Of a stretch of 64,000 nt of DNA, positions 1-64,000 are shown piece after piece (position 1 is the stretch's first letter; each line of letters opens with the position of its first letter). Under the pieces are notes generated by a model. The model searched no databases. It was not told the origin of the DNA and worked only from the letters and a program-made list of their open reading frames with translations. This DNA is from an uncultured cyanobacterium (lineage in GTDB: Bacteria > Cyanobacteriota > Cyanobacteriia > PCC-6307 > Cyanobiaceae), in the NCBI GenBank assembly GCA_903823115.1, contig CAIJRN010000042.1, positions 62,001 to 126,000 of the forward strand, written 5' to 3'. The translations under genes were made by a program, and so were the position numbers.

Positions 1-1473
1 GCCGCGGCGGGCATGGCGCAGCGAGATCCATTCGTTCTGCCGGTGGTTGCGGCCGACCTGCAGCCGCAGGCCGCCGGTGCTGCGCAGCTCCAGGGGGCTG
101 GGTTCGACCGGCGCTGCCGGCCTGCCAGGGGAGCCCGAGCGGCTGCGCCTGCGGCGCGCAGGGGTCGGGGCTCCGCCGCGGCCGGGACGCAGGCTGGCGA
201 GCTGCAGCTCCAGCTCCTCGGCCAGGGCCTCCATCTGGGCGCCATCCTCCAGCTGCTCCACAAAGGTGAGGCTGGTCTCCAGGCCCTGCAGCCGCTGTTG
301 ATGCTGCTCCAGCCGCGGCAGGATCGCCGCCAGGGAGCGGCGCAGTTTGCGGGCCTTGCGATAGAGGGCCTGGGCTTCGTCAATCTGGCTGCGGTCGGGG
401 TTGGGCAGGCAGAGCAGCGCATCGGCCCGCTGCTGCAGGCCCTCGCCGCCAGGTACCGCATCGGCCAGGTCCTGCTGCTGCTCGGCCTGGCGCCGTTCCC
501 GTTCGATCGCCTGGCGCAATCGCTGGGCCAGGCTCTGGCGGCGCTGCTCCCAGAGCCGCTGATGGAGCCGCTGGCCGTAATAGAGGGCCAGGCCGCGGTT
601 GATGGCCAGGGGGGACTCCCTTGCCGTGATCGGGGCTGCGGCTGCTCCGCTGCTCGGTTCGCCGGCTCCGGGGGGGCTCCAGCAGCGGTAGTCGTCGGCG
701 GGGCCCAGCTGCAGCGCAAAGCGGCCCTGCTCGAGCGCCTCCAGCCAGGCCTGCCAGCTCTCCCACAGGCTCTGCCATTGCGACTCCTCCAGCTCCTGGA
801 CCGGTCGATCGGCCCAGTCGGGGGGGACCAGCTGGCGAATCAGGGCCGGGCTGGTCCCCTGGTAGGCCTGGAGCAGGGCCCGTTTCAGGCTCACGGGCAC
901 CAGGCTCAGGCGTCGCCGCCAGTTCGGCTGGCTCTCCAGCCGTCGGGGCGGCTCGCCCGCCATCGACGGCGGCGGCCGATAGCTGTCGCCGGTGCCGATC
1001 GGCCGCAGCCGTGATTGCTCAGAGCGCACCTGGCGACCCAGGGCGATGATCCGCCGCTGCTCGTCCAGCAGGAACAGGTTGCTGTGGCGTCCCATCAGTT
1101 CCAGCACCAGGCTGCGCTGGATCGTTTCGCCTGGCCGCAGGGCAAAGCCGAGTTCCACCACCCGCTCCCAGCCCAGCTGCTCCAGGCTGACCAGGGCGAG
1201 ACCTCTGAGCCCATGTTGCAGCTGCTGGGCCAGGGTGCTGCCCTCCCCCTGGCGCGCCGGGGCCGGGATCGCCAGCAGCCGCGGCGCCTCCGCCAGCCAG
1301 CTCAGATCCAGCCAGTGGCTGCCGTCCAGGCTGCGCAGGCCGATCTGCAGGCCGTGGGACTCCCCCTGCTGCGCCTTTTCGAAGCGGCTCGGCAGCAAGG
1401 CTGCCTGCAACTCGGCGACCACCGCTTTGAGGGTCGTCAGATCCATCGCCTGGATGGCTGGCTGGGGAACCAT
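1..1473 (-). CDS. rqcH: NFACT family protein (RqcH/Rqc2-like), C-terminal part beyond the window
   Basis: Ribosome-associated quality-control factor: family members bind obstructed 50S subunits with peptidyl-tRNA and help extend C-terminal tails on stalled peptides. About 491 codons read openly on the minus strand to the window edge. The N-terminal part begins [10 protein letters not shown]; a later segment contains the family-typical [17 protein letters not shown] long charged, coiled-coil-like middle follows (residues about 280-420). The end of the visible part, [18 protein letters not shown], matches the start of the NFACT-R domain (GRNNRQND type). ATG at 1473 gives [14 protein letters not shown]; the inner ATG at 1446 is equally possible. 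The gene is divergent from gmk, with about 60 bp between them. The missing C-terminus should hold the rest of NFACT-R. Old annotations call this family fibronectin-binding protein; no such role is implied here. Confidence 0.9.
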
Positions 1474-1533
1474 CACCGCTTCTGCCACCTGCCGCCCCTT
1501 ACTCTGCTGCCCAGACACCCCGACCTGAGGACC

Positions 1534-2124
1534 GTGACCGAGAGCGCCGGTCGGCTCACCGTGATCACCGGCCCCAGCGGCGTCGGCAAGGGCACCCTGG
1601 TGGCGCGGCTGCTGCAGCGCCATCCCCTGATCTGGCTGTCGGTTTCGGCCACCACCCGGGCCCCTCGCAGCGGCGAAGTGGAGGGCAGCAGCTATTTCTT
1701 TCTGGATCGCCCCAGTTTTGAGGGCCAGGTGGCTGGCGGCGGATTCCTGGAGTGGGCCGAGTTTGCCGGCAATCTCTACGGCACGCCGCGCCAGGCGGTG
1801 GAGCGCCAGCTGGCGGTTGGACGGCCAGTGCTGCTGGAGATTGAACTGGAGGGGGCGCGCCAGGTGCGGCGCAGCTTCCCGGCCGGGTTTCAGGTGTTTC
1901 TCGAACCCCCCAGCTTCGAGGAGCTGGAGCGACGCATCCGCGGCCGCGGCACCGACAGCGAGGAGGCGATCGCCCGCCGGCTGGAGCGGGCCCGGGTCGA
2001 ACTGGCGGCGGCCGGCGAGTTCGATGCCCGCCTGGTGAACGGCGATCTGGAGGAAGCCCTGGCCCAGCTGGAGCACCTGATGGGGCTCGATGCCCAGGGG
2101 GCTGGGGCGCGTCGTCCAGCGTGA
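1534..2124 (+). CDS. gmk: Guanylate kinase
   Basis: Phosphorylates GMP to GDP with ATP in purine nucleotide synthesis. The protein is 196 residues, a normal length. The P-loop is [10 protein letters not shown] near residue 12. The GMP-binding stretch follows: [17 protein letters not shown], then [15 protein letters not shown]. The lid region is [17 protein letters not shown]. The start is GTG at 1534 ([13 protein letters not shown]); the open frame continues far upstream, but that part is low-complexity antisense of the NFACT gene. gmk next to psaJ/psaF is an arrangement I associate with picocyanobacteria. Confidence 0.95.
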
Positions 2125-2415
2125 GCGGGCTGCCGTCGCTCACCCCTTTGGCCAGGGCAGCTGCGGTCTCAGAACTGGTCTCCGCCGTGGTTCCAGCTGG
2201 CTGATCGCATGACGTCAGAAGTCAGCCGCCAACCCGCTCGCTCCAGACTCCCCGGGACGGCTCGCCAACCTGTTGAGTTGACCTGCCGCGGCTTCTGCCG
2301 GGGCCGATGAATCCAGAATCGCCTCTGTCAGTGGAGCGAAACCGACTCTGGACGCGCTGATCTGGTCGCCACGAGCTGATCAGCGCTGAGCTGCCCTTGG
2401 TGGAGCGGATGCAAC
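2125..2415. other. Intergenic stretch, nothing recognised
   Basis: This stretch lies between the gmk stop and the psaJ terminator. I see only very short reading frames and no strong hairpin or RNA gene. Confidence 0.5.
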
Positions 2416-2443
2416 AAAAAAGCGGCCCCGTTTGGGGGCCGCT
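2416..2443 (-). terminator. Rho-independent terminator of psaF-psaJ
   Basis: On the minus strand, a perfect 8-bp G/C stem (2422-2429 with 2435-2442, loop 2430-2434) is followed by six T (plus-strand A at 2416-2421). It lies 29 bp past the psaJ stop. Confidence 0.93.
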
Positions 2444-2471
2444 GGGTTGAAAACGATGACGGAGTCAGGGC

Positions 2472-2588
2472 TCAGAGCGGGTGGAACAGGAGATCGGGGA
2501 AGAAACGGTTGAACTCGATCATGATCCCGGCGGTGAGCGTGAACCAGATGGCGGCGAAGACCGGCGCGGTGGTGAGGAACTTCTTCAT
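2472..2588 (-). CDS. psaJ: Photosystem I reaction centre subunit IX
   Basis: Single-helix photosystem I subunit of 38 residues, beginning [20 protein letters not shown] and ending [10 protein letters not shown], the standard PsaJ ends. The transmembrane helix spans about residues 8-28 and contacts PsaF in the thylakoid membrane. It lies 129 bp downstream of psaF on the same strand and shares its terminator, so the two genes are probably co-transcribed. Confidence 0.97.
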
Positions 2589-2717
2589 GGCTTCGGAGTG
2601 GGTCGGTGAGGAGCAGTCGTGAGCGCTTTCCCTGGTCCATCGCTTGGTCGGGGCAGCAAGTCATCCCAGAGGGAAAACAGCTGGCCAGCGTTGTGCGATC
2701 GGATCCGAGGAGCCGCT

Positions 2718-3197
2718 TCAGCGAGGCGAAACGGTGATCTTGCTGTCGACTTCGGTGAGCTTGCCGGTGCCGAACTCCTTGAAGGCGGCCAAGGGCCAGG
2801 TGGCCGAGGCGATGGTGGCCTTCAGCGCCACGGGCAGATCGATCTGGATCTCGTGCATCGTGGCGTCCTTGCGACCGGCGATGGCCTGGAGATAGCCCCG
2901 GCCGGCCCAGCCGATGCAACCGGCGATGTAGAGGAAGGCGATGCCCGGGATGATGAAGTCACCGGCGTGGCTCCAGCGGCCGTCCACGATCAGGTGGGGC
3001 AGGCCATCAGTGCCGCAGAGGGCCTGGCTGTACATGGAGAAACGGGCCTTGGCCTGGGCCGTGGTGGCCCCGGCAGCCCGCTGCTGGAAGCGGGGGCTTT
3101 CGGCACAGGGGGTCAGGCCGCCGATTTCGGCGTTGGCCACAGGGGCGAAGCCGAAGAGCAGGAAGACGGAGAGAAGAACGGCGAAAAGACGGCGCAT
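2718..3197 (-). CDS. psaF: Photosystem I reaction centre subunit III
   Basis: Thylakoid photosystem I subunit, a plastocyanin/cytochrome c6-side protein with a lumenal N-terminus. The protein is 159 residues: a signal peptide [20 protein letters not shown] ending near ANA (about residue 23), then the mature [16 protein letters not shown], with two conserved Cys (AESPRF and ALCGTDG regions). A transmembrane stretch [20 protein letters not shown] is followed by the C-terminal helix. ATG at 3197 is chosen because it directly begins the signal peptide; the open frame extends further upstream only by chance. It is divergent from tsaD with 75 bp between them, so regulatory sites for both must lie there. 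Confidence 0.97.
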
Positions 3198-3272
3198 GGA
3201 GAGGGGGCCGGTTAGAGGCTGCCGTAGGGGCAGGATGTCACCAGCGGACAGTAAGAGAGGCGATCCTGAGCC

Positions 3273-4331
3273 ATGGCCACCGTTCTGGCGCTCGAAACAA
3301 GTTGTGACGAGTCGGCGGCGGCGATCGTGCGCGATCAGCGGGTGCTCGCCAGTGCCATCGCCTCCCAGGTGGAGGAGCACGCCCGCTGGGGTGGCGTGGT
3401 GCCCGAGATCGCCTCCCGTCGCCATCTCGAAGCCCTGCCGGCCCTGATCGATCAGGTGCTGGCCGAGGCCGGGGTCAGCCTGGCTTCGGTCGATGCGGTG
3501 GCCGCCACCGCGGCCCCCGGGCTGGTGGGGGCCCTGCTGGTGGGGTCGCTCACCGGCCGCACCCTGGCCCGGCTGCACGGCAAGCCCTTTCTGGGCGTGC
3601 ATCACCTGGAAGGCCATCTCTGTTCGGCCCAGCTGGGGCCGGAGCCCCTGCCGCCGGGGCCCTGCCTGGTGCTGCTGGTCAGCGGCGGCCACACCGAGCT
3701 GGTGCGGGTGGATGGTCCCGGCTGCTACCGGCGGCTGGGCCGCAGCCGCGACGACGCCGCCGGCGAGTGTTTCGACAAGGTGGCCCGGCTGCTGGGCCTG
3801 GGTTACCCCGGCGGACCGGCGATTCAGGCGGCGGCGCTGACGGGGGATCCGCAGCGTTTCCGGCTGCCCAAGGGGCGGGTGTCCCTGCCCGAGGGTGGCT
3901 TCCATCCCTATGACTTCAGCTTCAGCGGCCTCAAGACCGCCATGTTGCGCCAGGTGCAGGCCCTGCAGGCCAGTGGCGAGCCCCTGCCCCTGGCGGATCT
4001 GGCCGCCAGCTTCGAGCGGGTGGTGGCCGAGGTGCTGGTGGAGCGCAGTTGCCGCTGCGCCGCCGACGAGGGCCTCCAGACCCTGGTGCTGGTGGGTGGG
4101 GTGGCGGCCAATCAGCGGTTGCGCGATCGGCTGGAGCAGCAGGCCGGCGTCCAGAACCTGGTCTGGCGGGTGGCGCCCCTGGCTTTTTGCACTGATAACG
4201 CCGCCATGATCGCCCTGGCGGCCGAGCAGCGCTTTCAGGCCGGTTGTCGGAGTCCGACGACCCTGGGGGTGGCGGCGCGGCTACCGCTCGATCAGGCGGA
4301 TCGGCTTTACGAAACTCAGCCGTGCTTTTAA
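3273..4331 (+). CDS. tsaD: tRNA N6-threonylcarbamoyladenosine synthase subunit
   Basis: Transfers threonylcarbamoyl to A37 of ANN-decoding tRNAs, working with TsaB and TsaE. The protein is 352 residues with the ASKHA fold and begins [19 protein letters not shown]. Metal-binding His pair: HHLEGH (about residues 110-115). Nucleotide-binding motif: [12 protein letters not shown]-terminal motifs are [12 protein letters not shown] and [10 protein letters not shown]. The ATG start gives the canonical N-terminus. The psaF-tsaD-hli neighbourhood is familiar from marine picocyanobacteria. Confidence 0.96.
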
Positions 4332-4487
4332 AGCCGGTAGGGTGGGGGTGTTCGATCAGGACGTCAAGTCAGGGTTCCGCCCTGATGCCTTGGCCTGCCT
4401 GCTCCTGGCTCCCGAAAGCCCGGCTCCCCAGAGTCTGGCCCCACAGGAGCGGCGATTCCAGCCTGTGCCCTCCAAGCCTGTCCTCCC

Positions 4488-4658
4488 ATGGCCCCGGTGA
4501 ACAGCCCCGAACCTGTCTCTCAGGAAGAGCTCAACGCCTGGCGACGCGGTTTCACGCCCCAGGCCGAGATCTGGAACGGTCGCCTGGCCATGCTGGGGCT
4601 CTCGGTCGGCATCGGCGTCCTGGTTCTGGCTCGGGTCGTGGCCAGCTCCCACGGCTGA
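4488..4658 (+). CDS. hli: High-light-inducible protein (one-helix LHC-like)
   Basis: Small thylakoid protein of 56 residues. It carries the chlorophyll-binding motif EIWNGRLAMLG (ExxNGRxAMxG) at the start of one hydrophobic helix that runs to VLVLARVVA. Hlips bind chlorophyll and carotenoid and protect photosystem II assembly intermediates under light stress. The N-terminal part (APVNSPEPVSQEELNAWRRG) is typical of the group. It lies 156 bp after tsaD on the same strand. Its last codon and stop lie inside the first unit of an 18-bp tandem repeat. Confidence 0.93.
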   Translation: MAPVNSPEPVSQEELNAWRRGFTPQAEIWNGRLAMLGLSVGIGVLVLARVVASSHG

Positions 4659-4724
4659 TCCCAGTGCAGCGGCTGATTTCAACGCAACGGCTGATCTCAA
4701 CGCAACGCCTGCTCGCCCCACAAC
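4653..4724. repeat. 18-bp tandem repeat starting at the hli stop
   Basis: Four successive 18-bp units are visible. Units 2 and 3 (4671-4688, 4689-4706) are nearly identical, units 1 and 4 are degenerate. The first unit starts with the final Gly codon and TGA of hli. Confidence 0.8.
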
Positions 4725-4827
4725 GGCAAACTTTCACGGACTCAAGGACTGCAGTTCAAACGCTGCATCGCAAAGCTTTCGTTTGAATAGCTGTAGCTGA
4801 ACGACAGCAGGCGACAGTCGGCCGGCT

Positions 4828-6018
4828 TCAGATCCTGCCCCGCAATCTCTGGGCCAGCTCCGAGGGCCTCAGGCTCTGGGCCATGGCGTCTTCCACCGTC
4901 ACCCGACCGGCTTCGACCAGCTCCGCCAGGGCCTGGTTGCTGGTTTTCATGCCATCAAAACTGCTGCGTTCCATGATCTGCTCGATTTCATCGAGCTGGG
5001 CATGCAGGATGTAGTCGCGGCAGGCGTCCGTGTTGATGAACAGATCGTGATAGCCGCAGCGTTTGCCGTCGGTGGTGCGGATCAGCCCCTGGGAGACCAC
5101 CGCCAGCAGTGATTCCGAGACGGCCCTGCGGATCTGTTCCTGTTCTTCGGGTTTGTACATGCCCAGCACCCGCTCCACGGTGCGCACGGCGGAGTTGGTG
5201 TGGAGCGTGCCGAACACCAGGTGGCCGGTCTGGGAGGCCTCAATGGCGGTCGTGAGGGTTTCCTGGTCGCGGATTTCGCCGATCAGGATCACGTCCGGGT
5301 CTTCGCGCAGGGCGGCCCGCAGGGCATTGCCGAACAGCTTGGTGTGATGGTTCACCTCCCGCTGGCGGATCAGGGACTGCTGGCTCTGATGCACGAATTC
5401 GATCGGATCTTCGATCGTCAGGATGTGGCGCTTCATCGTGCGATTGATGAAGTCGATCAGGGCTGCCAGGGTGGTGCTCTTGCCCGAGCCCGTCGGGCCT
5501 GTGACCAGCAGCATGCCCTTGGGGCGCTGGGCCAGCTCACTCAACACCTTCGGCAGCGCCAGATCCTCAACTGTGGCGATCTTCTGGGGGATCAGGCGCA
5601 GCACCATCGCCGGACCGCGCAGGGTGTCCAGCAGGTTGATGCGCACCCGCACGTAGCCGAAATCAAAGGAACCGTCGTATTCCTTTTCGCGCAGAAACGT
5701 GTCGATCTCGGCGGGCGACAGCATCTCGCGCATCCAGTCCCGGAACCTGACCTTGTCGGTGACGGCCCAGCCGGTGCGGATCATGTCGCCCCGATCGCGG
5801 AAGCGGGGCTCCTCGCCAACGCCGATGTGGACGTCGGAGTAGTCCTGCTGGTGGGCGACCCGCACGATCGATTCAAGGGTCCCAGGCCCGCCGCTGCCAT
5901 CCGGGACCTGGGCAGCAACGGGTCCTTCGATGTCGTGGGCGACGGCGTCGGAGGCGGCGTCGACGACTGGCGGCGCCATGGTGGCGACCCCGGTGGGTCC
6001 GAACGGTAATTCGGCCAT
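4828..6018 (-). CDS. pilT: PilT-like type IV pilus ATPase
   Basis: Hexameric motor ATPase of the type IV pilus retraction family, at the inner membrane base. Starting at ATG 6018 (MAELPFGPTG) it has 396 residues; MAPPVV, 12 residues later, is an alternative. The first 50 or so residues are low complexity. Then come the PAS-like N-domain, Walker A GPTGSGKSTT, the Asp box ILTIEDPIEFVH, Walker B DPDVILIGEIRD, and the His box GTLHTNSAVRTVERVL. In classical PilT the C-terminal AIRNLIRE motif is needed for retraction; here the equivalent reads ACRDYILHA, so it is a divergent paralogue and its retraction role is uncertain. No other pil gene is nearby. Confidence 0.88.
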   Translation of the reverse strand: MAELPFGPTGVATMAPPVVDAASDAVAHDIEGPVAAQVPDGSGGPGTLESIVRVAHQQDYSDVHIGVGEEPRFRDRGDMIRTGWAVTDKVRFRDWMREMLSPAEIDTFLREKEYDGSFDFGYVRVRINLLDTLRGPAMVLRLIPQKIATVEDLALPKVLSELAQRPKGMLLVTGPTGSGKSTTLAALIDFINRTMKRHILTIEDPIEFVHQSQQSLIRQREVNHHTKLFGNALRAALREDPDVILIGEIRDQETLTTAIEASQTGHLVFGTLHTNSAVRTVERVLGMYKPEEQEQIRRAVSESLLAVVSQGLIRTTDGKRCGYHDLFINTDACRDYILHAQLDEIEQIMERSSFDGMKTSNQALAELVEAGRVTVEDAMAQSLRPSELAQRLRGRI

Positions 6019-6086
6019 GGCGCCCACAGAATCGCGACCGTGATCATGCTGGCACCTTCCGGCATTGGCTGGCTTGCCTTGGCTGG

Positions 6087-6110
6087 AAAGGAGGTAATCC
6101 ACCTTTCTAG
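6087..6110. promoter_or_regulatory. Shine-Dalgarno-like element with partial dyad
   Basis: AAAGGAGGTAATCC at 6087-6100 matches nearly all of the 16S 3' end complement. It is followed by a half-matching inverted copy, ACCTTTCTAG. It sits between divergent pilT and wecB with no start codon at a normal SD distance. Confidence 0.3.
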
Positions 6111-6224
6111 AATCAGCGGATCCGCCTCCAGGTTTTGCACGCTCCCCCAGGCGCCGTTGACGCCGCTTCCCCTGGTGAGTCACCGTCTGCCGCGCAGCCG
6201 TCCGCTGCACCGCCGATTGTCCCG

Positions 6225-7358
6225 ATGCCGTCGCAACCCCTGGTCACCATCGTTCTCGGCACCCGGCCGGAAGCGATCAAGTTGGCCCCGGTGATCCGCG
6301 CTTTCCTGGCGGCCGAGGATTTCCGCACCCGGGTTGTGCTCACCGGCCAGCATCGCGAGATGGTGAGCCAGGTGATGGAGCTGTTTGCTCTGCAGGCCGA
6401 TCACGATCTGGCCCTGATGGCCCCCAACCAGACCCTCACCCACGTCACCTGTGGGGCCCTGCAGGGGCTGAAGCAGGAGTTCGCCAACCAGAGGCCCGAT
6501 CTGGTGCTGGTGCAGGGGGACACCACCACCGCCTTTGCCAGTGCCCTGGCCGCCTTTTATGAACAGATTCCGGTGGGCCACGTCGAGGCGGGCCTGCGCA
6601 CCGACAACCTGTTCGATCCCTTCCCGGAGGAGGCCAATCGCCGCCTGATCTCCCAGCTGGCCCAGCTCAATTTCGCTCCCACTGATCAGTCGGCCGCCAA
6701 TCTGCAGGCCTCCGGCGTCGTCGGCGAGACGATCATCACCGGCAACACGGTGATCGATGCCCTGCTGTTGATGGCGGAGTCGGCACCGGAGCTCGATGTG
6801 CCCGGCCTCGACTGGCAGCGGCAGCGGGTGTTGCTGGCCACGGTGCATCGGCGCGAAAACTGGGGTGAACGGCTCGAGCAGATCGGCCGCGGCTTCCTGG
6901 CGGTGCTGGATCGCTTCCCCGACACCGCCCTGTTGTTGCCGCTGCATCGCAATCCCACCGTGCGCGAACCGCTGCAGGCTCTGCTCGGCGGCCATCCCCG
7001 CGCCTTTCTCACCGAGCCCCTCGACTACGACCGGCTGGTGGCGGCGATGCGCGGCTGCACCCTGCTGCTGACCGATTCCGGCGGCCTGCAGGAGGAGGCC
7101 CCGGCCCTGGGTAAACCGGTGCTGGTGCTGCGGCGGACCACCGAGCGGCCGGAGGCGGTTGCTGCCGGCACCGCCAAGCTGATCGGCACCGATGCCGCGG
7201 CGATCCTGAGTGAAACCAGCCTGCTGCTGGAGAACGAGGACGCCTACGGGGCGATGGCCAGGGCCCACAACCCCTTTGGCGACGGTCAGGCCAGCGGCCG
7301 GATCGTGGTCGCCGCCCGCCGCTATCTGGCGGCTCGCTCTATGGCCGCCGCCGGCTGA
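6225..7358 (+). CDS. wecB: UDP-N-acetylglucosamine 2-epimerase (non-hydrolysing)
   Basis: Interconverts UDP-GlcNAc and UDP-ManNAc for surface polysaccharide synthesis. From ATG 6225 the protein has 377 residues, the usual length, beginning MPSQPLVTIVLGTRPEAIKL. Motifs: VLTGQHREM, VQGDTTTAFA, GHVEAGLRT, PEEANRRLI, ATVHRRENWG and LLTDSGGLQEEAPALGKP, then LRRTTERPEA. A TTG at 6135 would add 30 Pro/Ala/Ser-rich residues and is less likely. It is convergent with the adaptor gene downstream. Confidence 0.94.
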   Translation: MPSQPLVTIVLGTRPEAIKLAPVIRAFLAAEDFRTRVVLTGQHREMVSQVMELFALQADHDLALMAPNQTLTHVTCGALQGLKQEFANQRPDLVLVQGDTTTAFASALAAFYEQIPVGHVEAGLRTDNLFDPFPEEANRRLISQLAQLNFAPTDQSAANLQASGVVGETIITGNTVIDALLLMAESAPELDVPGLDWQRQRVLLATVHRRENWGERLEQIGRGFLAVLDRFPDTALLLPLHRNPTVREPLQALLGGHPRAFLTEPLDYDRLVAAMRGCTLLLTDSGGLQEEAPALGKPVLVLRRTTERPEAVAAGTAKLIGTDAAAILSETSLLLENEDAYGAMARAHNPFGDGQASGRIVVAARRYLAARSMAAAG

Positions 7359-7384
7359 AATTGAGGGCGGGTTTCGGGGCTGCT

Positions 7385-7407
7385 CGCTGAAGGTCGTGGT
7401 TTCAGCG
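7385..7407. terminator. Hairpin between convergent wecB and adaptor gene
   Basis: A 7-bp perfect inverted repeat (CGCTGAA, 7385-7391, with TTCAGCG, 7401-7407) lies in the 66-bp convergent gap. There is no T-run on either side, so it is a weak candidate. Confidence 0.4.
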
Positions 7408-7424
7408 GGCCGGTTTCAACAGCT

Positions 7425-8723
7425 TCAATCCGCCTTGCGTTTCTTCGCCCAGGGGGGCAGGTCGATGAAGACGCGGGTGTTGGGCTCGAGGCCGCTGAGA
7501 ATCTGGGTGTCCTTGCCGCTGCTGGCTCCCAGTTCCACCGGTTGGAACGTGGGCTGCTGCTCCTTGCCGACCAGCAGCACCCCGGGGCGGCCCGTTTCGG
7601 TGACGATCGCCACGGTGGGCACCAGGGTGCGGGCCTGCAGCTGACCGGTCTGGAAATCGATGTCGGCGGTCATGCCGATGCGCAGCTCCGGGGCTGGATC
7701 TAGCAGGCTCAGCTTCACCTCAAAGGAGGTGACGTTGTTGGTCTTCACCGCCCGCGGCGCGATCTGCCGCACCATGGCGGCGAAGCGGCGGTCCGGGAAG
7801 GCATCCACCCGCACACTGGCCCGCATACCCAGCTGCAGGCGGCCCACATCGCTCTCCGGCACCTTGGCGATCACCTCGAGCCCCTTGGCCACCTCGACGA
7901 TCGAGGAACTGGTGGCCCCCAGGGTGCTGGAGGCGGTGGTGGTGGGGGTGACGAAGGCGCCGGGATCGGCATAGCGCTGGCTGATGACGCCGCCGAAGGG
8001 GGCGCGCACGATCAGTTCATCCCGCTCCACCTGGCGCTGGGAGAGGCGCTCCTGGGCGGCGAGGTAGGCCATGCGCTTGATCTCGTAGTCGGCGCGGAAG
8101 CGGTTGAGATCGTTGAAGCTGATCGCTCCCTGCTTGAACAGCGGTTCATTGCGTTGCAGTTCGCTCTGGCTGCGAGCCCGTTCGGCCGCAGCGGAGCGCA
8201 GGTTGGCCTGGAGTTCCTGGAGGCGATCGCGCAGGTCGCCGCTGTCCATGCGGCCCAGGGCCTGGCCTGCCTGCACCCGGTCGCCCTCATCGACCTCAAG
8301 GGTTTCCAGCACCCCCTGGCGCTTGGGACTGACATTCACCCGCACCACCGCATCGAGTTCGCCACTGGCCGAGACCACCCCCGGCAGCACTCCCGAGTGG
8401 GCCACCACGGTGAAGGGGGTCACGTTGCGGGCTGATCGACTGCGCTGTTGCTGCCACAGACCCAGGCCGCTGAGCAAGGCAGCGGCCACAGCGACGGCGA
8501 TCCACAGGCGCCGTTGGCGCAGCAGCGGTCGCCGCCGCCGGCCAGAGGCCAGGACTGGCGGCGGGCTCTGGGGCGGGGCTGGCGGGGCCGCTGCGGGGTT
8601 GGGCGCAACGGGAGGCAGAGGGGGCGGAGCGGGAATCGGCCTGAAATCGCTGCCTGCAAGTCTCGCCGCTGAAGCGGCCCAGCGCGATGGTGGGGGGTCC
8701 GGTTCCCCGTAGATTTCGGCCAT
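7425..8723 (-). CDS. HlyD/MacA-type membrane fusion protein (efflux adaptor)
   Basis: Periplasmic adaptor linking an inner-membrane transporter to an outer-membrane channel. The protein is 432 residues from ATG 8723 ([12 protein letters not shown]). A Pro-rich cytoplasmic N-terminus is followed by a transmembrane anchor LWIAVAVAAALLSGLGLW (about residues 75-92). A biotinyl-lipoyl half (VSPKRQGVLETLEVDEGDRV), a coiled-coil hairpin rich in Gln/Arg/Glu, the second lipoyl half (IVRAPFGGVISQRYADPGAFV) and the C-terminal barrel follow. Its ATG overlaps the divergent ychF ATG. No partner ABC or RND transporter is nearby. It could serve a MacB-like or type I system elsewhere, possibly export of the giant protein in this window, but nothing here shows that. 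Confidence 0.88.
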   Translation of the reverse strand: MAEIYGEPDPPPSRWAASAARLAGSDFRPIPAPPPLPPVAPNPAAAPPAPPQSPPPVLASGRRRRPLLRQRRLWIAVAVAAALLSGLGLWQQQRSRSARNVTPFTVVAHSGVLPGVVSASGELDAVVRVNVSPKRQGVLETLEVDEGDRVQAGQALGRMDSGDLRDRLQELQANLRSAAAERARSQSELQRNEPLFKQGAISFNDLNRFRADYEIKRMAYLAAQERLSQRQVERDELIVRAPFGGVISQRYADPGAFVTPTTTASSTLGATSSSIVEVAKGLEVIAKVPESDVGRLQLGMRASVRVDAFPDRRFAAMVRQIAPRAVKTNNVTSFEVKLSLLDPAPELRIGMTADIDFQTGQLQARTLVPTVAIVTETGRPGVLLVGKEQQPTFQPVELGASSGKDTQILSGLEPNTRVFIDLPPWAKKRKAD

Positions 8724-9813
8724 GCTCAAAGCCGGAATCGTCGGACTGCCCAACGTCGGTAAGTCGACCCTGTTCAATGCCCTGGTGGCCAACGCCCAGG
8801 CCGAAGCCGCCAACTATCCCTTCTGCACGATCGAGCCCAACTCGGGCATCGTCTCCGTGCCCGATGAGCGGCTGGCCAGGCTCTCCGCCATCTCCGGTTC
8901 GAAGGAACTGATTCCCACCCGGGTGGAGTTCGTCGACATCGCCGGTCTGGTCAAGGGAGCCAGCCAGGGGGAGGGGCTCGGCAACAAGTTCCTGGCCAAC
9001 ATCCGCGAAGTGGACGCCATCGTCCATGTCGTGCGCTGCTTCGAGAACGACGATGTCATCCATGTCTCCGGTTCGGTGGATCCGGTTCGCGACGCCGAGA
9101 TCATCAATCTGGAGCTGGGGCTCTCCGATCTGGCCCAGGTGGAGAAGCGGCGCGAGCGCCTCAAGAAGCAGGCGCGCACCAGCAAGGAGGCCCAGCTGGA
9201 AGATGCCGCCCTGGCGCGCATCCAGGCCGAACTGGAACAGGGTGGCGCGGCCCGCAACGTCGAGCTGGGGCCCGAGGAGGCCGCCATGGTGCGTCTGCTG
9301 TGGCTGCTCACCGCCAAGCCGATCATCTACGCCACCAATGTCAGTGAGGATGATCTGGCCGGCGGTAATGCCCATGTGGAGGCGGTGAGGCAGCTGGCGG
9401 CCCGGGAGGGTGCTGAGACCGTGCCGATCTCCGCCCAGGTGGAGGCCGAGCTGATCGAGCTGCCGGAGGCGGAGCGGGCTGAGTTTCTGGCTGGTCTGGG
9501 GGTGAGCGAGGGCGGCTTGCAGAGCCTGATCCGCGCCACCTATTCCCTGCTGGGCCTGCGCACCTACTTCACCACCGGCGAGAAGGAGACGCGGGCCTGG
9601 ACGATCGAGGCCGGCATGACCGCGCCCCAGGCCGCCGGCGTGATCCACACCGATTTCGAACGGGGCTTCATCCGCGCCCAGACCGTCAGCTACGAGCAGC
9701 TGCTGGAGGCCGGCTCCCTGGCTGTGGCGCGCAACCGGGGCTGGCTGCGCAGCGAAGGCAAGGACTACGTGGTGCAGGAAGGGGACGTGATGGAGTTCCT
9801 GTTCAACGTGTAG
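8722..9813 (+). CDS. ychF: Redox-regulated ATPase YchF (Obg-like)
   Basis: Ribosome-associated P-loop ATPase of the Obg/YchF family, linked to translation and oxidative stress control. The protein is 363 residues, the standard length. G1: [26 protein letters not shown] follows. G3: [17 protein letters not shown]. The family's altered G4 region replaces NKxD with TNVSE, consistent with ATP preference. The coiled-coil middle precedes a C-terminal TGS domain with [13 protein letters not shown] and [16 protein letters not shown]. The ATG at 8722 overlaps the start of the divergent adaptor gene. Confidence 0.96.
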
Positions 9814-9912
9814 GCGGGTCGCCGGTTGCACGCCCATGGGGCCGTTGGGCCTGGAGCGGCTGGGCGCCGGCATCCACCGGGCTACTGCGCCAGCTGACCC
9901 CGTTCGCCAGGG

Positions 9913-9952
9913 CCGGCCCGCAGCCAGAGAGACCGGCCCGCAGACAGCGAGA
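9913..9952. repeat. Two tandem 20-bp repeats upstream of the 67-residue gene
   Basis: 9913-9932 and 9933-9952 differ at two positions. They lie 23 bp before the ATG of the next gene. Confidence 0.8.
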
Positions 9953-9975
9953 ATGATTAAAACGCTGAACGGGCC

Positions 9976-10179
9976 ATGACGCCAGCCGACGCCTCCCCGC
10001 TCCCCCAGCCCCCCGAAGCTGATGGGGCGGCCGCGGAGATCCATCCCCACAATTTCGAGGTGCAGAAGGAGCTGCATCAGCAGATCCGCAACGACCCCGA
10101 CTACGACGACTGGGAATACGGCACCGAACCCCTGCCGCACGAGGCCTGGCTGAAGGCCAGGCCGACCAGTGAACCCTGA
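9976..10179 (+). CDS. Small hypothetical protein, 67 residues
   Basis: I do not recognise a named family. The product has a Pro/Ala-rich head, then a charged segment HPHNFEVQKELHQQIRNDPD and an acidic DYDDWEYGTEPLPHEAWLKA. The middle looks like a genuine soluble protein rather than chance translation: low Ala/Arg content and aromatic residues within an acidic context. No signal peptide or membrane segment is present. The last 12 codons including the stop form the first unit of a 36-bp tandem repeat, so the C-terminus KARPTSEP may be recent. ATG at 9976 follows an A/T-richer stretch (gattaaaacg) that could hold a promoter. Confidence 0.65.
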   Translation: MTPADASPLPQPPEADGAAAEIHPHNFEVQKELHQQIRNDPDYDDWEYGTEPLPHEAWLKARPTSEP

Positions 10180-10286
10180 GCCTGGCTGAAGGCCAGGCCG
10201 ACCAGTGAACCCTGAGCCTGGCTGAAGGCCAGGCCGAGCAGGGAATCGGAGCCTGGCTGAGGGATCGGGCGCGGGCTGAACCCTGA
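10144..10286. repeat. 36-bp tandem repeat spanning a stop codon
   Basis: Copies 10144-10179 and 10180-10215 are identical by eye. Copy 3 (10216-10250) keeps the first 20 or so bases and is one base short. Copy 4 (10251-10286) is diverged but keeps both ends. Each intact unit ends in the TGA used by the 67-residue gene. Degraded traces (gctggc/gcctgg) continue to about 10320. Confidence 0.9.
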
Positions 10287-10548
10287 GGCTGGCCGGCGGG
10301 CGACGCGCGAGCCTGGCGTCAAGCCAGTGCGGAAGAGCTGGCAGGTTCTGTGAGCACTGGGTTCATCCGCAGCCAGGGCAGGTCCCGATGCCGATGGCTC
10401 ACGGATTGGGTTTCGGCCCTGGGCCTCAGCCAGGCGCTGGATCGGTGCGATCCAGCAGCGGCCGCTCTGGTGGTGCCCCGGTCTGGCTGCGTGGTGGCGA
10501 GGCTGCCGGTTGGCAGGCCCGATCGGAGCGGGTTCGGCCATGGCTGGG
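10287..10548. other. Intergenic stretch after the repeats
   Basis: Between the repeat array and the MFS stop codon I see only degraded repeat traces and no convincing gene or terminator. Confidence 0.4.
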
Positions 10549-12006
10549 TCAGGGCCTGCGGGGATCCTGATTCTTGTCACTGGGCTGGTTGCCATCGCCC
10601 TGGCTGTTGCTGGGCGGGCTTTGGTCGGTTGGTCCGTCGCTGGTGCTGGTCTGCTTGCTGTCGAAGCGGTAGAGGATCTGGCGGCCGCCCTCCCCTTCCA
10701 GATTGCCGCCGCCATTGCTGAGCACCTGCAGCAGGTTGCGGCGCTGGAAGCGCTCCACCTGGCCCACCAGCGGCAGGCCGGCCACACACAGGGCGGCCAT
10801 GCCCAGCCAGAGCCCGACGCCGTGGCGCTGCAGATCGAGCAGCTGGCCAGCCAGCAGCGGCGCTGCGAAGGCACTGATGGCGAAGCACTGGGAGAACAGG
10901 GCCATGGCCAGCCCCTGATGGCGGCGGGGACTGAGCTCCACCACGGCCTCGGTGGCGGTGGGCAGAAAGGCGGCTTCGCCCAGGGCCAGGGGCAGCTGGG
11001 CCAGCAGCATCAGCGCCATGCCGTGGGAACTGAAGGCTGAGGCGGCCAGCAGGCTGCAGCCGACGGCGAAGCTGCCGAGGCTGAGGCTGAGGCCGGCCCC
11101 CACCGGACGCTTCGCCAGAGCCTGGCCCACCGGCCACTGGATCAGCATCAGCACGCCCAGCTGCAGCCCGATGGTCAGGGCCCCGAGGCTTTCCGGCAGG
11201 GGGCTGCGCTGCAGGCCGCCCCGCACCAGATCCAGGGGCAGGGCGCTCTGCATCAGGGCCGGCAAGGCGGTGGCCAGTACGGTGACGGCCAGGATCGGCA
11301 GCAGCGGCGGCAGCCAGGAGCCCAGGGTGCTGGGGCCGTCCCGCTGGCGTTTGCGCTGGGTCTGGGGCAGGGGCCGGCGCCACAGCAGGACGATCACCGT
11401 GAGCAGACAGGTGATGTCGAGCAGGTAGATGCCGCGCAGTCGGCCCTGGGCGGCCAGCAGGGCACCGATCAGGGCGCCGCTGACGATGCCGAGAGCATCG
11501 GCACTGCGCACCAGCGCAAAGCCCCGGGCCGAAGGAATCGGCGCACAGCCCAGGGGCACCGCCAGCTCAATCGCCGGCCAGTAGAGCCCCATGGAGATGC
11601 CCAGCAGCAGCTGGCCGCCGACATAGCCGCCGAAGCCCTCGGCGCCGAACAGCACCGTGTCCCCCAACAGGGCCATGAGGCAAGCCAGCAGCACCGGTAG
11701 CGAGCAGCTCAGGCCCCGATCCAGCAGCACACCGCTGAGCAGGCGTCCCCCCGTGCCGGCCAGGGCGGCCAGGGCCAATCCCTCGGTCACACTGCCGGCA
11801 CTGAACGCTTCGTGGTGGAACACCATCGGTGTCAGGTAGAGCACCCCACCGGCTCCCGTCATCGCGACCAGCCGAATTCGCGCCAGATCGCGCAACGACA
11901 CGGGAAACTGGAACCACCAGGTCCTGACCCTGGCTGCCAGCCGTGCCGTTGCCTCGCCACCTGAACTGTCGCCAGCGGTCACCGCGCTCTCCTCGGGGCC
12001 TCCCAC
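10549..12006 (-). CDS. Major facilitator superfamily transporter
   Basis: Inner-membrane secondary transporter of up to 485 residues with about 12 hydrophobic segments. An MFS-like loop GGRLLSGVLLDRGL occurs after TM2, and a second-half GQALAKRPVGAGLSL occurs in the equivalent place. The cytoplasmic C-terminal tail is hydrophilic and low complexity (SKQTSTSDGPTDQSPPSNSQ). The substrate cannot be told from sequence; drug/sugar efflux-like members are closest in feel. The GTG at 12006 is the longest start; GTG at 11982 or later ones are possible. The 5' end overlaps the divergent hydrolase gene if both longest starts are used. Confidence 0.85.
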   Translation of the reverse strand: MGGPEESAVTAGDSSGGEATARLAARVRTWWFQFPVSLRDLARIRLVAMTGAGGVLYLTPMVFHHEAFSAGSVTEGLALAALAGTGGRLLSGVLLDRGLSCSLPVLLACLMALLGDTVLFGAEGFGGYVGGQLLLGISMGLYWPAIELAVPLGCAPIPSARGFALVRSADALGIVSGALIGALLAAQGRLRGIYLLDITCLLTVIVLLWRRPLPQTQRKRQRDGPSTLGSWLPPLLPILAVTVLATALPALMQSALPLDLVRGGLQRSPLPESLGALTIGLQLGVLMLIQWPVGQALAKRPVGAGLSLSLGSFAVGCSLLAASAFSSHGMALMLLAQLPLALGEAAFLPTATEAVVELSPRRHQGLAMALFSQCFAISAFAAPLLAGQLLDLQRHGVGLWLGMAALCVAGLPLVGQVERFQRRNLLQVLSNGGGNLEGEGGRQILYRFDSKQTSTSDGPTDQSPPSNSQGDGNQPSDKNQDPRRP

Positions 12007-13610
12007 GGATCGGGGCCTTGCTGGTCAGTCTGCTGATCACAGCCCCCTGGCCTGGGCTGGCGCGTCCGGCGGCGGCGGCGGAGCTGTTGCAGCTGCGCCT
12101 GGACGGCCTCGAGATTCCGATCCGCCTGGATCAACTGGAAATCTGGAGTCACGATCCCCGCAGCTCCCAGTTCCTGGCTTCGCGGGGTTTTGGCTCCGCC
12201 GGTGCCGATGTGGCGGTCTGGCTGGAGCTGCTGGAACCCGACAGCCGCGCCGATCTGCTGCGCCTGCTGCGGGCTCCCCTGCTGCGGGATCGCAGCTTCG
12301 GTCGCCAGCTGCTCGATAGCTGGGCGGGGGGGCAGATGCTGGCCGAACTGGGGGATCTGCTCACCACCCCGGATGGACAGCCGACCACGGCCCTGCTGCA
12401 GAAGACCCTTCAGGACCTGCTGCGCCAGCATCGCGAGGTGACGGCCCTGAGCCTGCTGCAGGCGCTGCCGCTGCCCAGCCTCAGCCTGCAGCTCGATGGT
12501 CTGTTGACCCTGGCCCAGCAGTGGCGCCAGCAGATTGATCGCCAACGCCAGGCCCTGCGGGAGCTCGAGCAGCTGGCGTTGCCGCAGCGGCAGAGCCGGC
12601 CCCTGGCCTTCAGTGGGCGATCCCGGTCGGCACCACGGCACCTGGACCTGGCGGTGGCCCATCGCCAGGAGCCCCTGCCTCTGGAGCTCTGGCCCGCTCC
12701 GGTTCAGCCGGGCCTCGAGGCGGGCCGCCAGCCCTGGCTGCTGGTGTTGCCTGGGCTCGGCAGCAATGCCGATCAGTTCGCCTGGTTGGCGAGCGCCCTG
12801 GCACGGCGGGGCTGGTCCGTGGTGGTGCTGCAGCATCCCGGCAGTGATGGCCCCGCCCTCAAGGCGGCCCTGGATGGCCAGAGGCCGCCACCGGGGGCGG
12901 AAACCGTGGCGGCTCGACTGCGGGATGTGGCGGCGGTGCTCGCCGCCCAGCGCCAGGGGCGTCTGCCGATCCAGGGCCAGGGGGTGGTGCTGGTGGGCCA
13001 TTCGCTCGGTGGCCTGACGGCCCTGCTGGCGGCTGGGGTGGCGCCGGAGCCCGGGCTGGAGGCCCGTTGCCGCCGGGCCATCGACCGCCTGCCGATCGGC
13101 AACCCCTCTCGCCTGTTGCAATGCCAGCTGGCCAGCACGGGTGGCCTGCCCGCAGCCCTGTCCAGGCCAGCCGATCTGCGCGGCGTGATGTTGTTCAACA
13201 GCTTCGGCAGCCTGCTCTGGCCCAGTGGGGCGCTGCAGGCCTTGCCCGTGCCCACGTTGATGGTGGGGGGCAGCCTCGATCTGGTCACCCCGCCGCTGGA
13301 GGAGCAGCTCAACCTGTTCCTGCCGTCCTCTCAGACCAGCAGCCGGCTGGTGCTGGTCGATGGCGGCAGCCATTTCTCGCCGGTGCGCATGGCCGAGCGC
13401 GAGGAGGTGGTCTTCCGGCTCGGCAGTGAGCTGGTCGGGGCGGATCCGGTGCTGGTGCAGGGCCTGCTGCTGGGCCTCTGCAGCGATTTTCTCCAGAGCC
13501 TGCAGCAGCCCCTGGTGCTGCCCTCCCAGGTGCGCCATCAGCAGGGGGTCACCGCCTATGTGCTCGATCAGCAGGCCGCCCATCACTGGCGCGATGGACT
13601 GCAGCCCTAG
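11943..13610 (+). CDS. Exported alpha/beta hydrolase with DUF1400-type N-terminal domain
   Basis: Likely periplasmic serine hydrolase of unknown substrate. The longest frame has 555 residues. A hydrophobic signal-like segment GALLVSLLITAPWPGLARPA ends near an Ala-rich cleavage site. An N-terminal domain of about 130 residues follows (LRLDGLEIPIRLDQLEIW onward) that fits cyanobacterial DUF1400. Then comes an alpha/beta-hydrolase core with PWLLVLPGLGSNADQFAWLA, the nucleophile elbow VLVGHSLGGLTAL, a late acid (GGSLDLVTPPLEEQ) and a catalytic His (DGGSHFSPV). Start GTG 11943 is uncertain; later TTG codons would still retain the signal segment. It is convergent with the permease gene. Confidence 0.85.
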   Translation: MPLPRHLNCRQRSPRSPRGLPRIGALLVSLLITAPWPGLARPAAAAELLQLRLDGLEIPIRLDQLEIWSHDPRSSQFLASRGFGSAGADVAVWLELLEPDSRADLLRLLRAPLLRDRSFGRQLLDSWAGGQMLAELGDLLTTPDGQPTTALLQKTLQDLLRQHREVTALSLLQALPLPSLSLQLDGLLTLAQQWRQQIDRQRQALRELEQLALPQRQSRPLAFSGRSRSAPRHLDLAVAHRQEPLPLELWPAPVQPGLEAGRQPWLLVLPGLGSNADQFAWLASALARRGWSVVVLQHPGSDGPALKAALDGQRPPPGAETVAARLRDVAAVLAAQRQGRLPIQGQGVVLVGHSLGGLTALLAAGVAPEPGLEARCRRAIDRLPIGNPSRLLQCQLASTGGLPAALSRPADLRGVMLFNSFGSLLWPSGALQALPVPTLMVGGSLDLVTPPLEEQLNLFLPSSQTSSRLVLVDGGSHFSPVRMAEREEVVFRLGSELVGADPVLVQGLLLGLCSDFLQSLQQPLVLPSQVRHQQGVTAYVLDQQAAHHWRDGLQP

Positions 13611-13633
13611 AGCCGAAGCTCCCGGGCCCTCAC

Positions 13634-14653
13634 CTAGAAGCGGATGCGCGGATCCAGCAACGCCACCAGCAGATCCACCGCCACGGTGATCAGCACCACC
13701 AGGGCCGCCACCACCACGACGATCCCCTGGACAAGGGGATAGTCGCGCTGGGCGATGGCCTCCTGCAGCCGGTAGGCGATGCCGGGCCAGGAGTAGGTGA
13801 CCTCGATCAGCAGGGCGCCGCCGATCAGGGAGGCGACGGTGATGCCGGTGATCGTCAGCACCGGCAGCAGGGCATTGGGCAGGGCGTGGCGCAGCACCAC
13901 CCGGGTTTCGCTGAGGCCGCGGCTGCGGGCCGCCTCGACGTAATCCGAACCCAGGGCCCGGCGCAGGTTGAGGCGCAGGGCATTGGTGAAGATGCCGCTG
14001 AGCAGCACCCCGAGCGTGGCCGCCGGCAGCACCAGATGGCGCACCGCCCCCCAGAATTGCTGGCCATTGCCGGCGCGCAGGCTGTCGAACAGATAGAAGC
14101 CGCTGCCCGCCGGCGGCAGCAGCGTCGGCGGAAAGCGGCCGCCCACCGGCAGCCAGCCCAGCCAGACGGCGAACACCAGCTGCACCACCATGGCGGCCCA
14201 GAACGGCGGCAGGGCATAGGTGCCGATGCCGAACAGGCGGCCGCCCAGGTCCACCTTGCCCTCGGGGCGGGCGATGCCGCTGAAGCCCACGGCCAGCCCC
14301 AGCACCGCCGCCAGCAGCAGGGCCACCACCCCCAGTTCCAGGCTGGCGGGCAGGCTGGCGCGGATGATGCCCAGCACCGGCTCATGGCTGTTCTGGGAGA
14401 GGCCCAGATCGCCATGCAGCAGTTGGCCGAGGAAATGGCCGTACTGGCTCAGCAGCGGCTGATCAAGGCCGAGCTGGTGACGCAGGGCGGCCCGGGCGGC
14501 GGCCGGGGCCTTGGGGCCGAGCAGGGCATCGATGGGATCCCCTGGCGCCACCCGCAGCAGCAGGAACACCAGGCTGGCGATCAGCCAGAGCATCAGCGGC
14601 GCCAGGGCCAGGCGGGCGCCGAGATAGCGCAGCAGTTCGGAGCGGCGGCTCAT
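13634..14653 (-). CDS. Peptide/opine-type ABC transporter permease (DppB/OppB family)
   Basis: Inner-membrane permease of 339 residues from ATG 14653 (MSRRSELLRYLGARLALAPL). Six hydrophobic segments; the N-terminal signature is VFLLLRVAPGDPIDALLG, and the EAA-like coupling loop is YVEAARSRGLSETRVVLRHA. The C-terminus is LLVALLDPRIRF, which is the family-typical ending (DPRIR). The start codon overlaps the stop of the preceding binding-protein gene by 4 bp, so they are translationally coupled. No DppC-type second permease or ATPase follows in this window. Confidence 0.92.
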   Translation of the reverse strand: MSRRSELLRYLGARLALAPLMLWLIASLVFLLLRVAPGDPIDALLGPKAPAAARAALRHQLGLDQPLLSQYGHFLGQLLHGDLGLSQNSHEPVLGIIRASLPASLELGVVALLLAAVLGLAVGFSGIARPEGKVDLGGRLFGIGTYALPPFWAAMVVQLVFAVWLGWLPVGGRFPPTLLPPAGSGFYLFDSLRAGNGQQFWGAVRHLVLPAATLGVLLSGIFTNALRLNLRRALGSDYVEAARSRGLSETRVVLRHALPNALLPVLTITGITVASLIGGALLIEVTYSWPGIAYRLQEAIAQRDYPLVQGIVVVVAALVVLITVAVDLLVALLDPRIRF

Positions 14654-16269
14654 GGCTGGTTCCTCCCCGATGGGGTTTCGCGGCGCTGCAGTTCGCCCAG
14701 CAGCACCCGGCCGGAGCCATCGAAGCGGGGCGTGCTGAGCTGGGGACGGGCCCAGGCCACCGGGGCGGTGAGCCACACCGGCAGATAGGGGCTGGCGGCG
14801 GCGGCGCGCCGCTGAATGGCCTGCAGCAGGGCCAGGCGCGGCGCGCCGTCCAGCTGGCTGCTGCGACGCAGCTCATCGTCCAGACCGGGGGCGCTCCAGA
14901 AGCTGCCGCTCAGGGCGCTGTTGCCCTTGAGGCAGCGGTGGCCGCGGGGCTGCTCGCAGCCCAGCAGCGGCACCAGGAAGTTCTCGGCGTCGGGATAGTC
15001 GGCGCTCCAGTCGTAGAAGAACATCACCAGGGCGCCCTTGCCGAGCTGGTCATAGGCGGTGGTGGATTCCATGCCGGTCGGCTCCAGGCTGATGCAGTCA
15101 CTGAGATCGCGCTGCAGCTGGGCCTGCCAGGTGAGGGCGAACAGGCGATCGCTGGGGATGTCGGAGCGGAAGGTGAGCGGCAGGCTGAAGCGCTTGCCGT
15201 TGCAAAAGCCCGCCTGACGGAACAGCTGGCGGGCGCGGCCGGGGTCGTAGGCGGGCCAGACATCGGCCGCGGAGCCGGGCAGGCTCGGCGGCACCAGCTG
15301 GCGCAGGGGGGGCCTGATGCCGAGGCTGGCCCGGTCGCTGAGGGTGCGGCGATCGAGGCTGTGGGCGATCGCCTGGCGCAGGACCAGGGAATTCAAGGGC
15401 GGCTGGTCGCTGAGCAGCGACAGGAAGCCGATCTCCAGGGCCGGACCGATCGCTTCGCGCAGGCGGCCGGCCTGGGCATCGCGGTGCAGGGCCCGCTGAT
15501 GGTCGATCTCGAGACCACTGGAGAGCAGCAGGTCCACCTCACCGCTGCGCAGGGCGCCGAACAGGGCGGTGGAGTTGCTCAGGGTCACCAGGGAGAGGCC
15601 GCCGTTGCGGGGCCGCGATCCCCAGTAGCGGGGCCAGGGGCTGAGGCGCTGCTGCTGGGGGCTGAAGAAGCTGAGCTGGTAGGGGCCGGTGCCGACGAAG
15701 CGATCGGCCAGAGGCTTGTCGCGGTAGGCCCGGTAGGCCGTGGGGGAGACGGGGGTCAGGAAGATGGCGCTCAGCAGCCGTGGCAGGGGGCTGAAGGGCT
15801 GTTTCAGCTCCAGTTCGATCTCGTGGGGGCCCGTGGCTCGCACGGTCCGCACCCGGTCGCTGAGCTGGAAGCCGAGGGTGCCGATCGCCAGGAAGCGCTG
15901 CAGCGAGAACACCATGGCCTCGGCGTTGAACGGGGTGCCGTCGTGGAACAGCACCCCCTGGCGCAGGGGGATGCGGGCCCGCAGGCCATCGCCGCTGAGG
16001 CGGGGCAGGGCCGTGGCCAGGCGCGGTTCAATCCGGCCATCGGCGCTGATGGCGTACAGGGGATCGCCGAGGGCGCTGAGCACCTGCATGATCCCCACCC
16101 GCGAAGCTGCGGCGGGATCGAGGGAGTCGATGCGGCTCTTGGTGGCCACGATCAGGATGCCCTTGGGCCGGCTGGGCTGGCAGGCAACCAGGGCGGGCAC
16201 GAGCAGCAGCAGCGCTGCCAGCACCGGGGCGAGCTGCGGCGATTGTGGGCTCGGACGTTGGGGCCTCAC
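14650..16269 (-). CDS. ABC transporter substrate-binding lipoprotein, family 5 (peptide/nickel type)
   Basis: Periplasmic binding lipoprotein of 539 residues from GTG 16269 (VRPQRPSPQSP). A hydrophobic signal LAALLLLVPALVAC ends in a lipobox with Cys near residue 27. Family 5 features: DSLDPAAASRVGIMQVL near the N-terminus, VLFHDGTPFNAEAMVFSLQR, FVGTGPYQLSFFSP, and ALSDRASLGIRPP-like middle elements. The ligand is unknown (oligopeptide, nickel or other). The frame is open 94 codons upstream of 16269, but that part is Arg/Pro-rich and precedes the signal peptide, so GTG 16269 is favoured. Coupled to the permease. Confidence 0.92.
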   Translation of the reverse strand: MRPQRPSPQSPQLAPVLAALLLLVPALVACQPSRPKGILIVATKSRIDSLDPAAASRVGIMQVLSALGDPLYAISADGRIEPRLATALPRLSGDGLRARIPLRQGVLFHDGTPFNAEAMVFSLQRFLAIGTLGFQLSDRVRTVRATGPHEIELELKQPFSPLPRLLSAIFLTPVSPTAYRAYRDKPLADRFVGTGPYQLSFFSPQQQRLSPWPRYWGSRPRNGGLSLVTLSNSTALFGALRSGEVDLLLSSGLEIDHQRALHRDAQAGRLREAIGPALEIGFLSLLSDQPPLNSLVLRQAIAHSLDRRTLSDRASLGIRPPLRQLVPPSLPGSAADVWPAYDPGRARQLFRQAGFCNGKRFSLPLTFRSDIPSDRLFALTWQAQLQRDLSDCISLEPTGMESTTAYDQLGKGALVMFFYDWSADYPDAENFLVPLLGCEQPRGHRCLKGNSALSGSFWSAPGLDDELRRSSQLDGAPRLALLQAIQRRAAAASPYLPVWLTAPVAWARPQLSTPRFDGSGRVLLGELQRRETPSGRNQP

Positions 16270-16375
16270 CAGGCCTGGATGCCGGCCCCGCTGGCCGCAG
16301 AACCGGCGAAGACGCCCTGGGAAATCAGTCAGGGCCGCGATCGGAGGCAATCCCAGAGGCTCAGGGCGGCCCCAT

Positions 16376-16603
16376 TCAAGACCGGCAGGTGGCGCTGTGG
16401 GGACGACGGTGGGCGGCCGTCTGAACTTGTCGCAGGGAGAGCTCAAAAACGGGGGAGCCGTGGCGGGCCAGGGGCCAGGCCCGCAGCCAGCAGCGATCGC
16501 CGCGATCATCGACGCCGATGACCTGGTACATCTGCCCGTCTTCGCCGCCATCCGGCAGTTCGATGCAGTCGCCCTGATGAAGGTTTGGGGTGGAGCGTGT
16601 CAT
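16376..16603 (-). CDS. Small conserved-looking hypothetical protein, 75 residues
   Basis: Not recognised by name. The core TPNLHQGDCIELPDGGEDGQ, then MYQVIGVDDRGDRCWLRAWP, looks like a small all-beta (SH3/KOW-like) fold with a basic C-terminus. ATG 16603 (MTRSTPN) is preferred; ATG 16621 adds six residues. It lies 106 bp upstream of the binding-protein gene on the same strand. The frame is open much further upstream without protein-like composition. Confidence 0.6.
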   Translation of the reverse strand: MTRSTPNLHQGDCIELPDGGEDGQMYQVIGVDDRGDRCWLRAWPLARHGSPVFELSLRQVQTAAHRRPHSATCRS

Positions 16604-16621
16604 GGGTGTGGCGCAGGACAT

Positions 16622-17148
16622 CTGAAACTGAGACGGGATGGCGGCAAGCAGGGAGAGGGAAAGGCGTGAGGTGGCGGCGGGGAGAGGGGGGGATGGATCG
16701 GTGCGGCAGGAAAGGATTGGGGCTGAAACCTGGGTTCGGCTCTGAGCCGCTTGGCCTGGACCCAGGCTCCCGACTTGTACCGGGACGGAAGGTTTGAAGT
16801 GATACAAAAGTTGAGGCCGGTGAGCGGATCGCGACATGGTTTGAGTCCACGGGATCGCCTGAGTGCGGGGGAGGGGGGCGGCGGCCGTCGAGATGGGATC
16901 GGATGTTCGGTATTTCTTCCACTTTGCCCCAGGACGGGCCTCGCTGCGCCCTGGCCTGATCAGTGCTGCCGATCGGCGTGATCGAGAAGGCCGCTGTGCC
17001 AAGGCTTGCTGGCCGTCCAGAGGAGCGGTGTCGATTCGAAGACGGAGGGCTCGGTGTTCGACGCCATCAACGGACGGCGGCGGCGCGGAGCCTGCTGCCG
17101 GTGCAACGTCAGGCTGCGGCAAGTCGCAGGGCCGGTCTTCCGTTCCGA
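16622..17148. other. Intergenic stretch, nothing recognised
   Basis: This lies between hom and the 75-residue gene. It has open frames on both strands, but their composition (Arg/Ala/Gly) looks like high-GC chance. An A/T-richer patch near 16790-16815 could carry a promoter for the small gene. Confidence 0.4.
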
Positions 17149-17189
17149 CAGGCCCCCAACCCAGGACGGCAGCCTGGGCTGGGGGCCTG
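17149..17189. terminator. Long hairpin downstream of hom
   Basis: A 17-bp stem (17149-17165 with 17173-17189, one mismatch, 7-base loop) lies 43 bp past the hom stop. No U-run follows on either strand. It could act as a terminator or transcript-stabilising structure. Confidence 0.6.
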
Positions 17190-17232
17190 TTCATGGTCGT
17201 CGGGATACGGCTCTGGCCCAGGCGCTTCTGGT

Positions 17233-18606
17233 TTAAAGCGTGCGCAGACAGGCCGCCACGGTGGTGACTTCGCTGAGGTTTTCGATCGCCGCCAGGGCCT
17301 GACGGAAGTGGGATTCCTGCACCTCATGGGTGATCACGACAATCTCTGCGCAAGGCCCAGCGCTGGGATCTTCCTGGCTGGGCCCTTCGCCGCTCTGGTC
17401 CGTGTTGCCATCACCTTCGCGGGCCTCGAACTGCACGATCGATTGAATCGAAACCCCCGCCGCGCCGAAACAGGTGCCGATGCGGCCGATCACGCCCGCC
17501 TGATCGCGGGTGTGCAGGCGCACATAATTGCGATGGCGGCTGGTGGAACCATCCACCAGCTCACAGCGGCGCCAGCTGCTGGCCGCCAGCAGTGGATCGA
17601 GGCCGGCTTCGGCTCCTCCCACCTGGCGAATGCCGGCGATGTTGAGGATGTCGGCCACCACCGCTGAGGCCGTCGGGCCAGCGCCGGCGCCCGGGCCGTA
17701 GAACATCACCTGGCCGACGGGATCGCCTTCCACCAGGATCGCGTTGTTCACCCCATGCACCCCCGCCAGCGGGTGCTGCTTGGGCAGCAGCGTCGGATGG
17801 ACGCGCACATCGAGCTGGACCGGTTCGCCCGGGGCTTCGGTGCCTGCGCCCAACCGCTCGGCCGTGGCCACCAGCTTGACCACAAAACCCAACTGGGCGG
17901 CATAGGCCACATCGCGGGCATCAAGGCGGTCGATGCCCTCGCTGGCGATGCCGGCCCGGGGCACCGGCCCGCCGTAGGCCAGGCCGGCGAGGATCGCGAT
18001 CTTGTCGGCGGCGTCGCCGCCCTGCACATCGGCGGCCGGATCGGCTTCGGCGTAGCCCAGCCGCTGGGCGTCGGCCAGCACGTCGGCGTAGGCCGCCCCC
18101 TCATCGGCCATGCGGCTGAGGATGTAGTTGGTGGTGCCGTTGATGATGCCGCTGACCCGCTGGATGCGATTGCCGCCCAGCGACTGCTTCAGCGGCTCGA
18201 TGATCGGGATGCCGCCGCCGACGGCGGCTTCGATCAACACATAGACGCCCTGCGCGGCTGCCGCCGCCGCGATCTCCTCGCCGTAGCGGGCGATCACGGC
18301 CTTGTTGGCCGTCACCACCGGCTTGCCGGCGGCGATGGCGCGCAGGATCAGGCTGCGGGCCGGCTCCAGACCCCCCATCACCTCGACGACGATGTCGACG
18401 GCGGGATCGTCGATCACCGCCTCGGCGCAGGTGCTGAGCAATTCAGGGGCCAGGTTCAGGGGCCTCGGGCGGCTGAGATCGCGCACGGCGACGCGTTTGA
18501 GCTCCAGTTCCGCCACCAGCGGATGGCGCCCCTCGGGGCTGGCCAGGATCGCCGCCACGCCGGCTCCCACCGTGCCCAGCCCCAACAAGCCGATGCCGAT
18601 GGTCAT
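17233..18606 (-). CDS. hom: Homoserine dehydrogenase
   Basis: Reduces aspartate semialdehyde to homoserine on the way to threonine and methionine. 457 residues from ATG 18606 (MTIGIGLLGLGTVGAGVAAI), where the Rossmann motif is GLGTVGAG. Catalytic-domain motifs: VTANKAVIARYGEEIA, EAAVGGGIPIIEPLKQSL, SGIINGTTNYILSRM and DPAADVQGGDAADKIAILA. A C-terminal ACT domain (RLHTRDQAGVIGRIGTCF) provides likely feedback regulation. An Asp/Gly/Ser-rich insert of roughly 20 residues interrupts that ACT domain. A TTG at 18615 would add three residues. 92 bp downstream of sufE. Confidence 0.95.
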   Translation of the reverse strand: MTIGIGLLGLGTVGAGVAAILASPEGRHPLVAELELKRVAVRDLSRPRPLNLAPELLSTCAEAVIDDPAVDIVVEVMGGLEPARSLILRAIAAGKPVVTANKAVIARYGEEIAAAAAAQGVYVLIEAAVGGGIPIIEPLKQSLGGNRIQRVSGIINGTTNYILSRMADEGAAYADVLADAQRLGYAEADPAADVQGGDAADKIAILAGLAYGGPVPRAGIASEGIDRLDARDVAYAAQLGFVVKLVATAERLGAGTEAPGEPVQLDVRVHPTLLPKQHPLAGVHGVNNAILVEGDPVGQVMFYGPGAGAGPTASAVVADILNIAGIRQVGGAEAGLDPLLAASSWRRCELVDGSTSRHRNYVRLHTRDQAGVIGRIGTCFGAAGVSIQSIVQFEAREGDGNTDQSGEGPSQEDPSAGPCAEIVVITHEVQESHFRQALAAIENLSEVTTVAACLRTL

Positions 18607-18698
18607 GCGCCGCAACCCTGCAAACCCGGCATCCTAGAAATCCATCAGGCCGGGCAGCAGGAAAGGCGCCTTGGCGCATGGGCGGCGACGGGGACGGC

Positions 18699-19145
18699 CT
18701 AGTCGGGGGTGGACTCTGCCTCCAGCAGGCTGCGGGCCTGGGCCTGCATCATTTTGAAGATGTTGAGGAAGCCATTCGCCCGCGACGGCGTCAGGCTGCC
18801 CTGCAGCCCGGTGCCTGCGATGAAGGCTGGATCGATGGCCACCACCTCGGCGGGGCTCAGGCCCTCGAGTCCTTCGATCAGCAGCGCCAGCAGCCCCTTG
18901 GTGATCGCCGCATCGGAATCCCCCTGCCAGTGGAGGCGGCCGTCGGCCAGCTGGCCCACCACATGCACCTGGGAGACGCAGCCCCGCACCTTGTAGACCT
19001 CCTGCTGGAAGGCTTCGGGCAGGGGCTCGAGTTTTTTCGCCAGCCAGAGCACGTACTCATAGCGGCGTCTGGGATCGGTGGTGCTGCCGAGGCGCTCGAC
19101 GATCCGATCGAGGGCGGCGCTGCCGGTGCTCACAGGGGTGGTCAC
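18699..19145 (-). CDS. sufE: SufE-type sulfur acceptor
   Basis: Accepts persulfide from the cysteine desulfurase SufS for Fe-S cluster assembly. 148 residues; the catalytic Cys is in VYKVRGCVSQVHVVGQL (about residue 56). Other family segments: RRRYEYVLWLAKKLEPLPEA and the C-terminal ANGFLNIFKMMQAQA. The ATG overlaps the upstream gene's stop by 4 bp (19142-19145). Confidence 0.95.
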   Translation of the reverse strand: MTTPVSTGSAALDRIVERLGSTTDPRRRYEYVLWLAKKLEPLPEAFQQEVYKVRGCVSQVHVVGQLADGRLHWQGDSDAAITKGLLALLIEGLEGLSPAEVVAIDPAFIAGTGLQGSLTPSRANGFLNIFKMMQAQARSLLEAESTPD

Positions 19146-19609
19146 AGGAATGGGGGACGCTGGCGGCGCATCAGCAGGCCGCCAGCGGCGCCGAGCAGAC
19201 CCAGCAGGCCGACGCTGCCGAGATGGCGCAGGGCGAGCAGCGGCGAGGTTTCGCTGTGGCTGATGGCGGCGGCGGGCTGGAGTTGGCCGGGGGGCAGTTC
19301 CAGGTAGTCCTTGTGGCCCGGGCCCGCATCGATCTGAATCTCCCAGTCGGCCTGGGCCTGGGCGGGCAGGCGGAAGCGGAGCTTGCCGGCGGCGTCGGTG
19401 TGGCCCAGCTGGATCGCTTCGCCACCGGGCACCAGCAGCCGCACGTTGGCATCGCCGGCGGGCAGCCCATTGGAATAGTGGGTTTCCAGGCCAGCGCTGA
19501 GGTTGCCGAGCCGTTGCAGGCTCGATTCGAGGCCGTGGGCCCGGGCGCCGGCCGGCAGCAGCAACAGACCGGCGGACCCCAGCAGCAGGGGCAGCAGCAG
19601 ACGGGTCAT
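19142..19609 (-). CDS. Secreted, membrane-anchored beta-sandwich protein (possibly NikK/DUF4198-like)
   Basis: 155 residues. Signal peptide MTRLLLPLLLGSAGLLLLPA with cleavage near ARAHG. The mature chain carries an Ig/carboxypeptidase-regulatory-like pattern: LETHYSNGLPAGDANVRLLV, then IQLGHTDAAGKLRFRLP and DWEIQIDAGPGHKDYLELP. A C-terminal hydrophobic segment (VGLLGLLGAAGGLL) with a basic stop-transfer RRQR follows. The pattern resembles the extra periplasmic component seen beside some nickel/cobalt ECF transporters, but no such transporter is nearby. It is translationally coupled to sufE. Confidence 0.75.
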   Translation of the reverse strand: MTRLLLPLLLGSAGLLLLPAGARAHGLESSLQRLGNLSAGLETHYSNGLPAGDANVRLLVPGGEAIQLGHTDAAGKLRFRLPAQAQADWEIQIDAGPGHKDYLELPPGQLQPAAAISHSETSPLLALRHLGSVGLLGLLGAAGGLLMRRQRPPFL

Positions 19610-19620
19610 GGAGCGGCTGT

Positions 19621-19857
19621 TCAGGAGGATTTCCAGCGACTATCGCTGCTTTTGCCCGCCTGCACCATCCGGGCGATCGAGCTGACCATCATCGACAGCG
19701 CATCGGGGGCTTCGCCGCGCACCTGCAGTTCGGCCGCCAGGATCCGCTCGGAGGCGGTGCGGGGCCGGCTGCCGCTCTCGAGATGGCGACGCTCCAGGCT
19801 GGCGGGGGCTGTTCCGATACTCCTCAGGGCCTGGTTCTGCAGCGCGTTCAGGTCCAA
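19621..19857 (-). CDS. Small hypothetical protein, 78 residues
   Basis: Unrecognised. Begins with TTG at 19857 (LDLNALQNQALRSIGTAPAS) and has a polar, helical composition with HLESGSRPRTASERILAAEL and DALSMMVSSIARMVQAGKSS. No signal or membrane helix. It sits 11 bp before the secreted beta-sandwich gene within a tight minus-strand series, which supports it being real. Confidence 0.6.
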   Translation of the reverse strand: MDLNALQNQALRSIGTAPASLERRHLESGSRPRTASERILAAELQVRGEAPDALSMMVSSIARMVQAGKSSDSRWKSS

Positions 19858-19926
19858 AGGTGCGAGGTCGTTGCTGCGGGGATCCTGGCAAATCGACGCC
19901 GCGATGGAGAGCCCCAGGCCGCACCG

Positions 19927-20544
19927 TTACAAGCTTGCAATGTTGGTGTCCTGGATCCAATGCAGGCCGGTCTCGTCCAGCCAGCCGGCGAAGGGCACAT
20001 CCCAGCGATCCCGAGGCAGGGCCTCGACCACGCAGGCGGCTGGCAGCACCGCCAGGGCCGGCAGTGCCCGCCAGGCCGGCTCGGCGCGCAGCCGGTCGTA
20101 CCAACCGCCGCCGTAGCCCAGGCGGAACCCCTGCCGATCGATCGCCAGGGCCGGCACCAGCAGCAGGCCCAGATCCTCGGGGCGCAGCTCTGCCGACGTG
20201 GGTGCCGCGATGCCGCAGTGATCCGCTGCCAGAAGCTCGCCGGGGTGCCAGGAGCGATAGAGCAGCCGTGCCGCCGCCGGCCGTTCGGCCCAGACCGCCG
20301 GCAGGGCCAGGGGCAGGCCCAGGGCCGCCAGGGGGCGCAGATCCACCTCCCCCGCCAGGGGCCAGTAGATCCCCAGCCGCAGGCCTGCCGGCACCAGGGC
20401 TGCCGGCAGCTGCCGCCGCGCCGCCGCCAGGATCGGGGCCTGGGCGTCAGCCAACGCGGCCCGCCGCAGCGCCCGGAACTGCCGCCGCAATCCGGTCTTT
20501 TCGGCGGCTGTGCTCGCCGGGCTGTTCATCGCCGGCTGGCTCAT
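19927..20544 (-). CDS. 5-formyltetrahydrofolate cyclo-ligase
   Basis: Converts 5-formyl-THF to 5,10-methenyl-THF with ATP (MTHFS/YgfA family). 205 residues. Family motifs: [14 protein letters not shown] near the N-terminus, [36 protein letters not shown], then GWYDR, the substrate/ATP loop. ATG 20544 overlaps the ruvC stop by 4 bp. Confidence 0.94.
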
Positions 20545-21026
20545 CGCTGGAACCAGCCGGTGAGCGCCACCGCCAGGGCATCGGCGGCGTCATCGGGGCG
20601 GGGGGGCTGGTCGAGAGCGAGTTCGCGCATCACCGCCTCCAGCACCGCCTCCTTGTCGGCATGGCCGTGGCCGGCGACGGCGAGCTTGATCTGCATCGGC
20701 GGGTATTCCACCACCGGAATCTTGAAGCGGGCCAGGGTCATGATCAGCACGCCGCGGGCCTGGACCACAGCGATCGTGTTGCTGGAGCGATAGAAGAAGA
20801 ACTTCTCCACGGAGGCCAGATCGGGTCGCCAGCGGCGGATCAAGGAGCGCAGATCGGCGGCGATCTCCACCATGCGATCGCCTTCACTGCGGCCGGCCTC
20901 GGTGCGAATCATGCCGCAATCCAGCATGCGCTGGCTGCCCGCTCCGCCAGTCGCGCTGCGCTCCTCCACCTCGATCACGCCGTAGCCCACCCGGGCCAGG
21001 CCGGGGTCGATGCCGAGGATGATCAT
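20541..21026 (-). CDS. ruvC: Crossover junction endodeoxyribonuclease RuvC
   Basis: Resolves Holliday junctions together with RuvAB. 161 residues from ATG 21026 ([20 protein letters not shown]). Acidic catalytic residues lie in GIDPG, in ASVEKFFF and in [14 protein letters not shown]; the [10 protein letters not shown] segment is conserved. The open frame extends 52 codons upstream as Pro/Ala-rich sequence and is discarded. First gene of a tightly packed minus-strand series that runs to the peptide-type permease at 13634. Confidence 0.95.
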
Positions 21027-21137
21027 GGGGGCATTGTCCGTCGGCCGAGGCGCTCCGGGCGGGCAGGGGGGCCGGCCCCGGGCTGTGGGCCAGCTGTTGT
21101 GCGGGGCAAGTCTGGCTGGGGCCAGCTTGGCCGGGGC

Positions 21138-21164
21138 CAGCGGCTCAGTCAGCTCAGGCCGCTG
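21138..21164 (-). terminator. Hairpin after the giant gene
   Basis: CAGCGGC (21138-21144) pairs with GCCGCTG (21158-21164) 37 bp past the giant gene's stop. There is no T-run, so it is a weak candidate. Confidence 0.35.
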
Positions 21165-21200
21165 AGGTTCGTTGTCAGCCACCAGTGGAAGTACGTCGCC

Positions 21201-24200
21201 TCAGAACACCTGCACAGCGACATTCTGGATGCGGACGATCAGATCGTTGAAGTCGCTGTCGCTGTTGCCGCCCGCCACCGATCGGTCTTCAATGCCGAGC
21301 ACCAGGTTGTTGGCGCTGTTGCTGAGGCTGACCATCTGGGTGGCACCGCCTTGGTTGGCGGCGGCAAAGGAGGAGAAGATCACGGCGGACTCGCCGTTCT
21401 GCAGCAACAACAGCCCGTAGCGCTCGCGGGTGTCGAGCGGCAGGGCGTTGAAGGTGGCGGATGCCCCGAAATCGGGCAAGGAGGTGGCATCGAGCAGCAG
21501 GCCTTCAGCTTTGGAGCGGGCCAGGGCCGCTTGTAGATAACCGCTATCGCCGGGATTGAAGTCGCCGACGCTGCCGGTGATCGAATCGACCTTGTAGAAG
21601 CCGAGGCTGTTGGCATCGCCGGCCAGGCGTTGCACCTCGACGGCGGCTGGAGCCGGCAGGACGGTGGGGGCGTTGCCACTGGCCTGCCAGAAGACGCCGG
21701 TGACACCACCGGCAAAGGTGGCGGTGACCTGGTTGCCATCGACCGCCAGGTTGAGCAGGGCCAGGGAAACGCCGTCGCGGCTGGCGGTGGGAGTCCAGTC
21801 GCGGCCGCTGAGGTTCTGCCCCGCGGTGATTGAGCGGCTGCCGATGGCCTTGTATTCGGTGGATTGCCAGCCGCCAGCGGGGTTGTCGTCGTTGGCGTTA
21901 CTGGGGTTGAGGCTGCCGCTGACGCCGCCGCTGGCGCCGGTGATCAAGGTGAGGTTGCCGGTATCCGACTGGAGGCCGAAGGTCACCCGTCCCGAGCCGC
22001 TGTCGGCGCGCCAGCTGGTGAGGGGGGCGTTCTGGGAGAAGTGCACGGTGTTGGCAGTCACCAGCTGGACGGAGGTCTGCCAGATGAGATCGGGACCGAG
22101 GACGGAGACCAGGGGGTCGTTGTCCTTGGCCTGAAGATTGAGCGTCAGGTTGACCTTGACCTGTTTGTTGTCGCGGCCATCTTGATCCAGGTTCTGCAGG
22201 TTGCCATCAGGCTGGTTGATTCCTTGATCTTTCCTGAAGTCGTTGATGGCAACCACTTGGCTTTTAGCGACGGCGAGGGTGTCGGCGCTGCTGCGGATGC
22301 CGATCCGCAAGTTGAGCTTGCTCTGGTCCTGGTTGTTGGTATCGGCGCGCAACCAGAGCTGGGCGGTTCCGGTTGACTCATTGACATCGAGGCTGACGCC
22401 GGAAAGGGCGGGACGACGTGAGCTGAGAGGATCCTCGAGCGACTGGATCAGGAGATTGACCGCTTGCTGATTGACGTAGGTCTGTTCTTCGACTTCGAGG
22501 GAGACTGAACTATTCTTTCTGTCGCCGAGAGCATCGGCATACAAAGGAACCAGAACATCTTTGACTGTCTCGCCAACACCAAACACCAGCTGGCCCGCCA
22601 CCACGCTGTAATCCAGACCTGCTTGGGCTGCAGTATTCTGGGAGTTGGTGGTATAGGTCACCACCTGAAACTTGGAAGCGTCGTCGCGGTGGATCGAGAA
22701 GCGTGCCGAGGCACTGCCGGACGTCGTGGCGTAGGCCGTCACCGCCAAACCCACGCCGAAGGATGTCGTGGTGCCCTGATTGCTGCTGACAGCCGCGACG
22801 GGCGCCTCCGAGCCTGGCCCCGCTGCGCTCATCGGTGTGCTGGCCTGAAGACTGAAGGCGACCGGTTCAGTCGGGGTGTCGAGGCAAAGTACATGGGCGT
22901 TCAGCCAATCGCTGTCTGAGGCTCCTCTGGGATTGAGCACATACACCAAGGTGGGGCTGGAATCGGCTGGGGTGGTCGCCACGCCGGCGGCATAGGCATT
23001 CCAGAGCGAACCGCCGTAGGTGGTGTCGAAGGCGCTGTTGCGCTGGAACTCGCTGGTGAGCACGACCGTGTCCACCGCATCGAGCGTCAGGAACAAGATG
23101 CGATCGGGATTGATGGCATTAACGGCCGCCGCATCGAAGCGCAGGGTGTTGGCGCCGTAGTCCCGGGAGCTGATCAGTTCGATGTCGCGCAGCTTGGTGC
23201 CGGCGAAATACTGCGGCGCGGCCACATTGAGGCGGAAGTCGTAGGACTGATTCGCCTTGCCCTCCAGCGCCAGCACATCAAAGCCGGAGCCGGCATCGAT
23301 GCGGATGAAGGCGTTGTCCGTGATCGAGACCTGATCATTGCCCGCGCCGGTGTAGATCACATCGGCGCCGCCGTTGCTGCTCACCTGATCGGCTCCCTGG
23401 ATCGTGTAGATCACATCGGCCAAGGAAGTGCCCACCATCACATCATTGCCATCGGTACCCACCTGGCTGGCGATGTTCAGATAATCGCCGCCGAACAGGG
23501 CGTATTGATTGTCGACGGATTTGGCGGGATCGGAAGGATCCGAGACCAGCATGTCCTTGAAGCCATCGCCATTGATGTCGATGTTGCCGTCGATCGAGTA
23601 GCCGGCGAGGGAGACCTGCTGGGGGGCGGATTGGGTCACGTCGGCTTGAGCGATCGAGAAGCCTGTGCCTGAGTTAATGTAAGTCGTCAGATAAAGTTCA
23701 CACTGCGAAACAGCGGGGGTGAGATAAGATGCGGGGCCGTTAGACCAAGACGTGGCGTTGGACCACTCCTCGTAGCTGTTGCCTGTAGAAAGGTAGGTTT
23801 GGTATTGGGGGTATTGATTTTGCTGTAGGAGGTAAATCTGGCTCGCGGATGTTGCCAGGGAAATTTTGCCTACTGCTGCGTAGCTACCATATGTCAACCA
23901 TTTGCCAAGACCTGTGGAATGGCTGCTGAATGTGGCGCCGGCCTGATCGGAATCGGCTTGGGCGGTATAGAGAGTATAGCTGTTTTTGTTGCTAGGGTAT
24001 TGATAGTAGGCAAGAATGGTCTTGCCTTGAAAGCGGGTCGCTGCCAGGCCGTCCCCCGCATTCAGCGGGGCGCTGCTCCCGCTGTTATCGATGACGGTGT
24101 TGATGGTGACAGGCGGTCCGCTGAAGCCGGCATCATGGAGTGTGCCGCCCCAGGAAGCGCTGGTGATTGGGGAGGCAATGCTTCCATCAAGAGTTTGAGC

Positions 24201-27200
24201 CTGGCTAGTGGCGTAAAGGGCGGTAAGCAGGCCTTGTGCATTGCAGACATAAAGAGCAAGTCGGTTTCCTTCGTTGACGAGTTGCCCGAACCCCGGGGTA
24301 CTGAGAACATAGTTGCTCCAGTTCGAAGAATTGGAGAGGTCTGTTGCCAGCGACGCGCTGCAAATCGATTGGACTCCAGTCCCTCGGTTGTAGTAATTTG
24401 CGAATAGGTAGCCGTCATAGATGGCCATGCTGGACAGATAGCCCCCGTTGGGCACGGGGACAATCGCACTTTGCCAGTCCGAGGCTGGTGATTCAGGTTT
24501 TCCGTAAAAGAGCTGAGATGTCGTATTATTGGCTCCGGTATATGCTTGGGTTGATGTATAGGCTCCTGTGATGCCAGAAAGGATGTAAGTCGTACCATCT
24601 GGGCCGACTGCTGAGTTCAAGTCGGCGGCCAGTGCTTTGGAATTCGTGCTATTAAGACTGGTTGAATTGCTTGTCGTCAGGTCGGTCAGTGTGTTGCCTG
24701 ACTTGTAGTCGAGGATCGGCTGCACCCACTGCTGCAATCCCGGAGGCGTATTCTCGCTATAGGCATGTTGATAGGGATTCAGCGGCGCCTTCAGGCCAGA
24801 CGTGGTCCAGCCTGTCTGGGCTGAGCCCTCGGCTTGGGCCAGGCTGAACTGATTGTTCTCGACATGGAACAGGGCGCCATCCACCAGCACCGTCTGCAGC
24901 CACTGGCCCTTGGTTTCCGCCGGACTCAGGGTCACCAGCACATCATCGACGCCATTGCCGTTCACATCCCCCGCCGCCCGGATGCTCCAGACGTCGTAGG
25001 CGATGGCGCCATCGCCGCTGTAAACGTTCTGCAGACCATCAGGGGCCAGATAATCAACGTAGCCATCAGCGTTGAGATCGCCGTAACCGGCCAGCGTCTG
25101 CAGAGACGGAGCGCCCGTGCCCTGGGCTGTATGCCAGGCGGCAATCGGCGTTGTAGTGGCGCTGGCGCCGGCAAACAGTTGATTGAGGCTGTTGGGGTCG
25201 CTGGCACTGGCCCTGAGGCTGGCATCGCTCAGGGGCGACCCCGTGGCCGTGCTGGTGATCTGCACGACGTTGCCACCATGGGCTCCGCTGAGCGTGAGGC
25301 TGGAGGGCCCGCTCAGATTCGCCAGCGGTGTGACCGAGGAGGCCGTTCCAGTGGTGCCCGGCTGGCCGTAGAGATCGGCGATCTGAATCGTCTGCTGGCT
25401 GGCATTGGCGTTGTTGGCGCCGCTGAGGGCCGTGGCGTTTGCCGCACCCAGCACCAGGCGCACGCCGGTGGTGAGTTGGGCGTCACTGCTGCCAAAGTTG
25501 CCCGAGGGCGCATAGGCCACATTGTTGGCACTGATCGCCAGATCGTCGTAGCCATCGCTGTTGAAATCACCGACAGCCGTGAGACTTGAACCCGTCTGGG
25601 CGGCGCTCAGCACCTGGGTGTTGAGCACATTCAATTGCACTTGGATCGCGTCGTTGCTGGCCATGCCGGCGATCAGCAGTTGATTGTTGGGATCGGCAGT
25701 GATCAGGGGGGTGTAGCCGATGCTGGAGGAGAGGGCCGCGCCGTCGTTCAGGGCCCGCCATCCCTTGCCACCGCCAGCGCTGAACTGCACGGCCACCTCT
25801 TGCGGTTGGCTGTTGTCGGTGTAGGTGAGCACCAGGCCCTGGCTGCTGCTGGTCAGGCCCACACCTCTTTGCAGCACGGGGTTGATGCCACTTGGCGTAT
25901 CGAGCAGATTCCAGATGTGTGAGCCATCGTTGGCGACAGTATCGCTGGCTGTGGTGAGGTAGATCGTGTTGCTGGGAGTGTCGCTGGTGCCGCCCTGATA
26001 GGCCAGATAGGTCTGGTTGTTGTAGCGGGTGAGGGCCAGGTTGCTGCTGGCGGTCTGAATGGAGCCAGCGCCGTAGAGCACCGAGGTGTTGGTCCAGGAC
26101 GTGCCGCTCGGTTGGCTGCTGTAACTCTTGAGCAGGCGATTGGACGGGTCGTTGGCGATGAAGTAAACGGCAAGATTGCCGCCCTCGACGATCATCGCGG
26201 CGGCCTTGGCTGATTGTCCAGGGATTCTGTATTGGGTCTTCCAGTTATTGCCACCTTCCAGGTAGCTCATATTGAGATCGTTGCTGCCAGCGGCGACGTA
26301 ACAGAGATACAGGGTGTTGTTGAAATAGGCAATCGCAGGAGCTTCGAAGGTGCCCATTGAGTTGGGCAGCCCCTGCCAGTTGTTCCAGGTCCTGCCGTTG
26401 TCGTTGCTGCTGTTCCAGTAGAGGTTATTCGTCTTTCCCCGCACGACCATGTAAACGGTGTCACCGTTGCGGGTCAGGGCGGCTGGTGACAGGGCATAAC
26501 CGCTGGCGACGTCCTGCCAGGCGCCGGCAGCGAGGCCGCCGATGCTGTTCTCGATCCCGGCTCGCTGGCTGAGGATCGAGCCGCCGTTGCCATCGGGGAG
26601 CTGCACCGTCGTGTTCAGCCAGGTGGTGCTGGCCGGATCGCTGGCATTGGGGATGGCATTGAGCCAGATCTGGTTGTTCGGCGTGCTGTTGTTGCGCACA
26701 TTGGCGAGTAACAATGTGCCCTCGACAACCACAGGGGTGCTGGCCAACGACGAACTGATGCCGCTGTTGGCGTCGGTGAGCAAGGTGCTCTGCCAGTTGA
26801 TCGCCGCCTGGCTGACATCGACGCCGCCATCGGCCGTGAGCGACACGCCCGGCAGCGGCGTGCCATTGGCGCTGAGCAGATCGAGGCGGTTAATGCTGAT
26901 CGACCCGTCGGAATTGGTGTAGGTGAGCACCAGGCCGGTGTCGGTGGTGCTGAGTACCGGCGCCGAAGTGATCGTGGGGCCGCCGCTGGGGGCGGTGAAG
27001 GTGGAAGCCAGCTGCAGGCTGGAACTGCCGCCCAGGGCGCCATAGACATTGATCACGCCGCCTTCGTTGACAGCCAGCACCGCCGAGCTGCCCAGCCAGG
27101 CGTAGGACGGGGCCGCGCTGGCCGCAATCGCCGCGGTGTCGCTGCCTTGCAGTTGTTGCAGCTGGAGTGGGGTGGTCCAGCTGTTGTCATCCTGGACGGG

Positions 27201-30200
27201 ATAGATCAGGCTGGTTTGGACAGAATTGGCGTTAGCCGCTGTGTTGATGCCTGCCAGCAGCAGATTGGTGGCATCGCCGGACTCCCCAGTGAGGATGGCG
27301 ATGTTGTTGCTGAGGCCGGCTGGCAGAGGCAACGTCTCAGTGCTGCCCACGAACACATTCAGGTCGCCGCTCACGACGGCGAGCTGGGTCAGTTGCAGGT
27401 CGGAAGTTGCGCTGGCGTTGCCATAACTGAGCAGCAGGCCATCGTCCGTGCTGCTGAGGCCGACCCCGGTCGTGGTTCCTGGATTCAGCAGGGACTGGGC
27501 CGACCAACCGGCACCGTTGTTGACGTCGCTGCTGCTGCTTGTGGCCATAATGATTGCAGTACCACCCTGATAGGCGACGTAGGTCTGGCCGTCGTACTGG
27601 CTCACTGCCAGGGGACCTGATGACGTCTGGGTGGCAATGTTGTTGCCGTATTGGATCGGGATATTGGAGAACCAGCTGCTGCTTGATGCCGGCGTATTTG
27701 TATAGGCCTTCAGGATCCGTTGAGTCGTGTCGTTCGAGACGTAATACACCGACAGCTGGGGGATACCCGCCACGGTTTCGCTGGTCAGACTTGCATAGGT
27801 GCCTGACGCATTGGGGATCTGATAGACAGGACTCCAGCTGTTGGCAGCCTTGTTCAGGGAGGTGATATTGATCTCGTTATTGCCGACACCGAGATAGCTC
27901 AGGTACAGGGTGCCGTTCAGCATCGCCAGCGAGGGCGGCTTGGTGGTCGTCATGCTGCTGGGCAGGGCCTTCCAGCTGTTCCAGGTGGCACCGCCATCGC
28001 TGCTGGAATTCCAGTAGATGGCGTTGGAGCTGTTGTTGGGACCGCACTGCACCGCCATGTAGATGGTGTCGCCATCACGCACCACCGCCGGCGTGCCCAG
28101 GGAGGCACCGCCATCGACCACCGACCAGGGCGTGGTCGTCGGCGTTGTGGCGGGATGGGTGCTGCTGGAGGCATAGACGGAGCCGCCCTCCACCCACAGC
28201 ACGCCGATCGAATCACCGCGATCCACCAGCTGGGGGCTGGTGCTGCTGCTGAAGGTCGTCGTCCCGCCGGAGGCGGTGCTCAGGTCAGTGGGTGTGCTCC
28301 AGGCGAAGGGATTGTTACTGCCCGGATCCCAGCTGGAGAGTGACAGGGTGCCGGAGCTGTTGACGAAGCTCAGATAGATCCTGCCGTCGAAATTGAGCAG
28401 CGACGGGCCGGTGCTGGTGCTGAAGGCGCTGTTGCCGGCGCTGAGCTCGCTCCAGTCGTCCCAGCTGCTGCCGCCATCGAGGCTCTGGTTGAACCAGAGC
28501 GTGTTGTCGTTCGCTCCCTTGACGGCCGCATAGAGGGTGTTGCCGACTGCGATCACACTGGGGGTGGCATCGGTGAGGCCCTTCTCGCCATCGCTGCCTT
28601 CCACCAGCAACCCGGGCGGCGGCGTCAGCGGCGCGCTGGTGGTGGGATCCACCGGCGCAATGAAGCCGAAGCCCGAACCCAGTGGCAGATCGGTGCTGGC
28701 GCGGCCATAGAGGATGCCGGTGGTGCTGCCGGCCCCCTGGTTGCCATCGGCGCTGGAGCTGAGGTTCTGAGCGAGGAACAGGGCGATGTCGGCCTTACCG
28801 TCGCCGTTGATGTCGCCCGCCGGCAGCACCTGGGTGCCGTTGGCCACCGTGAAGGTGTAGTAGCTGTAGGGCGCATCGGCGAGGATTTCCTGGGTGTTGG
28901 CACCCAGTTCGATGCGCACGGTGGTGAGGAATGGGCCGGGTTTAATGGACATGAAGTCGTCGTAGCCATCGGCGTTGAAATCCCCGATCCCGCGCAGCGA
29001 TCCCTCGGTGGTGGTGGCCAACCCTTCGAGCAGGAAACCGGTGTCGCTGGCGAGCTTGCTGAGCTGCAGGTCACTGATCGAGGCCAGATAAGGATGGCCC
29101 CAGGTGAGATAGCCCTTGGCGTTCGGCCCGGAGCCGAGCGCGATGTCATTGAGGCCATCAGCGTTGTAATCACCGGGCCCGTAGGTGCCCTGGCCAGTAA
29201 GGCCGCCGGCACTGCCAAGTTCCGAGAGGATGGCCAGGCTGGAGTTGCTGCCGTCGGCATATTGAATGCTGCCGATCGAACTGGGGGACAGGGCAATCAG
29301 TCCTTGATCGGCATTGGAGGTCTGGAGCTGATCAGCGCCGAAGAGCACATAGCCATCGCCAGCACTGCTGGAGGCGTTATAGGCCTGGATCAGCAGATCA
29401 TCGATGCCATCGCGGTTGACATCGCCCAGATTGACCAGGCCGCTGCCGAGATAGTCGGTGGCTTCCGCCGCCGTGACGACATTGGTGGCGGCCAGGATGG
29501 CCACATGCTGATTGAAGCCCAGTGAGGTGTCTCTGTAAGTGGCACTCGGATTGAGCATGTACACCATGCCGCCACCGCCGCTCTGGCTGGCGCCAACGAT
29601 CAGCTGATCGACGTTGGTGTTGGTGAGATCGGCGAAGCTGAGGCTGCTGCCGAAGCCACTGTCGCCCAGGGTGTTGAACGGATTGGGGCCGTAGTAGGTG
29701 CGGCCATTGAGGCTGTTGACGCTTTTCGCCGTCAGTACCGTGTTGCCAAGACTGGAGAGATTGGTGCCGCTGTTGAGCACCATCACCGCACCGATGGCGG
29801 CGGCCTGGATGGCCTGGTTGTTCTGCATGGTGGCCCCCGCCACCTGGGTCACCATCTGGTTCTGGACAGCGGTCAGGAAGGTCTTCTGCTGGCTGCTCAG
29901 GTTGTTGGCCTGAAGCCCGGAGATGGTGGTGTAGAGGGAACTGTCGACGCCTTGGGTCGCATCGGGGCTTCCCCCCAGCTGCAGCCTGTAGAGCAGGCCG
30001 CTGCTGAGTTCTGGCTTGGCGTTGAGATCGAACTTGTTGTATGCATCCGTGACGGCCTCGGTGCCGGTGTAGACCATCGCCCCCACCACCCCAGGGGCGG
30101 AGACGGCCAGATCGCCGCTGCTGGAGATCGCCACGGCCGTGCCCAACTGGGCGCCCCACCAGCTGGTGGAGCTGCTGTTGCCTGCCTGCGGAATGGTGAC

Positions 30201-33200
30201 GGTGCCGCTGCTGCCGAGGATCGGATTGCTCAGTGGCGTGGGGTTGGCGCTGCCCCAGCTGCCGGCGTAGGCGCTGGTGCTGTAGGCGTAGAGCGCTCCG
30301 ATCGCTTGGGTGGAGTCCTGCGCATTGAGGGTATCGAGCGTGCGCAGATAGTTGGGGGCCCCGATCCACAGCGTGCCGGGTGTGCCGGTGCTGCCGCTCT
30401 GGAAGGCGAGCGCCGTGCCGAAGCCGGCTGCCGTGGTGATGTCGGTGGCGATGTTGGCGTTGCCCGGCCGCAGCACGGTGATGGCGGAGCCGAGGTTGCC
30501 GGGATTGGAGAGATCGAGGATCGTCTGGCCGGTGCTGCTGGTGAGGTTGTCAGCGATCCAGCGGCCATCGATGATCACGACAGCGCCGCCACCGTTGGCC
30601 TGGGGCGCGGCGATCACCAGATCGTCGGTGCCTTCGTTGTTGACATCGGCCACCAGCATGGTGGCGCCGAAGTTCTGGCCCCAGCCGGCGCTGGCATCGG
30701 CCTTGATCAGCAGACCGCCGACGCTGCTCTGATAGAGCGCCGAATGGAGCAGCGGCAGGTTGGGCCGGCTGGGCGAGAAGTTGGAAGCAGCCAGGGCGTT
30801 GAGCCAGGTGGTGGGGGCTTGGGCTGGATCGCTGACCGCGCTGCTCAGCGGATTGCCCTGGCTGTCGGTGCTGCTGGTGAATGCGCCGGCGTAGTTGATC
30901 CAGACGCGCCCGGCCGGATCGCTGACGGCATTGCTGGAGCGGGGCTGGGAGATCGCCAGCCAGCCGCTGTTGGTGCTGGTGCCGGTGTTGGTGAAGGAGC
31001 CGTACACCTGGGAGTTGCCGAAGCTGCTGGCCGGCGTCGGATCGCTGGGCGCGTTCTGGCTGCTCAACTGCACGCCGCTGTCGATGTATTTCAGTTGCAA
31101 CGGCGCTTCCTCCAGCACATCGGCGGTGGCCAGGGCCTTGCTGTTGGCGATGCTGTCGGTTTTCAGCGTGGCGGCCAGGCTGGTGCCAAAGCCCAGGGCC
31201 ACGCCGGTGCTGCCATTGGCGGCGGTGTTGCTGACGCTGCTGCCACCTTCGAACTGGAGGCTGACGCTGGCGTTGTAGGTGGCCTTGGGATCGAGGTTGT
31301 TGCTGTCGCTGCTGCCGCTCGGCTGGCGGGTGATCAACAGATTCAGCGCCGGCTGATTGGAGAGGAAGGTGTAGGCGAAGTCGGCATCCTGAGCCTTGGG
31401 CTGCAACGCTTCCACGGTGCTGGCGCCCATCAGCACCTCCTCGGGGCTGAGCTGGCGGGTGACAACATCGCCGCCGCCGGTGGGGGTGAGCGTGACGGTG
31501 ATCCCCTTGAGCATCTGGCCGGCGGGGTTGAACACCGCGGCGGTGGAGGGGGCGGCGTTGGTGTACCAGCCCTGCTGGCCCCAGGCCGTGGCCGCGATCG
31601 GGATCAGCAGATCGCTCTGGAGTGACGGGCTGCTGGCGCTGGCTGTGGTGGGCGTGATTGCCGCCTCGGGATTGAGGGTGGCGGCCTGGCTCCAGCTCAG
31701 GTCGCCAGCGGCCGTCGGCAGCAACGCCGAAGTGAAGGTGCTCTTGGCGGCGTTGTTGGGATCAACGGTGTGGGCCAGGTAGTGGTTGGAGATCGCACCG
31801 GGCTGCTGGCCGGGATTGGCCGACTTGCTGGCCACCACGAAGCCGGCTTCCTTGAGCAGCGCCAGGCCGTCGGTGCTGGTGGGCAGCGGCCAGTCGCTGG
31901 CAAAGGCGGGCGGCTGGCTGGTGGAGAGGGCCTGGCCGTAAATGGCCAGCAGATCGAGGGCGCCGCCGGCGTTGTCGCTCAGCAGTTGGGCGGCATCGTT
32001 GAAGTTGCTGGCGGCATAGGGATTGATCACGTTGGCCTGGGTGGCCACCACCTTGCCGTCGACATAGAGGTTGGCGGTGCCCACATTGCGCGGCAGCTCG
32101 AGTGTCGTACCTGAGGCTGAAGAGGTGAAGTAGTCCGGCAGGAACGAGGCCGCCACATAGTGCCAGCCGTTGTCGCGGTAATCGATGCCATCAGCGGAGA
32201 CCAGGGTCTGCCCCGGCGCCACATCGAAGGCGATTTGACCCGTGGCATTCACCGAAACCGCCGGGCCCGGCTGCAGCACGAACTGCAGTTGATAGCCGCC
32301 GTACTGCTCGATCCTGTTGGTCGACGGCGGGGTGGCTGGTTTGCTGGGGGCGGGTTGGGTGAGCGGATTGAGCGAGAAGTTGACCTTGGTCTGGCCGTAG
32401 GTCTGCTCGAAATTCCAGAGGTTCTGGAACATCGCATTCAGATTGGCGTTGGCATCCGCCTGCGCCGCCTTGACAATGCCGCCGTTCATCTCGGCGGTGC
32501 TGGTGGCGATCGCGACGCCGTTGAGGGAGGTGCTGGGCACCGCCTCTCCGCCCAGCGCCTGATTGGGGCTGAAGCCAGTGGTGAACTGGAACTGGGTGGT
32601 GGGCGAGGAGGCGATCTGATCGACCGGCGTGCCATCGAAACCAGTCAGATCGCTGCTGCTGAGGCCATAGGCAGCCAGGAAGCTGTTGACCCCTTCGATC
32701 GTGTCGCCGACCAGGAGATTGTTGAGCAGCAGGGCATTGCGGTAGAGATCACGGCCGCCGCTGCCATCCATCGCCGTGGTGTTGGTGCCATCGGCCACCA
32801 GCGCCCAGCGCCAGCCGTAGAGATCGCTGGCTGTGTTGCCATCGAGGCTGGTTTCCAGGCTCAGATTGAGGGCGTCCTGCCAGGTGAGCTGCTCGACGCC
32901 GAAGCTGGAGCTGAGCAGCCAGCCCTCGGGCAGCTCAGCGGGCCGATCGGGCAGGGCCCCGGCAGAGGGCTGGCCCAGGGCCACCAGGCCGGCGCCGGCC
33001 TGGTTGGAGCCCGGATCCAGCTGGGTCCAGAACTCGATGGTGTAAGGGCTGGAGGAGCCACCGGTGCTGGAGGCGAGGCCATAGCTGCCGCCGGTGGTCT
33101 GGGGCCCCTGGCTGACGATCACCTGGGCGTTGCCGCTGTTGAGATCCAGCGACAGCACCTGCGTGATCGTGGAGCCGCCGGGCAGGCCGAGGCCCAGCAC

Positions 33201-36200
33201 CTGGTCGCCCACCTGCAGCGTGCTGCTCAGATCGCTGATGGCGAGGGTGGTGTAGCCGTTGGCGCCGCCGGCGCCGCTGAAGCTGCCAGCAAAGCTCACC
33301 AGCGGCAGGCCGCCGGTCGCCGGCAGGGTGCGCAGCGTGGTGGCGGCCAGCACTGTGCTGCTGTCGGCTCCGGGGGCGTAGGCGAGGGTGTAGACGCCGC
33401 TCTGATCGGCGTTGGGGGAGCCGGGCAGGGCGGCGATCGTGGTGCCGGCCGGGATGCCCTCACCCACCAGCAGCTCGCCCGCAACCAGGGTGCCCTGGCT
33501 GACGCTGGAGATCGTCAGGCTGGTGCCGTTGATGGCGCCGCTGAAGATCGCCACCGGGTTGGCGGCGGGGTTGGCGGTCGGCTGGGGCGTGTTGCGGAGC
33601 GCATCGAGGGTGGCGCTGTTGAAGCTGCCCAGGCCGGTGGCCAGCACCCCCAGACCCTGCACGTTCTCCACGGCGGTGGCGGTCGATTTGGGCAGGGCGC
33701 CGGCGATCGAGGTGTTGAGGCCGGTGCTGGAGACGAAGGTTTCGGTGTTGCCGGAGGCGGTGCCGAGGTTGAGGCTGTTGACGCCGGGCTGCAGGCCGGC
33801 CATCGGCACGTACAGCAGCGGCGCGCTGGCGAGCACCGCCTCGTTGTACGGGGTGCGCACCGCCTCGCTCCAGCTGAGCACTGGCGTGGTCAGGGTCTGG
33901 CTGGTCTCGGGCGAGGGGGTGCCCGCGGGCAGGGCCAGCAGGGCGGCGCTGCCGCTGCTGCTGGCGGGGCCGCGGTTGACCTGGAAGCTGCCCGCACCGG
34001 TGGCGGCGTTGACGCTGATCACGCCGGTGATGAAGGTGCCCGGTTCGATGCCCACGCCGAAGAGTTGATCCCCCACCTCCAGAGCTGTGGCGCCGGAGCT
34101 GAGCGTCAGCGTGGTGTTACCGCTGCCGCTGAAGCTGCCGGCGAAGGCGATGGCGTTGCTGGCGGTATCGCCAGTGAGGGGCACGGCCGCCAGGTTGGTG
34201 CTGCTCACCGTCTGGCTGGTGCTCACCTGATAGCTGCCGGCGCTGCTGGCGGTGGCGGCCCTGGTGATGGCGATGACGGTGGTGCCGGCTTTGACGCCGG
34301 CGCCGAGGATCAGATCACCCAACGCCAGCGAACCGGAGCTGAGCGGGCTGACGGTGAGGGTGGTGCCGTAGATGGTGCCGGTGAAGCGGGCCACCGGATC
34401 CACCTGCACCTGCAGGCTGGCGGCGCTGAGATCGGCGATCGAGAGGCCGGAGCCGCGATCCTCGCTCCAGGGGATCGTGGCGATCGTGGACTGGCCGCTG
34501 GCGTCGTTGAACAGCGCATCCCAGGTGTATCCGCCCGCGATGGAGGCGGCGTTGGGATTGATCAGCCCCACCTTGATCACCGCCAGCTGGCTGGTGATCA
34601 GATCCTTGGGATTGGCCTCAGCATTTTTGAGGGCGCTGATCGGCAGTTCGGTCCACACCAGCAGCGAGCGCTGCACACCATCCACCTCCACCGCGAAGCT
34701 GCGCAGATCGGTGATCAGCGTGTCGGCAGGAACATAGAGATCCTTGACATTGACATAGTTCCATTTCGTATTGGTACCGGCCTGGCTGGTGGTGGCATAG
34801 CTGTAGTTGATGCGCTGGTGGCCATAAAGCGCATTCATGAACGCCTGGTAATTCGCCTCCCCATCGCTGCTCGTGAGGGGTTTGACGGGATCGGAGGCCT
34901 CCACCCAGAACACATAGGTGGTGTTGGAGGCGGTATCGGTGATCGCCGTCGGGTTGCTGGCGGCGGTGAACTGGTAACTGCCGGGTTGGTTGTAGATCGC
35001 CTCCAGCGTCAACTGACTGGACGACACCGCCTGCCAACTGGCGCTGCTGCCACCGGTGTTGTTGAGGTAGACAACCGTGTCGCCATCGACATAGGACACC
35101 CGGTTCTGCACCGGGAAGCGGCCGTAGCTGGCAAGCAGTGGCAGCTGATCGGAGACCCCGGAGGAGAGAAACACGCCGGCATTAACGATGCTGGCGTTGG
35201 CGCTGAAGTTGTCCTGATCGGTGAAGTTGTTGAGCGCCTGCTGCTGGGGAGTAACGATCAACGACGGGTTGACCAGATTGGCATTGCCAAGGGCCTGCTC
35301 CACATCCACCACCAGGGTGTAGGGAAGCCCTGCATAGGCGGACGCGGGCAGGGCGAAGTAGAGCGGTTGATCAAGGGTGACGGCCACGATCGTGCCGGCA
35401 CTGAGCTTCACCGTGGCGGTGACGCCGGGATTGAGCGGCGTGATCGGGTTGCCGGAGCCGTCGTTGCTGAGCAGCTCGATCGGCACCTGGCTGTAGCTGT
35501 AGACGCTGTAATCGTTGGCAGCAGGGGCGCTGCCATCGGCCTTGGGATAGGCGCCGCCCTGATTGAGGGAGCTGATCGGCAGCTGCGCCTGGATTCTCTG
35601 GATGTTGGCGCTGCTCAGGGGCGAGCCGTTGCTGCCGGTGGCCGTCTGCAGGGAGAACAACGGCATGCTGTCGAGCACCGAACCGGCGGTGGAAGCGGCA
35701 GGCGGGGCGGGGTTGCCGCTCTGCTGCTGGAACACATCGAGGCCGAACACGTAGCGGCCCGATTTCGGCTCGGGCAACGCCAGGTACTGGCCCTGGGCCG
35801 TCTCGATGGCGATCGGCTGCAGGTTGCTGGAGCCGCCGAGGTTGACGGCCTGATTGAGCCTGTAGCTCACCAGCTGGCTGGTGGGGTCGTAGGTCGCTGC
35901 CAGGCCGCTGATCAGCAGCGGGCCGGGTAGATCCAGAGCCGTCACCGCAGGGCCCGTGACGGCATCATCGTTTTGCAGACCGGGATCGCTGGCGGCCTGG
36001 AGCGTGAGCACGCCATCGCTGATCCAGCCGCTCAGGCTGAGGGAGCGGGCCCCCTGCACCACCAGATTGGAGATCACACCGCCTTTGGCCGTGAAGCTGG
36101 CGGTGGCCGCCGCCGAGCCGGGCAGGCCCAGGCCCACCAAGGCCACATTGCTGTAGGTGCCGTCGTTGAGACCAACGAACGTGTTGTTTTTGCTCCACTC

Positions 36201-38804
36201 GAGCAAGCCCGAACTCAGCTGCGAGGAGCTGAAGGAGCGCAGCTGATGCCACTCCAACGTGGTGGGGGCATCGAGCAGCGAGGCGATCGGCCCATTGGGC
36301 AGGGCGAGCAGGGCATCGGTGGCCGAGGCCGGCACGTAGCCCATCGGATAGGCGCTGCCGGTGGGGGCCACGATGTAAGTGCCCCTGGACACAGCGGGCG
36401 TGGAGGAGGCAGCCAGGCCGGCGGCGGCGCCAAGATCGCCTGGCGCAGCAGCCGCGGGATCCGCCGCGCTGCGGGCCGCTGTGCCGGTGCTGGGCGGGTT
36501 GCTCTCGTACTCCCAGCTGATGTTGGGGATCACCGGCACGTAGCCGCCGAAGGGCAGGGCCGCACCGGCGCTGGCGAAGGCCAGCACCTGCAGCGAAGGA
36601 TTGGCGAACCCCTCGCCAATCGTCCACAGCAGGTTCTGCTGGGAGCCGGCGATCACCTCCAGACCGACGCCGTATTTGGACAGCAGCCGCGCCCGAACGT
36701 TTTCCTGCAGCCCCAGGCCAAAGCTGTAGGTGCCATCGGCGTTCATCTGGGAGGCGCCCACGCCCACCGGAATCCCTACCGCCAGGCCCAGCGAAGCGAG
36801 GCCCCCGGCCGTGGCCGCATAACGGAGCCCTTGGCCTTGCTCCGCATAGCCACTGTTGATGAATAAACCATTGGTTTGGGTCGGGTGGAAATCCTTCGCC
36901 CCAAAACCGTTGCCAGAACCTAATGAGTAAAAGCCACCCCCTTTCTGAGCGAGAGAGAGCGCATCCCCAAGGGCGCCGACCGCCAACCCCGTATCCGCGA
37001 GGGGCCTGGAGAGGCCACCGGCTGAGGCATAGCGCTGCTCCATCACAAAGCCTGCGATCAGGGAGAGATCGAGGCTGAATCGAGCGCCAGAGTCAAAGTA
37101 TTTTGCATTGTGCGCCAGCAGATTCCAGCCCAGCGACTGCTCAGCATTGAAGCCAATCAGAGTCGTGGCGCCGCCGGGTGATTTAGGGTTGGAATATTGG
37201 AACAGGGTCTTGAAGCTGCCGGCTAAACCTTGCCCAAACTTCCAGCCAGGCGAATATCCTCCGCCCAAAGTCTGACCTGAGACAGCTGACCTGCCGCTGG
37301 TAATATTATTTAGCTGCCGGTAAGTCTCAGCATTCGCTGATTGCGATGAATCCAGCGCAGGCTTGCCATAGCGAAAGGTCGAGAAGTTGACGACGCTATA
37401 TCCTCCCCGACCAGCCTGCAGACCGCCGTAGGCACCTGAGAGCGTGAATTCACGTTGCGCCGGATTGGCATAAATTAGGTTTGCCGTCTCTTTCGCACTC
37501 CCCACCGTGAGCCCAGCAGCCTGCGCGCTGACGCCTCCCGGAGCTGCCGACTTGAGAACCGGGATCTCCTCGGCAAGGCGGGCCACCTTGATCACTTCCG
37601 AGTTCCTGCCAACCGATCCAAGTGGATTCTCGACAAGACGCGACATTTTTCGGGTATCCGAAAAAGAACCTCTGTTAAGCGGCTTAGCAAAATCCTGGAC
37701 CTCGTTAGCTTTATTCTCCACGAACAAAAAGCTGCCATCCTGGCTTGTCAACGCGCTATCCGAGTCCTCCAGAACTGTGTTCTCAATTGAGGCCACTTCA
37801 TCGGGGACAGATAGTTCCGCAAAGGCACTGAGGGTTCGTCCCAATGCAGTCCCCAGCGAATAGCGAACCGGATACAGCCCCAGGCTCGCTAATGAGGCAG
37901 GATTTTTGATGTAGTTGGTGAACCCGAACCCCCCGCTGCCCGCACTTGCGGCACCAGATTGGGAAAACAGCACCGGCGCCGCAGCAGGGGCTGCTGCGGC
38001 GCCCAGCAGCGCCGGTTCCGCGGCCAGTCGCCCGGCGCTCTGCAGTCCCTGGGTTGGTGCGGCATTGGGGGCCGCATTGGCGGCCAGTGCGGCCCGTGAC
38101 AGCTGGGTGTTGCCGCCGAAGGCCGGTGCCGGTGTGGCGGGCGTGGGGGTGGGCGTGGCCGGCGTCAGCGGTGTGATCTGGCTGTTGGCTCCGTTGCTGT
38201 TGGGGGCGCTGAGCTGGAGGGCATAGCCGCCGTTGCCGGTGCTGTTGATCTGCACGTTGCTCACGTACAGATCGCTGTCCTTGCGGGCGCCGCTGGCCAG
38301 CGCATCCAGTTGCTTGCTGAGCAGCTCCGCCGGATTCTCAGAGAACTGGGCCAGCAGCTCCTGGGGCGAGGCCGTGGCCTCCCGCTTCTGCAGCACCAGC
38401 TTGAAGCTGCCGTCCGCCGCCGGCACCAGCGCGAAGGCCTCATCGCTGCCCTGCTGGCTGCTCAGCGGTTGGGCCTGCGTCCAGCTGAGGTTGCCGTCGC
38501 TGCCCCACGCCCCGAAGCTGGCCACCACCTGGGAGCTGGCGCCTTCGCCGATCCGGTAGGCCAGCACGATGCCCTGGGCATTGCCCGGCACCGTCCCGCT
38601 GGTGCCGCTGCTGGGCCAGAGATCGTCCACCACCAGGGCCTGCAGGCCCCGGGCCCCCTCGCTGCCCGGCACCACCTTGCCCCGATCCCAGCGCTGGGCC
38701 TGGGCGTTCCACTGGCAGGCGAACAGCAGGCCGTTGTCGGCCAGAAAGGCGTGGGCGCCGCCGTTGGCGTCGTTGACGATCTGGATATCGCTGGAATACG
38801 GCAT
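21201..38804 (-). CDS. Giant multidomain surface/secreted protein (SwmB-like), about 5,867 residues
   Basis: One uninterrupted frame of 17.6 kb. ATG 38804 (MPYSSDIQIVNDANGGAHAF) is chosen; the 16 codons before it look like leader DNA. No N-terminal signal peptide is visible, and the C-terminal half has RTX-type GGxGxD-like repeats, which suggests type I secretion. Order from the N-terminus: a head of about 200 residues; an unrecognised Gly-rich module (about residues 280-770); Ser/Thr/Gly-rich beta repeats (1475-1910); a LamG-like part (1915-2290); FG-GAP/Ca-binding repeats (2710-3340); Asp-box propeller-like repeats (3400-4370); more FG-GAP; RTX (about 5115-5175); Calx-beta (about 5340-5455); DUF4114-like end (NSDSDFNDLIVRI). 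Cys is rare. Giant proteins of this build in Synechococcus are cell-surface proteins (SwmB, motility) or adhesins; the exact role here is inferred only. Confidence 0.9.
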   Translation of the reverse strand: MPYSSDIQIVNDANGGAHAFLADNGLLFACQWNAQAQRWDRGKVVPGSEGARGLQALVVDDLWPSSGTSGTVPGNAQGIVLAYRIGEGASSQVVASFGAWGSDGNLSWTQAQPLSSQQGSDEAFALVPAADGSFKLVLQKREATASPQELLAQFSENPAELLSKQLDALASGARKDSDLYVSNVQINSTGNGGYALQLSAPNSNGANSQITPLTPATPTPTPATPAPAFGGNTQLSRAALAANAAPNAAPTQGLQSAGRLAAEPALLGAAAAPAAAPVLFSQSGAASAGSGGFGFTNYIKNPASLASLGLYPVRYSLGTALGRTLSAFAELSVPDEVASIENTVLEDSDSALTSQDGSFLFVENKANEVQDFAKPLNRGSFSDTRKMSRLVENPLGSVGRNSEVIKVARLAEEIPVLKSAAPGGVSAQAAGLTVGSAKETANLIYANPAQREFTLSGAYGGLQAGRGGYSVVNFSTFRYGKPALDSSQSANAETYRQLNNITSGRSAVSGQTLGGGYSPGWKFGQGLAGSFKTLFQYSNPKSPGGATTLIGFNAEQSLGWNLLAHNAKYFDSGARFSLDLSLIAGFVMEQRYASAGGLSRPLADTGLAVGALGDALSLAQKGGGFYSLGSGNGFGAKDFHPTQTNGLFINSGYAEQGQGLRYAATAGGLASLGLAVGIPVGVGASQMNADGTYSFGLGLQENVRARLLSKYGVGLEVIAGSQQNLLWTIGEGFANPSLQVLAFASAGAALPFGGYVPVIPNISWEYESNPPSTGTAARSAADPAAAAPGDLGAAAGLAASSTPAVSRGTYIVAPTGSAYPMGYVPASATDALLALPNGPIASLLDAPTTLEWHQLRSFSSSQLSSGLLEWSKNNTFVGLNDGTYSNVALVGLGLPGSAAATASFTAKGGVISNLVVQGARSLSLSGWISDGVLTLQAASDPGLQNDDAVTGPAVTALDLPGPLLISGLAATYDPTSQLVSYRLNQAVNLGGSSNLQPIAIETAQGQYLALPEPKSGRYVFGLDVFQQQSGNPAPPAASTAGSVLDSMPLFSLQTATGSNGSPLSSANIQRIQAQLPISSLNQGGAYPKADGSAPAANDYSVYSYSQVPIELLSNDGSGNPITPLNPGVTATVKLSAGTIVAVTLDQPLYFALPASAYAGLPYTLVVDVEQALGNANLVNPSLIVTPQQQALNNFTDQDNFSANASIVNAGVFLSSGVSDQLPLLASYGRFPVQNRVSYVDGDTVVYLNNTGGSSASWQAVSSSQLTLEAIYNQPGSYQFTAASNPTAITDTASNTTYVFWVEASDPVKPLTSSDGEANYQAFMNALYGHQRINYSYATTSQAGTNTKWNYVNVKDLYVPADTLITDLRSFAVEVDGVQRSLLVWTELPISALKNAEANPKDLITSQLAVIKVGLINPNAASIAGGYTWDALFNDASGQSTIATIPWSEDRGSGLSIADLSAASLQVQVDPVARFTGTIYGTTLTVSPLSSGSLALGDLILGAGVKAGTTVIAITRAATASSAGSYQVSTSQTVSSTNLAAVPLTGDTASNAIAFAGSFSGSGNTTLTLSSGATALEVGDQLFGVGIEPGTFITGVISVNAATGAGSFQVNRGPASSSGSAALLALPAGTPSPETSQTLTTPVLSWSEAVRTPYNEAVLASAPLLYVPMAGLQPGVNSLNLGTASGNTETFVSSTGLNTSIAGALPKSTATAVENVQGLGVLATGLGSFNSATLDALRNTPQPTANPAANPVAIFSGAINGTSLTISSVSQGTLVAGELLVGEGIPAGTTIAALPGSPNADQSGVYTLAYAPGADSSTVLAATTLRTLPATGGLPLVSFAGSFSGAGGANGYTTLAISDLSSTLQVGDQVLGLGLPGGSTITQVLSLDLNSGNAQVIVSQGPQTTGGSYGLASSTGGSSSPYTIEFWTQLDPGSNQAGAGLVALGQPSAGALPDRPAELPEGWLLSSSFGVEQLTWQDALNLSLETSLDGNTASDLYGWRWALVADGTNTTAMDGSGGRDLYRNALLLNNLLVGDTIEGVNSFLAAYGLSSSDLTGFDGTPVDQIASSPTTQFQFTTGFSPNQALGGEAVPSTSLNGVAIATSTAEMNGGIVKAAQADANANLNAMFQNLWNFEQTYGQTKVNFSLNPLTQPAPSKPATPPSTNRIEQYGGYQLQFVLQPGPAVSVNATGQIAFDVAPGQTLVSADGIDYRDNGWHYVAASFLPDYFTSSASGTTLELPRNVGTANLYVDGKVVATQANVINPYAASNFNDAAQLLSDNAGGALDLLAIYGQALSTSQPPAFASDWPLPTSTDGLALLKEAGFVVASKSANPGQQPGAISNHYLAHTVDPNNAAKSTFTSALLPTAAGDLSWSQAATLNPEAAITPTTASASSPSLQSDLLIPIAATAWGQQGWYTNAAPSTAAVFNPAGQMLKGITVTLTPTGGGDVVTRQLSPEEVLMGASTVEALQPKAQDADFAYTFLSNQPALNLLITRQPSGSSDSNNLDPKATYNASVSLQFEGGSSVSNTAANGSTGVALGFGTSLAATLKTDSIANSKALATADVLEEAPLQLKYIDSGVQLSSQNAPSDPTPASSFGNSQVYGSFTNTGTSTNSGWLAISQPRSSNAVSDPAGRVWINYAGAFTSSTDSQGNPLSSAVSDPAQAPTTWLNALAASNFSPSRPNLPLLHSALYQSSVGGLLIKADASAGWGQNFGATMLVADVNNEGTDDLVIAAPQANGGGAVVIIDGRWIADNLTSSTGQTILDLSNPGNLGSAITVLRPGNANIATDITTAAGFGTALAFQSGSTGTPGTLWIGAPNYLRTLDTLNAQDSTQAIGALYAYSTSAYAGSWGSANPTPLSNPILGSSGTVTIPQAGNSSSTSWWGAQLGTAVAISSSGDLAVSAPGVVGAMVYTGTEAVTDAYNKFDLNAKPELSSGLLYRLQLGGSPDATQGVDSSLYTTISGLQANNLSSQQKTFLTAVQNQMVTQVAGATMQNNQAIQAAAIGAVMVLNSGTNLSSLGNTVLTAKSVNSLNGRTYYGPNPFNTLGDSGFGSSLSFADLTNTNVDQLIVGASQSGGGGMVYMLNPSATYRDTSLGFNQHVAILAATNVVTAAEATDYLGSGLVNLGDVNRDGIDDLLIQAYNASSSAGDGYVLFGADQLQTSNADQGLIALSPSSIGSIQYADGSNSSLAILSELGSAGGLTGQGTYGPGDYNADGLNDIALGSGPNAKGYLTWGHPYLASISDLQLSKLASDTGFLLEGLATTTEGSLRGIGDFNADGYDDFMSIKPGPFLTTVRIELGANTQEILADAPYSYYTFTVANGTQVLPAGDINGDGKADIALFLAQNLSSSADGNQGAGSTTGILYGRASTDLPLGSGFGFIAPVDPTTSAPLTPPPGLLVEGSDGEKGLTDATPSVIAVGNTLYAAVKGANDNTLWFNQSLDGGSSWDDWSELSAGNSAFSTSTGPSLLNFDGRIYLSFVNSSGTLSLSSWDPGSNNPFAWSTPTDLSTASGGTTTFSSSTSPQLVDRGDSIGVLWVEGGSVYASSSTHPATTPTTTPWSVVDGGASLGTPAVVRDGDTIYMAVQCGPNNSSNAIYWNSSSDGGATWNSWKALPSSMTTTKPPSLAMLNGTLYLSYLGVGNNEINITSLNKAANSWSPVYQIPNASGTYASLTSETVAGIPQLSVYYVSNDTTQRILKAYTNTPASSSSWFSNIPIQYGNNIATQTSSGPLAVSQYDGQTYVAYQGGTAIIMATSSSSDVNNGAGWSAQSLLNPGTTTGVGLSSTDDGLLLSYGNASATSDLQLTQLAVVSGDLNVFVGSTETLPLPAGLSNNIAILTGESGDATNLLLAGINTAANANSVQTSLIYPVQDDNSWTTPLQLQQLQGSDTAAIAASAAPSYAWLGSSAVLAVNEGGVINVYGALGGSSSLQLASTFTAPSGGPTITSAPVLSTTDTGLVLTYTNSDGSISINRLDLLSANGTPLPGVSLTADGGVDVSQAAINWQSTLLTDANSGISSSLASTPVVVEGTLLLANVRNNSTPNNQIWLNAIPNASDPASTTWLNTTVQLPDGNGGSILSQRAGIENSIGGLAAGAWQDVASGYALSPAALTRNGDTVYMVVRGKTNNLYWNSSNDNGRTWNNWQGLPNSMGTFEAPAIAYFNNTLYLCYVAAGSNDLNMSYLEGGNNWKTQYRIPGQSAKAAAMIVEGGNLAVYFIANDPSNRLLKSYSSQPSGTSWTNTSVLYGAGSIQTASSNLALTRYNNQTYLAYQGGTSDTPSNTIYLTTASDTVANDGSHIWNLLDTPSGINPVLQRGVGLTSSSQGLVLTYTDNSQPQEVAVQFSAGGGKGWRALNDGAALSSSIGYTPLITADPNNQLLIAGMASNDAIQVQLNVLNTQVLSAAQTGSSLTAVGDFNSDGYDDLAISANNVAYAPSGNFGSSDAQLTTGVRLVLGAANATALSGANNANASQQTIQIADLYGQPGTTGTASSVTPLANLSGPSSLTLSGAHGGNVVQITSTATGSPLSDASLRASASDPNSLNQLFAGASATTTPIAAWHTAQGTGAPSLQTLAGYGDLNADGYVDYLAPDGLQNVYSGDGAIAYDVWSIRAAGDVNGNGVDDVLVTLSPAETKGQWLQTVLVDGALFHVENNQFSLAQAEGSAQTGWTTSGLKAPLNPYQHAYSENTPPGLQQWVQPILDYKSGNTLTDLTTSNSTSLNSTNSKALAADLNSAVGPDGTTYILSGITGAYTSTQAYTGANNTTSQLFYGKPESPASDWQSAIVPVPNGGYLSSMAIYDGYLFANYYNRGTGVQSICSASLATDLSNSSNWSNYVLSTPGFGQLVNEGNRLALYVCNAQGLLTALYATSQAQTLDGSIASPITSASWGGTLHDAGFSGPPVTINTVIDNSGSSAPLNAGDGLAATRFQGKTILAYYQYPSNKNSYTLYTAQADSDQAGATFSSHSTGLGKWLTYGSYAAVGKISLATSASQIYLLQQNQYPQYQTYLSTGNSYEEWSNATSWSNGPASYLTPAVSQCELYLTTYINSGTGFSIAQADVTQSAPQQVSLAGYSIDGNIDINGDGFKDMLVSDPSDPAKSVDNQYALFGGDYLNIASQVGTDGNDVMVGTSLADVIYTIQGADQVSSNGGADVIYTGAGNDQVSITDNAFIRIDAGSGFDVLALEGKANQSYDFRLNVAAPQYFAGTKLRDIELISSRDYGANTLRFDAAAVNAINPDRILFLTLDAVDTVVLTSEFQRNSAFDTTYGGSLWNAYAAGVATTPADSSPTLVYVLNPRGASDSDWLNAHVLCLDTPTEPVAFSLQASTPMSAAGPGSEAPVAAVSSNQGTTTSFGVGLAVTAYATTSGSASARFSIHRDDASKFQVVTYTTNSQNTAAQAGLDYSVVAGQLVFGVGETVKDVLVPLYADALGDRKNSSVSLEVEEQTYVNQQAVNLLIQSLEDPLSSRRPALSGVSLDVNESTGTAQLWLRADTNNQDQSKLNLRIGIRSSADTLAVAKSQVVAINDFRKDQGINQPDGNLQNLDQDGRDNKQVKVNLTLNLQAKDNDPLVSVLGPDLIWQTSVQLVTANTVHFSQNAPLTSWRADSGSGRVTFGLQSDTGNLTLITGASGGVSGSLNPSNANDDNPAGGWQSTEYKAIGSRSITAGQNLSGRDWTPTASRDGVSLALLNLAVDGNQVTATFAGGVTGVFWQASGNAPTVLPAPAAVEVQRLAGDANSLGFYKVDSITGSVGDFNPGDSGYLQAALARSKAEGLLLDATSLPDFGASATFNALPLDTRERYGLLLLQNGESAVIFSSFAAANQGGATQMVSLSNSANNLVLGIEDRSVAGGNSDSDFNDLIVRIQNVAVQVF
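21204..21620 (-). other. DUF4114-like C-terminal domain of the giant protein
   Basis: The end of the protein reads NNLVLGIEDRSVAGGNSDSD followed by FNDLIVRIQNV, the Asp-rich ending typical of DUF4114. LLLLQNGESAVIFSSFAAAN precedes it. Such domains end many secreted cyanobacterial proteins. Confidence 0.75.
22440..22780 (-). other. Calx-beta-like domain in the giant protein
   Basis: GSASARFSIHRDDASKF, then AGLDYSVVAGQLVFGVGETV and KDVLVPLYADALGD show the Calx-beta pattern (early Asp, DY(t) motif, then the 'I.V.DD.' type strand). Confidence 0.7.
23280..23460 (-). other. RTX (haemolysin-type calcium-binding) repeats in the giant protein
   Basis: GTDGNDVMVGTSLADVIYT is followed by QGADQVSSNGGADVIYTGAG and NDQVSI: three to four nonapeptide-like units, then a DAGSGFDVLAL strand typical after RTX rolls. 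Confidence 0.85.
25700..28610 (-). other. Asp-box (BNR/sialidase-like) propeller region of the giant protein
   Basis: Repeated SxDGGxxWxxW motifs: QSLDGGSSWDDWSEL, SSSDGGATWNSWKALPSSM and SSNDNGRTWNNWQGLPNSM, each in a 'DTIYMAV / TLYLSYL / TYVAYQGGT' beta-strand context. Two long copies (around 28110-27530 and 26470-25980) are clearly duplicates of one another. Confidence 0.75.
28780..30670 (-). other. FG-GAP / Ca-binding beta-propeller repeats of the giant protein
   Basis: Repeated D-x-N/D-x-D-G-x-x-D motifs: ADVNNEGTDDLVIAAP, LGDVNRDGIDDLLIQA, PGDYNADGLNDIALGS, GDFNADGYDDFMSI, GDINGDGKADIALF. The spacing and the following hydrophobic strands fit integrin-alpha/FG-GAP blades. A second small group occurs at 24890-25600. 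Confidence 0.8.
31930..33055 (-). other. LamG/concanavalin-like region of the giant protein
   Basis: SPYTIEFWTQLDPGS opens a jelly-roll-like segment; GWHYVAASFLPDYF and ANLYVDGKVVATQANVI close it, with LDLLAIYGQALS after. The typical 'W..VA' and 'YVDG' LamG signatures are split by a long insert. Confidence 0.65.
33070..34400 (-). repeat. Degenerate protein repeats 'GTxLTV...G.LxxGDxxxGxGxxxGTxI'
   Basis: At least five units, for example IYGTTLTVSPLSSGSLALGD with LILGAGVKAGTTVIAI, and INGTSLTISSVSQGTLVAGE with LLVGEGIPAGTTIAAL. Alternate units begin FAGSFSGxGxxTLT. Similar repeats occur in phage tail-fibre and bacterial surface proteins. Confidence 0.75.
36500..37960 (-). other. Unrecognised Gly-rich module of the giant protein with lower GC
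   Basis: About 490 residues from GGFGFTNYIKNPASLASLGL to YVPVIPNISWEYE. Alternating hydrophobic/Gly strands such as LAVGIPVGVGASQMNADGTY and FTLSGAYGGLQAGRGGYSVV. The DNA is visibly less GC-rich than both flanks (37261-37320: 33 of 60 G+C). I do not recognise the fold. Confidence 0.6.
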
Positions 38805-39205
38805 GGTTTCGGGGTAGGGACCGGAGCGCGCAGAGCACAACCGCTGAACCAACCGGCCTCAGGCGCCGGCGGATCCAGTTGTTTCGCTGCTCTTGTGCTG
38901 CTTTTAAGCCATTCTTATGGCTTGCCCCGCGCCGCCGCCACCCTCCAAATGGAGGGTGTGACAAAAAGCCCCTGCCTGGCAAAGGTTTTTGATCAAGGCT
39001 GTTGGCGCGGAGCGATGGGCAAGTCAGGACCTCGGCGCCGGAGTCCTGGGGTTGCAGCGTCTAGCTGCTGAAAGCAAGCCAGGATTGGTCTTGTCGGCTA
39101 TCAGCGCATGGTCTCTCGGCGACGAATCCTGGCGCCGTAGCCCTACTCCGGCCCAGCAGGTTGGTTCGGGTGGAGAGGAAGTCCATGGCTCTGATGCCCT
39201 TGCAT
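38805..39205. other. Leader/promoter region of the giant gene
   Basis: No gene seen in about 400 bp. It must contain the promoter of the giant gene and the 3' flank of that region. Two hairpins occur at 38906-38958. The VTT gene lies at the far side on the same strand. Confidence 0.5.
38906..38958. promoter_or_regulatory. Two adjacent hairpins upstream of the giant gene
   Basis: Hairpin 1: perfect 7-bp stem AAGCCAT/ATGGCTT, loop TCTT (38906-38923). Hairpin 2: perfect 8-bp stem CACCCTCC/GGAGGGTG, loop AAAT (38939-38958). They lie 102-155 bp before the giant gene's ATG. One may be a terminator of the upstream VTT gene, the other an operator or leader structure. Confidence 0.55.
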
Positions 39206-39778
39206 TCAGCTTTCAGCCGCCTCCGTCGCTTCCGCCAGCCGCAGGCTGCGCCCCAACCGCCGGCCCAGGATCAGCAGTGCGGCGGCCGTGGCGATCAGGG
39301 CCACGGCGCGGCTGGCGATGGCCAGGGGGCTGAGGCTGCCGCGGCTGGCCTCCGCCCCCACCGCTCCGGCCAGCACCAGCACCGCAAAGCGCGGGATCAG
39401 CACCAGGCAGGCCAGGGCGTAGGTGCGGGCCGGTGTCGGCGACAGGGCGCAGCTGGCATTGACCAGATTCATCGGAATCAGGGCCAGGCGCAGCAGCAGC
39501 ATCAGCCGCAGGCTCGCCGGGGTCTGCAGCAGCCTTCGCAGGCGCCTGCCGCGCCGCTGCCTCTCAAGCCAACGGCTGATCCGTGGTCGCAGCAGGCCCC
39601 GGCACAGCCACCAATTCAACGCCAGACCGGCGGCCTGGCCCGCCAGCACCACCGCCAGGCCCAGCCCGCCGCCGTAGAGCATGCCGGCGCTCACCACCAG
39701 CACGCCGCCCGGCAGGCCCAGGCCCACGCAGGCGCTCAGCAGCAGGCCATAGAGAAACGGCGAGAGCGGGGCCATCAA
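39206..39778 (-). CDS. VTT-domain (TVP38/TMEM64, DedA-like) membrane protein
   Basis: 190 residues, mostly hydrophobic, with four to five transmembrane segments. The family motif region is LPGGVLVVSAGMLYGGGLGL (G..L..G.l.G), and a later segment RLALIPMNLVNASCALSP matches the conserved 'R.....p....n...g' of VTT proteins. Members act as lipid scramblases or half-transporters at the membrane; the substrate here is unknown. Ends in a basic cytoplasmic tail. 351 bp upstream of the giant gene's leader hairpins. Confidence 0.82.
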   Translation of the reverse strand: MMAPLSPFLYGLLLSACVGLGLPGGVLVVSAGMLYGGGLGLAVVLAGQAAGLALNWWLCRGLLRPRISRWLERQRRGRRLRRLLQTPASLRLMLLLRLALIPMNLVNASCALSPTPARTYALACLVLIPRFAVLVLAGAVGAEASRGSLSPLAIASRAVALIATAAALLILGRRLGRSLRLAEATEAAES

Positions 39779-39854
39779 GGGTGGGCCGTCAGCGCCGGCA
39801 AGCTAAGGCCCCGTGCCCGCTGCTGTTCAATCATTCCCCCGCTGATCCCTCGGG

Positions 39855-40844
39855 CTAGGCCTCCAGCCCTTTCAGCCACTGCTGCAGGTCGGCCGCAGCG
39901 CTGAAATCGAGCAGGCTGAGGCTCAGGTCCTCCAGCTGGCTGAGCTGCAGCCCCTCAATGCGGGCGATGGAGGCCGCATCGAGGGGGCCGAAGCGGCGTT
40001 GGAGCAGGCGCAGGCTGAGGGTGGCAGCTTCCTGTTGGCGTCCTTCCTGCAGTCCTTTCTGCCGTCCTTCCTGAAGTCCTTCCTGAAGTCCTTGCTGAAG
40101 TCCTTGCTGCAGTCCTTGCTGCAGTCCTTGCTGCAGTCCTTTCTGGCGTCCTTCCTGAAGTCCCTCTTGCAAGCCTTCCTGCAGGATCTCCTGGAAGGCT
40201 CGGGTATGGCGCCAACTGTCGCGGGAAATGCCGATGGTGGCCATGATCTCCTCGTTCGTGAGCCCGGCGAATCGTTCGCCCAGCATAGGCAGAATCAACT
40301 CCAGCAACTCCGGCTGCTGCGCCAGGATCCTGCGGCAGCAGGGCACCAGATCAGCTTCGGGGCGAACGGGAAGGGTGAGCAGGGCGAGCCGCAGATCGGG
40401 TTGCTCCAGATGGCAGAGCTCCTCCAGATCCACCCAGGTCACGTCCTGGGCCAGGAAGCGCTGGAGCAGCAGCGGTTGGTCGTCGCCGAGGTTCAGCCGC
40501 CGGTGGGCCACCAGCACCACCACCTGCAGATGCTGCACCCGGGGATGCTGCTGCAGGAAGCGGAAGCTTTCGGCGCCCAGGCGCCGCTGAAAGCCCCGAT
40601 CCGGGTGCATCTGCACCTCCAGAATCACCACCGGCCGCTCGGGACTGCCGCGCTCGTCATCCTGGGGCCAGAGCACCCCATCGAGCTGGTGGCGAACGGA
40701 TTTGACTTCCTCGGCGACGAATCGGTATTGCTGGGGCTGGTCGGCCTGGCTGGTCTCTGTTGAGCCGGCGCCAGGGGGGAGCAGCAGGCGGATCAGATCC
40801 GGTTCCGCCTGAAAGACCGCAAAGAACCAGTGGTCGCTATGCAC
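39855..40844 (-). CDS. Rpn-family PD-(D/E)XK nuclease-like protein (DUF2887/DUF4351)
   Basis: 329 residues, GTG start at 40844 (VHSDHWFFAVFQAEPDLIRL). The N-terminal nuclease-like domain has the PD-(D/E)XK pattern: D in SVRHQLDGVLWPQ and the ExQ element in RPVVILEVQMHPD. The family promotes RecA-independent recombination in E. coli (Rpn) and was formerly called putative transposase. A C-terminal DUF4351-like part (LRLLQRRFGPLDAASIARIE) follows a stretch of 13 four-residue repeats of the LQEG/LQQG/RQKG kind. Such genes are common and lineage-variable in cyanobacteria. It has no inverted repeats or transposon partners nearby. Confidence 0.88.
   Translation of the reverse strand: MHSDHWFFAVFQAEPDLIRLLLPPGAGSTETSQADQPQQYRFVAEEVKSVRHQLDGVLWPQDDERGSPERPVVILEVQMHPDRGFQRRLGAESFRFLQQHPRVQHLQVVVLVAHRRLNLGDDQPLLLQRFLAQDVTWVDLEELCHLEQPDLRLALLTLPVRPEADLVPCCRRILAQQPELLELILPMLGERFAGLTNEEIMATIGISRDSWRHTRAFQEILQEGLQEGLQEGRQKGLQQGLQQGLQQGLQQGLQEGLQEGRQKGLQEGRQQEAATLSLRLLQRRFGPLDAASIARIEGLQLSQLEDLSLSLLDFSAAADLQQWLKGLEA
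40033..40191 (-). repeat. 12-bp minisatellite inside the Rpn-family gene
   Basis: About 13 in-frame 12-bp units (plus-strand forms such as ctgaagtccttg and ctgcagtccttg), encoding LQEG, LQQG and RQKG tetrapeptides. The four central LQQG units are almost identical, a sign of recent slippage. Confidence 0.93.
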
Positions 40845-40927
40845 GGGTGGAGCGAATCCGCTCGGGAACGTTACCCATTACTTCTGACTTCCAGGCTTGT
40901 CGCCCCAGGGCGTGGGCTCCCTGATCG

Positions 40928-41653
40928 TCAGACCTCGGCGCTGTTCAGCCCGTCGGCGCCCGGCAGCAGCAGGCCCAGCTCCAGGGCGGTGCGCACCACC
41001 ATCGTGCGGTTGCGACAGCCGAACTTCTGCAGCAAGGAGCGGGTGTACTCCCGCGCCGTGCTCTCGGCGATGCCGAGCCGCTCGGCGATCTGGCGGTTGG
41101 TCAGCCCATGGGACAGTTCCCGCAGGGTTTCCAGCTCCCGCGGCGTCAGCTCCGGCTGCTTTGCCCGGTTGTTGTCCGAGAGGGTGCTGAGCAGGGCCGG
41201 ATCTACATAGCGGTGCCCCCGGCTCACCGCGGCCAGCCCATTGATCAGGGCACCGCTGCCGAAGCTGTGGGTGTGCAGCACCACCTCGACCCGATCAATC
41301 GGGTAGGCGTTGGCCCGCAACCACTCCTTGCTCTCCACTAACAGCACGATCACCGGTGGCTGGGGAAACTGGCGTAGCTGGGCCACCAGGGCTTCGCCGT
41401 GGTCGGCGGCGATCGAATCGACCATCACCAGCAGACAGCGCTCGGTGTGGCTGCCGATCAGATCGAGCACCTCCGCAGGCGTGACGCAGCTGCCCACCAT
41501 GCGTTGCTCCTCGGAGGCCAGGGCGGCGCGGGTCATCAGGTGCGCCTCCAGCCAGGAACCCGACGCTCCCACCAGGGTCCACTGGCTCAGATGGGCATTC
41601 ACCGCTTCGCTGCGGGCGCGGAACCCGGCGTCCTGGGGGTCGAAACGGGCCAA
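40928..41653 (-). CDS. LuxR/NarL-type transcriptional regulator
   Basis: Up to 241 residues from TTG 41653 (LARFDPQDAGFRARSEAVNA). The C-terminal HTH is a clear LuxR-type: ELTPRELETLRELSHGLTNR, then QIAERLGIAESTAREYTRSL and LQKFGCRNRTMVV. The first about 160 residues look receiver-like (CLLVMVDSIAADHGEALVAQ, with Asp near the end of a strand) but lack a confidently placed phosphorylation motif. It is 180 bp downstream of chlI on the same strand, with the Rpn gene after it. Targets are unknown. The true start may be at an internal ATG. Confidence 0.85.
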   Translation of the reverse strand: MARFDPQDAGFRARSEAVNAHLSQWTLVGASGSWLEAHLMTRAALASEEQRMVGSCVTPAEVLDLIGSHTERCLLVMVDSIAADHGEALVAQLRQFPQPPVIVLLVESKEWLRANAYPIDRVEVVLHTHSFGSGALINGLAAVSRGHRYVDPALLSTLSDNNRAKQPELTPRELETLRELSHGLTNRQIAERLGIAESTAREYTRSLLQKFGCRNRTMVVRTALELGLLLPGADGLNSAEV

Positions 41654-41833
41654 GCAGCCTTGGGGACAAGGGCAGATCGGTTCAGCCTATTGGGGTGGAT
41701 ACGGCGAGCGGCCGGGCTGTGCAGGATCTGCGATGACCAGGGCATCCCCGCCAGCGTCCCATCGCGGCAGGATCGTCCACCGTCCCGCCTGTGAGTCCAC
41801 GGGAACGCCATCGGGGCTTTAGCCCGCCCCCCG

Positions 41834-42922
41834 TCAGCCCGCCAGCGCCAGCTCGAACTCGCGGCGATCGCTGGGCAGGGCCCGCTCGAACACCTTGCAG
41901 AAGGTTTTGACGACCCGATCGCCGGAATCGATCGTTTCCAGGGGGTCCTTGCGCAGGCGGTGGCGCAGGCAGCAGGCCACCACCCGGGCGACGTCGTCAT
42001 CGGTGACTTCGCTGCGGTGTTCAAAGGCCGCCAGGGCCCGGGCCGCCCGGTTGGTGACGATGTCGCCGCGCAGGCCATCCACATCCAGCTCGCCACACAC
42101 CGCCGAGATCCGCACCCGCAGCTCGGTGTCGATCTGCACCTGGGGCAGCCGCTTCTGGGCCGCCACCACCCGCGCCTGCAGGGCCTCCTGGCTGGCGGAA
42201 ACGACGCTGTTGAATCCCTCGGGATCGTCGTCGAAGGCGGTGCGCTGATCCACCACCTGCACCCGCAGCTCCGGATCGCGCACGGTGCGCACCTCGACGC
42301 TCATGCCGAAGCGATCGAGCAGCTGGGGCCGCAGTTCCCCCTCTTCGGGGTTGCCCGAGCCGATCAGCACGAAGCGGGCCGGGTGCCGCACCGAGATGCC
42401 CTCGCGCTCCACCGTGTTCCAGCCGGATGCTGCCGAATCGAGCAGCACGTCCACCAGGTGATCGTCGAGCAGGTTCACCTCATCGACGTACAGCAGACCC
42501 CGGTTGGCCTTGGCCAGCAGGCCCGGCTCAAACGCCCTCACCCCCTCGCTGAGCGCCTTCTCGATGTCGATGGTGCCGCAGAGGCGGTCTTCGGTGGCGC
42601 CCAGGGGCAGATCCACCATCGGCACCTGGCGCGCCTCGATCGGCAGGGTTTCGCCCCGATCGGCGCGCTCGCGCACCTCGCTGCTCTGCAGATCGGGATC
42701 CTCCGGCGAGCTGTTGTAGGGATCGCCCGCCACCACGTCGATCTCGGGCAGCAGATCGGCCAGGGCCCGGATCGTGGTGCTCTTGCCGGTGCCCCGGTCG
42801 CCCATGATCATCACGCCGCCGATGCGCGGGTCGATGACATTGAGCAGCAGGGCCAGCTTCATCTCCTCCTGGCCGACGATGGCGGTGAAGGGGAAGACCC
42901 GGCGCTTTCTCGACGGACTCAC
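41834..42922 (-). CDS. chlI: Magnesium chelatase ATPase subunit I
   Basis: AAA+ motor that, with ChlD and ChlH, inserts Mg into protoporphyrin IX for chlorophyll. 362 residues starting with GTG 42922 ([20 protein letters not shown]). Walker [11 protein letters not shown], typical segment [20 protein letters not shown], Walker [16 protein letters not shown], sensor 1 in [18 protein letters not shown]-terminal [20 protein letters not shown]. The GTG overlaps the stop of the upstream DUF3370 gene by 4 bp, so its translation is probably coupled to it. Confidence 0.97.
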
Positions 42923-44409
42923 GGGGTGATGGACGGCATGGATGGGGATTGTTTCACAGGCTCTGGGGCCGGGGCGATCGGCAGCAGCGAGAGCACCTGA
43001 GGCGGGGTGGCATCGGCGGGATAGATCAGGCGCACCTGCAGCTGGCGCTGCTGGCCCGGCGCCAGGGTGACCGTGCCCAGAGCGGGGCCCATCTGGCCGG
43101 CCCGCAGCACCAGATGGAAGCCCTGGCGTCCGGTGGCCTTGCCATCGGCGCCATCGAGGCCGCTCACCTCCACCGTGCCGCGGAACAGCACGGCCTTGCC
43201 CGGCACGCTGTTGAAGCGCAGGCCGCCCAGGGCCTGGTCGCTCTTGAGCGGCGATTCCAGGGCCAGCTGCAGACTCAGCGGGGCGCTGGTGTCGTTGCGC
43301 AGGGGCAGGGCCAGGTCGTATTCGACGCCGTAGCTGCCATGGGCGGCCCAGGCCGTGCCGGGATAAAAGGCGCTCAGGGGGGGCGCCTGCACTTGGCCGG
43401 TGCCGAAGGTGCCCCGCTCCAGGGCGGCGATCGGCCAGGAGATCGGCGCCCGGCTCATCGCCAGACTGCTCTGGCCGGGATCGCTGAGGCGCCCGCGCCA
43501 GGCGCTGCCCTGCTCGACGCCGCTGACCCGCGAATAGATCATCGGGCCGGGGCTGCCCTTGGCGCTGGGGGCGTGCTCCTTCGGGCTGAGATCGCCCTGC
43601 AGCAGTTGCGCCCAGACCGCCGCCGGCGGCGGTTGCTCGTTGTCACCGAAGGCGGCCAGGGTGGCGAGGTCCAGCGGCGCGTCGCTGTCGAGCCGCAATT
43701 GCAGATTGCGGCCGTTGAGCAGCGGATCCAGGCCCCGCACCGGAATCGGCAGCACCAGCAGGGTGCTGAGCACTCCCGGCGGCAGGAGCCACTCCTGGGG
43801 CAGCTGCGGGCTGCGCTGGCGCCGCAGCAGTTCGGTGGCCACCCGGCTGCCGGGACCGGACCAGATCGGCGTGACGCCCTGGCTCAGCAGCGTCGGCAGG
43901 GGCAGGAACGGGGCCGAAGGCTCCTTGCCATCCAGCGACTGCGACAGGGCCGTCGAGCCGGCCCGCAGGCGCAGCCGCAACGGCCGATCGCCGCGGGGGG
44001 CGGCCACCACCGCCAGCCAGAGGGTGGAGTCGAGGCTTTCCGGTTTGCCGGCGTAGACGTGGTGGCTGAACAGCTCGAACGGGCCGCTCAGGGGGCTGTT
44101 GAGGTGGGCGGCCGCCCGGGGCAGGGGCGTGCCGTTCCAGCCGCGGCTGGCGTCGAAGCCCGAAAACAGGATGCCCGGACGGACGATCAGCTCGGGATTG
44201 TTGTCATTGACCATCGGCACCCGGTCGAGGCCGCCGGGCAGGGGAGCCACGGTCTGGCGGCGCAGCACGGTCTGGGGCGGCTGGGGGGCTGGGCTGTGGA
44301 CCGGGGTCGCCTGCGGGGGCTGGTTCTGCTCCTGGGCCTGGGCCGGCAACGGCAGCGCGGCTCCGGCCGTCACCAGAGCCAGCAGCAGCAAGGGCTGGAG
44401 GGGTTTCAT
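42919..44409 (-). CDS. DUF3370 domain secreted protein
   Basis: 496 residues with signal peptide MKPLQPLLLLALVTAGAALP ending near AQAQE. The long mature chain (TVLRRQTVAPLPGGLDRVPM, GILFSGFDASRGWNGTPLPR, AWAAHGSYGVEYDLALPLRN) matches my memory of cyanobacterial DUF3370, a probable periplasmic beta-rich protein of unknown role. It is coupled at both ends: ATGA overlap with the beta-lactamase-like gene before it and GTGA with chlI after it. That position makes a link to envelope maintenance or thylakoid biogenesis conceivable but unproven. Confidence 0.8.
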   Translation of the reverse strand: MKPLQPLLLLALVTAGAALPLPAQAQEQNQPPQATPVHSPAPQPPQTVLRRQTVAPLPGGLDRVPMVNDNNPELIVRPGILFSGFDASRGWNGTPLPRAAAHLNSPLSGPFELFSHHVYAGKPESLDSTLWLAVVAAPRGDRPLRLRLRAGSTALSQSLDGKEPSAPFLPLPTLLSQGVTPIWSGPGSRVATELLRRQRSPQLPQEWLLPPGVLSTLLVLPIPVRGLDPLLNGRNLQLRLDSDAPLDLATLAAFGDNEQPPPAAVWAQLLQGDLSPKEHAPSAKGSPGPMIYSRVSGVEQGSAWRGRLSDPGQSSLAMSRAPISWPIAALERGTFGTGQVQAPPLSAFYPGTAWAAHGSYGVEYDLALPLRNDTSAPLSLQLALESPLKSDQALGGLRFNSVPGKAVLFRGTVEVSGLDGADGKATGRQGFHLVLRAGQMGPALGTVTLAPGQQRQLQVRLIYPADATPPQVLSLLPIAPAPEPVKQSPSMPSITP

Positions 44410-45485
44410 CGGCGATCAACCAGGGCTTTGGCCACCGAGCCCGCCATGGCGCGGATCAGCTCGGCGGAGCGGGGATCGTTGAAGGGGCCCTTGACCATGA
44501 AGGCAGCCACGGCCCGCTGGCCATTGGGCAGCTCGATCAGGGCGGCGTCGGCGTAGGCGATGCCGATGTCGCCGGTTTTGTTGTACACCGTGACGCCGAA
44601 GGGCTGCAGTTCGCTGTCGGGGTCAGCGGCATCCTTGCCCAGGCCCATCAGCAGCCCTAGGGGGATCAGGGTGTTGGTGTGCGAGTGGGAGAGGATCTCG
44701 CGGTACAGGTCGCGGGCTCTGGGGCTCAGCTTCTGGCCGGTGTCCACCAGGGCGATGGTGCGGGCCAGGTCGCGGGAGCTGGTGGTGTTGGTGCCATTGA
44801 GATCGGGCAGCCAGTTGTTGACCACCGTCGAGGCCAGCCCCAGGTTCTGGAAGCGGGCATTGATCGCCGTTTTGCCCCCCAGGCGTTTGATCAGCAGGTT
44901 GGTGGCCGTGTTGTCGCTCACCCGGATCATCTCGGTGGCGGCCTCATAAAACGGAAACCTGGTTCCGGCGGGCTTGGCCCCCATCCAGCCGGCTCCGTCC
45001 CCCATCACCTCCTTGCTCAGCGTCAGGGGTTCGTTCCAGCGCAGCTTGCCGCTGTCGAAATCCTCCAGGGCGGCCAGCAGGATCGGCGATTTGATCGAGC
45101 TGGCGGCGGGCAGGGGGATGTCGGGCTGGAGCTGGGCGTAGCGGCCGTCATCGAGCACCAGCAGGAAGCCACTCGCCGTCAGCCCCTTCTGGGCCGCCGC
45201 CAGGGACTTCCAGGTCTGGCTGAGGGCGCCGAGCTCCCGCCTCGTTTCAAAGCGGCCGGAGGAGAGGCCGCCGCTGGGCGCCACCCGGGGGGAGGGATCC
45301 ACCTTGGGAACCCCCACCGATCCCTGGGCCAGGCGCGGCGCCATGGTTTTGAGGCCCGTGCCGACGATCACTCCCAGGCCCACCCCCATCACGACAAGGC
45401 GCAGCAACAGCAGCAGGGGCTGGGCCCAGGGCCTGCTTTGGGAACGGGAGGAACGGCCGGAGCTCACGGGGGTGGGCAGGGTCAA
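44406..45485 (-). CDS. Class A beta-lactamase-like serine hydrolase
   Basis: Penicillin-binding-fold serine hydrolase. 359 residues from TTG 45485 (LTLPTPVSSGRSSRSQ). A single N-terminal membrane anchor LLLLLRLVVMGVGLGVIVGT, then a linker, then the hydrolase domain. Active-site motifs: SxxK in PAASSIKSPILLAAL, SDN in MIRVSDNTATNLLIKRLGG, KTG in VTVYNKTGDIGIAYADAALI. An ordinary class A enzyme would have a conserved Glu in the omega loop; I did not confirm it here. It may be a resistance enzyme or a peptidoglycan-related hydrolase. Starts 15 bp after the trmJ-like gene. Confidence 0.87.
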   Translation of the reverse strand: MTLPTPVSSGRSSRSQSRPWAQPLLLLLRLVVMGVGLGVIVGTGLKTMAPRLAQGSVGVPKVDPSPRVAPSGGLSSGRFETRRELGALSQTWKSLAAAQKGLTASGFLLVLDDGRYAQLQPDIPLPAASSIKSPILLAALEDFDSGKLRWNEPLTLSKEVMGDGAGWMGAKPAGTRFPFYEAATEMIRVSDNTATNLLIKRLGGKTAINARFQNLGLASTVVNNWLPDLNGTNTTSSRDLARTIALVDTGQKLSPRARDLYREILSHSHTNTLIPLGLLMGLGKDAADPDSELQPFGVTVYNKTGDIGIAYADAALIELPNGQRAVAAFMVKGPFNDPRSAELIRAMAGSVAKALVDRR

Positions 45486-45499
45486 ATTGATGCCCGACG

Positions 45500-46318
45500 C
45501 TAGTGGTCTTCGTCGCTTGCACAAGGGCGGCGGCTTGCCCAGCGCAACTGGCACACCATGCCGCGCAACAGGGCCACCTCCTGGGGCCGGATCTGGGCCC
45601 GCTGCAGCAGCCCGCGCAGCTTCGCCATGCGGGCATGGGCGGTGTGGGGATAGAGATAGCCCACCTCCAGCAGCAGAGATTCCGCATCGGCCAGGGCCGC
45701 CTCCAGCAGGCCCCGCGGGCAGGGGTCGGAGGCGCTGTCCGCGGCGGGCGCTGGGGCAGCCGCTGCCGCCGCCAGCTCCTGGGCCACGGGCGACTTGGCG
45801 CCGCCAGGGTTGGCGCGCAGGCCATGCAGCTCATGCAGCACCACGGCCACGGCATGGGAGAGGTTCAGGGAGGCATAGGCGGGGCCGGTGGCGATCTGCA
45901 GGATGCGGCCGGCCTGCAGCAGCTCGTCGTTGCTCAGGCCCCGGTCTTCGCGGCCGAAGACGAGGGCCGCCGGATCGGGGGTGGCATCGCCGCCTTCAGC
46001 GGCCAGCAGCCAGCGGAGCGCCTCAGCGGGCGGGCTCGGCGGCAGCGGTTCGCCTTCGCCGCGGCCGCTGCTGGCCACGACGCGGCTGCAGTCGGCCAGG
46101 GCCGCCGCCAGGCTCGGATAGATGCGCGCCTGCTCCAGCAGAGCCACCCCGTGCACGGCCATGCGGCGGGCCTCCTCGCCGAGGGGATCGCAGCGCGGCG
46201 CCACCAGCCGCAGGCCGGCAATGCCGAAGTTGGCGCAGAGCCGCGCCACGCTGCCGACGTTGAGGGGGCCGGCGGGCTCCACCAGCACCAGCTGGATGTT
46301 CAGTGGCGCACGGCTCAT
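45500..46318 (-). CDS. SPOUT-family RNA 2'-O-ribose methyltransferase (TrmJ-like)
   Basis: Likely methylates ribose 2'-OH of tRNA position 32 or another RNA site using S-adenosylmethionine. 272 residues from ATG 46318 ([20 protein letters not shown]). Knot-forming motifs: [17 protein letters not shown] (motif 1), [16 protein letters not shown] (motif 2), and [20 protein letters not shown] (motif 3). The C-terminal extension ([19 protein letters not shown]) resembles TrmJ rather than short TrmL. A TTG at 46333 would add five residues. First gene of the coupled chlI series. Confidence 0.88.
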
Positions 46319-46343
46319 GGCGGTCCGGCTCAAGGCCGTCGGT

Positions 46344-46751
46344 TCAGGAGGGAAGACTGTGCAGGAAGGCCAGCAGATCAGCCATCGCCTGCGGTTCGGG
46401 CTGGAAGCGGGGCATCGGTGGCGTGCGGCCGCTCACCACCTGCTGGATCAGCTGGCGGTCGTTCTTGCGACGGCTGACGCCGTGCAGGTTGGGCCCCACC
46501 AGCCCCTGGGCCGCCAGTCCATGGCAGCCGGCGCAGTTGAGCCGGAACAGCCGGCCGCCGTTGCCGCTCGAGCCCACCAGCTCGAGCGTGGCCTGGGTGT
46601 ACGGATCGCTGTGGGTGGCCCCGAGCAGCAGCAGCGCCAGCACCAGGCAGGCGCTGGCGGCCAGCAGGATCAGGGCCTTGACGAGGCGGCTCAGGGCCGG
46701 GGTCGCTGCGGTCGCCTCAGGCGGTGGCAGGGATTCTGCGGGGGTGGGCAT
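46344..46751 (-). CDS. cytM: Cytochrome cM
   Basis: Membrane-anchored c-type cytochrome of cyanobacteria thought to limit electron flow between respiration and photosynthesis. 135 residues from ATG 46751 ([19 protein letters not shown]). An uncleaved membrane anchor [20 protein letters not shown] is followed by the haem site LNCAGCHG and [20 protein letters not shown]; the axial Met lies in [17 protein letters not shown]. The VSGxTPPMPxFxP context is typical of CytM. Divergent from petG with a 103-bp shared control region. Confidence 0.93.
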
Positions 46752-46854
46752 CGGGGCGTTGGCGGAACCGGCCGTCACGGATGGTGGCGGAGTGCCACGG
46801 TCGTGGCTCCCATCATGGAAGAATGGGCCCAAGTCCACGCGTCCTGCGGTCCCG

Positions 46855-46968
46855 ATGATCGAACCCCTGCTCTGCGGCATCGTGCTCGGTTTGATCCCCG
46901 TCACCCTGGTGGGTCTGTTCGTGGCGGCCTGGAACCAATACCGCCGTGGCAGTGCTCTGGGCGGCTGA
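46855..46968 (+). CDS. petG: Cytochrome b6-f complex subunit 5
   Basis: 37-residue single-helix subunit required for assembly of the cytochrome b6f complex. The sequence [20 protein letters not shown], then [17 protein letters not shown], matches PetG along its whole length; one transmembrane segment covers residues 5-26. Divergent from cytM, so electron-transport control may be shared through the intergenic region 46752-46854. Confidence 0.96.
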
Positions 46969-47110
46969 GCCCCGGACTGAACCCGCCCACGGCCTCCAGG
47001 CAGCACCTCAGCGCCTCTGTCTGGATTCTGTCCGGGTTCGAAGGGCAGCACCAGCCAACCCCTGGGTCTCAGCCTCCAGCCCCTAGGTCGCAGCCGCCAG
47101 TCAAGAGCCT

Positions 47111-47713
47111 CTAAGGATCAGCTTCCAGCAGCACCACGGTGCTGCCGCCGTAGCGGCGGCTGTCCCGCAGTCGCCAGCCCTGTGGGGGAGGCGGCACCCG
47201 TTCGCTGGGGCATTCCCATACCAGGGTGCCGCCGTTGCCGAGCCAGCCGCCCCGGGCCACGGCCGCGGCGATGGCGCTGTGCAGATCGTCGGGCCAGGGG
47301 GGGTCGGCGTAGATCAGATCGAAGCCTCGGGATCGATCCTTGCCGGCATCCCCGGACGTCGCCGTATTGCCGGGGCGGGGCCGAGCGAGCCAGGACAGCA
47401 CCTCGGCCTGCACCACCTCAATGGCTGGGGGCGGCTCCTGGCGCCTCAGGCCGCCGGCCACGGCCGCCAGATTGGTCCGGGCCACGGCGGCGATGCGCCG
47501 GTCCCGCTCGACGGCCACCACCTGGCGAGCTCCCCGCTGCAGGGCCTCGCAGGCCATCACACCGCTGCCGCAGCAGAGATCCAGCCAGCGACAGCCCGCC
47601 AGCTCCGGCGCCAGCAGATTGAAGACGGCCTGGCGCACCCGGGCCGCCGTGGGCCTGGCCAGCTCTCCGGGGGGGCTCTGCAGGCGGCGACCACCGCTGA
47701 GTCGCAGGCTCAC
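47111..47713 (-). CDS. rsmD: 16S rRNA (guanine966-N2)-methyltransferase
   Basis: SAM-dependent base methyltransferase, 200 residues. N-terminal RLSGGRRLQSPPGELARPTA matches RsmD; SAM motif LDLCCGSGVMACEALQRGA; catalytic DLIYADPPWPDDL (DPPY-like, here DPPW). GTG 47713 overlaps the hisH stop, so the two genes are translationally coupled. Confidence 0.93.
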   Translation of the reverse strand: MSLRLSGGRRLQSPPGELARPTAARVRQAVFNLLAPELAGCRWLDLCCGSGVMACEALQRGARQVVAVERDRRIAAVARTNLAAVAGGLRRQEPPPAIEVVQAEVLSWLARPRPGNTATSGDAGKDRSRGFDLIYADPPWPDDLHSAIAAAVARGGWLGNGGTLVWECPSERVPPPPQGWRLRDSRRYGGSTVVLLEADP

Positions 47714-48333
47714 CGGCTGGCCACCCAGTCGAGCCAGCGGCGCAACATCGCCACGCCGACGGGTCCCGATTTTTCCGGATGGAACTGGCAGGCGGCGATG
47801 GTGTCCTGCCAGATGGCCGCCGTCACCGGTGTCCCGGCCCAGTCCACCCAGGCCGTGACGCTCTCGGGCCGCTGCGGGGCGGCGGCGTAGGAGTGCACGA
47901 AGTACACCCAGGCGTCGTGGTCATCCGTGTCCAGCAACGGACTGGCCACCCCGGGCAGCAAGGGTGCCCAGCCCATGTGGGGAATCGGATGGTGGGGCAC
48001 CCTGGGCAGGGCCTTCACCCGGCCGGCCAGCAGGCCAAGGCCAGGGCTGGTGCCCTCATCGCTGCCCTCGAACAACAGCTGCAGCCCCAGGCAGATGCCG
48101 AGCAGGGGACGACCGGCGCCGCAGGAGGCCTGGATCGCTTCCACCAGCTGGCCCTGATGCAGCCGCTCCATGGCCGGATCGAAGGAGCCCACCCCCGGCA
48201 GCACCAGGGCATCGCAGCCCTCCATCGTGGCGGCGCCGTGGATCGGGATGATCTCGACATCGAGGCGCTCAAAAGCCCGCTGCACCGAATGCAGATTGCC
48301 CATGCCGTAGTCGATCAGTCCGATACGGCTCAT
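47710..48333 (-). CDS. hisH: Imidazole glycerol phosphate synthase glutaminase subunit
   Basis: Supplies ammonia to HisF in histidine synthesis. 207 residues from ATG 48333 (MSRIGLIDYGMGNLHSVQRA). Triad: Cys in LLGICLGLQLLFEGSDEG, His and Glu in ACQFHPEKSG. ATG overlaps the LOG gene stop by 4 bp. Part of the coupled trxA-LOG-hisH-rsmD series. Confidence 0.96.
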   Translation of the reverse strand: MSRIGLIDYGMGNLHSVQRAFERLDVEIIPIHGAATMEGCDALVLPGVGSFDPAMERLHQGQLVEAIQASCGAGRPLLGICLGLQLLFEGSDEGTSPGLGLLAGRVKALPRVPHHPIPHMGWAPLLPGVASPLLDTDDHDAWVYFVHSYAAAPQRPESVTAWVDWAGTPVTAAIWQDTIAACQFHPEKSGPVGVAMLRRWLDWVASR

Positions 48334-49289
48334 GGCTGGACGATTCCCTGGGGAACTCTGGTGGCCGGACAATCGAGAGCGGGGCTGGCGGGCAGATCCA
48401 GGCCGTTGAGATGGTCGATGAACTGGTACAGACGACCGACCCGTCGCTTGTCGAGGCGCAACCGCAGACAGGGAACCATCAGGCCATTGTCGTCGACGCT
48501 TTCACCGGCCTGGATCGCTCCTTCATCCAGCATGTCGGCGAAGTCCTGGTTCAACCGGGGCAGCATCTCCCGCGGGATCGGCGCATTCAGCAGCAGCTCG
48601 GTGCGGTCTTCGCCGGGGCGGGCACTGTGGAACACCCGGTAGAAGCGGCTGATGTGGGCCACCGCTTCCTCGGCGCAGCTGGCTTCGACGATCAGATCGA
48701 CGTCCTCCGGCGAGATCAGCTGCCGTTCGGCCAGCACCTGGTGGATGCTCTGCTTCCACTGACACCAGAAATCATCGCCGGCGGGGGCCAGCAGCACCAG
48801 GGGGATCGGCGGGGTGCGACCGGTCTGGATCAGGGTCAGGCACTCGAACAGTTCATCGAGGGTGCCGAAGCCTCCGGGCATCACCAGCAGGGCATCGCTC
48901 TCGCGCAGAAAGAAGAGCTTGCGGGTGAAGAAGTAGCGGAAGAACAGCAGCCGGCCTTCGCAGGCACTGACGAAGCGATTGGTGTGCTGCTCGAAAGGCA
49001 GATCGACATTGAGACCGATGCTGTGGTCACAGCCGGCGCCGCTGTTGGCTCCCTCCATGACGCCACCACCGGCGCCGGTCATCACTTCAAAGCCGGCCTG
49101 CACGGCCAGGCGGGCCACCTGCTCCGCCAGGACATAACAGGGATCCTGGACCTGGGTGCGGGCCGAGCCGAAGACGGTGATCTTGCGGGCCGCCCGGCGG
49201 GGCCGGAACACTTCCAGGGCCTCACTGATGTCGGCGAGGCAGCCACTGACCAGGCGCCAGGCATCGGCTTCATTCTCATCACGCGCCAC
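48330..49289 (-). CDS. LOG-family protein (TIGR00730-like), N-terminus uncertain
   Basis: Rossmann-fold protein of the lysine decarboxylase-like/LOG family; characterised members hydrolyse nucleoside 5'-monophosphates to base and ribose 5-phosphate. Family signature PGGFGTLDELFE is present, with VFGSARTQVQDPCYVLAEQV, GFEVMTGAGGGVMEGAN and DHSIGLNVDLPFEQHTNRF. GTG 49289 gives 319 residues. In the same frame upstream, protein-like residues (HPQRRFIEHAVISLLEVARD) continue to the trxA stop, with no ATG, GTG or TTG. A CTG overlapping the trxA stop would give a coupled start. Confidence 0.87.
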   Translation of the reverse strand: MARDENEADAWRLVSGCLADISEALEVFRPRRAARKITVFGSARTQVQDPCYVLAEQVARLAVQAGFEVMTGAGGGVMEGANSGAGCDHSIGLNVDLPFEQHTNRFVSACEGRLLFFRYFFTRKLFFLRESDALLVMPGGFGTLDELFECLTLIQTGRTPPIPLVLLAPAGDDFWCQWKQSIHQVLAERQLISPEDVDLIVEASCAEEAVAHISRFYRVFHSARPGEDRTELLLNAPIPREMLPRLNQDFADMLDEGAIQAGESVDDNGLMVPCLRLRLDKRRVGRLYQFIDHLNGLDLPASPALDCPATRVPQGIVQP

Positions 49290-49405
49290 CTCCAGCAGGG
49301 AGATGACGGCATGCTCAATGAAGCGCCGCTGGGGATGGCCCTCAAGTTGGGAGGCCAGAGCCTGGAGCGGGCTGCGCGGGCTGGCGGCGGCGGGAGGAAC
49401 GGGGC

Positions 49406-49729
49406 TCAGAGGTGTTTGGAAATGGTGCCGGAGAGGGTGGTCTTGGGCACGGCACCGACGACGGTGTCGACCTTCTCGCCGCCCTTGAACAGCATCAGGG
49501 TGGGGATGCTGCGGATGCCGTACTGGCTGGCGACGTTGGGGTTTTCGTCGGTGTTGAGCTTGAAGACCTTGATCTTGCCCTCGAACTCCTTGGCGATTTC
49601 ATCGACGATCGGCGCCACCATGCGGCAGGGGCCGCACCAGGGGGCCCAGAAGTCGACCAGCACGGGCACCTCGCTTTTCAGAACGTCCTGCTCGAAAGAA
49701 GCGTCGGAGACGGCGGCAGCGCTGGACAT
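49406..49729 (-). CDS. trxA: Thioredoxin
   Basis: Cytosolic disulfide reductase of 107 residues. Active site [15 protein letters not shown]; conserved [20 protein letters not shown] with cis-Pro, [16 protein letters not shown] near the end. ATG 49729 ([17 protein letters not shown]). First gene of the series running to rsmD; separated from guaB3 by that gene's terminator. Confidence 0.97.
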
Positions 49730-49834
49730 CCTTTCGTGGGGTTCGGGTCTGGGGAATCTAGCAACGCCGTTCCGGTGCTACCAACCGGATTGGGAATGGT
49801 GTTGCAGGCCTTAAGGCGAGGTGATCGCAAAGAC

Positions 49835-49856
49835 AAAAAGCCCGGACGCGCCGGGC
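49835..49856 (-). terminator. Rho-independent terminator of guaB3
   Basis: Minus-strand stem of 6 bp (49840-49845 with 49851-49856, 5-base loop) followed by five T (plus-strand A at 49835-49839). It lies about 105 bp past the guaB3 stop. Confidence 0.9.
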
Positions 49857-49961
49857 CGGGGGGTGTGAGGAGTGTGCGAGCCGGAGCCCCCACGGGTTCA
49901 GGCTACCTCCATCTCGCCCTGAGGCGGTCTCGTCCCGACGTGAGACTCGTGTGAGGTTCCC

Positions 49962-51125
49962 CTACTTGCCCATGCCCAGTTGCTGGGCTTTCTGGTACAC
50001 CTTGCCCTCGGTGAGCAGGGACGGGGCCACCACCACTTCCACCTGCTGCATCTCCTTGATCGTGCGGGCGCCGAGGGTGCCCATCGAGGTGCGGATGCAG
50101 CCCAGCAGGTTCTGGGTGCCGTCGTCGAGGCCGGCGGGACCGCGCAGGATCCTCTCGAGGCTGCCGGTGGTGCCCACCTTGATGCGGGTGCCGCGGGGCA
50201 GCACCGGGCTGGGGGTGGCCATGCCCCAGTGGAAACCGCGGCCGGGGGCCTCGCTGGCCCGGGCGATCGGCGAGCCGATCATCACCGCGTCGGCCCCACA
50301 GGCCAGGCACTTGCAGATGTCACCGCCGGTGACGATGCCGCCATCGGCCACGATCGGCACGTAGCGGCCGCTCTCGCGCTCGTAGTCATCGCGGGCGGCG
50401 GCGCAGTCCGCCACGGCGGTGGCCTGGGGAATGCCGATGCCGAGCACGCCGCGGGAGGTGCAGGCGGCGCCGGGGCCGATGCCGACCATCACGCCGGCGG
50501 CTCCGGCCCGCATCAACTGCAGGGCCACCTCGTAGGTGACACAGTTGCCGAGCACGACCGGCACCCCCATCTCGCGGCAGAGGACCTCCAGGTCGAGGGT
50601 TTCCTGGCCTTCGGGGCCGATGTGTTCGGTGGAGACGACGGTGGCCTGCACGAAGAACAGATCGGCGCCGGCCTCGGCGATCGCCTTGCCGAAGCGCAGT
50701 GCCGCCACCGGGGTGGCGCTGACGGCGGCGATGCCGCCCTGTTGCTTGATCTCGGCAATGCGCTGGCGGATCAGGTCTTCGCGCACCGGCTGGCTGTAGA
50801 GCTCCTGCATCAGCGGCACGAACTCCTCTTTGCCGACGGCGGCGATCCGGTCCAGCACCGGATTGGGATCGTCGTAGCGGCACTGGACCCCCTCGAGGTT
50901 CAGCACTCCCAGGGCCCCCAGCTTGCCAAGGGCGACGCACATGGCGACATCGACGACGCCATCCATGGCGCTGGCGATGATCGGAATCTCGCGGCTGACG
51001 CCTCCAAGGGTCCAGCTGCTGTCCGTCACCGCCGGATCGACGGTGCGACCGCCGGGAACGAGGGCGATCTCATCGATGCCGTAGGCGCGGCGGACGGTTC
51101 GGGAACGACCGAGCTGAAGGTTCAC
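49962..51125 (-). CDS. guaB3: GuaB3-type IMP dehydrogenase-related protein
   Basis: TIM-barrel of the IMPDH/GMPR superfamily, 387 residues, without the CBS pair of ordinary GuaB. GTG 51125 (VNLQLGRSRTVRRAYGIDEI). Catalytic loop GPGAACTSRGVLGIGIPQAT holds the Cys; SAMDGVVDVAMCVALGKLGA and VADGGIVTGGDICKCLACGA are family segments. The C-terminus retains IRTSMGTLGARTIKEMQQVE, LLTEGKVYQKAQQLGMGK. Cyanobacterial GuaB3 enzymes have been reported to be true IMP dehydrogenases for GMP synthesis. Ends at a clear terminator. Confidence 0.93.
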   Translation of the reverse strand: MNLQLGRSRTVRRAYGIDEIALVPGGRTVDPAVTDSSWTLGGVSREIPIIASAMDGVVDVAMCVALGKLGALGVLNLEGVQCRYDDPNPVLDRIAAVGKEEFVPLMQELYSQPVREDLIRQRIAEIKQQGGIAAVSATPVAALRFGKAIAEAGADLFFVQATVVSTEHIGPEGQETLDLEVLCREMGVPVVLGNCVTYEVALQLMRAGAAGVMVGIGPGAACTSRGVLGIGIPQATAVADCAAARDDYERESGRYVPIVADGGIVTGGDICKCLACGADAVMIGSPIARASEAPGRGFHWGMATPSPVLPRGTRIKVGTTGSLERILRGPAGLDDGTQNLLGCIRTSMGTLGARTIKEMQQVEVVVAPSLLTEGKVYQKAQQLGMGK

Positions 51126-51213
51126 CGGAGACAGGACGCACTCAAGCCAAACTATCAACCGGGCCGCAGCGCAGCCGGCAGCGGCCTCGCCAGCCGGCTG
51201 AACCGCCGCTCTC

Positions 51214-52041
51214 TCAGTCCTGACCGAGGAAGGCCTGCCAGCGCTGTTTCCAGGTGGCCAGCACCTGCTCGCGCTCATCGGTTCGGACCATCTTGGTGAG
51301 GCCGAATTGCACCAGGGCGATCAGGCCGGTCAGCTCCAGCAGCCCCGAAACCAGCGGCAGGCGATCGATGCTGCCGACCACGGTGGCGTAGAGCCGCAGG
51401 ACCAGAATCGCCGTGATCAGCAGCGCCACTCCCTTGAGTGGGCCGCGGATCTTCTGCCATTGCCTGTTGAGTTCGCCGGAGCTGAACCAGGCGTTGAGTC
51501 GGCCCACCAGCAGCTCCCATTCACCCCCTTCGCCGTCGCTGCCGGCGGCGGACTCCAGGGGCGGCACCGCGATCGTGGTGGCAATGCCGGCGGCTGGGAC
51601 GGGTTCATCGACGGCCGCTGGGGGCTCGACAGGGGACAGGGGCTCAACGGGGAGCGCGGTGGGTTCGACGGGCGGGTTGGCAGCGCTCTGGCTGGCGGCT
51701 GGTGCTGGTTCCCAGGGCGGTGTCGGCGTTGGCGGCGACCATGGGGCGGCTGCCTCGGGCGCCGCATCCGTCCTGGTCTCGCCGTCCTGGGGCGCAGCCA
51801 CGGCTTCGACAGTGCCAAGTGAACCGTCCCAGGAGGCGCTGGCCGTGGCGTCAGCCGGGGCTTGCTGCCAGGAGCCCTCGGAACGGGTTCCCGCGGCATC
51901 CCAGGGGGCGTCGCCCGCCGTGGTGTCGCCCGTCCCTTCAGCACCGGCATGGGCGGCGGCGTCGCCGGAGGGGTTGGCGGCGGCGTCGACAGCAGCGTTC
52001 TCGCCGGGGGCGGAATCCGGTGAAAGGGGGGTCTCGGCCAT
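51214..52041 (-). CDS. CAAD-domain (CURT1-like) membrane protein
   Basis: 275 residues from ATG 52041 (MAETPLSPDSAPGENAAVDA). The first about 185 residues are disordered Ala/Pro/Glu-rich. The C-terminal CAAD domain has an amphipathic helix (RLNAWFSSGELNRQWQKI) and two membrane helices: GVALLITAILVLRLYATVVG, then LLELTGLIALVQFGLTKM, joined by the conserved SIDRLPLVSG, with a final basic helix. CAAD domains were first found in cyanobacterial aminoacyl-tRNA synthetases and relate to thylakoid curvature proteins. The stop lies 71 bp before the HcyBio gene's stop on the same strand. Confidence 0.9.
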   Translation of the reverse strand: MAETPLSPDSAPGENAAVDAAANPSGDAAAHAGAEGTGDTTAGDAPWDAAGTRSEGSWQQAPADATASASWDGSLGTVEAVAAPQDGETRTDAAPEAAAPWSPPTPTPPWEPAPAASQSAANPPVEPTALPVEPLSPVEPPAAVDEPVPAAGIATTIAVPPLESAAGSDGEGGEWELLVGRLNAWFSSGELNRQWQKIRGPLKGVALLITAILVLRLYATVVGSIDRLPLVSGLLELTGLIALVQFGLTKMVRTDEREQVLATWKQRWQAFLGQD

Positions 52042-52111
52042 GGGGACGGATGGGGCTGGCCGGAGCTTACGGCCGTTTGCCCGGCAGCGTCCCGGACCCG
52101 TTGACACCGCT

Positions 52112-53293
52112 TCAGGCATCCAGGGGAATCAGGCCCGGCCGTTGGGACAGCCCTTGCAGCGGCAGCCGCAGCGGGAAACGATCCTCCATCAGACGCTGCA
52201 CCAGTTCGGCGGCCATGGCCGCGGCCAGCCGCGGGCTGTGGGCCGGCGCCGCCGGGATCAGATGGCCGTCCACCAGGATGTGCCCCGCCTTGAGGGCGCT
52301 GTAGGGAACCCCGCCGTAGCTGGGCTTGATCCGCCTTGGGACCGAGATGTCGAGCACCGGTGCTTCGAGGTCCGCATCGCTGACGGCGGCCTGGCTGGCG
52401 ATGGTGCCGTTGAGCAGGGGTACGGGCGCGGCGATCGCCACCAGCAGGGCACTGCCATGGCCTTCGAAATAGGCCGCCCGCAGCCACCGGGGGTCGAGGT
52501 CCTGCAGATCCACGCTCACCGCCGCCACAGCTCCCGGAGAGCGGGCATGGCCGCTGGCCAGTCGCCTGGGCCGGGGTTGGTGGGAGCTGCCGCTGCCGAT
52601 CACCCAGCCGATGGCGCCGCCCACCAGCACCGGCGAGCCGGGCCCCAGCAGGCTCAGGCCTGGCATCACCAGGCCGATGCTGTCGGCACCACCGCAGGTG
52701 TAGAGGGCGTTGGCCCAGGGGCCCAGCAGGGGGCCATAGGGGCTGCGGATCAGGCCTTCAGCGCTGCTCACCGCCACCAGGCCGTTTTCGCCGATGGCCC
52801 GGTGCAGCAGCAGGCGGCCCAGGCCGATCTGCTCCAGGCTGATGCGGGTGTTGAGTTCACGGCGGGGCTGCAGCGGCGTGACCTCGCCGCCGGCACTCAA
52901 CTCGACCCTCTCCCCGGCCAGCAGGGCGGCCAGCACCTGGGCGCCGCCGTGTCGCTGGCCATCGGAGCGAGCTCCGGCGATCGGCAGCACCAGATCGCTG
53001 CCGGCACCGCCGGCCAGGCCGGCCACGCCGTCGAGCTGGGGATCCCGCAGCCGGATCGGCGGGTCCGTGGCGCCAAGGCTGAGGTGCAGGCTGGCCTGAT
53101 CGCTGAATTCGGCGTTGGCTGCCACCACCACATCGGTCTGCTCGTAGGCCTGGCTGAGGCCCTGCTGCCGCACCAGCTGCTGAAAGTCGGCGGCGACCAG
53201 CACCCGCAACTGGCCGTCCCGCTGCCGCTTCAGCAGCTCCGCCTCGCTGCGCGGGGCCAGTGAGGCGCCCGTATCCCCCCTCATTGGATCCAT
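52112..53293 (-). CDS. DUF39/HcyBio homocysteine-biosynthesis-type protein
   Basis: 393 residues. The protein matches the DUF39 family, whose methanogen member (MA1821) takes part in sulfide incorporation into aspartate semialdehyde to give homocysteine. Segments that fit: ALYTCGGADSIGLVMPGLSL, SPVLVGGAIGWVIGSGSSHQ, AVSVDLQDLDPRWLRAAYFE, AIAAPVPLLNGTIASQAAVS, and APVLDISVPRR. The visible frame has no CBS pair at its C-terminus. A single Cys in the TCGGAD motif could be catalytic. ATG 53293 is preceded by 66 bp shared with divergent gyrA. Assignment by recall of family pattern; a profile search would settle it. Confidence 0.75.
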   Translation of the reverse strand: MDPMRGDTGASLAPRSEAELLKRQRDGQLRVLVAADFQQLVRQQGLSQAYEQTDVVVAANAEFSDQASLHLSLGATDPPIRLRDPQLDGVAGLAGGAGSDLVLPIAGARSDGQRHGGAQVLAALLAGERVELSAGGEVTPLQPRRELNTRISLEQIGLGRLLLHRAIGENGLVAVSSAEGLIRSPYGPLLGPWANALYTCGGADSIGLVMPGLSLLGPGSPVLVGGAIGWVIGSGSSHQPRPRRLASGHARSPGAVAAVSVDLQDLDPRWLRAAYFEGHGSALLVAIAAPVPLLNGTIASQAAVSDADLEAPVLDISVPRRIKPSYGGVPYSALKAGHILVDGHLIPAAPAHSPRLAAAMAAELVQRLMEDRFPLRLPLQGLSQRPGLIPLDA

Positions 53294-53359
53294 CCTCAGG
53301 CCGATTGAGCCTGTTGTAGAGGCCTTAGGTAGACTGCACCCTGCTTCAGGCGGTCATGC

Positions 53360-56137
53360 ATGGCGGATCCCACCGGACCCACTGGCTCTTCAGACGAACC
53401 AAAAGGACCTGGTGAATCCGACGGACGGATCATCCTCACAGATCTCCGTAACGAGATGTCGCGCTCCTATCTGGAGTATGCGATGAGCGTGATCGTGGGT
53501 CGGGCCCTGCCCGATGCCCGCGATGGCCTCAAGCCGGTGCATCGGCGCATCCTCTACGCGATGTACGAGCTGGGTCTCACCAGCGACAGGCCTTACCGCA
53601 AGTGCGCCCGTGTGGTGGGTGAGGTGCTCGGTAAGTACCACCCCCACGGCGACACGGCGGTCTACGACGCCCTGGTGCGCATGGCCCAGGACTTCTCGAT
53701 GCGCATGCCCCTAGTCGATGGCCACGGCAACTTCGGCTCGGTCGACAACGATCCACCGGCGGCGATGCGGTACACCGAATCCCGCCTGCAGGCCCTGACG
53801 ACCGACAGCCTGCTGGAGGACATCGAGAGCGAAACAGTCGATTTCATCGACAACTTCGATGGTTCCCAGCAGGAACCCACCGTGATGCCGGCGCGGATTC
53901 CGCAGCTGCTGCTCAACGGCTCCACCGGCATCGCCGTGGGGATGGCCACCAACATCCCCCCCCACAACCTCACCGAGCTGATCGATGGTCTGCTGGCCCT
54001 GATCGCCGACCCCGAGCTCGACGATCGCCTGCTGACCGCGATCATTCCAGGGCCCGACTTCCCCACCGGCGGCCAGATCCTCGGCCGGCGCGGCATCCGC
54101 GAGATGTATGCCACCGGTCGCGGTTCGGTGACGATGCGGGGCGTCGCCAACATCGAGACGGTCGAGGCCAAGGGACGCCCCGATCGGGATGCGGTGATCA
54201 TCACCGAACTCCCCTACCAGACCAACAAGGCGGCGCTGATCGAGCGCATCGCCGACATGGTCAACGACAAGAAGCTCGACGGCATCGCCGACATCCGCGA
54301 CGAGAGCGATCGCGATGGCATGCGCATCGTCATTGAATTGCGCCGGGATGCCTATCCCCAGGTGGTGCTCAATAACCTGTTCAAGCTCACGCCTCTGCAG
54401 AGCAATTTCAGCGCCTACATGCTGGCGTTGGTGAACGGTGAGCCGATCGTGCTCACCCTGCGCCGCATGTTGGAGGTGTTCCTCGACTTCCGGGTTGAGA
54501 CGATCGAGCGCCGCACCCGCTATCTGTTGCGCAAAGCCGAAGAGCGCGACCATATCCTGCTCGGTCTGCTGATCGCCCTCGACAATCTCGACGCGATCAT
54601 TGTGCTGATCCGGGCCGCTGCCGATACGGCCACGGCCCGGCGGGGACTGGTGGAGCAGTTCGGCCTCAGTGATCTTCAGGCCGATGCCATTCTGCAGATG
54701 CAGCTGCGGCGGCTCACGGCCCTGGAGGCCGACAAGATCCGCCTCGAGCACGATGATCTGCTGGCCAAGATCACGGATTACAAGGACATCCTCGCCCATC
54801 GGGAACGGGTGTTTGCCCTGATCGTCGAGGAGCTGCAGACGCTCCGCAGCCGCTACGACTCCCCCCGGCGCACCGAAATCCTCGATCTCGAAGGCGGCCT
54901 CGAAGACATCGATCTGATCGCCAATGAGCGCTCGGTGGTGATGCTCACCGAGACCGGCTATCTGAAGCGGATGCCGGTGAATGAGTTCGAGGCCACCAGC
55001 CGCGGCACCCGCGGCAAGGCCGGCACCAAGAGCCAGGGCGAGGAGGCGGTGAAGCTGTTCATCAGCTGCAACGATCACGATGCCCTGCTGCTCTTCTCCG
55101 ATCGCGGTGTGGTCTACTCCCTGCCGGCCTATCGGGTGCCGATGTGCAGCCGGGCCGCCAAGGGCACGCCGATCGTGCAGTTGCTGCCGATTCCGCGTGA
55201 GGAGGCGATCACGTCCCTGTTGGCGGTGAGCGCCTTCGAAGACGATGTGCAACTGGTGATGCTCACCAGCGGCGGCTATGTGAAGCGCACCCGCCTCTCC
55301 GCCTTCAGCAACATCCGCTCCAATGGTCTGATCGCCATCTCGTTGGAAGACGGCGATGATCTGCGCTGGGTACGGCTCGCTCTGCCCGGCGACAGTGTGC
55401 TGATCGGCTCGCTCAAGGGCATGACGATCCACTTCCGTCTCAGCGATGAGGAGCTGCGGCCCCTGGGGCGCACCGCCCGGGGGGTGCGTGCCATGAACCT
55501 GCGTGAAGCGGACCAGCTGGTGAGCATGGATGTCCTGCCGGCCGAATTGGCGGACCGGGTCGCCAGTTCCGAGCCAGCAGAAGAGGAGGCCGAAGCCGGC
55601 GAAGGGGCCGAGGAGATCGTCACCGTCAGCGAGGGCCCCTGGGTGCTGGTTGCCAGTGCCAGTGGCCTCGGCAAGCGGGTGCCGGTGGATCAGTTCCGCC
55701 TGCAGAAGCGGGCCGGTATGGGGCTGCGGGCGATCAAGTTCCGCCGTGACGGCGACGTGCTGGTGGGACTCAAGGTGCTGGGGGCCGGCGAGGAGCTGCT
55801 GCTGGTGAGCGAGCGGGGTGTGATCGTGCGCATGAAAGCCGATGCCATTCCGCAGCAGTCCCGTGCTGCCACCGGCGTGCGCCTGCAGCGCCTCGATGCC
55901 GGTGATCGCCTCAGCGAGGTGGTGCTGGTGCCCCCCGCTGCGGAGGAGGACGACAGCGAAGCGGCCACGGCCGCCGGGACGACTGCTGCCGAGGCCATTG
56001 TCGCCGAGGCAACTGCCACCGAGGCGATTCCCGCCGACAGCACGGCCGCCGAGATCGCTGCCGCCGTTGAAAGCCCAGCCGCTGACTCCGTCGGCCCAGA
56101 AGACGAGCCCGATCACCTCCCTGACAACGAGGCCTAG
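53360..56137 (+). CDS. gyrA: DNA gyrase subunit A
   Basis: Introduces negative supercoils with GyrB. 925 residues. Catalytic Tyr in [13 protein letters not shown]. Quinolone-determining region reads [20 protein letters not shown], with Thr at the E. coli Ser83 position and Asp at 87, as is usual in cyanobacteria to my knowledge. GyrA-box-like [18 protein letters not shown] favours GyrA over ParC. The C-terminal pinwheel follows, with an acidic insert ([15 protein letters not shown]). The last about 65 residues are Ala/Thr/Glu-rich and repetitive. ATG 53360 (MADPTGPTG). Confidence 0.96.
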
Positions 56138-56471
56138 GAGGCTGGCCGGGGATCCGGCTGGGGGCAAGCCGGCGCCAGTGGCTGCTGCTGCTGGCGCATC
56201 AGCTGAGCGGGCCGTTGCGATTGCCAGGCTTCTTGGCAGTTCGCTGAAAAACGCGGCGAATTCCCGTTCACTGCTCGAAGTCGGATCGAGGAGCCCAGTC
56301 GTGACCTTGGTTTGATCAGAATCAGTGGTACTGCTCCAGGGCCCTTGGGGGTTGTTCAGCAGGTTCTTAGGGAGCCGGGCCGATGGCGACACTTCGGTCG
56401 GCTGAGGTCCGAATGGTCAGCAGCGACTGTTCGGGCAGACGAGCGAGGCGGGGGCCTGCCCTCTCTGAAGC
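56138..56471. other. Convergent intergenic stretch between gyrA and glutaminase
   Basis: About 330 bp without a plausible gene. A hairpin (7-bp stem 56172-56178 with 56191-56197) follows gyrA but has no T-run. Nothing else recognised. Confidence 0.45.
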
Positions 56472-58235
56472 TCAGCTGGCGCTGACACTCCGCTGGGCGG
56501 CCTGGTGGCGCTGGAAACGGGCAATCTCAAGCTCCAGCACGCCTTCATTGATGCCGAGCGCCCGGGCGATGCCCCGCAGCTGCTCATCTTCTTCGGGTTC
56601 GATGATGCCGTCGGCACAGGCCACCCGGAAGGCGGCCTCGAGAATCAGTTCACGGCCATTGTCATCGAGCCTGGCTTGTTCCGTCGCGAGGCGATGCAGC
56701 AATTGCTCGAACGGAGCGGAGTTGCCTTCGGCTTCGATCAGATTCTGGAGGTTCTGGGCCATGGCGTGGAGCTCCCCCTGCTGGGGCTGGTGACCCATGA
56801 TCTCGGTATAGGTTTCGGCCATGGTCACGATTTCGGGTTCGTCGATTTCGCCGTCCGCCAGGGTGATGGCGATCATGCAATCCAGCAGCAGATCACGAAC
56901 TTTGATCGCATAGCGATCGCCATGGGACACGGCCCAGCGCAGATCGCTGAGATCCCGTTGTTTGCGGTTGTGCTGAGAGGCACGGGGATCCCGTTTGCAC
57001 CCCGTCCGTCCTCCCGAAAGGCTGTCATAGATGTGGAAGGTGAACAGCTCCACCAGCTCCCGGCAGAAGGCCACGCCGCGCACCGAATTGCCGTAGGAGT
57101 CGAGCCGCGGTGAGAAGGTGGCGAATCCCATCAGGTTGGGCACCACCGTCAATACGGCACCGGCCACCCCTGATTTGGCCGGCAGACCCACCTCGAGGGT
57201 GAACACGCCGGCGTTGTCATACATACCGGCCGCCTGCATCACCGAGAGGGTCTTCTTCACCACGTCGGTGGACAGCACCTGCTGGCTGGTGATCGGGCAG
57301 ACCCCGCCATTGGCCAGGGTGGCCGCGGCCACCGCGAGCATGGAGGCGGTCATCTCGATGCTGCAACAGGAGAGGTAGAGATCGAGCATCTTGTTGAGAT
57401 CCACGCCCCGCGGCAGGCCCTTGCCGCCCCGGAGCAGGTAGGCGATGGCGTAGTTGTTGTCGGCCGTGGCCTTTTCGGAGAGCATGGTCTCCTCGCTGAA
57501 CTGCACCGGAGCCACAGCACCGCAGAGGTCGGACCAGAGCTTCATGATCTCCTCGGTGATCCCGCGGGCGTCCTGGTCGGGCCAGCTGGAGGCCACCACG
57601 CCGGCGGTCATGATGGCGCCGGCATTGACACAGGGATTGAACGGGCGCAGGTCCGGCAGCAGTTCCAGTGAGTTGAAGGGGCGCCCTGAGGGTTCCACGC
57701 CGACATACTCCTGCAGATAGTCAGGGCCCTCCCGCTCCAAGGCGTAGGCATAGGTGAGTGGTTTTGAGACGGACTGGATCGAGTGGTAGACATCCACATC
57801 ACCGATCTCGATGCGCTGGCCGTCGACGGAACAGACGGCCACTCCCCACTTGTCGGGATCGGCATCGCGCAGGATCGGGATGTAGTCGGCGTTTTGGCCA
57901 CTGCAGTCTTCGGCGACACGCTCAAACACCGATTCGATGTCGCTGCAGAACTCCTGCCAGTCGGGAATCACCAGCTCACGGTTGAAAATCCGGTTCAGCA
58001 TCAGCAGTTCGGCGCCCACCAGCTCAGCGAAGGCTTCAAAGCTGATCGGACTCTCCCCCAGGGCCTGGAGGCGCTCCATGGTGGTGCGCAGTCGGAAATC
58101 GTTGAGCTGGATGCCGCTGCCGAGAATGTGATCGTGAATTCTGGCTGTGCTGGTGGTGCCATTACCTTCGGTGTCATTGCCTTCGGTGCCATTGCTATCG
58201 GCGACGACGGCAAACATCTTCAGCAACCGGTCCAT
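56472..58235 (-). CDS. glsA: Long-type glutaminase with C-terminal TerB-like domain
   Basis: Hydrolyses glutamine to glutamate and ammonia. 587 residues. Residues about 30-110 form an N-terminal helical domain (ARIHDHILGSGIQLNDFRL, MERLQALGESPISFEAFAEL, IFNRELVIPDWQEFCSDIES) that aligns by eye with the EF-hand-like domain of animal KGA glutaminase. The catalytic domain follows: ADYIPILRDADPDKWGVAVC, SxxK motif SIQSVSKPLTYA, NPCVNAGAIM, LPAKSGVAGAVLTVVPNLMG. Residues about 440-580 look like a TerB tellurite-type helical domain (VRDLLLDCMIAITLADGEID, ILEAAFRVACADGIIEPEED), instead of the animal ankyrin repeats. ATG 58235. Confidence 0.9.
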   Translation of the reverse strand: MDRLLKMFAVVADSNGTEGNDTEGNGTTSTARIHDHILGSGIQLNDFRLRTTMERLQALGESPISFEAFAELVGAELLMLNRIFNRELVIPDWQEFCSDIESVFERVAEDCSGQNADYIPILRDADPDKWGVAVCSVDGQRIEIGDVDVYHSIQSVSKPLTYAYALEREGPDYLQEYVGVEPSGRPFNSLELLPDLRPFNPCVNAGAIMTAGVVASSWPDQDARGITEEIMKLWSDLCGAVAPVQFSEETMLSEKATADNNYAIAYLLRGGKGLPRGVDLNKMLDLYLSCCSIEMTASMLAVAAATLANGGVCPITSQQVLSTDVVKKTLSVMQAAGMYDNAGVFTLEVGLPAKSGVAGAVLTVVPNLMGFATFSPRLDSYGNSVRGVAFCRELVELFTFHIYDSLSGGRTGCKRDPRASQHNRKQRDLSDLRWAVSHGDRYAIKVRDLLLDCMIAITLADGEIDEPEIVTMAETYTEIMGHQPQQGELHAMAQNLQNLIEAEGNSAPFEQLLHRLATEQARLDDNGRELILEAAFRVACADGIIEPEEDEQLRGIARALGINEGVLELEIARFQRHQAAQRSVSAS

Positions 58236-58716
58236 GGTCTGTTCGTGAGGCTGGTTGCCAAGAGCCTAAGGGCGTGGTGCCCGTGGAACGCCCAATTCAA
58301 TTCTGCTGGATCACGGCTGCCAACCAGGTGCCGTTGCCGTTCTGCGAGCCAGACACCAGGCCCGGTTGTCGATGGCCCAGCCAGGCTGCCAGAGTGATGG
58401 CGGCTCAGTAGATTCATCGCGTTCCACCTGTACCTGAGCCCTTGATCGTGCCGGGAACATCCTGAGACGATCTCGTGCCGAAAGGCGAATCAGCTCGCCG
58501 GTTGATTGGTGGTTTCGGTTCTAGGCAATTGCGCTTGCCGCTGGGTGGCCGTGGGCTCGAATCCGGCCCTGCGGCGGCGGGCCTGAACGGAACCATCCTC
58601 GCCGGCACTTAGCCTCCCTCGAGCCCTGATCCCAACGTCCCCTGTCGCCGATCGTTTCCCGCAATTCCACGTCAGCTGCCGCGGCGGCATCCCCCAGCCC
58701 GTCGCTGGCTGTTGAC
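58236..58716. other. Intergenic region, glutaminase and crtL divergent
   Basis: About 480 bp. I see several weak 4-5-bp dyads and no convincing small gene or RNA. The in-frame codons 58630-58716 before the crtL GTG are open. Confidence 0.4.
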
Positions 58717-59952
58717 GTGCTGGTGATCGGCGCCGGACCCGCTGCTCTGGCGATCGCCGCGGCCCTCGGCGAACAGCGGCTGGACGTGATCGCCCTGGCG
58801 CCGGCGGATCCGGCCGCGGTCTGGCCCAACACCTACGGCATCTGGGGCCCGGAGGTCGATGCCCTGGGCCTGGGCCATCTACTGGCCCATCGCTGGTCCA
58901 ACTGCGTCAGCTGGTTCGGTGCTGAACCCAGCCGACATGGGCACGACTACGGCCTGTTCGACAAGACCGCCCTGCAGCAGCACTGGTTGCAGGCCTGCGC
59001 GGCGGCTGGCGTCCGCTGGCAGCGGGGGCTGGCCACGGCGATTGACCACGACGACATCGGCTCGACGGTGACCACCGCCGCTGGCGATGTGCTGCGGGCC
59101 CGCCTGGTGATCGATGCCAGTGGCCATCAGCCGGTGTTTGTTGAGCGTCCCGACGACGGTCCGGTGGCCGGACAGGCCGCCTACGGGATCGTCGGCCGAT
59201 TCAGTGCGCCGCCGATCGCGGTCGATCAGTTCGTGCTGATGGACTATCGCAGCGACCATCTCAGCGCCGAGGAACGCCGCAGCGAACCGCCCACCTTTCT
59301 CTATGCCATGGATCTGGGCGAGGGACGCTTCTTTGTCGAAGAGACCTCCCTGGCCCTGGCCCCGCCCGTGCCCTACGCCACGCTGCGCCAGCGGCTGGAG
59401 CGGCGATTGGCCCATCGTGGCGTCACCGTGACCGAGGTGGAGCACGAGGAGTTCTGTCTGTTTCCGATGAATCCGGCCCTGCCGGATCCGGCCCAGCGCC
59501 TGATCGGTTTCGGCGGCTCCGCCTCGATGGTGCATCCGGCTTCGGGCTATCTGGTGGGTGCCCTGTTGCGACGGGCTCCTGAGCTGGCGGCGGCCATCGC
59601 CCGGGCCCTGGCCGTGCCGCGCCACGCCGAGGGCAACGCCGCGGCGATTGCGGCGGCGGCCTGGCTGGCCCTCTGGCCGGCACCCCTGCGGCGCAAGCAT
59701 GCGCTCTATCGCTTCGGTCTCGAGAAGTTGATGCGCTTTGAGGAGCAGCAGCTGCGCCATTTCTTCGCCAGCTTCTTCGCCATGCCGGATCGGCTCTGGT
59801 ATGGGTTTCTCGCCAACAGCCTCAGCGTCCCCGAGCTGGTGGCAGCGATGTTGCGCCTGTTCGCCACCGCCCCCTTCGATGTGCGCTGGGGCCTGATGCA
59901 GCCGCGGGATCGGGAGCTGGCCCTGCTGGCTCGCTTTCTGGCCGGGGGCTGA
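58717..59952 (+). CDS. crtL: Lycopene cyclase (CrtL type)
   Basis: Flavoprotein that closes lycopene end rings to make carotene for thylakoids. 411 residues from GTG 58717. FAD/NAD fold DVLVIGAGPAALAIAAALGE starts at the very N-terminus; TYGIWGPEVDALGLGHLL and GFGGSASMVHPASGYLVGAL are CrtL motifs; KLMRFEEQQLRHFFASFFAM is the typical C-terminal part. No ATG/GTG/TTG precedes GTG 58717 in frame back to the stop at 58627, but about 28 upstream codons read plausibly (STSAAAAASPSPSLAV); a non-standard start is possible. Confidence 0.92.
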   Translation: MLVIGAGPAALAIAAALGEQRLDVIALAPADPAAVWPNTYGIWGPEVDALGLGHLLAHRWSNCVSWFGAEPSRHGHDYGLFDKTALQQHWLQACAAAGVRWQRGLATAIDHDDIGSTVTTAAGDVLRARLVIDASGHQPVFVERPDDGPVAGQAAYGIVGRFSAPPIAVDQFVLMDYRSDHLSAEERRSEPPTFLYAMDLGEGRFFVEETSLALAPPVPYATLRQRLERRLAHRGVTVTEVEHEEFCLFPMNPALPDPAQRLIGFGGSASMVHPASGYLVGALLRRAPELAAAIARALAVPRHAEGNAAAIAAAAWLALWPAPLRRKHALYRFGLEKLMRFEEQQLRHFFASFFAMPDRLWYGFLANSLSVPELVAAMLRLFATAPFDVRWGLMQPRDRELALLARFLAGG

Positions 59953-60031
59953 GGTCGCTTGAGCCAGGGGCGGGACTCCGCCTGGCACGGCTCCTCGCTA
60001 CGGTCCAACAGGTCTGTCATGAGCCTGCGGG

Positions 60032-60634
60032 ATGTCAACGGTCCCCTCGGGTAGCGAATCGACCCGCAGCCAGTTGCTCAAGCAGTTGCGTCCGCCCGGA
60101 TCCGGCGGCCCGGCGGCCGGGGCCGGGCGGGTGCGCGGGCTGATTGAACAGCTCGAATTGGAGCAACCCGCCGACCTGGTTCGCGATCAGGCGCTGTTGC
60201 GCGGCGTCTGGGAGTTGTGCTGGAGCAGCAGCTCGCTGCCCTATCTGGCGGTGGCGCCCTGGTTGGAGAACCTGCAGCTGCTGGATCCGGCCAACGGCCG
60301 GGGCATGAACCTGCTGCGACTGGCCGGCCCCCTGGGCCCCGTGGCCGGCATCGCCGTGCAGGCGGCGATCGCGATCGAGCCCGTGGCCGCTGCCGCCGGG
60401 GAGCCGGCCCCGCCCGCCCAGCGGGTGAGTGTGCGCTTCGAGCGGGGCGGCTGGCTGGGGCCCAGGATCGGCCCGAACCGCCTGCAACTGCTGCGGCAGG
60501 TGAAGCAGAGCTTCCCCGCCTGGCTCGACATCACCGTGGTGGATGAGCAGATCCGCGTCTGCCGCGGCAATGCCGGCACCCTGTTCGTGCTGCTGCGTCG
60601 CCCTGATCTCAGCCTGGAGAGCCTGATGGACTGA
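60032..60634 (+). CDS. PAP/fibrillin family protein
   Basis: 200 residues, plastid-lipid-associated protein family, linked to plastoglobule-like lipid bodies or carotenoid/plastoquinone handling. LLRGVWELCWSSSSLPYLAV carries the conserved 'L.G.W.L.Y' core; later FERGGWLGPRIGPNRLQLL and ITVVDEQIRVCRGNAGTLFV are the terminal strands. ATG 60032. 79 bp after crtL, same direction, a sensible partner. Its 3' end overlaps the end of the convergent racemase gene by 26 bp. Confidence 0.85.
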   Translation: MSTVPSGSESTRSQLLKQLRPPGSGGPAAGAGRVRGLIEQLELEQPADLVRDQALLRGVWELCWSSSSLPYLAVAPWLENLQLLDPANGRGMNLLRLAGPLGPVAGIAVQAAIAIEPVAAAAGEPAPPAQRVSVRFERGGWLGPRIGPNRLQLLRQVKQSFPAWLDITVVDEQIRVCRGNAGTLFVLLRRPDLSLESLMD

Positions 60635-61796
60635 GGCGGCCCGACTGGCGCTCCGGGGTCCGGGGCCGGCGCCCCCGCAGCGAGCCGGCCTGAGCCGTGG
60701 AACCCTGATGGGCGTTGCCCTGCAGGCAGCGGCGCTCGATGAAGGGGCTGGTCATCGCCCGCAGCAGGGCGCTGTAGTCGAGGCCGAAGCGCAGCTCATC
60801 ACCGACCGCCAGGGGATGGTCAGCCTCGATCACCAGGTGATCACTGCTGGCTCCCACAATCGCGATTCCCGCCGGCGGCGTCAGTCCGGCGGGATCGACA
60901 TCCTGAATCCCCAGGGCCAGCAGGGCCCGTTGCCGCAGCCCCGGCTGCCGCAGCCCTGGCTGCCGCTGCGCCGGCGTTGCCACGGGCGCAAAGCTGGTGC
61001 GGCCGCGCTGGCCCCAGGGCTGGCCGGGTTTGTCCTTGGCCTCGATCACCTCTGCCACCAGGCTGATGGCGTCGGTGTGCAGGCCGCTCAGGGCGCTGCG
61101 GCTCAGCGGTTCGCGGCCCAGCAGCAACGCCTCCCCCAGCCGCAGATGGTTGATGCGGCCTGGGGGATGGCCGGCGGCCAGCCAGGGCAGATTGCTGGAG
61201 TTGCCCCCCGACACGATCTCCAGGCGCAGGCTGAAGCGTCGCTCCAGGGCGTTGGCCAGAGCCGAGAGTTCCGCCATGTTGCGCGGATCGGCGGCGATGC
61301 CGTGCTGGCAGCCCAGGTTGGTGCCGATCCCCAGGAGCCGCAGGCCGGGCTGCTCCAGAGTCAGCTGGGCCACGGCCTCCAGGTCGGCCGGCAGGATCCC
61401 TTCACGCAGATCCCCCAGTTCCACCATCAGCAGCACCCCATGGCGGCGCCCCTGGTCCAGGGCCGCCGCCGCCAGCGCCCGCAACACCACCGGTTCGCTG
61501 TTGCAGCTGCTGCTGGCATGGGCCACGACGCGCTGCACCTGGCTGAGCATGGGAGAGCGGATCAGCAGCATCGGCGTGGTGATGCCGGCGGCGATCAGGG
61601 CCTCGATCGTTTCGATGCGGGGTTCGCCGATCGAGGCGATGCCGGCCGCGGCCCAGGTGCGCACGATCTCCGGCAGGCCGAGGCTGGCCTTGCTCACCCC
61701 CGTGATCGCGATGCCGCGGGCGGCCAGCTGTCGCTTCAGGCTGCGGGCATTGTGGTGCAGGTGATCGAGGCGAATCTCCAGTCTGGGGGCGCTCAA
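60609..61796 (-). CDS. PLP-dependent amino-acid racemase (alanine/ornithine racemase family)
   Basis: Fold-type III PLP barrel; substrate unknown. 395 residues from TTG 61796 (LSAPRLEIRLDHLHHNARSL). The PLP lysine is in GIAITGVSKASLGLPEIVRT; SIGEPRIETIEAL corresponds to 'aDsRleN' of ornithine-type racemases; VELGDLREGILPADLEAVAQ, GIGTNLGCQHGIAADPRNM and EIVSGGNSSNLPWLAAGH are further matches. A short QPGLRQPGLRQ repeat lies in the second half. The C-terminal about 30 residues are Arg/Gly/Ser-rich. Its start overlaps the DUF1611 stop by 4 bp. Confidence 0.85.
   Translation of the reverse strand: MSAPRLEIRLDHLHHNARSLKRQLAARGIAITGVSKASLGLPEIVRTWAAAGIASIGEPRIETIEALIAAGITTPMLLIRSPMLSQVQRVVAHASSSCNSEPVVLRALAAAALDQGRRHGVLLMVELGDLREGILPADLEAVAQLTLEQPGLRLLGIGTNLGCQHGIAADPRNMAELSALANALERRFSLRLEIVSGGNSSNLPWLAAGHPPGRINHLRLGEALLLGREPLSRSALSGLHTDAISLVAEVIEAKDKPGQPWGQRGRTSFAPVATPAQRQPGLRQPGLRQRALLALGIQDVDPAGLTPPAGIAIVGASSDHLVIEADHPLAVGDELRFGLDYSALLRAMTSPFIERRCLQGNAHQGSTAQAGSLRGRRPRTPERQSGRLSPSGSPG
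60929..60972. repeat. 15-bp direct repeats in the racemase gene
   Basis: Three tandem, slightly diverged copies encode QPGLR, QPGLR, Q(R). They interrupt an otherwise ordinary racemase C-terminal half. Confidence 0.7.
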
Positions 61797-62941
61797 CCAG
61801 CCGCCGCCAGGGCCGGAGTCAGGGCCGGGAAGGCCCGCAGCACCATGTGCACCAGGCGCTCCGGCGGACGGCTCAGGGCATCACTGACCGGGATACCCAG
61901 CTCGGCTTCATAGAGGGCGATGGCGGTGGTGATCGCCGCGTCGTCCATGGCTTCGTGGTTGAGGGTGAGGCCGATCACCCGGGTGGCGGCGAAGGCCTCG
62001 ATCAGGCGGATTTCACTGGCCGGTGTGGGCATGGCCACGTGGTTGAAATCACTGAGCCACTGGCGCCGTGGGGCGTGCTGCAGGATCACCGCCTGGGGCT
62101 GGCAGCCCCGCAGGATGAAGGTGGACGAGAGATAGGCGGGATGGCTGAGGGCCCCCTGGCCTTCAATCACGATCACCTGGGGATGCTCCTGCTCCCAGGC
62201 CTGGACCACGGCCGCCTCCACTTCGCCGGAACAGAACTGGGAGGGGATGGCATCGAGGGCCATGCCATGGCGGCCGCCCTGCATCAGGCCGGTCTGGCCG
62301 GTGTTCACCAGCACGGCCCGGATGCCGGCCTGGTTGAGGGCCTGGACCAGGCGGGTGGCGGTGGTGCGCTTGCCGATGGCGCCATCGGTGCCCAAGACAG
62401 CGATGCGGGGGCAGCCCACCGTGGCGATGGCGCCGCTGAACAGGCGCAGATCCTTCAGCGCCGGCACCCGGCGCACATCCCGGATCGTCACTTGATGGCG
62501 GCTGGCGGCGGCGGCGAACTCCGGGTCATCGTTGAGGAATTCGCGCAACCCCTGGACCAGATTCAGCCCGGCGGCCATCGCCTGCAGCAACACCTGGCGC
62601 TCCGGCGGGCTCATCAGTCCGGTGGCCGGAGCCATGCCGTAGATCAACAACTGGGGGCGCTCCCCCTCCAGGGCCAGGGCGGCCTCCAGATCCCGGACGA
62701 TCGGAATGCCATTCGCCAGCCCGTCGAGCACCAGGCCGGCATCGAGGCCAGCGCAGTGGCTGTCGATCACGGCGGCGATGCGATAGGCCTCGCAATCGCG
62801 CACCAGCCCATGGGCGGTTTTGCCATCGAGATGGTTGAACTGGCCTTCGCAATAGATCAGGGCGGTCTGAACCGGCCTGCTGGCTGGGGCCGGCCCACGC
62901 AGGAGCTGGGGCAGGCTCGGGGCCTGGAGTGACAATGTCAA
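61793..62941 (-). CDS. DUF1611 P-loop protein (DgcN-like)
   Basis: 382 residues from TTG 62941 (LTLSLQAPSLPQLLRGPAPA). Rossmann-like N-terminal half (TALIYCEGQFNHLDGKTAHG, IVRDLEAALAL), then a P-loop GTDGAIGKRTTATRLVQAL, GQTGLMQGGRHGMALDAIPS, VIVIEGQGALSHPAYLSST. Characterised DUF1611 proteins such as DgcN act on D-glutamate as N-acetyltransferases. Directly coupled to the PLP racemase. The other racemase partner known for DgcN is an enolase-superfamily protein, not this family. Confidence 0.83.
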   Translation of the reverse strand: MTLSLQAPSLPQLLRGPAPASRPVQTALIYCEGQFNHLDGKTAHGLVRDCEAYRIAAVIDSHCAGLDAGLVLDGLANGIPIVRDLEAALALEGERPQLLIYGMAPATGLMSPPERQVLLQAMAAGLNLVQGLREFLNDDPEFAAAASRHQVTIRDVRRVPALKDLRLFSGAIATVGCPRIAVLGTDGAIGKRTTATRLVQALNQAGIRAVLVNTGQTGLMQGGRHGMALDAIPSQFCSGEVEAAVVQAWEQEHPQVIVIEGQGALSHPAYLSSTFILRGCQPQAVILQHAPRRQWLSDFNHVAMPTPASEIRLIEAFAATRVIGLTLNHEAMDDAAITTAIALYEAELGIPVSDALSRPPERLVHMVLRAFPALTPALAAAG

Positions 62942-63049
62942 AAGGAGCGGTGCCTCGCGGGACGCTCAGAGAGGTCGGCCGAATGGCCTGCCGGGTGCCT
63001 TGCCCGGCGGGGGGTCCAGACGTCCCCGCCAAGAGGGGGGTGGATTGCT

Positions 63050-63886
63050 TCACCCTAGGCCGGATTCTTCGTCGTCCCCCTCCTCCGCGGGCGGCCAGGC
63101 GATCGAAACGACGACGGGTGCATGGTCGCTGGGCTGGAGATTGCCGCGCTGATCCTTGTGGATCACACAGCCGGTGGCCAGCTCCTGCAGCACCTCATCG
63201 AGATAGATGTGGTCGATGCGCCAGCCGCGGCCGGTGTCCCAGGCACCGCTGCGGTAATCCCACCAGCTCCAGTGGCCGCTGCCGGCTTCGAACATGCGAA
63301 AGCCATCCACCAGCCGCTCTCCCAGGGCCAGGCGCAGGGCGGCCCGTTCCGGATCGCTGGCCATGATGCCGCCGCTGAGACGCTCGGGGTCGTGGATGTC
63401 GCGGGCCTCCAGGGCGATGTTGAAGTCGCCCAGCATCAGCAGCGGTTCCCCCTGCTGCTCCTGCACCGCCAGATAGCGCTGCAGGCAGGCCAGCCAGGCG
63501 AGCTTGTAGCCGTACTTGTCACTCGTGAGGGCGGAGCCGTTGGGCACATAGAGATCGAGCAGCCGCAGCCCGTCGATGCGGGCGCTGATCACCCGTTTCT
63601 GTTCGCTGAGGCTGCAACCCTCAGGGTCATCGCTCAGCAGGGCCTCAAAGCCGATCTGGACATCCTCGATCGGCAGGCGGCTGAGGATCGCCACGCCGTT
63701 GTAGGCCTTCTGGCCGCTGATGGCGCACTGGTAGCCGAGCGCCTCGAAGGCGCCATGGGGGAAGAGCTCATCGCTCACCTTGGTTTCCTGCAGGCAGAGC
63801 ACCTCCGGTTGCTCCCGGGCCAGCCAGGCCGTCACCTGCTCGAGCCTGGTGCGCACCGAATTGACGTTCCAGGTGGCAATCCGCAT
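63050..63886 (-). CDS. xth: Exodeoxyribonuclease III
   Basis: AP-endonuclease/3'-exonuclease of base excision repair. 278 residues from ATG 63886 (MRIATWNVNSVRTRLEQVTA). Metal/catalytic motifs: LCLQETKVSDELFP, LDLYVPNGSA, LMLGDFNIALEARDIHDPE, WWDYRSGAWDTGRGWRIDHI, LQPSDHAPVVVSIAW. Upstream in-frame sequence is Arg/Pro-rich and discarded. Confidence 0.95.
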   Translation of the reverse strand: MRIATWNVNSVRTRLEQVTAWLAREQPEVLCLQETKVSDELFPHGAFEALGYQCAISGQKAYNGVAILSRLPIEDVQIGFEALLSDDPEGCSLSEQKRVISARIDGLRLLDLYVPNGSALTSDKYGYKLAWLACLQRYLAVQEQQGEPLLMLGDFNIALEARDIHDPERLSGGIMASDPERAALRLALGERLVDGFRMFEAGSGHWSWWDYRSGAWDTGRGWRIDHIYLDEVLQELATGCVIHKDQRGNLQPSDHAPVVVSIAWPPAEEGDDEESGLG

Positions 63887-63953
63887 GGGCCTCGCTTGGG
63901 GTTCCGGCCCAGGTCTCCTAACATCGGCTCTCCGATCGTGAGCCTGCAACGGC

Positions 63954-64000
63954 ATGCCGCCCATGGCCCGCAAGTGCTTCCATCTGCTGCCCAGCCCCGG
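63954..64000 (+). CDS. Start of an unidentified gene, truncated by the window
   Basis: ATG 63954 or 63963 opens a frame reading MPPMARKCFHLLPSP to the edge. Too short to identify; divergent from xth. Confidence 0.35.
   Translation, partial: MPPMARKCFHLLPSP

Follow-up and report, generated by a model that had tools for sequence, protein, structure and literature searches.

In the 64,000 nucleotides of DNA from an uncultured member of the Cyanobiaceae analysed here (the window), one gene encodes a glutaminase with three recognizable parts (Table 1). The Pfam glutaminase domain (PF04960) was matched over its full length with an E-value of 6.8e-98 and 327.8 bits against a cut-off of 27, and TerB (PF05099) in two stretches with an E-value of 1.4e-13 and 51.6 bits against a cut-off of 24.4. 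The N-terminal EF-hand-like domain (EF-hand_14, PF17959) was borderline in the scan of the single protein (8.8e-5, 23.2 bits, 0.5 below the cut-off of 23.7), scored 26.5 bits, above the cut-off, in the genome scan, and has scores of about 24-42 bits in relatives. All three domains named in the original prediction were therefore recovered by domain search. No Pfam match to ankyrin repeats was listed for this protein at E-values up to 10. It is the sole PF04960 protein found in the source genome.

Table 1. Features of the TerB-tailed glutaminase gene (positions in the window)
Feature	Position	Strand	Basis
Whole gene, EF-hand-like + glutaminase + TerB	56472..58235	-	ORF of 587 aa, ATG start; Pfam; PDB search
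EF-hand_14 N-domain, residues 24-91	57963..58166	-	Pfam; structure model compared with GAC; no canonical Ca loop
Glutaminase catalytic domain, residues 113-403	57027..57899	-	Pfam PF04960; GAC active-site matches
Possible relic of first ankyrin helix, residues 428-446, DLSDLRWAVSHGDRYAIKV	56898..56954	-	Gapless GLS2 alignment; shuffle tests
TerB domain, residues 441-582	56490..56915	-	PF05099; 2ou3 match; model
First TerB acidic motif, D461-G462...E468 (D, G and E invariant)	56832..56855	-	24/24 sequences
Second TerB acidic motif, D542-G543..E546..E549 (invariant)	56586..56612	-	24/24 sequences

One reading frame is kept across 24 aligned loci, which are 60-100 % identical. A misassembly artefact was considered and rejected, because the same open frame recurs in these loci, many of which are from separate genomes. 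A literature search for a glutaminase with TerB found no relevant paper, in keeping with the original prediction, which had not seen the fusion discussed. The TerB-tailed GLS-type glutaminase is a real and conserved fusion, undescribed as far as we have searched.

The neighbours of the gene are gyrA and a lycopene cyclase gene. This arrangement is conserved only among the closest relatives, so it gives no functional pointer. No exact NtcA-type site (GTAN8TAC) is present in the window, and there is no Rfam match around the glutaminase gene. Near this gene, an alanine-racemase-like and a DUF1611 (DgcN-like) gene overlap each other (60609-62941, minus strand), and the same pair was seen near the glutaminase gene in three other loci (L004, L007 and L015). 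A contig labelled Bifidobacterium breve (L006), which bears this cyanobacterial glutaminase gene beside gyrA and the lycopene cyclase gene, is probably a mislabelled or contaminated MAG.

Among 300 Cyanobiaceae genomes sampled, 21 have EF-hand_14; a sample of 386 genomes from across the phylum contained it in only 3, all of them Cyanobiaceae. The three-domain TerB-type protein is intact in 17 of the 300 Cyanobiaceae genomes and was found nowhere else in the phylum sample (386 genomes); these counts cover Cyanobacteriota genomes, and no absence is claimed beyond that phylum. The other four of the 21 genomes include one with a frameshifted TerB-type gene (Synechococcus sp. GFB01; L016, matching L055), one in which it is truncated (J7-Johnson; L018, matching L056) and two in which the protein is ankyrin-tailed. 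Genome G239 carries the TerB-type gene twice. The nearest named loci to the window gene are from Synechococcus spp., and the window DNA is that of a Synechococcus/Cyanobium-like cyanobacterium. The two ankyrin-tailed proteins, L054 (1411-3228, plus strand) and L069 (1-1860, minus strand), have the EF-hand, glutaminase and ankyrin layout of animal KGA and come from two Cyanobiaceae genomes, one of 1.7 Mb. Another regulatory tail, a cyclic-nucleotide-binding domain, was found by Pfam on the glutaminases L026 and L028 (with STAS also in L028) and was judged by sequence similarity only in L032 and L037; these four are cyanobacterial, mostly from Cyanobiaceae. Neither the window protein nor an ankyrin-tailed relative, used as tblastn queries against plasmids, retrieved a record covering 80 % of the query, and a scan of viral contigs found nothing.

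The window protein belongs to the GLS/GLS2 (animal-like) branch of the glutaminases. In a PDB search, human GLS2 and KGA were its best matches among solved structures, aligning over residues 37-445 with E about 1e-97, as expected from the original prediction of an animal-type N-domain and catalytic domain, and the short bacterial glutaminases (salt-tolerant, E. coli and Bacillus) trailed with E-values of 3.5e-61 to 2e-41. When the catalytic domains were placed in a maximum-likelihood tree (39 rows, LG+C20 PMSF), the 14 TerB-type proteins came out as one clade (100/99). The clade enclosing this one (100/99) also holds human GLS2, the ankyrin-tailed L054 and L069, as well as four short proteins from the f32 family, and lies apart from the canonical short and the STAS-cNMP glutaminases. 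The closest relatives of the window protein outside its own group are thus in the GLS-like clade and not among the canonical short bacterial enzymes. The tree did not settle the order of the TerB-type and ankyrin-type proteins within the GLS-like clade, where the branch leading to L054 is long. With a single sequence, the catalytic part of human GLS2, standing for the animal enzyme, the tree gives the branch of the window protein, and neither a date nor a direction of transfer. The four f32 proteins (L022-L025), which fall outside the class of the window protein, are short glutaminases without the N-domain, yet are found in the GLS-like clade.

The designation 'animal-type' holds for the layout. 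It does not hold in the sense of animal-derived, because two proteins from the same bacterial family, Cyanobiaceae, also carry EF-hand, glutaminase and ankyrin. Pasquali et al. in 2017 reportedly derived the multidomain glutaminase layout from bacteria.

The tail is a TerB domain, as its profile score lies well above the cut-off and its predicted fold is that of TerB. The nearest solved fold to the tail model (AlphaFold2, residues 412-587, pLDDT 87.6) was TerB, with Z-scores against re-aligned PDB chains of 8.3 for 2OU3 and 7.9 for 2H5N, the next row having 5.1, and the tail sequence alone matched 2OU3 (Nostoc TerB) with an E-value of 1.1e-5. Foldseek E-values for the same model were weak (best 0.04). 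The proposal of a TerB-like domain at the ankyrin position is borne out, and the score of the tail is not that of just any helical region. An ADG/E motif is present in each half, and D461, G462, E468, E478, D524, D525, D542, G543, E546, E549 and E570 are invariant in 24/24 TerB-type sequences. Because the acidic residues are invariant, metal sensing by TerB is possible, and the domain could bind a divalent metal. The model of the whole protein is moderate (pLDDT 67.5), so the position of TerB relative to the active site is not fixed by it.

The sequence just ahead of TerB bears on the origin of the tail. After the common DPR motif, DLSDLRWAVSHGDRYAIK in the window protein aligns without gaps with TVVNLLFAAYSGDVSALR in GLS2, where the ankyrin region begins, and this segment also resembles WAASLGD in L069 and WAASNGD in L054. 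Shuffling gave P values of 0.0004 for GLS2, 0.0026 and 0.0004 for two L069 segments and 0.0077 for L054, all from permutation tests that were small, uncorrected and made on segments picked by hand, in a fixed or short-range register. Used as a stand-alone profile, the relic/linker segment gave no significant match. The model predicts a helix-turn-helix at residues 417-437 and 441-461. With moderate confidence, the segment is probably a leftover of the first ankyrin helix, which suggests that TerB replaced an ankyrin tail.

All nine active-site residues of GAC are matched in the window protein (Y118, S155, K158, N204, E254, N261, Y287, Y339 and V357), as they are in all 39 aligned enzymes, including 14/14 TerB-type. 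It is predicted to hydrolyse glutamine, releasing glutamate and ammonia, with the family's serine/lysine/tyrosine mechanism. In mammals, phosphate is bound by R317 and K320, in the activation loop, and by R387, the substitution K320A removes the need for phosphate, filaments assemble through F355, F373, F378, D412 and Q416, and the ankyrin repeats restrain the N-domain (PMC10912226, PMC13142944). The GAC phosphate contacts R317, K320 and R387 correspond to P186, S189 and N260 in the window protein. Across the TerB clade, the R317 position is always Pro, that of K320 is Ser, Ala or Asp, and that of R387 is Asn or Thr (14/14). The R387 position is Arg or Lys in 21/22 rows of short, plasmid-borne and STAS-cNMP enzymes, and its loss is nearly special to the TerB clade, being seen also in L054 and one plasmid-borne enzyme. 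As the K320 position is Ser or Ala in most bacterial enzymes, phosphate independence may be ancestral and not special to the TerB-type branch. Only F246 and D285 of the filament interface are kept in the window protein, T227, M251 and S289 being different; in the TerB clade Thr replaces F355, Met replaces F378 and Ser or Ala replaces Q416, with F373 (Phe/Tyr) and D412 kept. As the phosphate contacts are changed and the filament interface is largely absent, phosphate-gated filaments are unlikely in this protein, to judge from its residues.

The explanation that we favour, and regard as reasonably probable, is a glutaminase of the GLS branch in which TerB has the role of the ankyrin repeats. The enzyme would work as a phosphate-independent oligomer, and the tail would take on the job of the ankyrin repeats of GLS2 and KGA, restraining movement of the N-domain and the activation loop. 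The state of TerB would be set by metal binding or by a protein partner, and in an ancestral lineage of these cyanobacteria TerB would have taken the place of an ankyrin tail. A regulatory function of the tail as such is probable. A version in which phosphate and filament control was replaced by a metal-responsive TerB tail, swapped for ankyrin with the first helix left behind, is considered unlikely.

The original prediction also allowed for regulation by Ca or stress. The structure model aligns with GAC structures from residue 1-3, and the Pfam name of the domain, EF-hand_14, invites its reading as a calcium sensor. However, none of the 26 proteins scanned (24 TerB-type and 2 ankyrin-type) has an EF-hand loop by the 12-residue PROSITE-type pattern, strict or relaxed, and the domain is therefore probably structural; a calcium sensor is extremely improbable. 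The tail could be a docking or localisation module that binds a membrane or a partner and has no part in regulating catalysis. The linker ahead of TerB is modelled with low confidence (pLDDT about 30 at residues 400-420), and the ankyrin repeats, which GLS carries at this position, generally serve as protein-interaction modules; both points are consistent with docking. We nevertheless find this somewhat unlikely, as both TerB acidic motifs are invariant and the GLS2 tail at the same position lowers activity (PMC10912226). The lower conservation of the tail (mean column identity 0.71, versus 0.87 for the catalytic domain, over the aligned loci), together with one frameshifted and one truncated relative, would suit a divergent domain from an old fusion that has little current function, on an ordinary, unregulated enzyme. 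Against this, dN/dS relative to four relatives is about as low in the tail (0.13-0.17) as in the catalytic domain (0.13-0.22), the tail is therefore maintained by purifying selection, and its acidic residues are invariant in 24/24; an idle tail is quite improbable.

Human GLS is a target for drugs, and in its full-length forms activity is held back by the ankyrin tail. Having a different tail, and lacking the phosphate contacts together with most of the filament interface, the TerB-type enzyme is a natural member of the same branch with which the roles of the tail and the N-domain can be compared. The TerB-type proteins add bacterial members to the question of the origin of the animal enzyme, and under the favoured explanation the TerB tail may be a point at which freshwater picocyanobacteria control the breakdown of glutamine.

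The GLS-type glutaminase layout is known, and for the version with a TerB tail no report was found. The window protein shares with human and mouse GLS (KGA and GAC) and GLS2 the EF-hand-like N-domain, the catalytic domain (48 % identical to that of GLS2), the full active site and an extra tail in the same place. It differs from them in having TerB where they have ankyrin, and in the changes at R317, K320 and R387 and at F355, F378 and Q416 of the filament interface. The short bacterial glutaminases YbaS and YbgJ and the glutaminase-STAS-cNMP proteins have the catalytic domain and mechanism in common with it, but lack the EF-hand domain, have another tail or none, and fall in a separate clade. 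The Cyanobiaceae proteins L054 and L069 are from the same bacterial family and have the same N-domain and catalytic branch, but their tail is ankyrin, and where they align with the window protein the identity is about 35-39 %. With the Nostoc TerB protein 2OU3 (COG3793), the tail shares an all-helical fold with acidic ADG...E motifs in both halves; 2OU3 is a stand-alone protein, whereas in the window protein TerB is fused to an enzyme.
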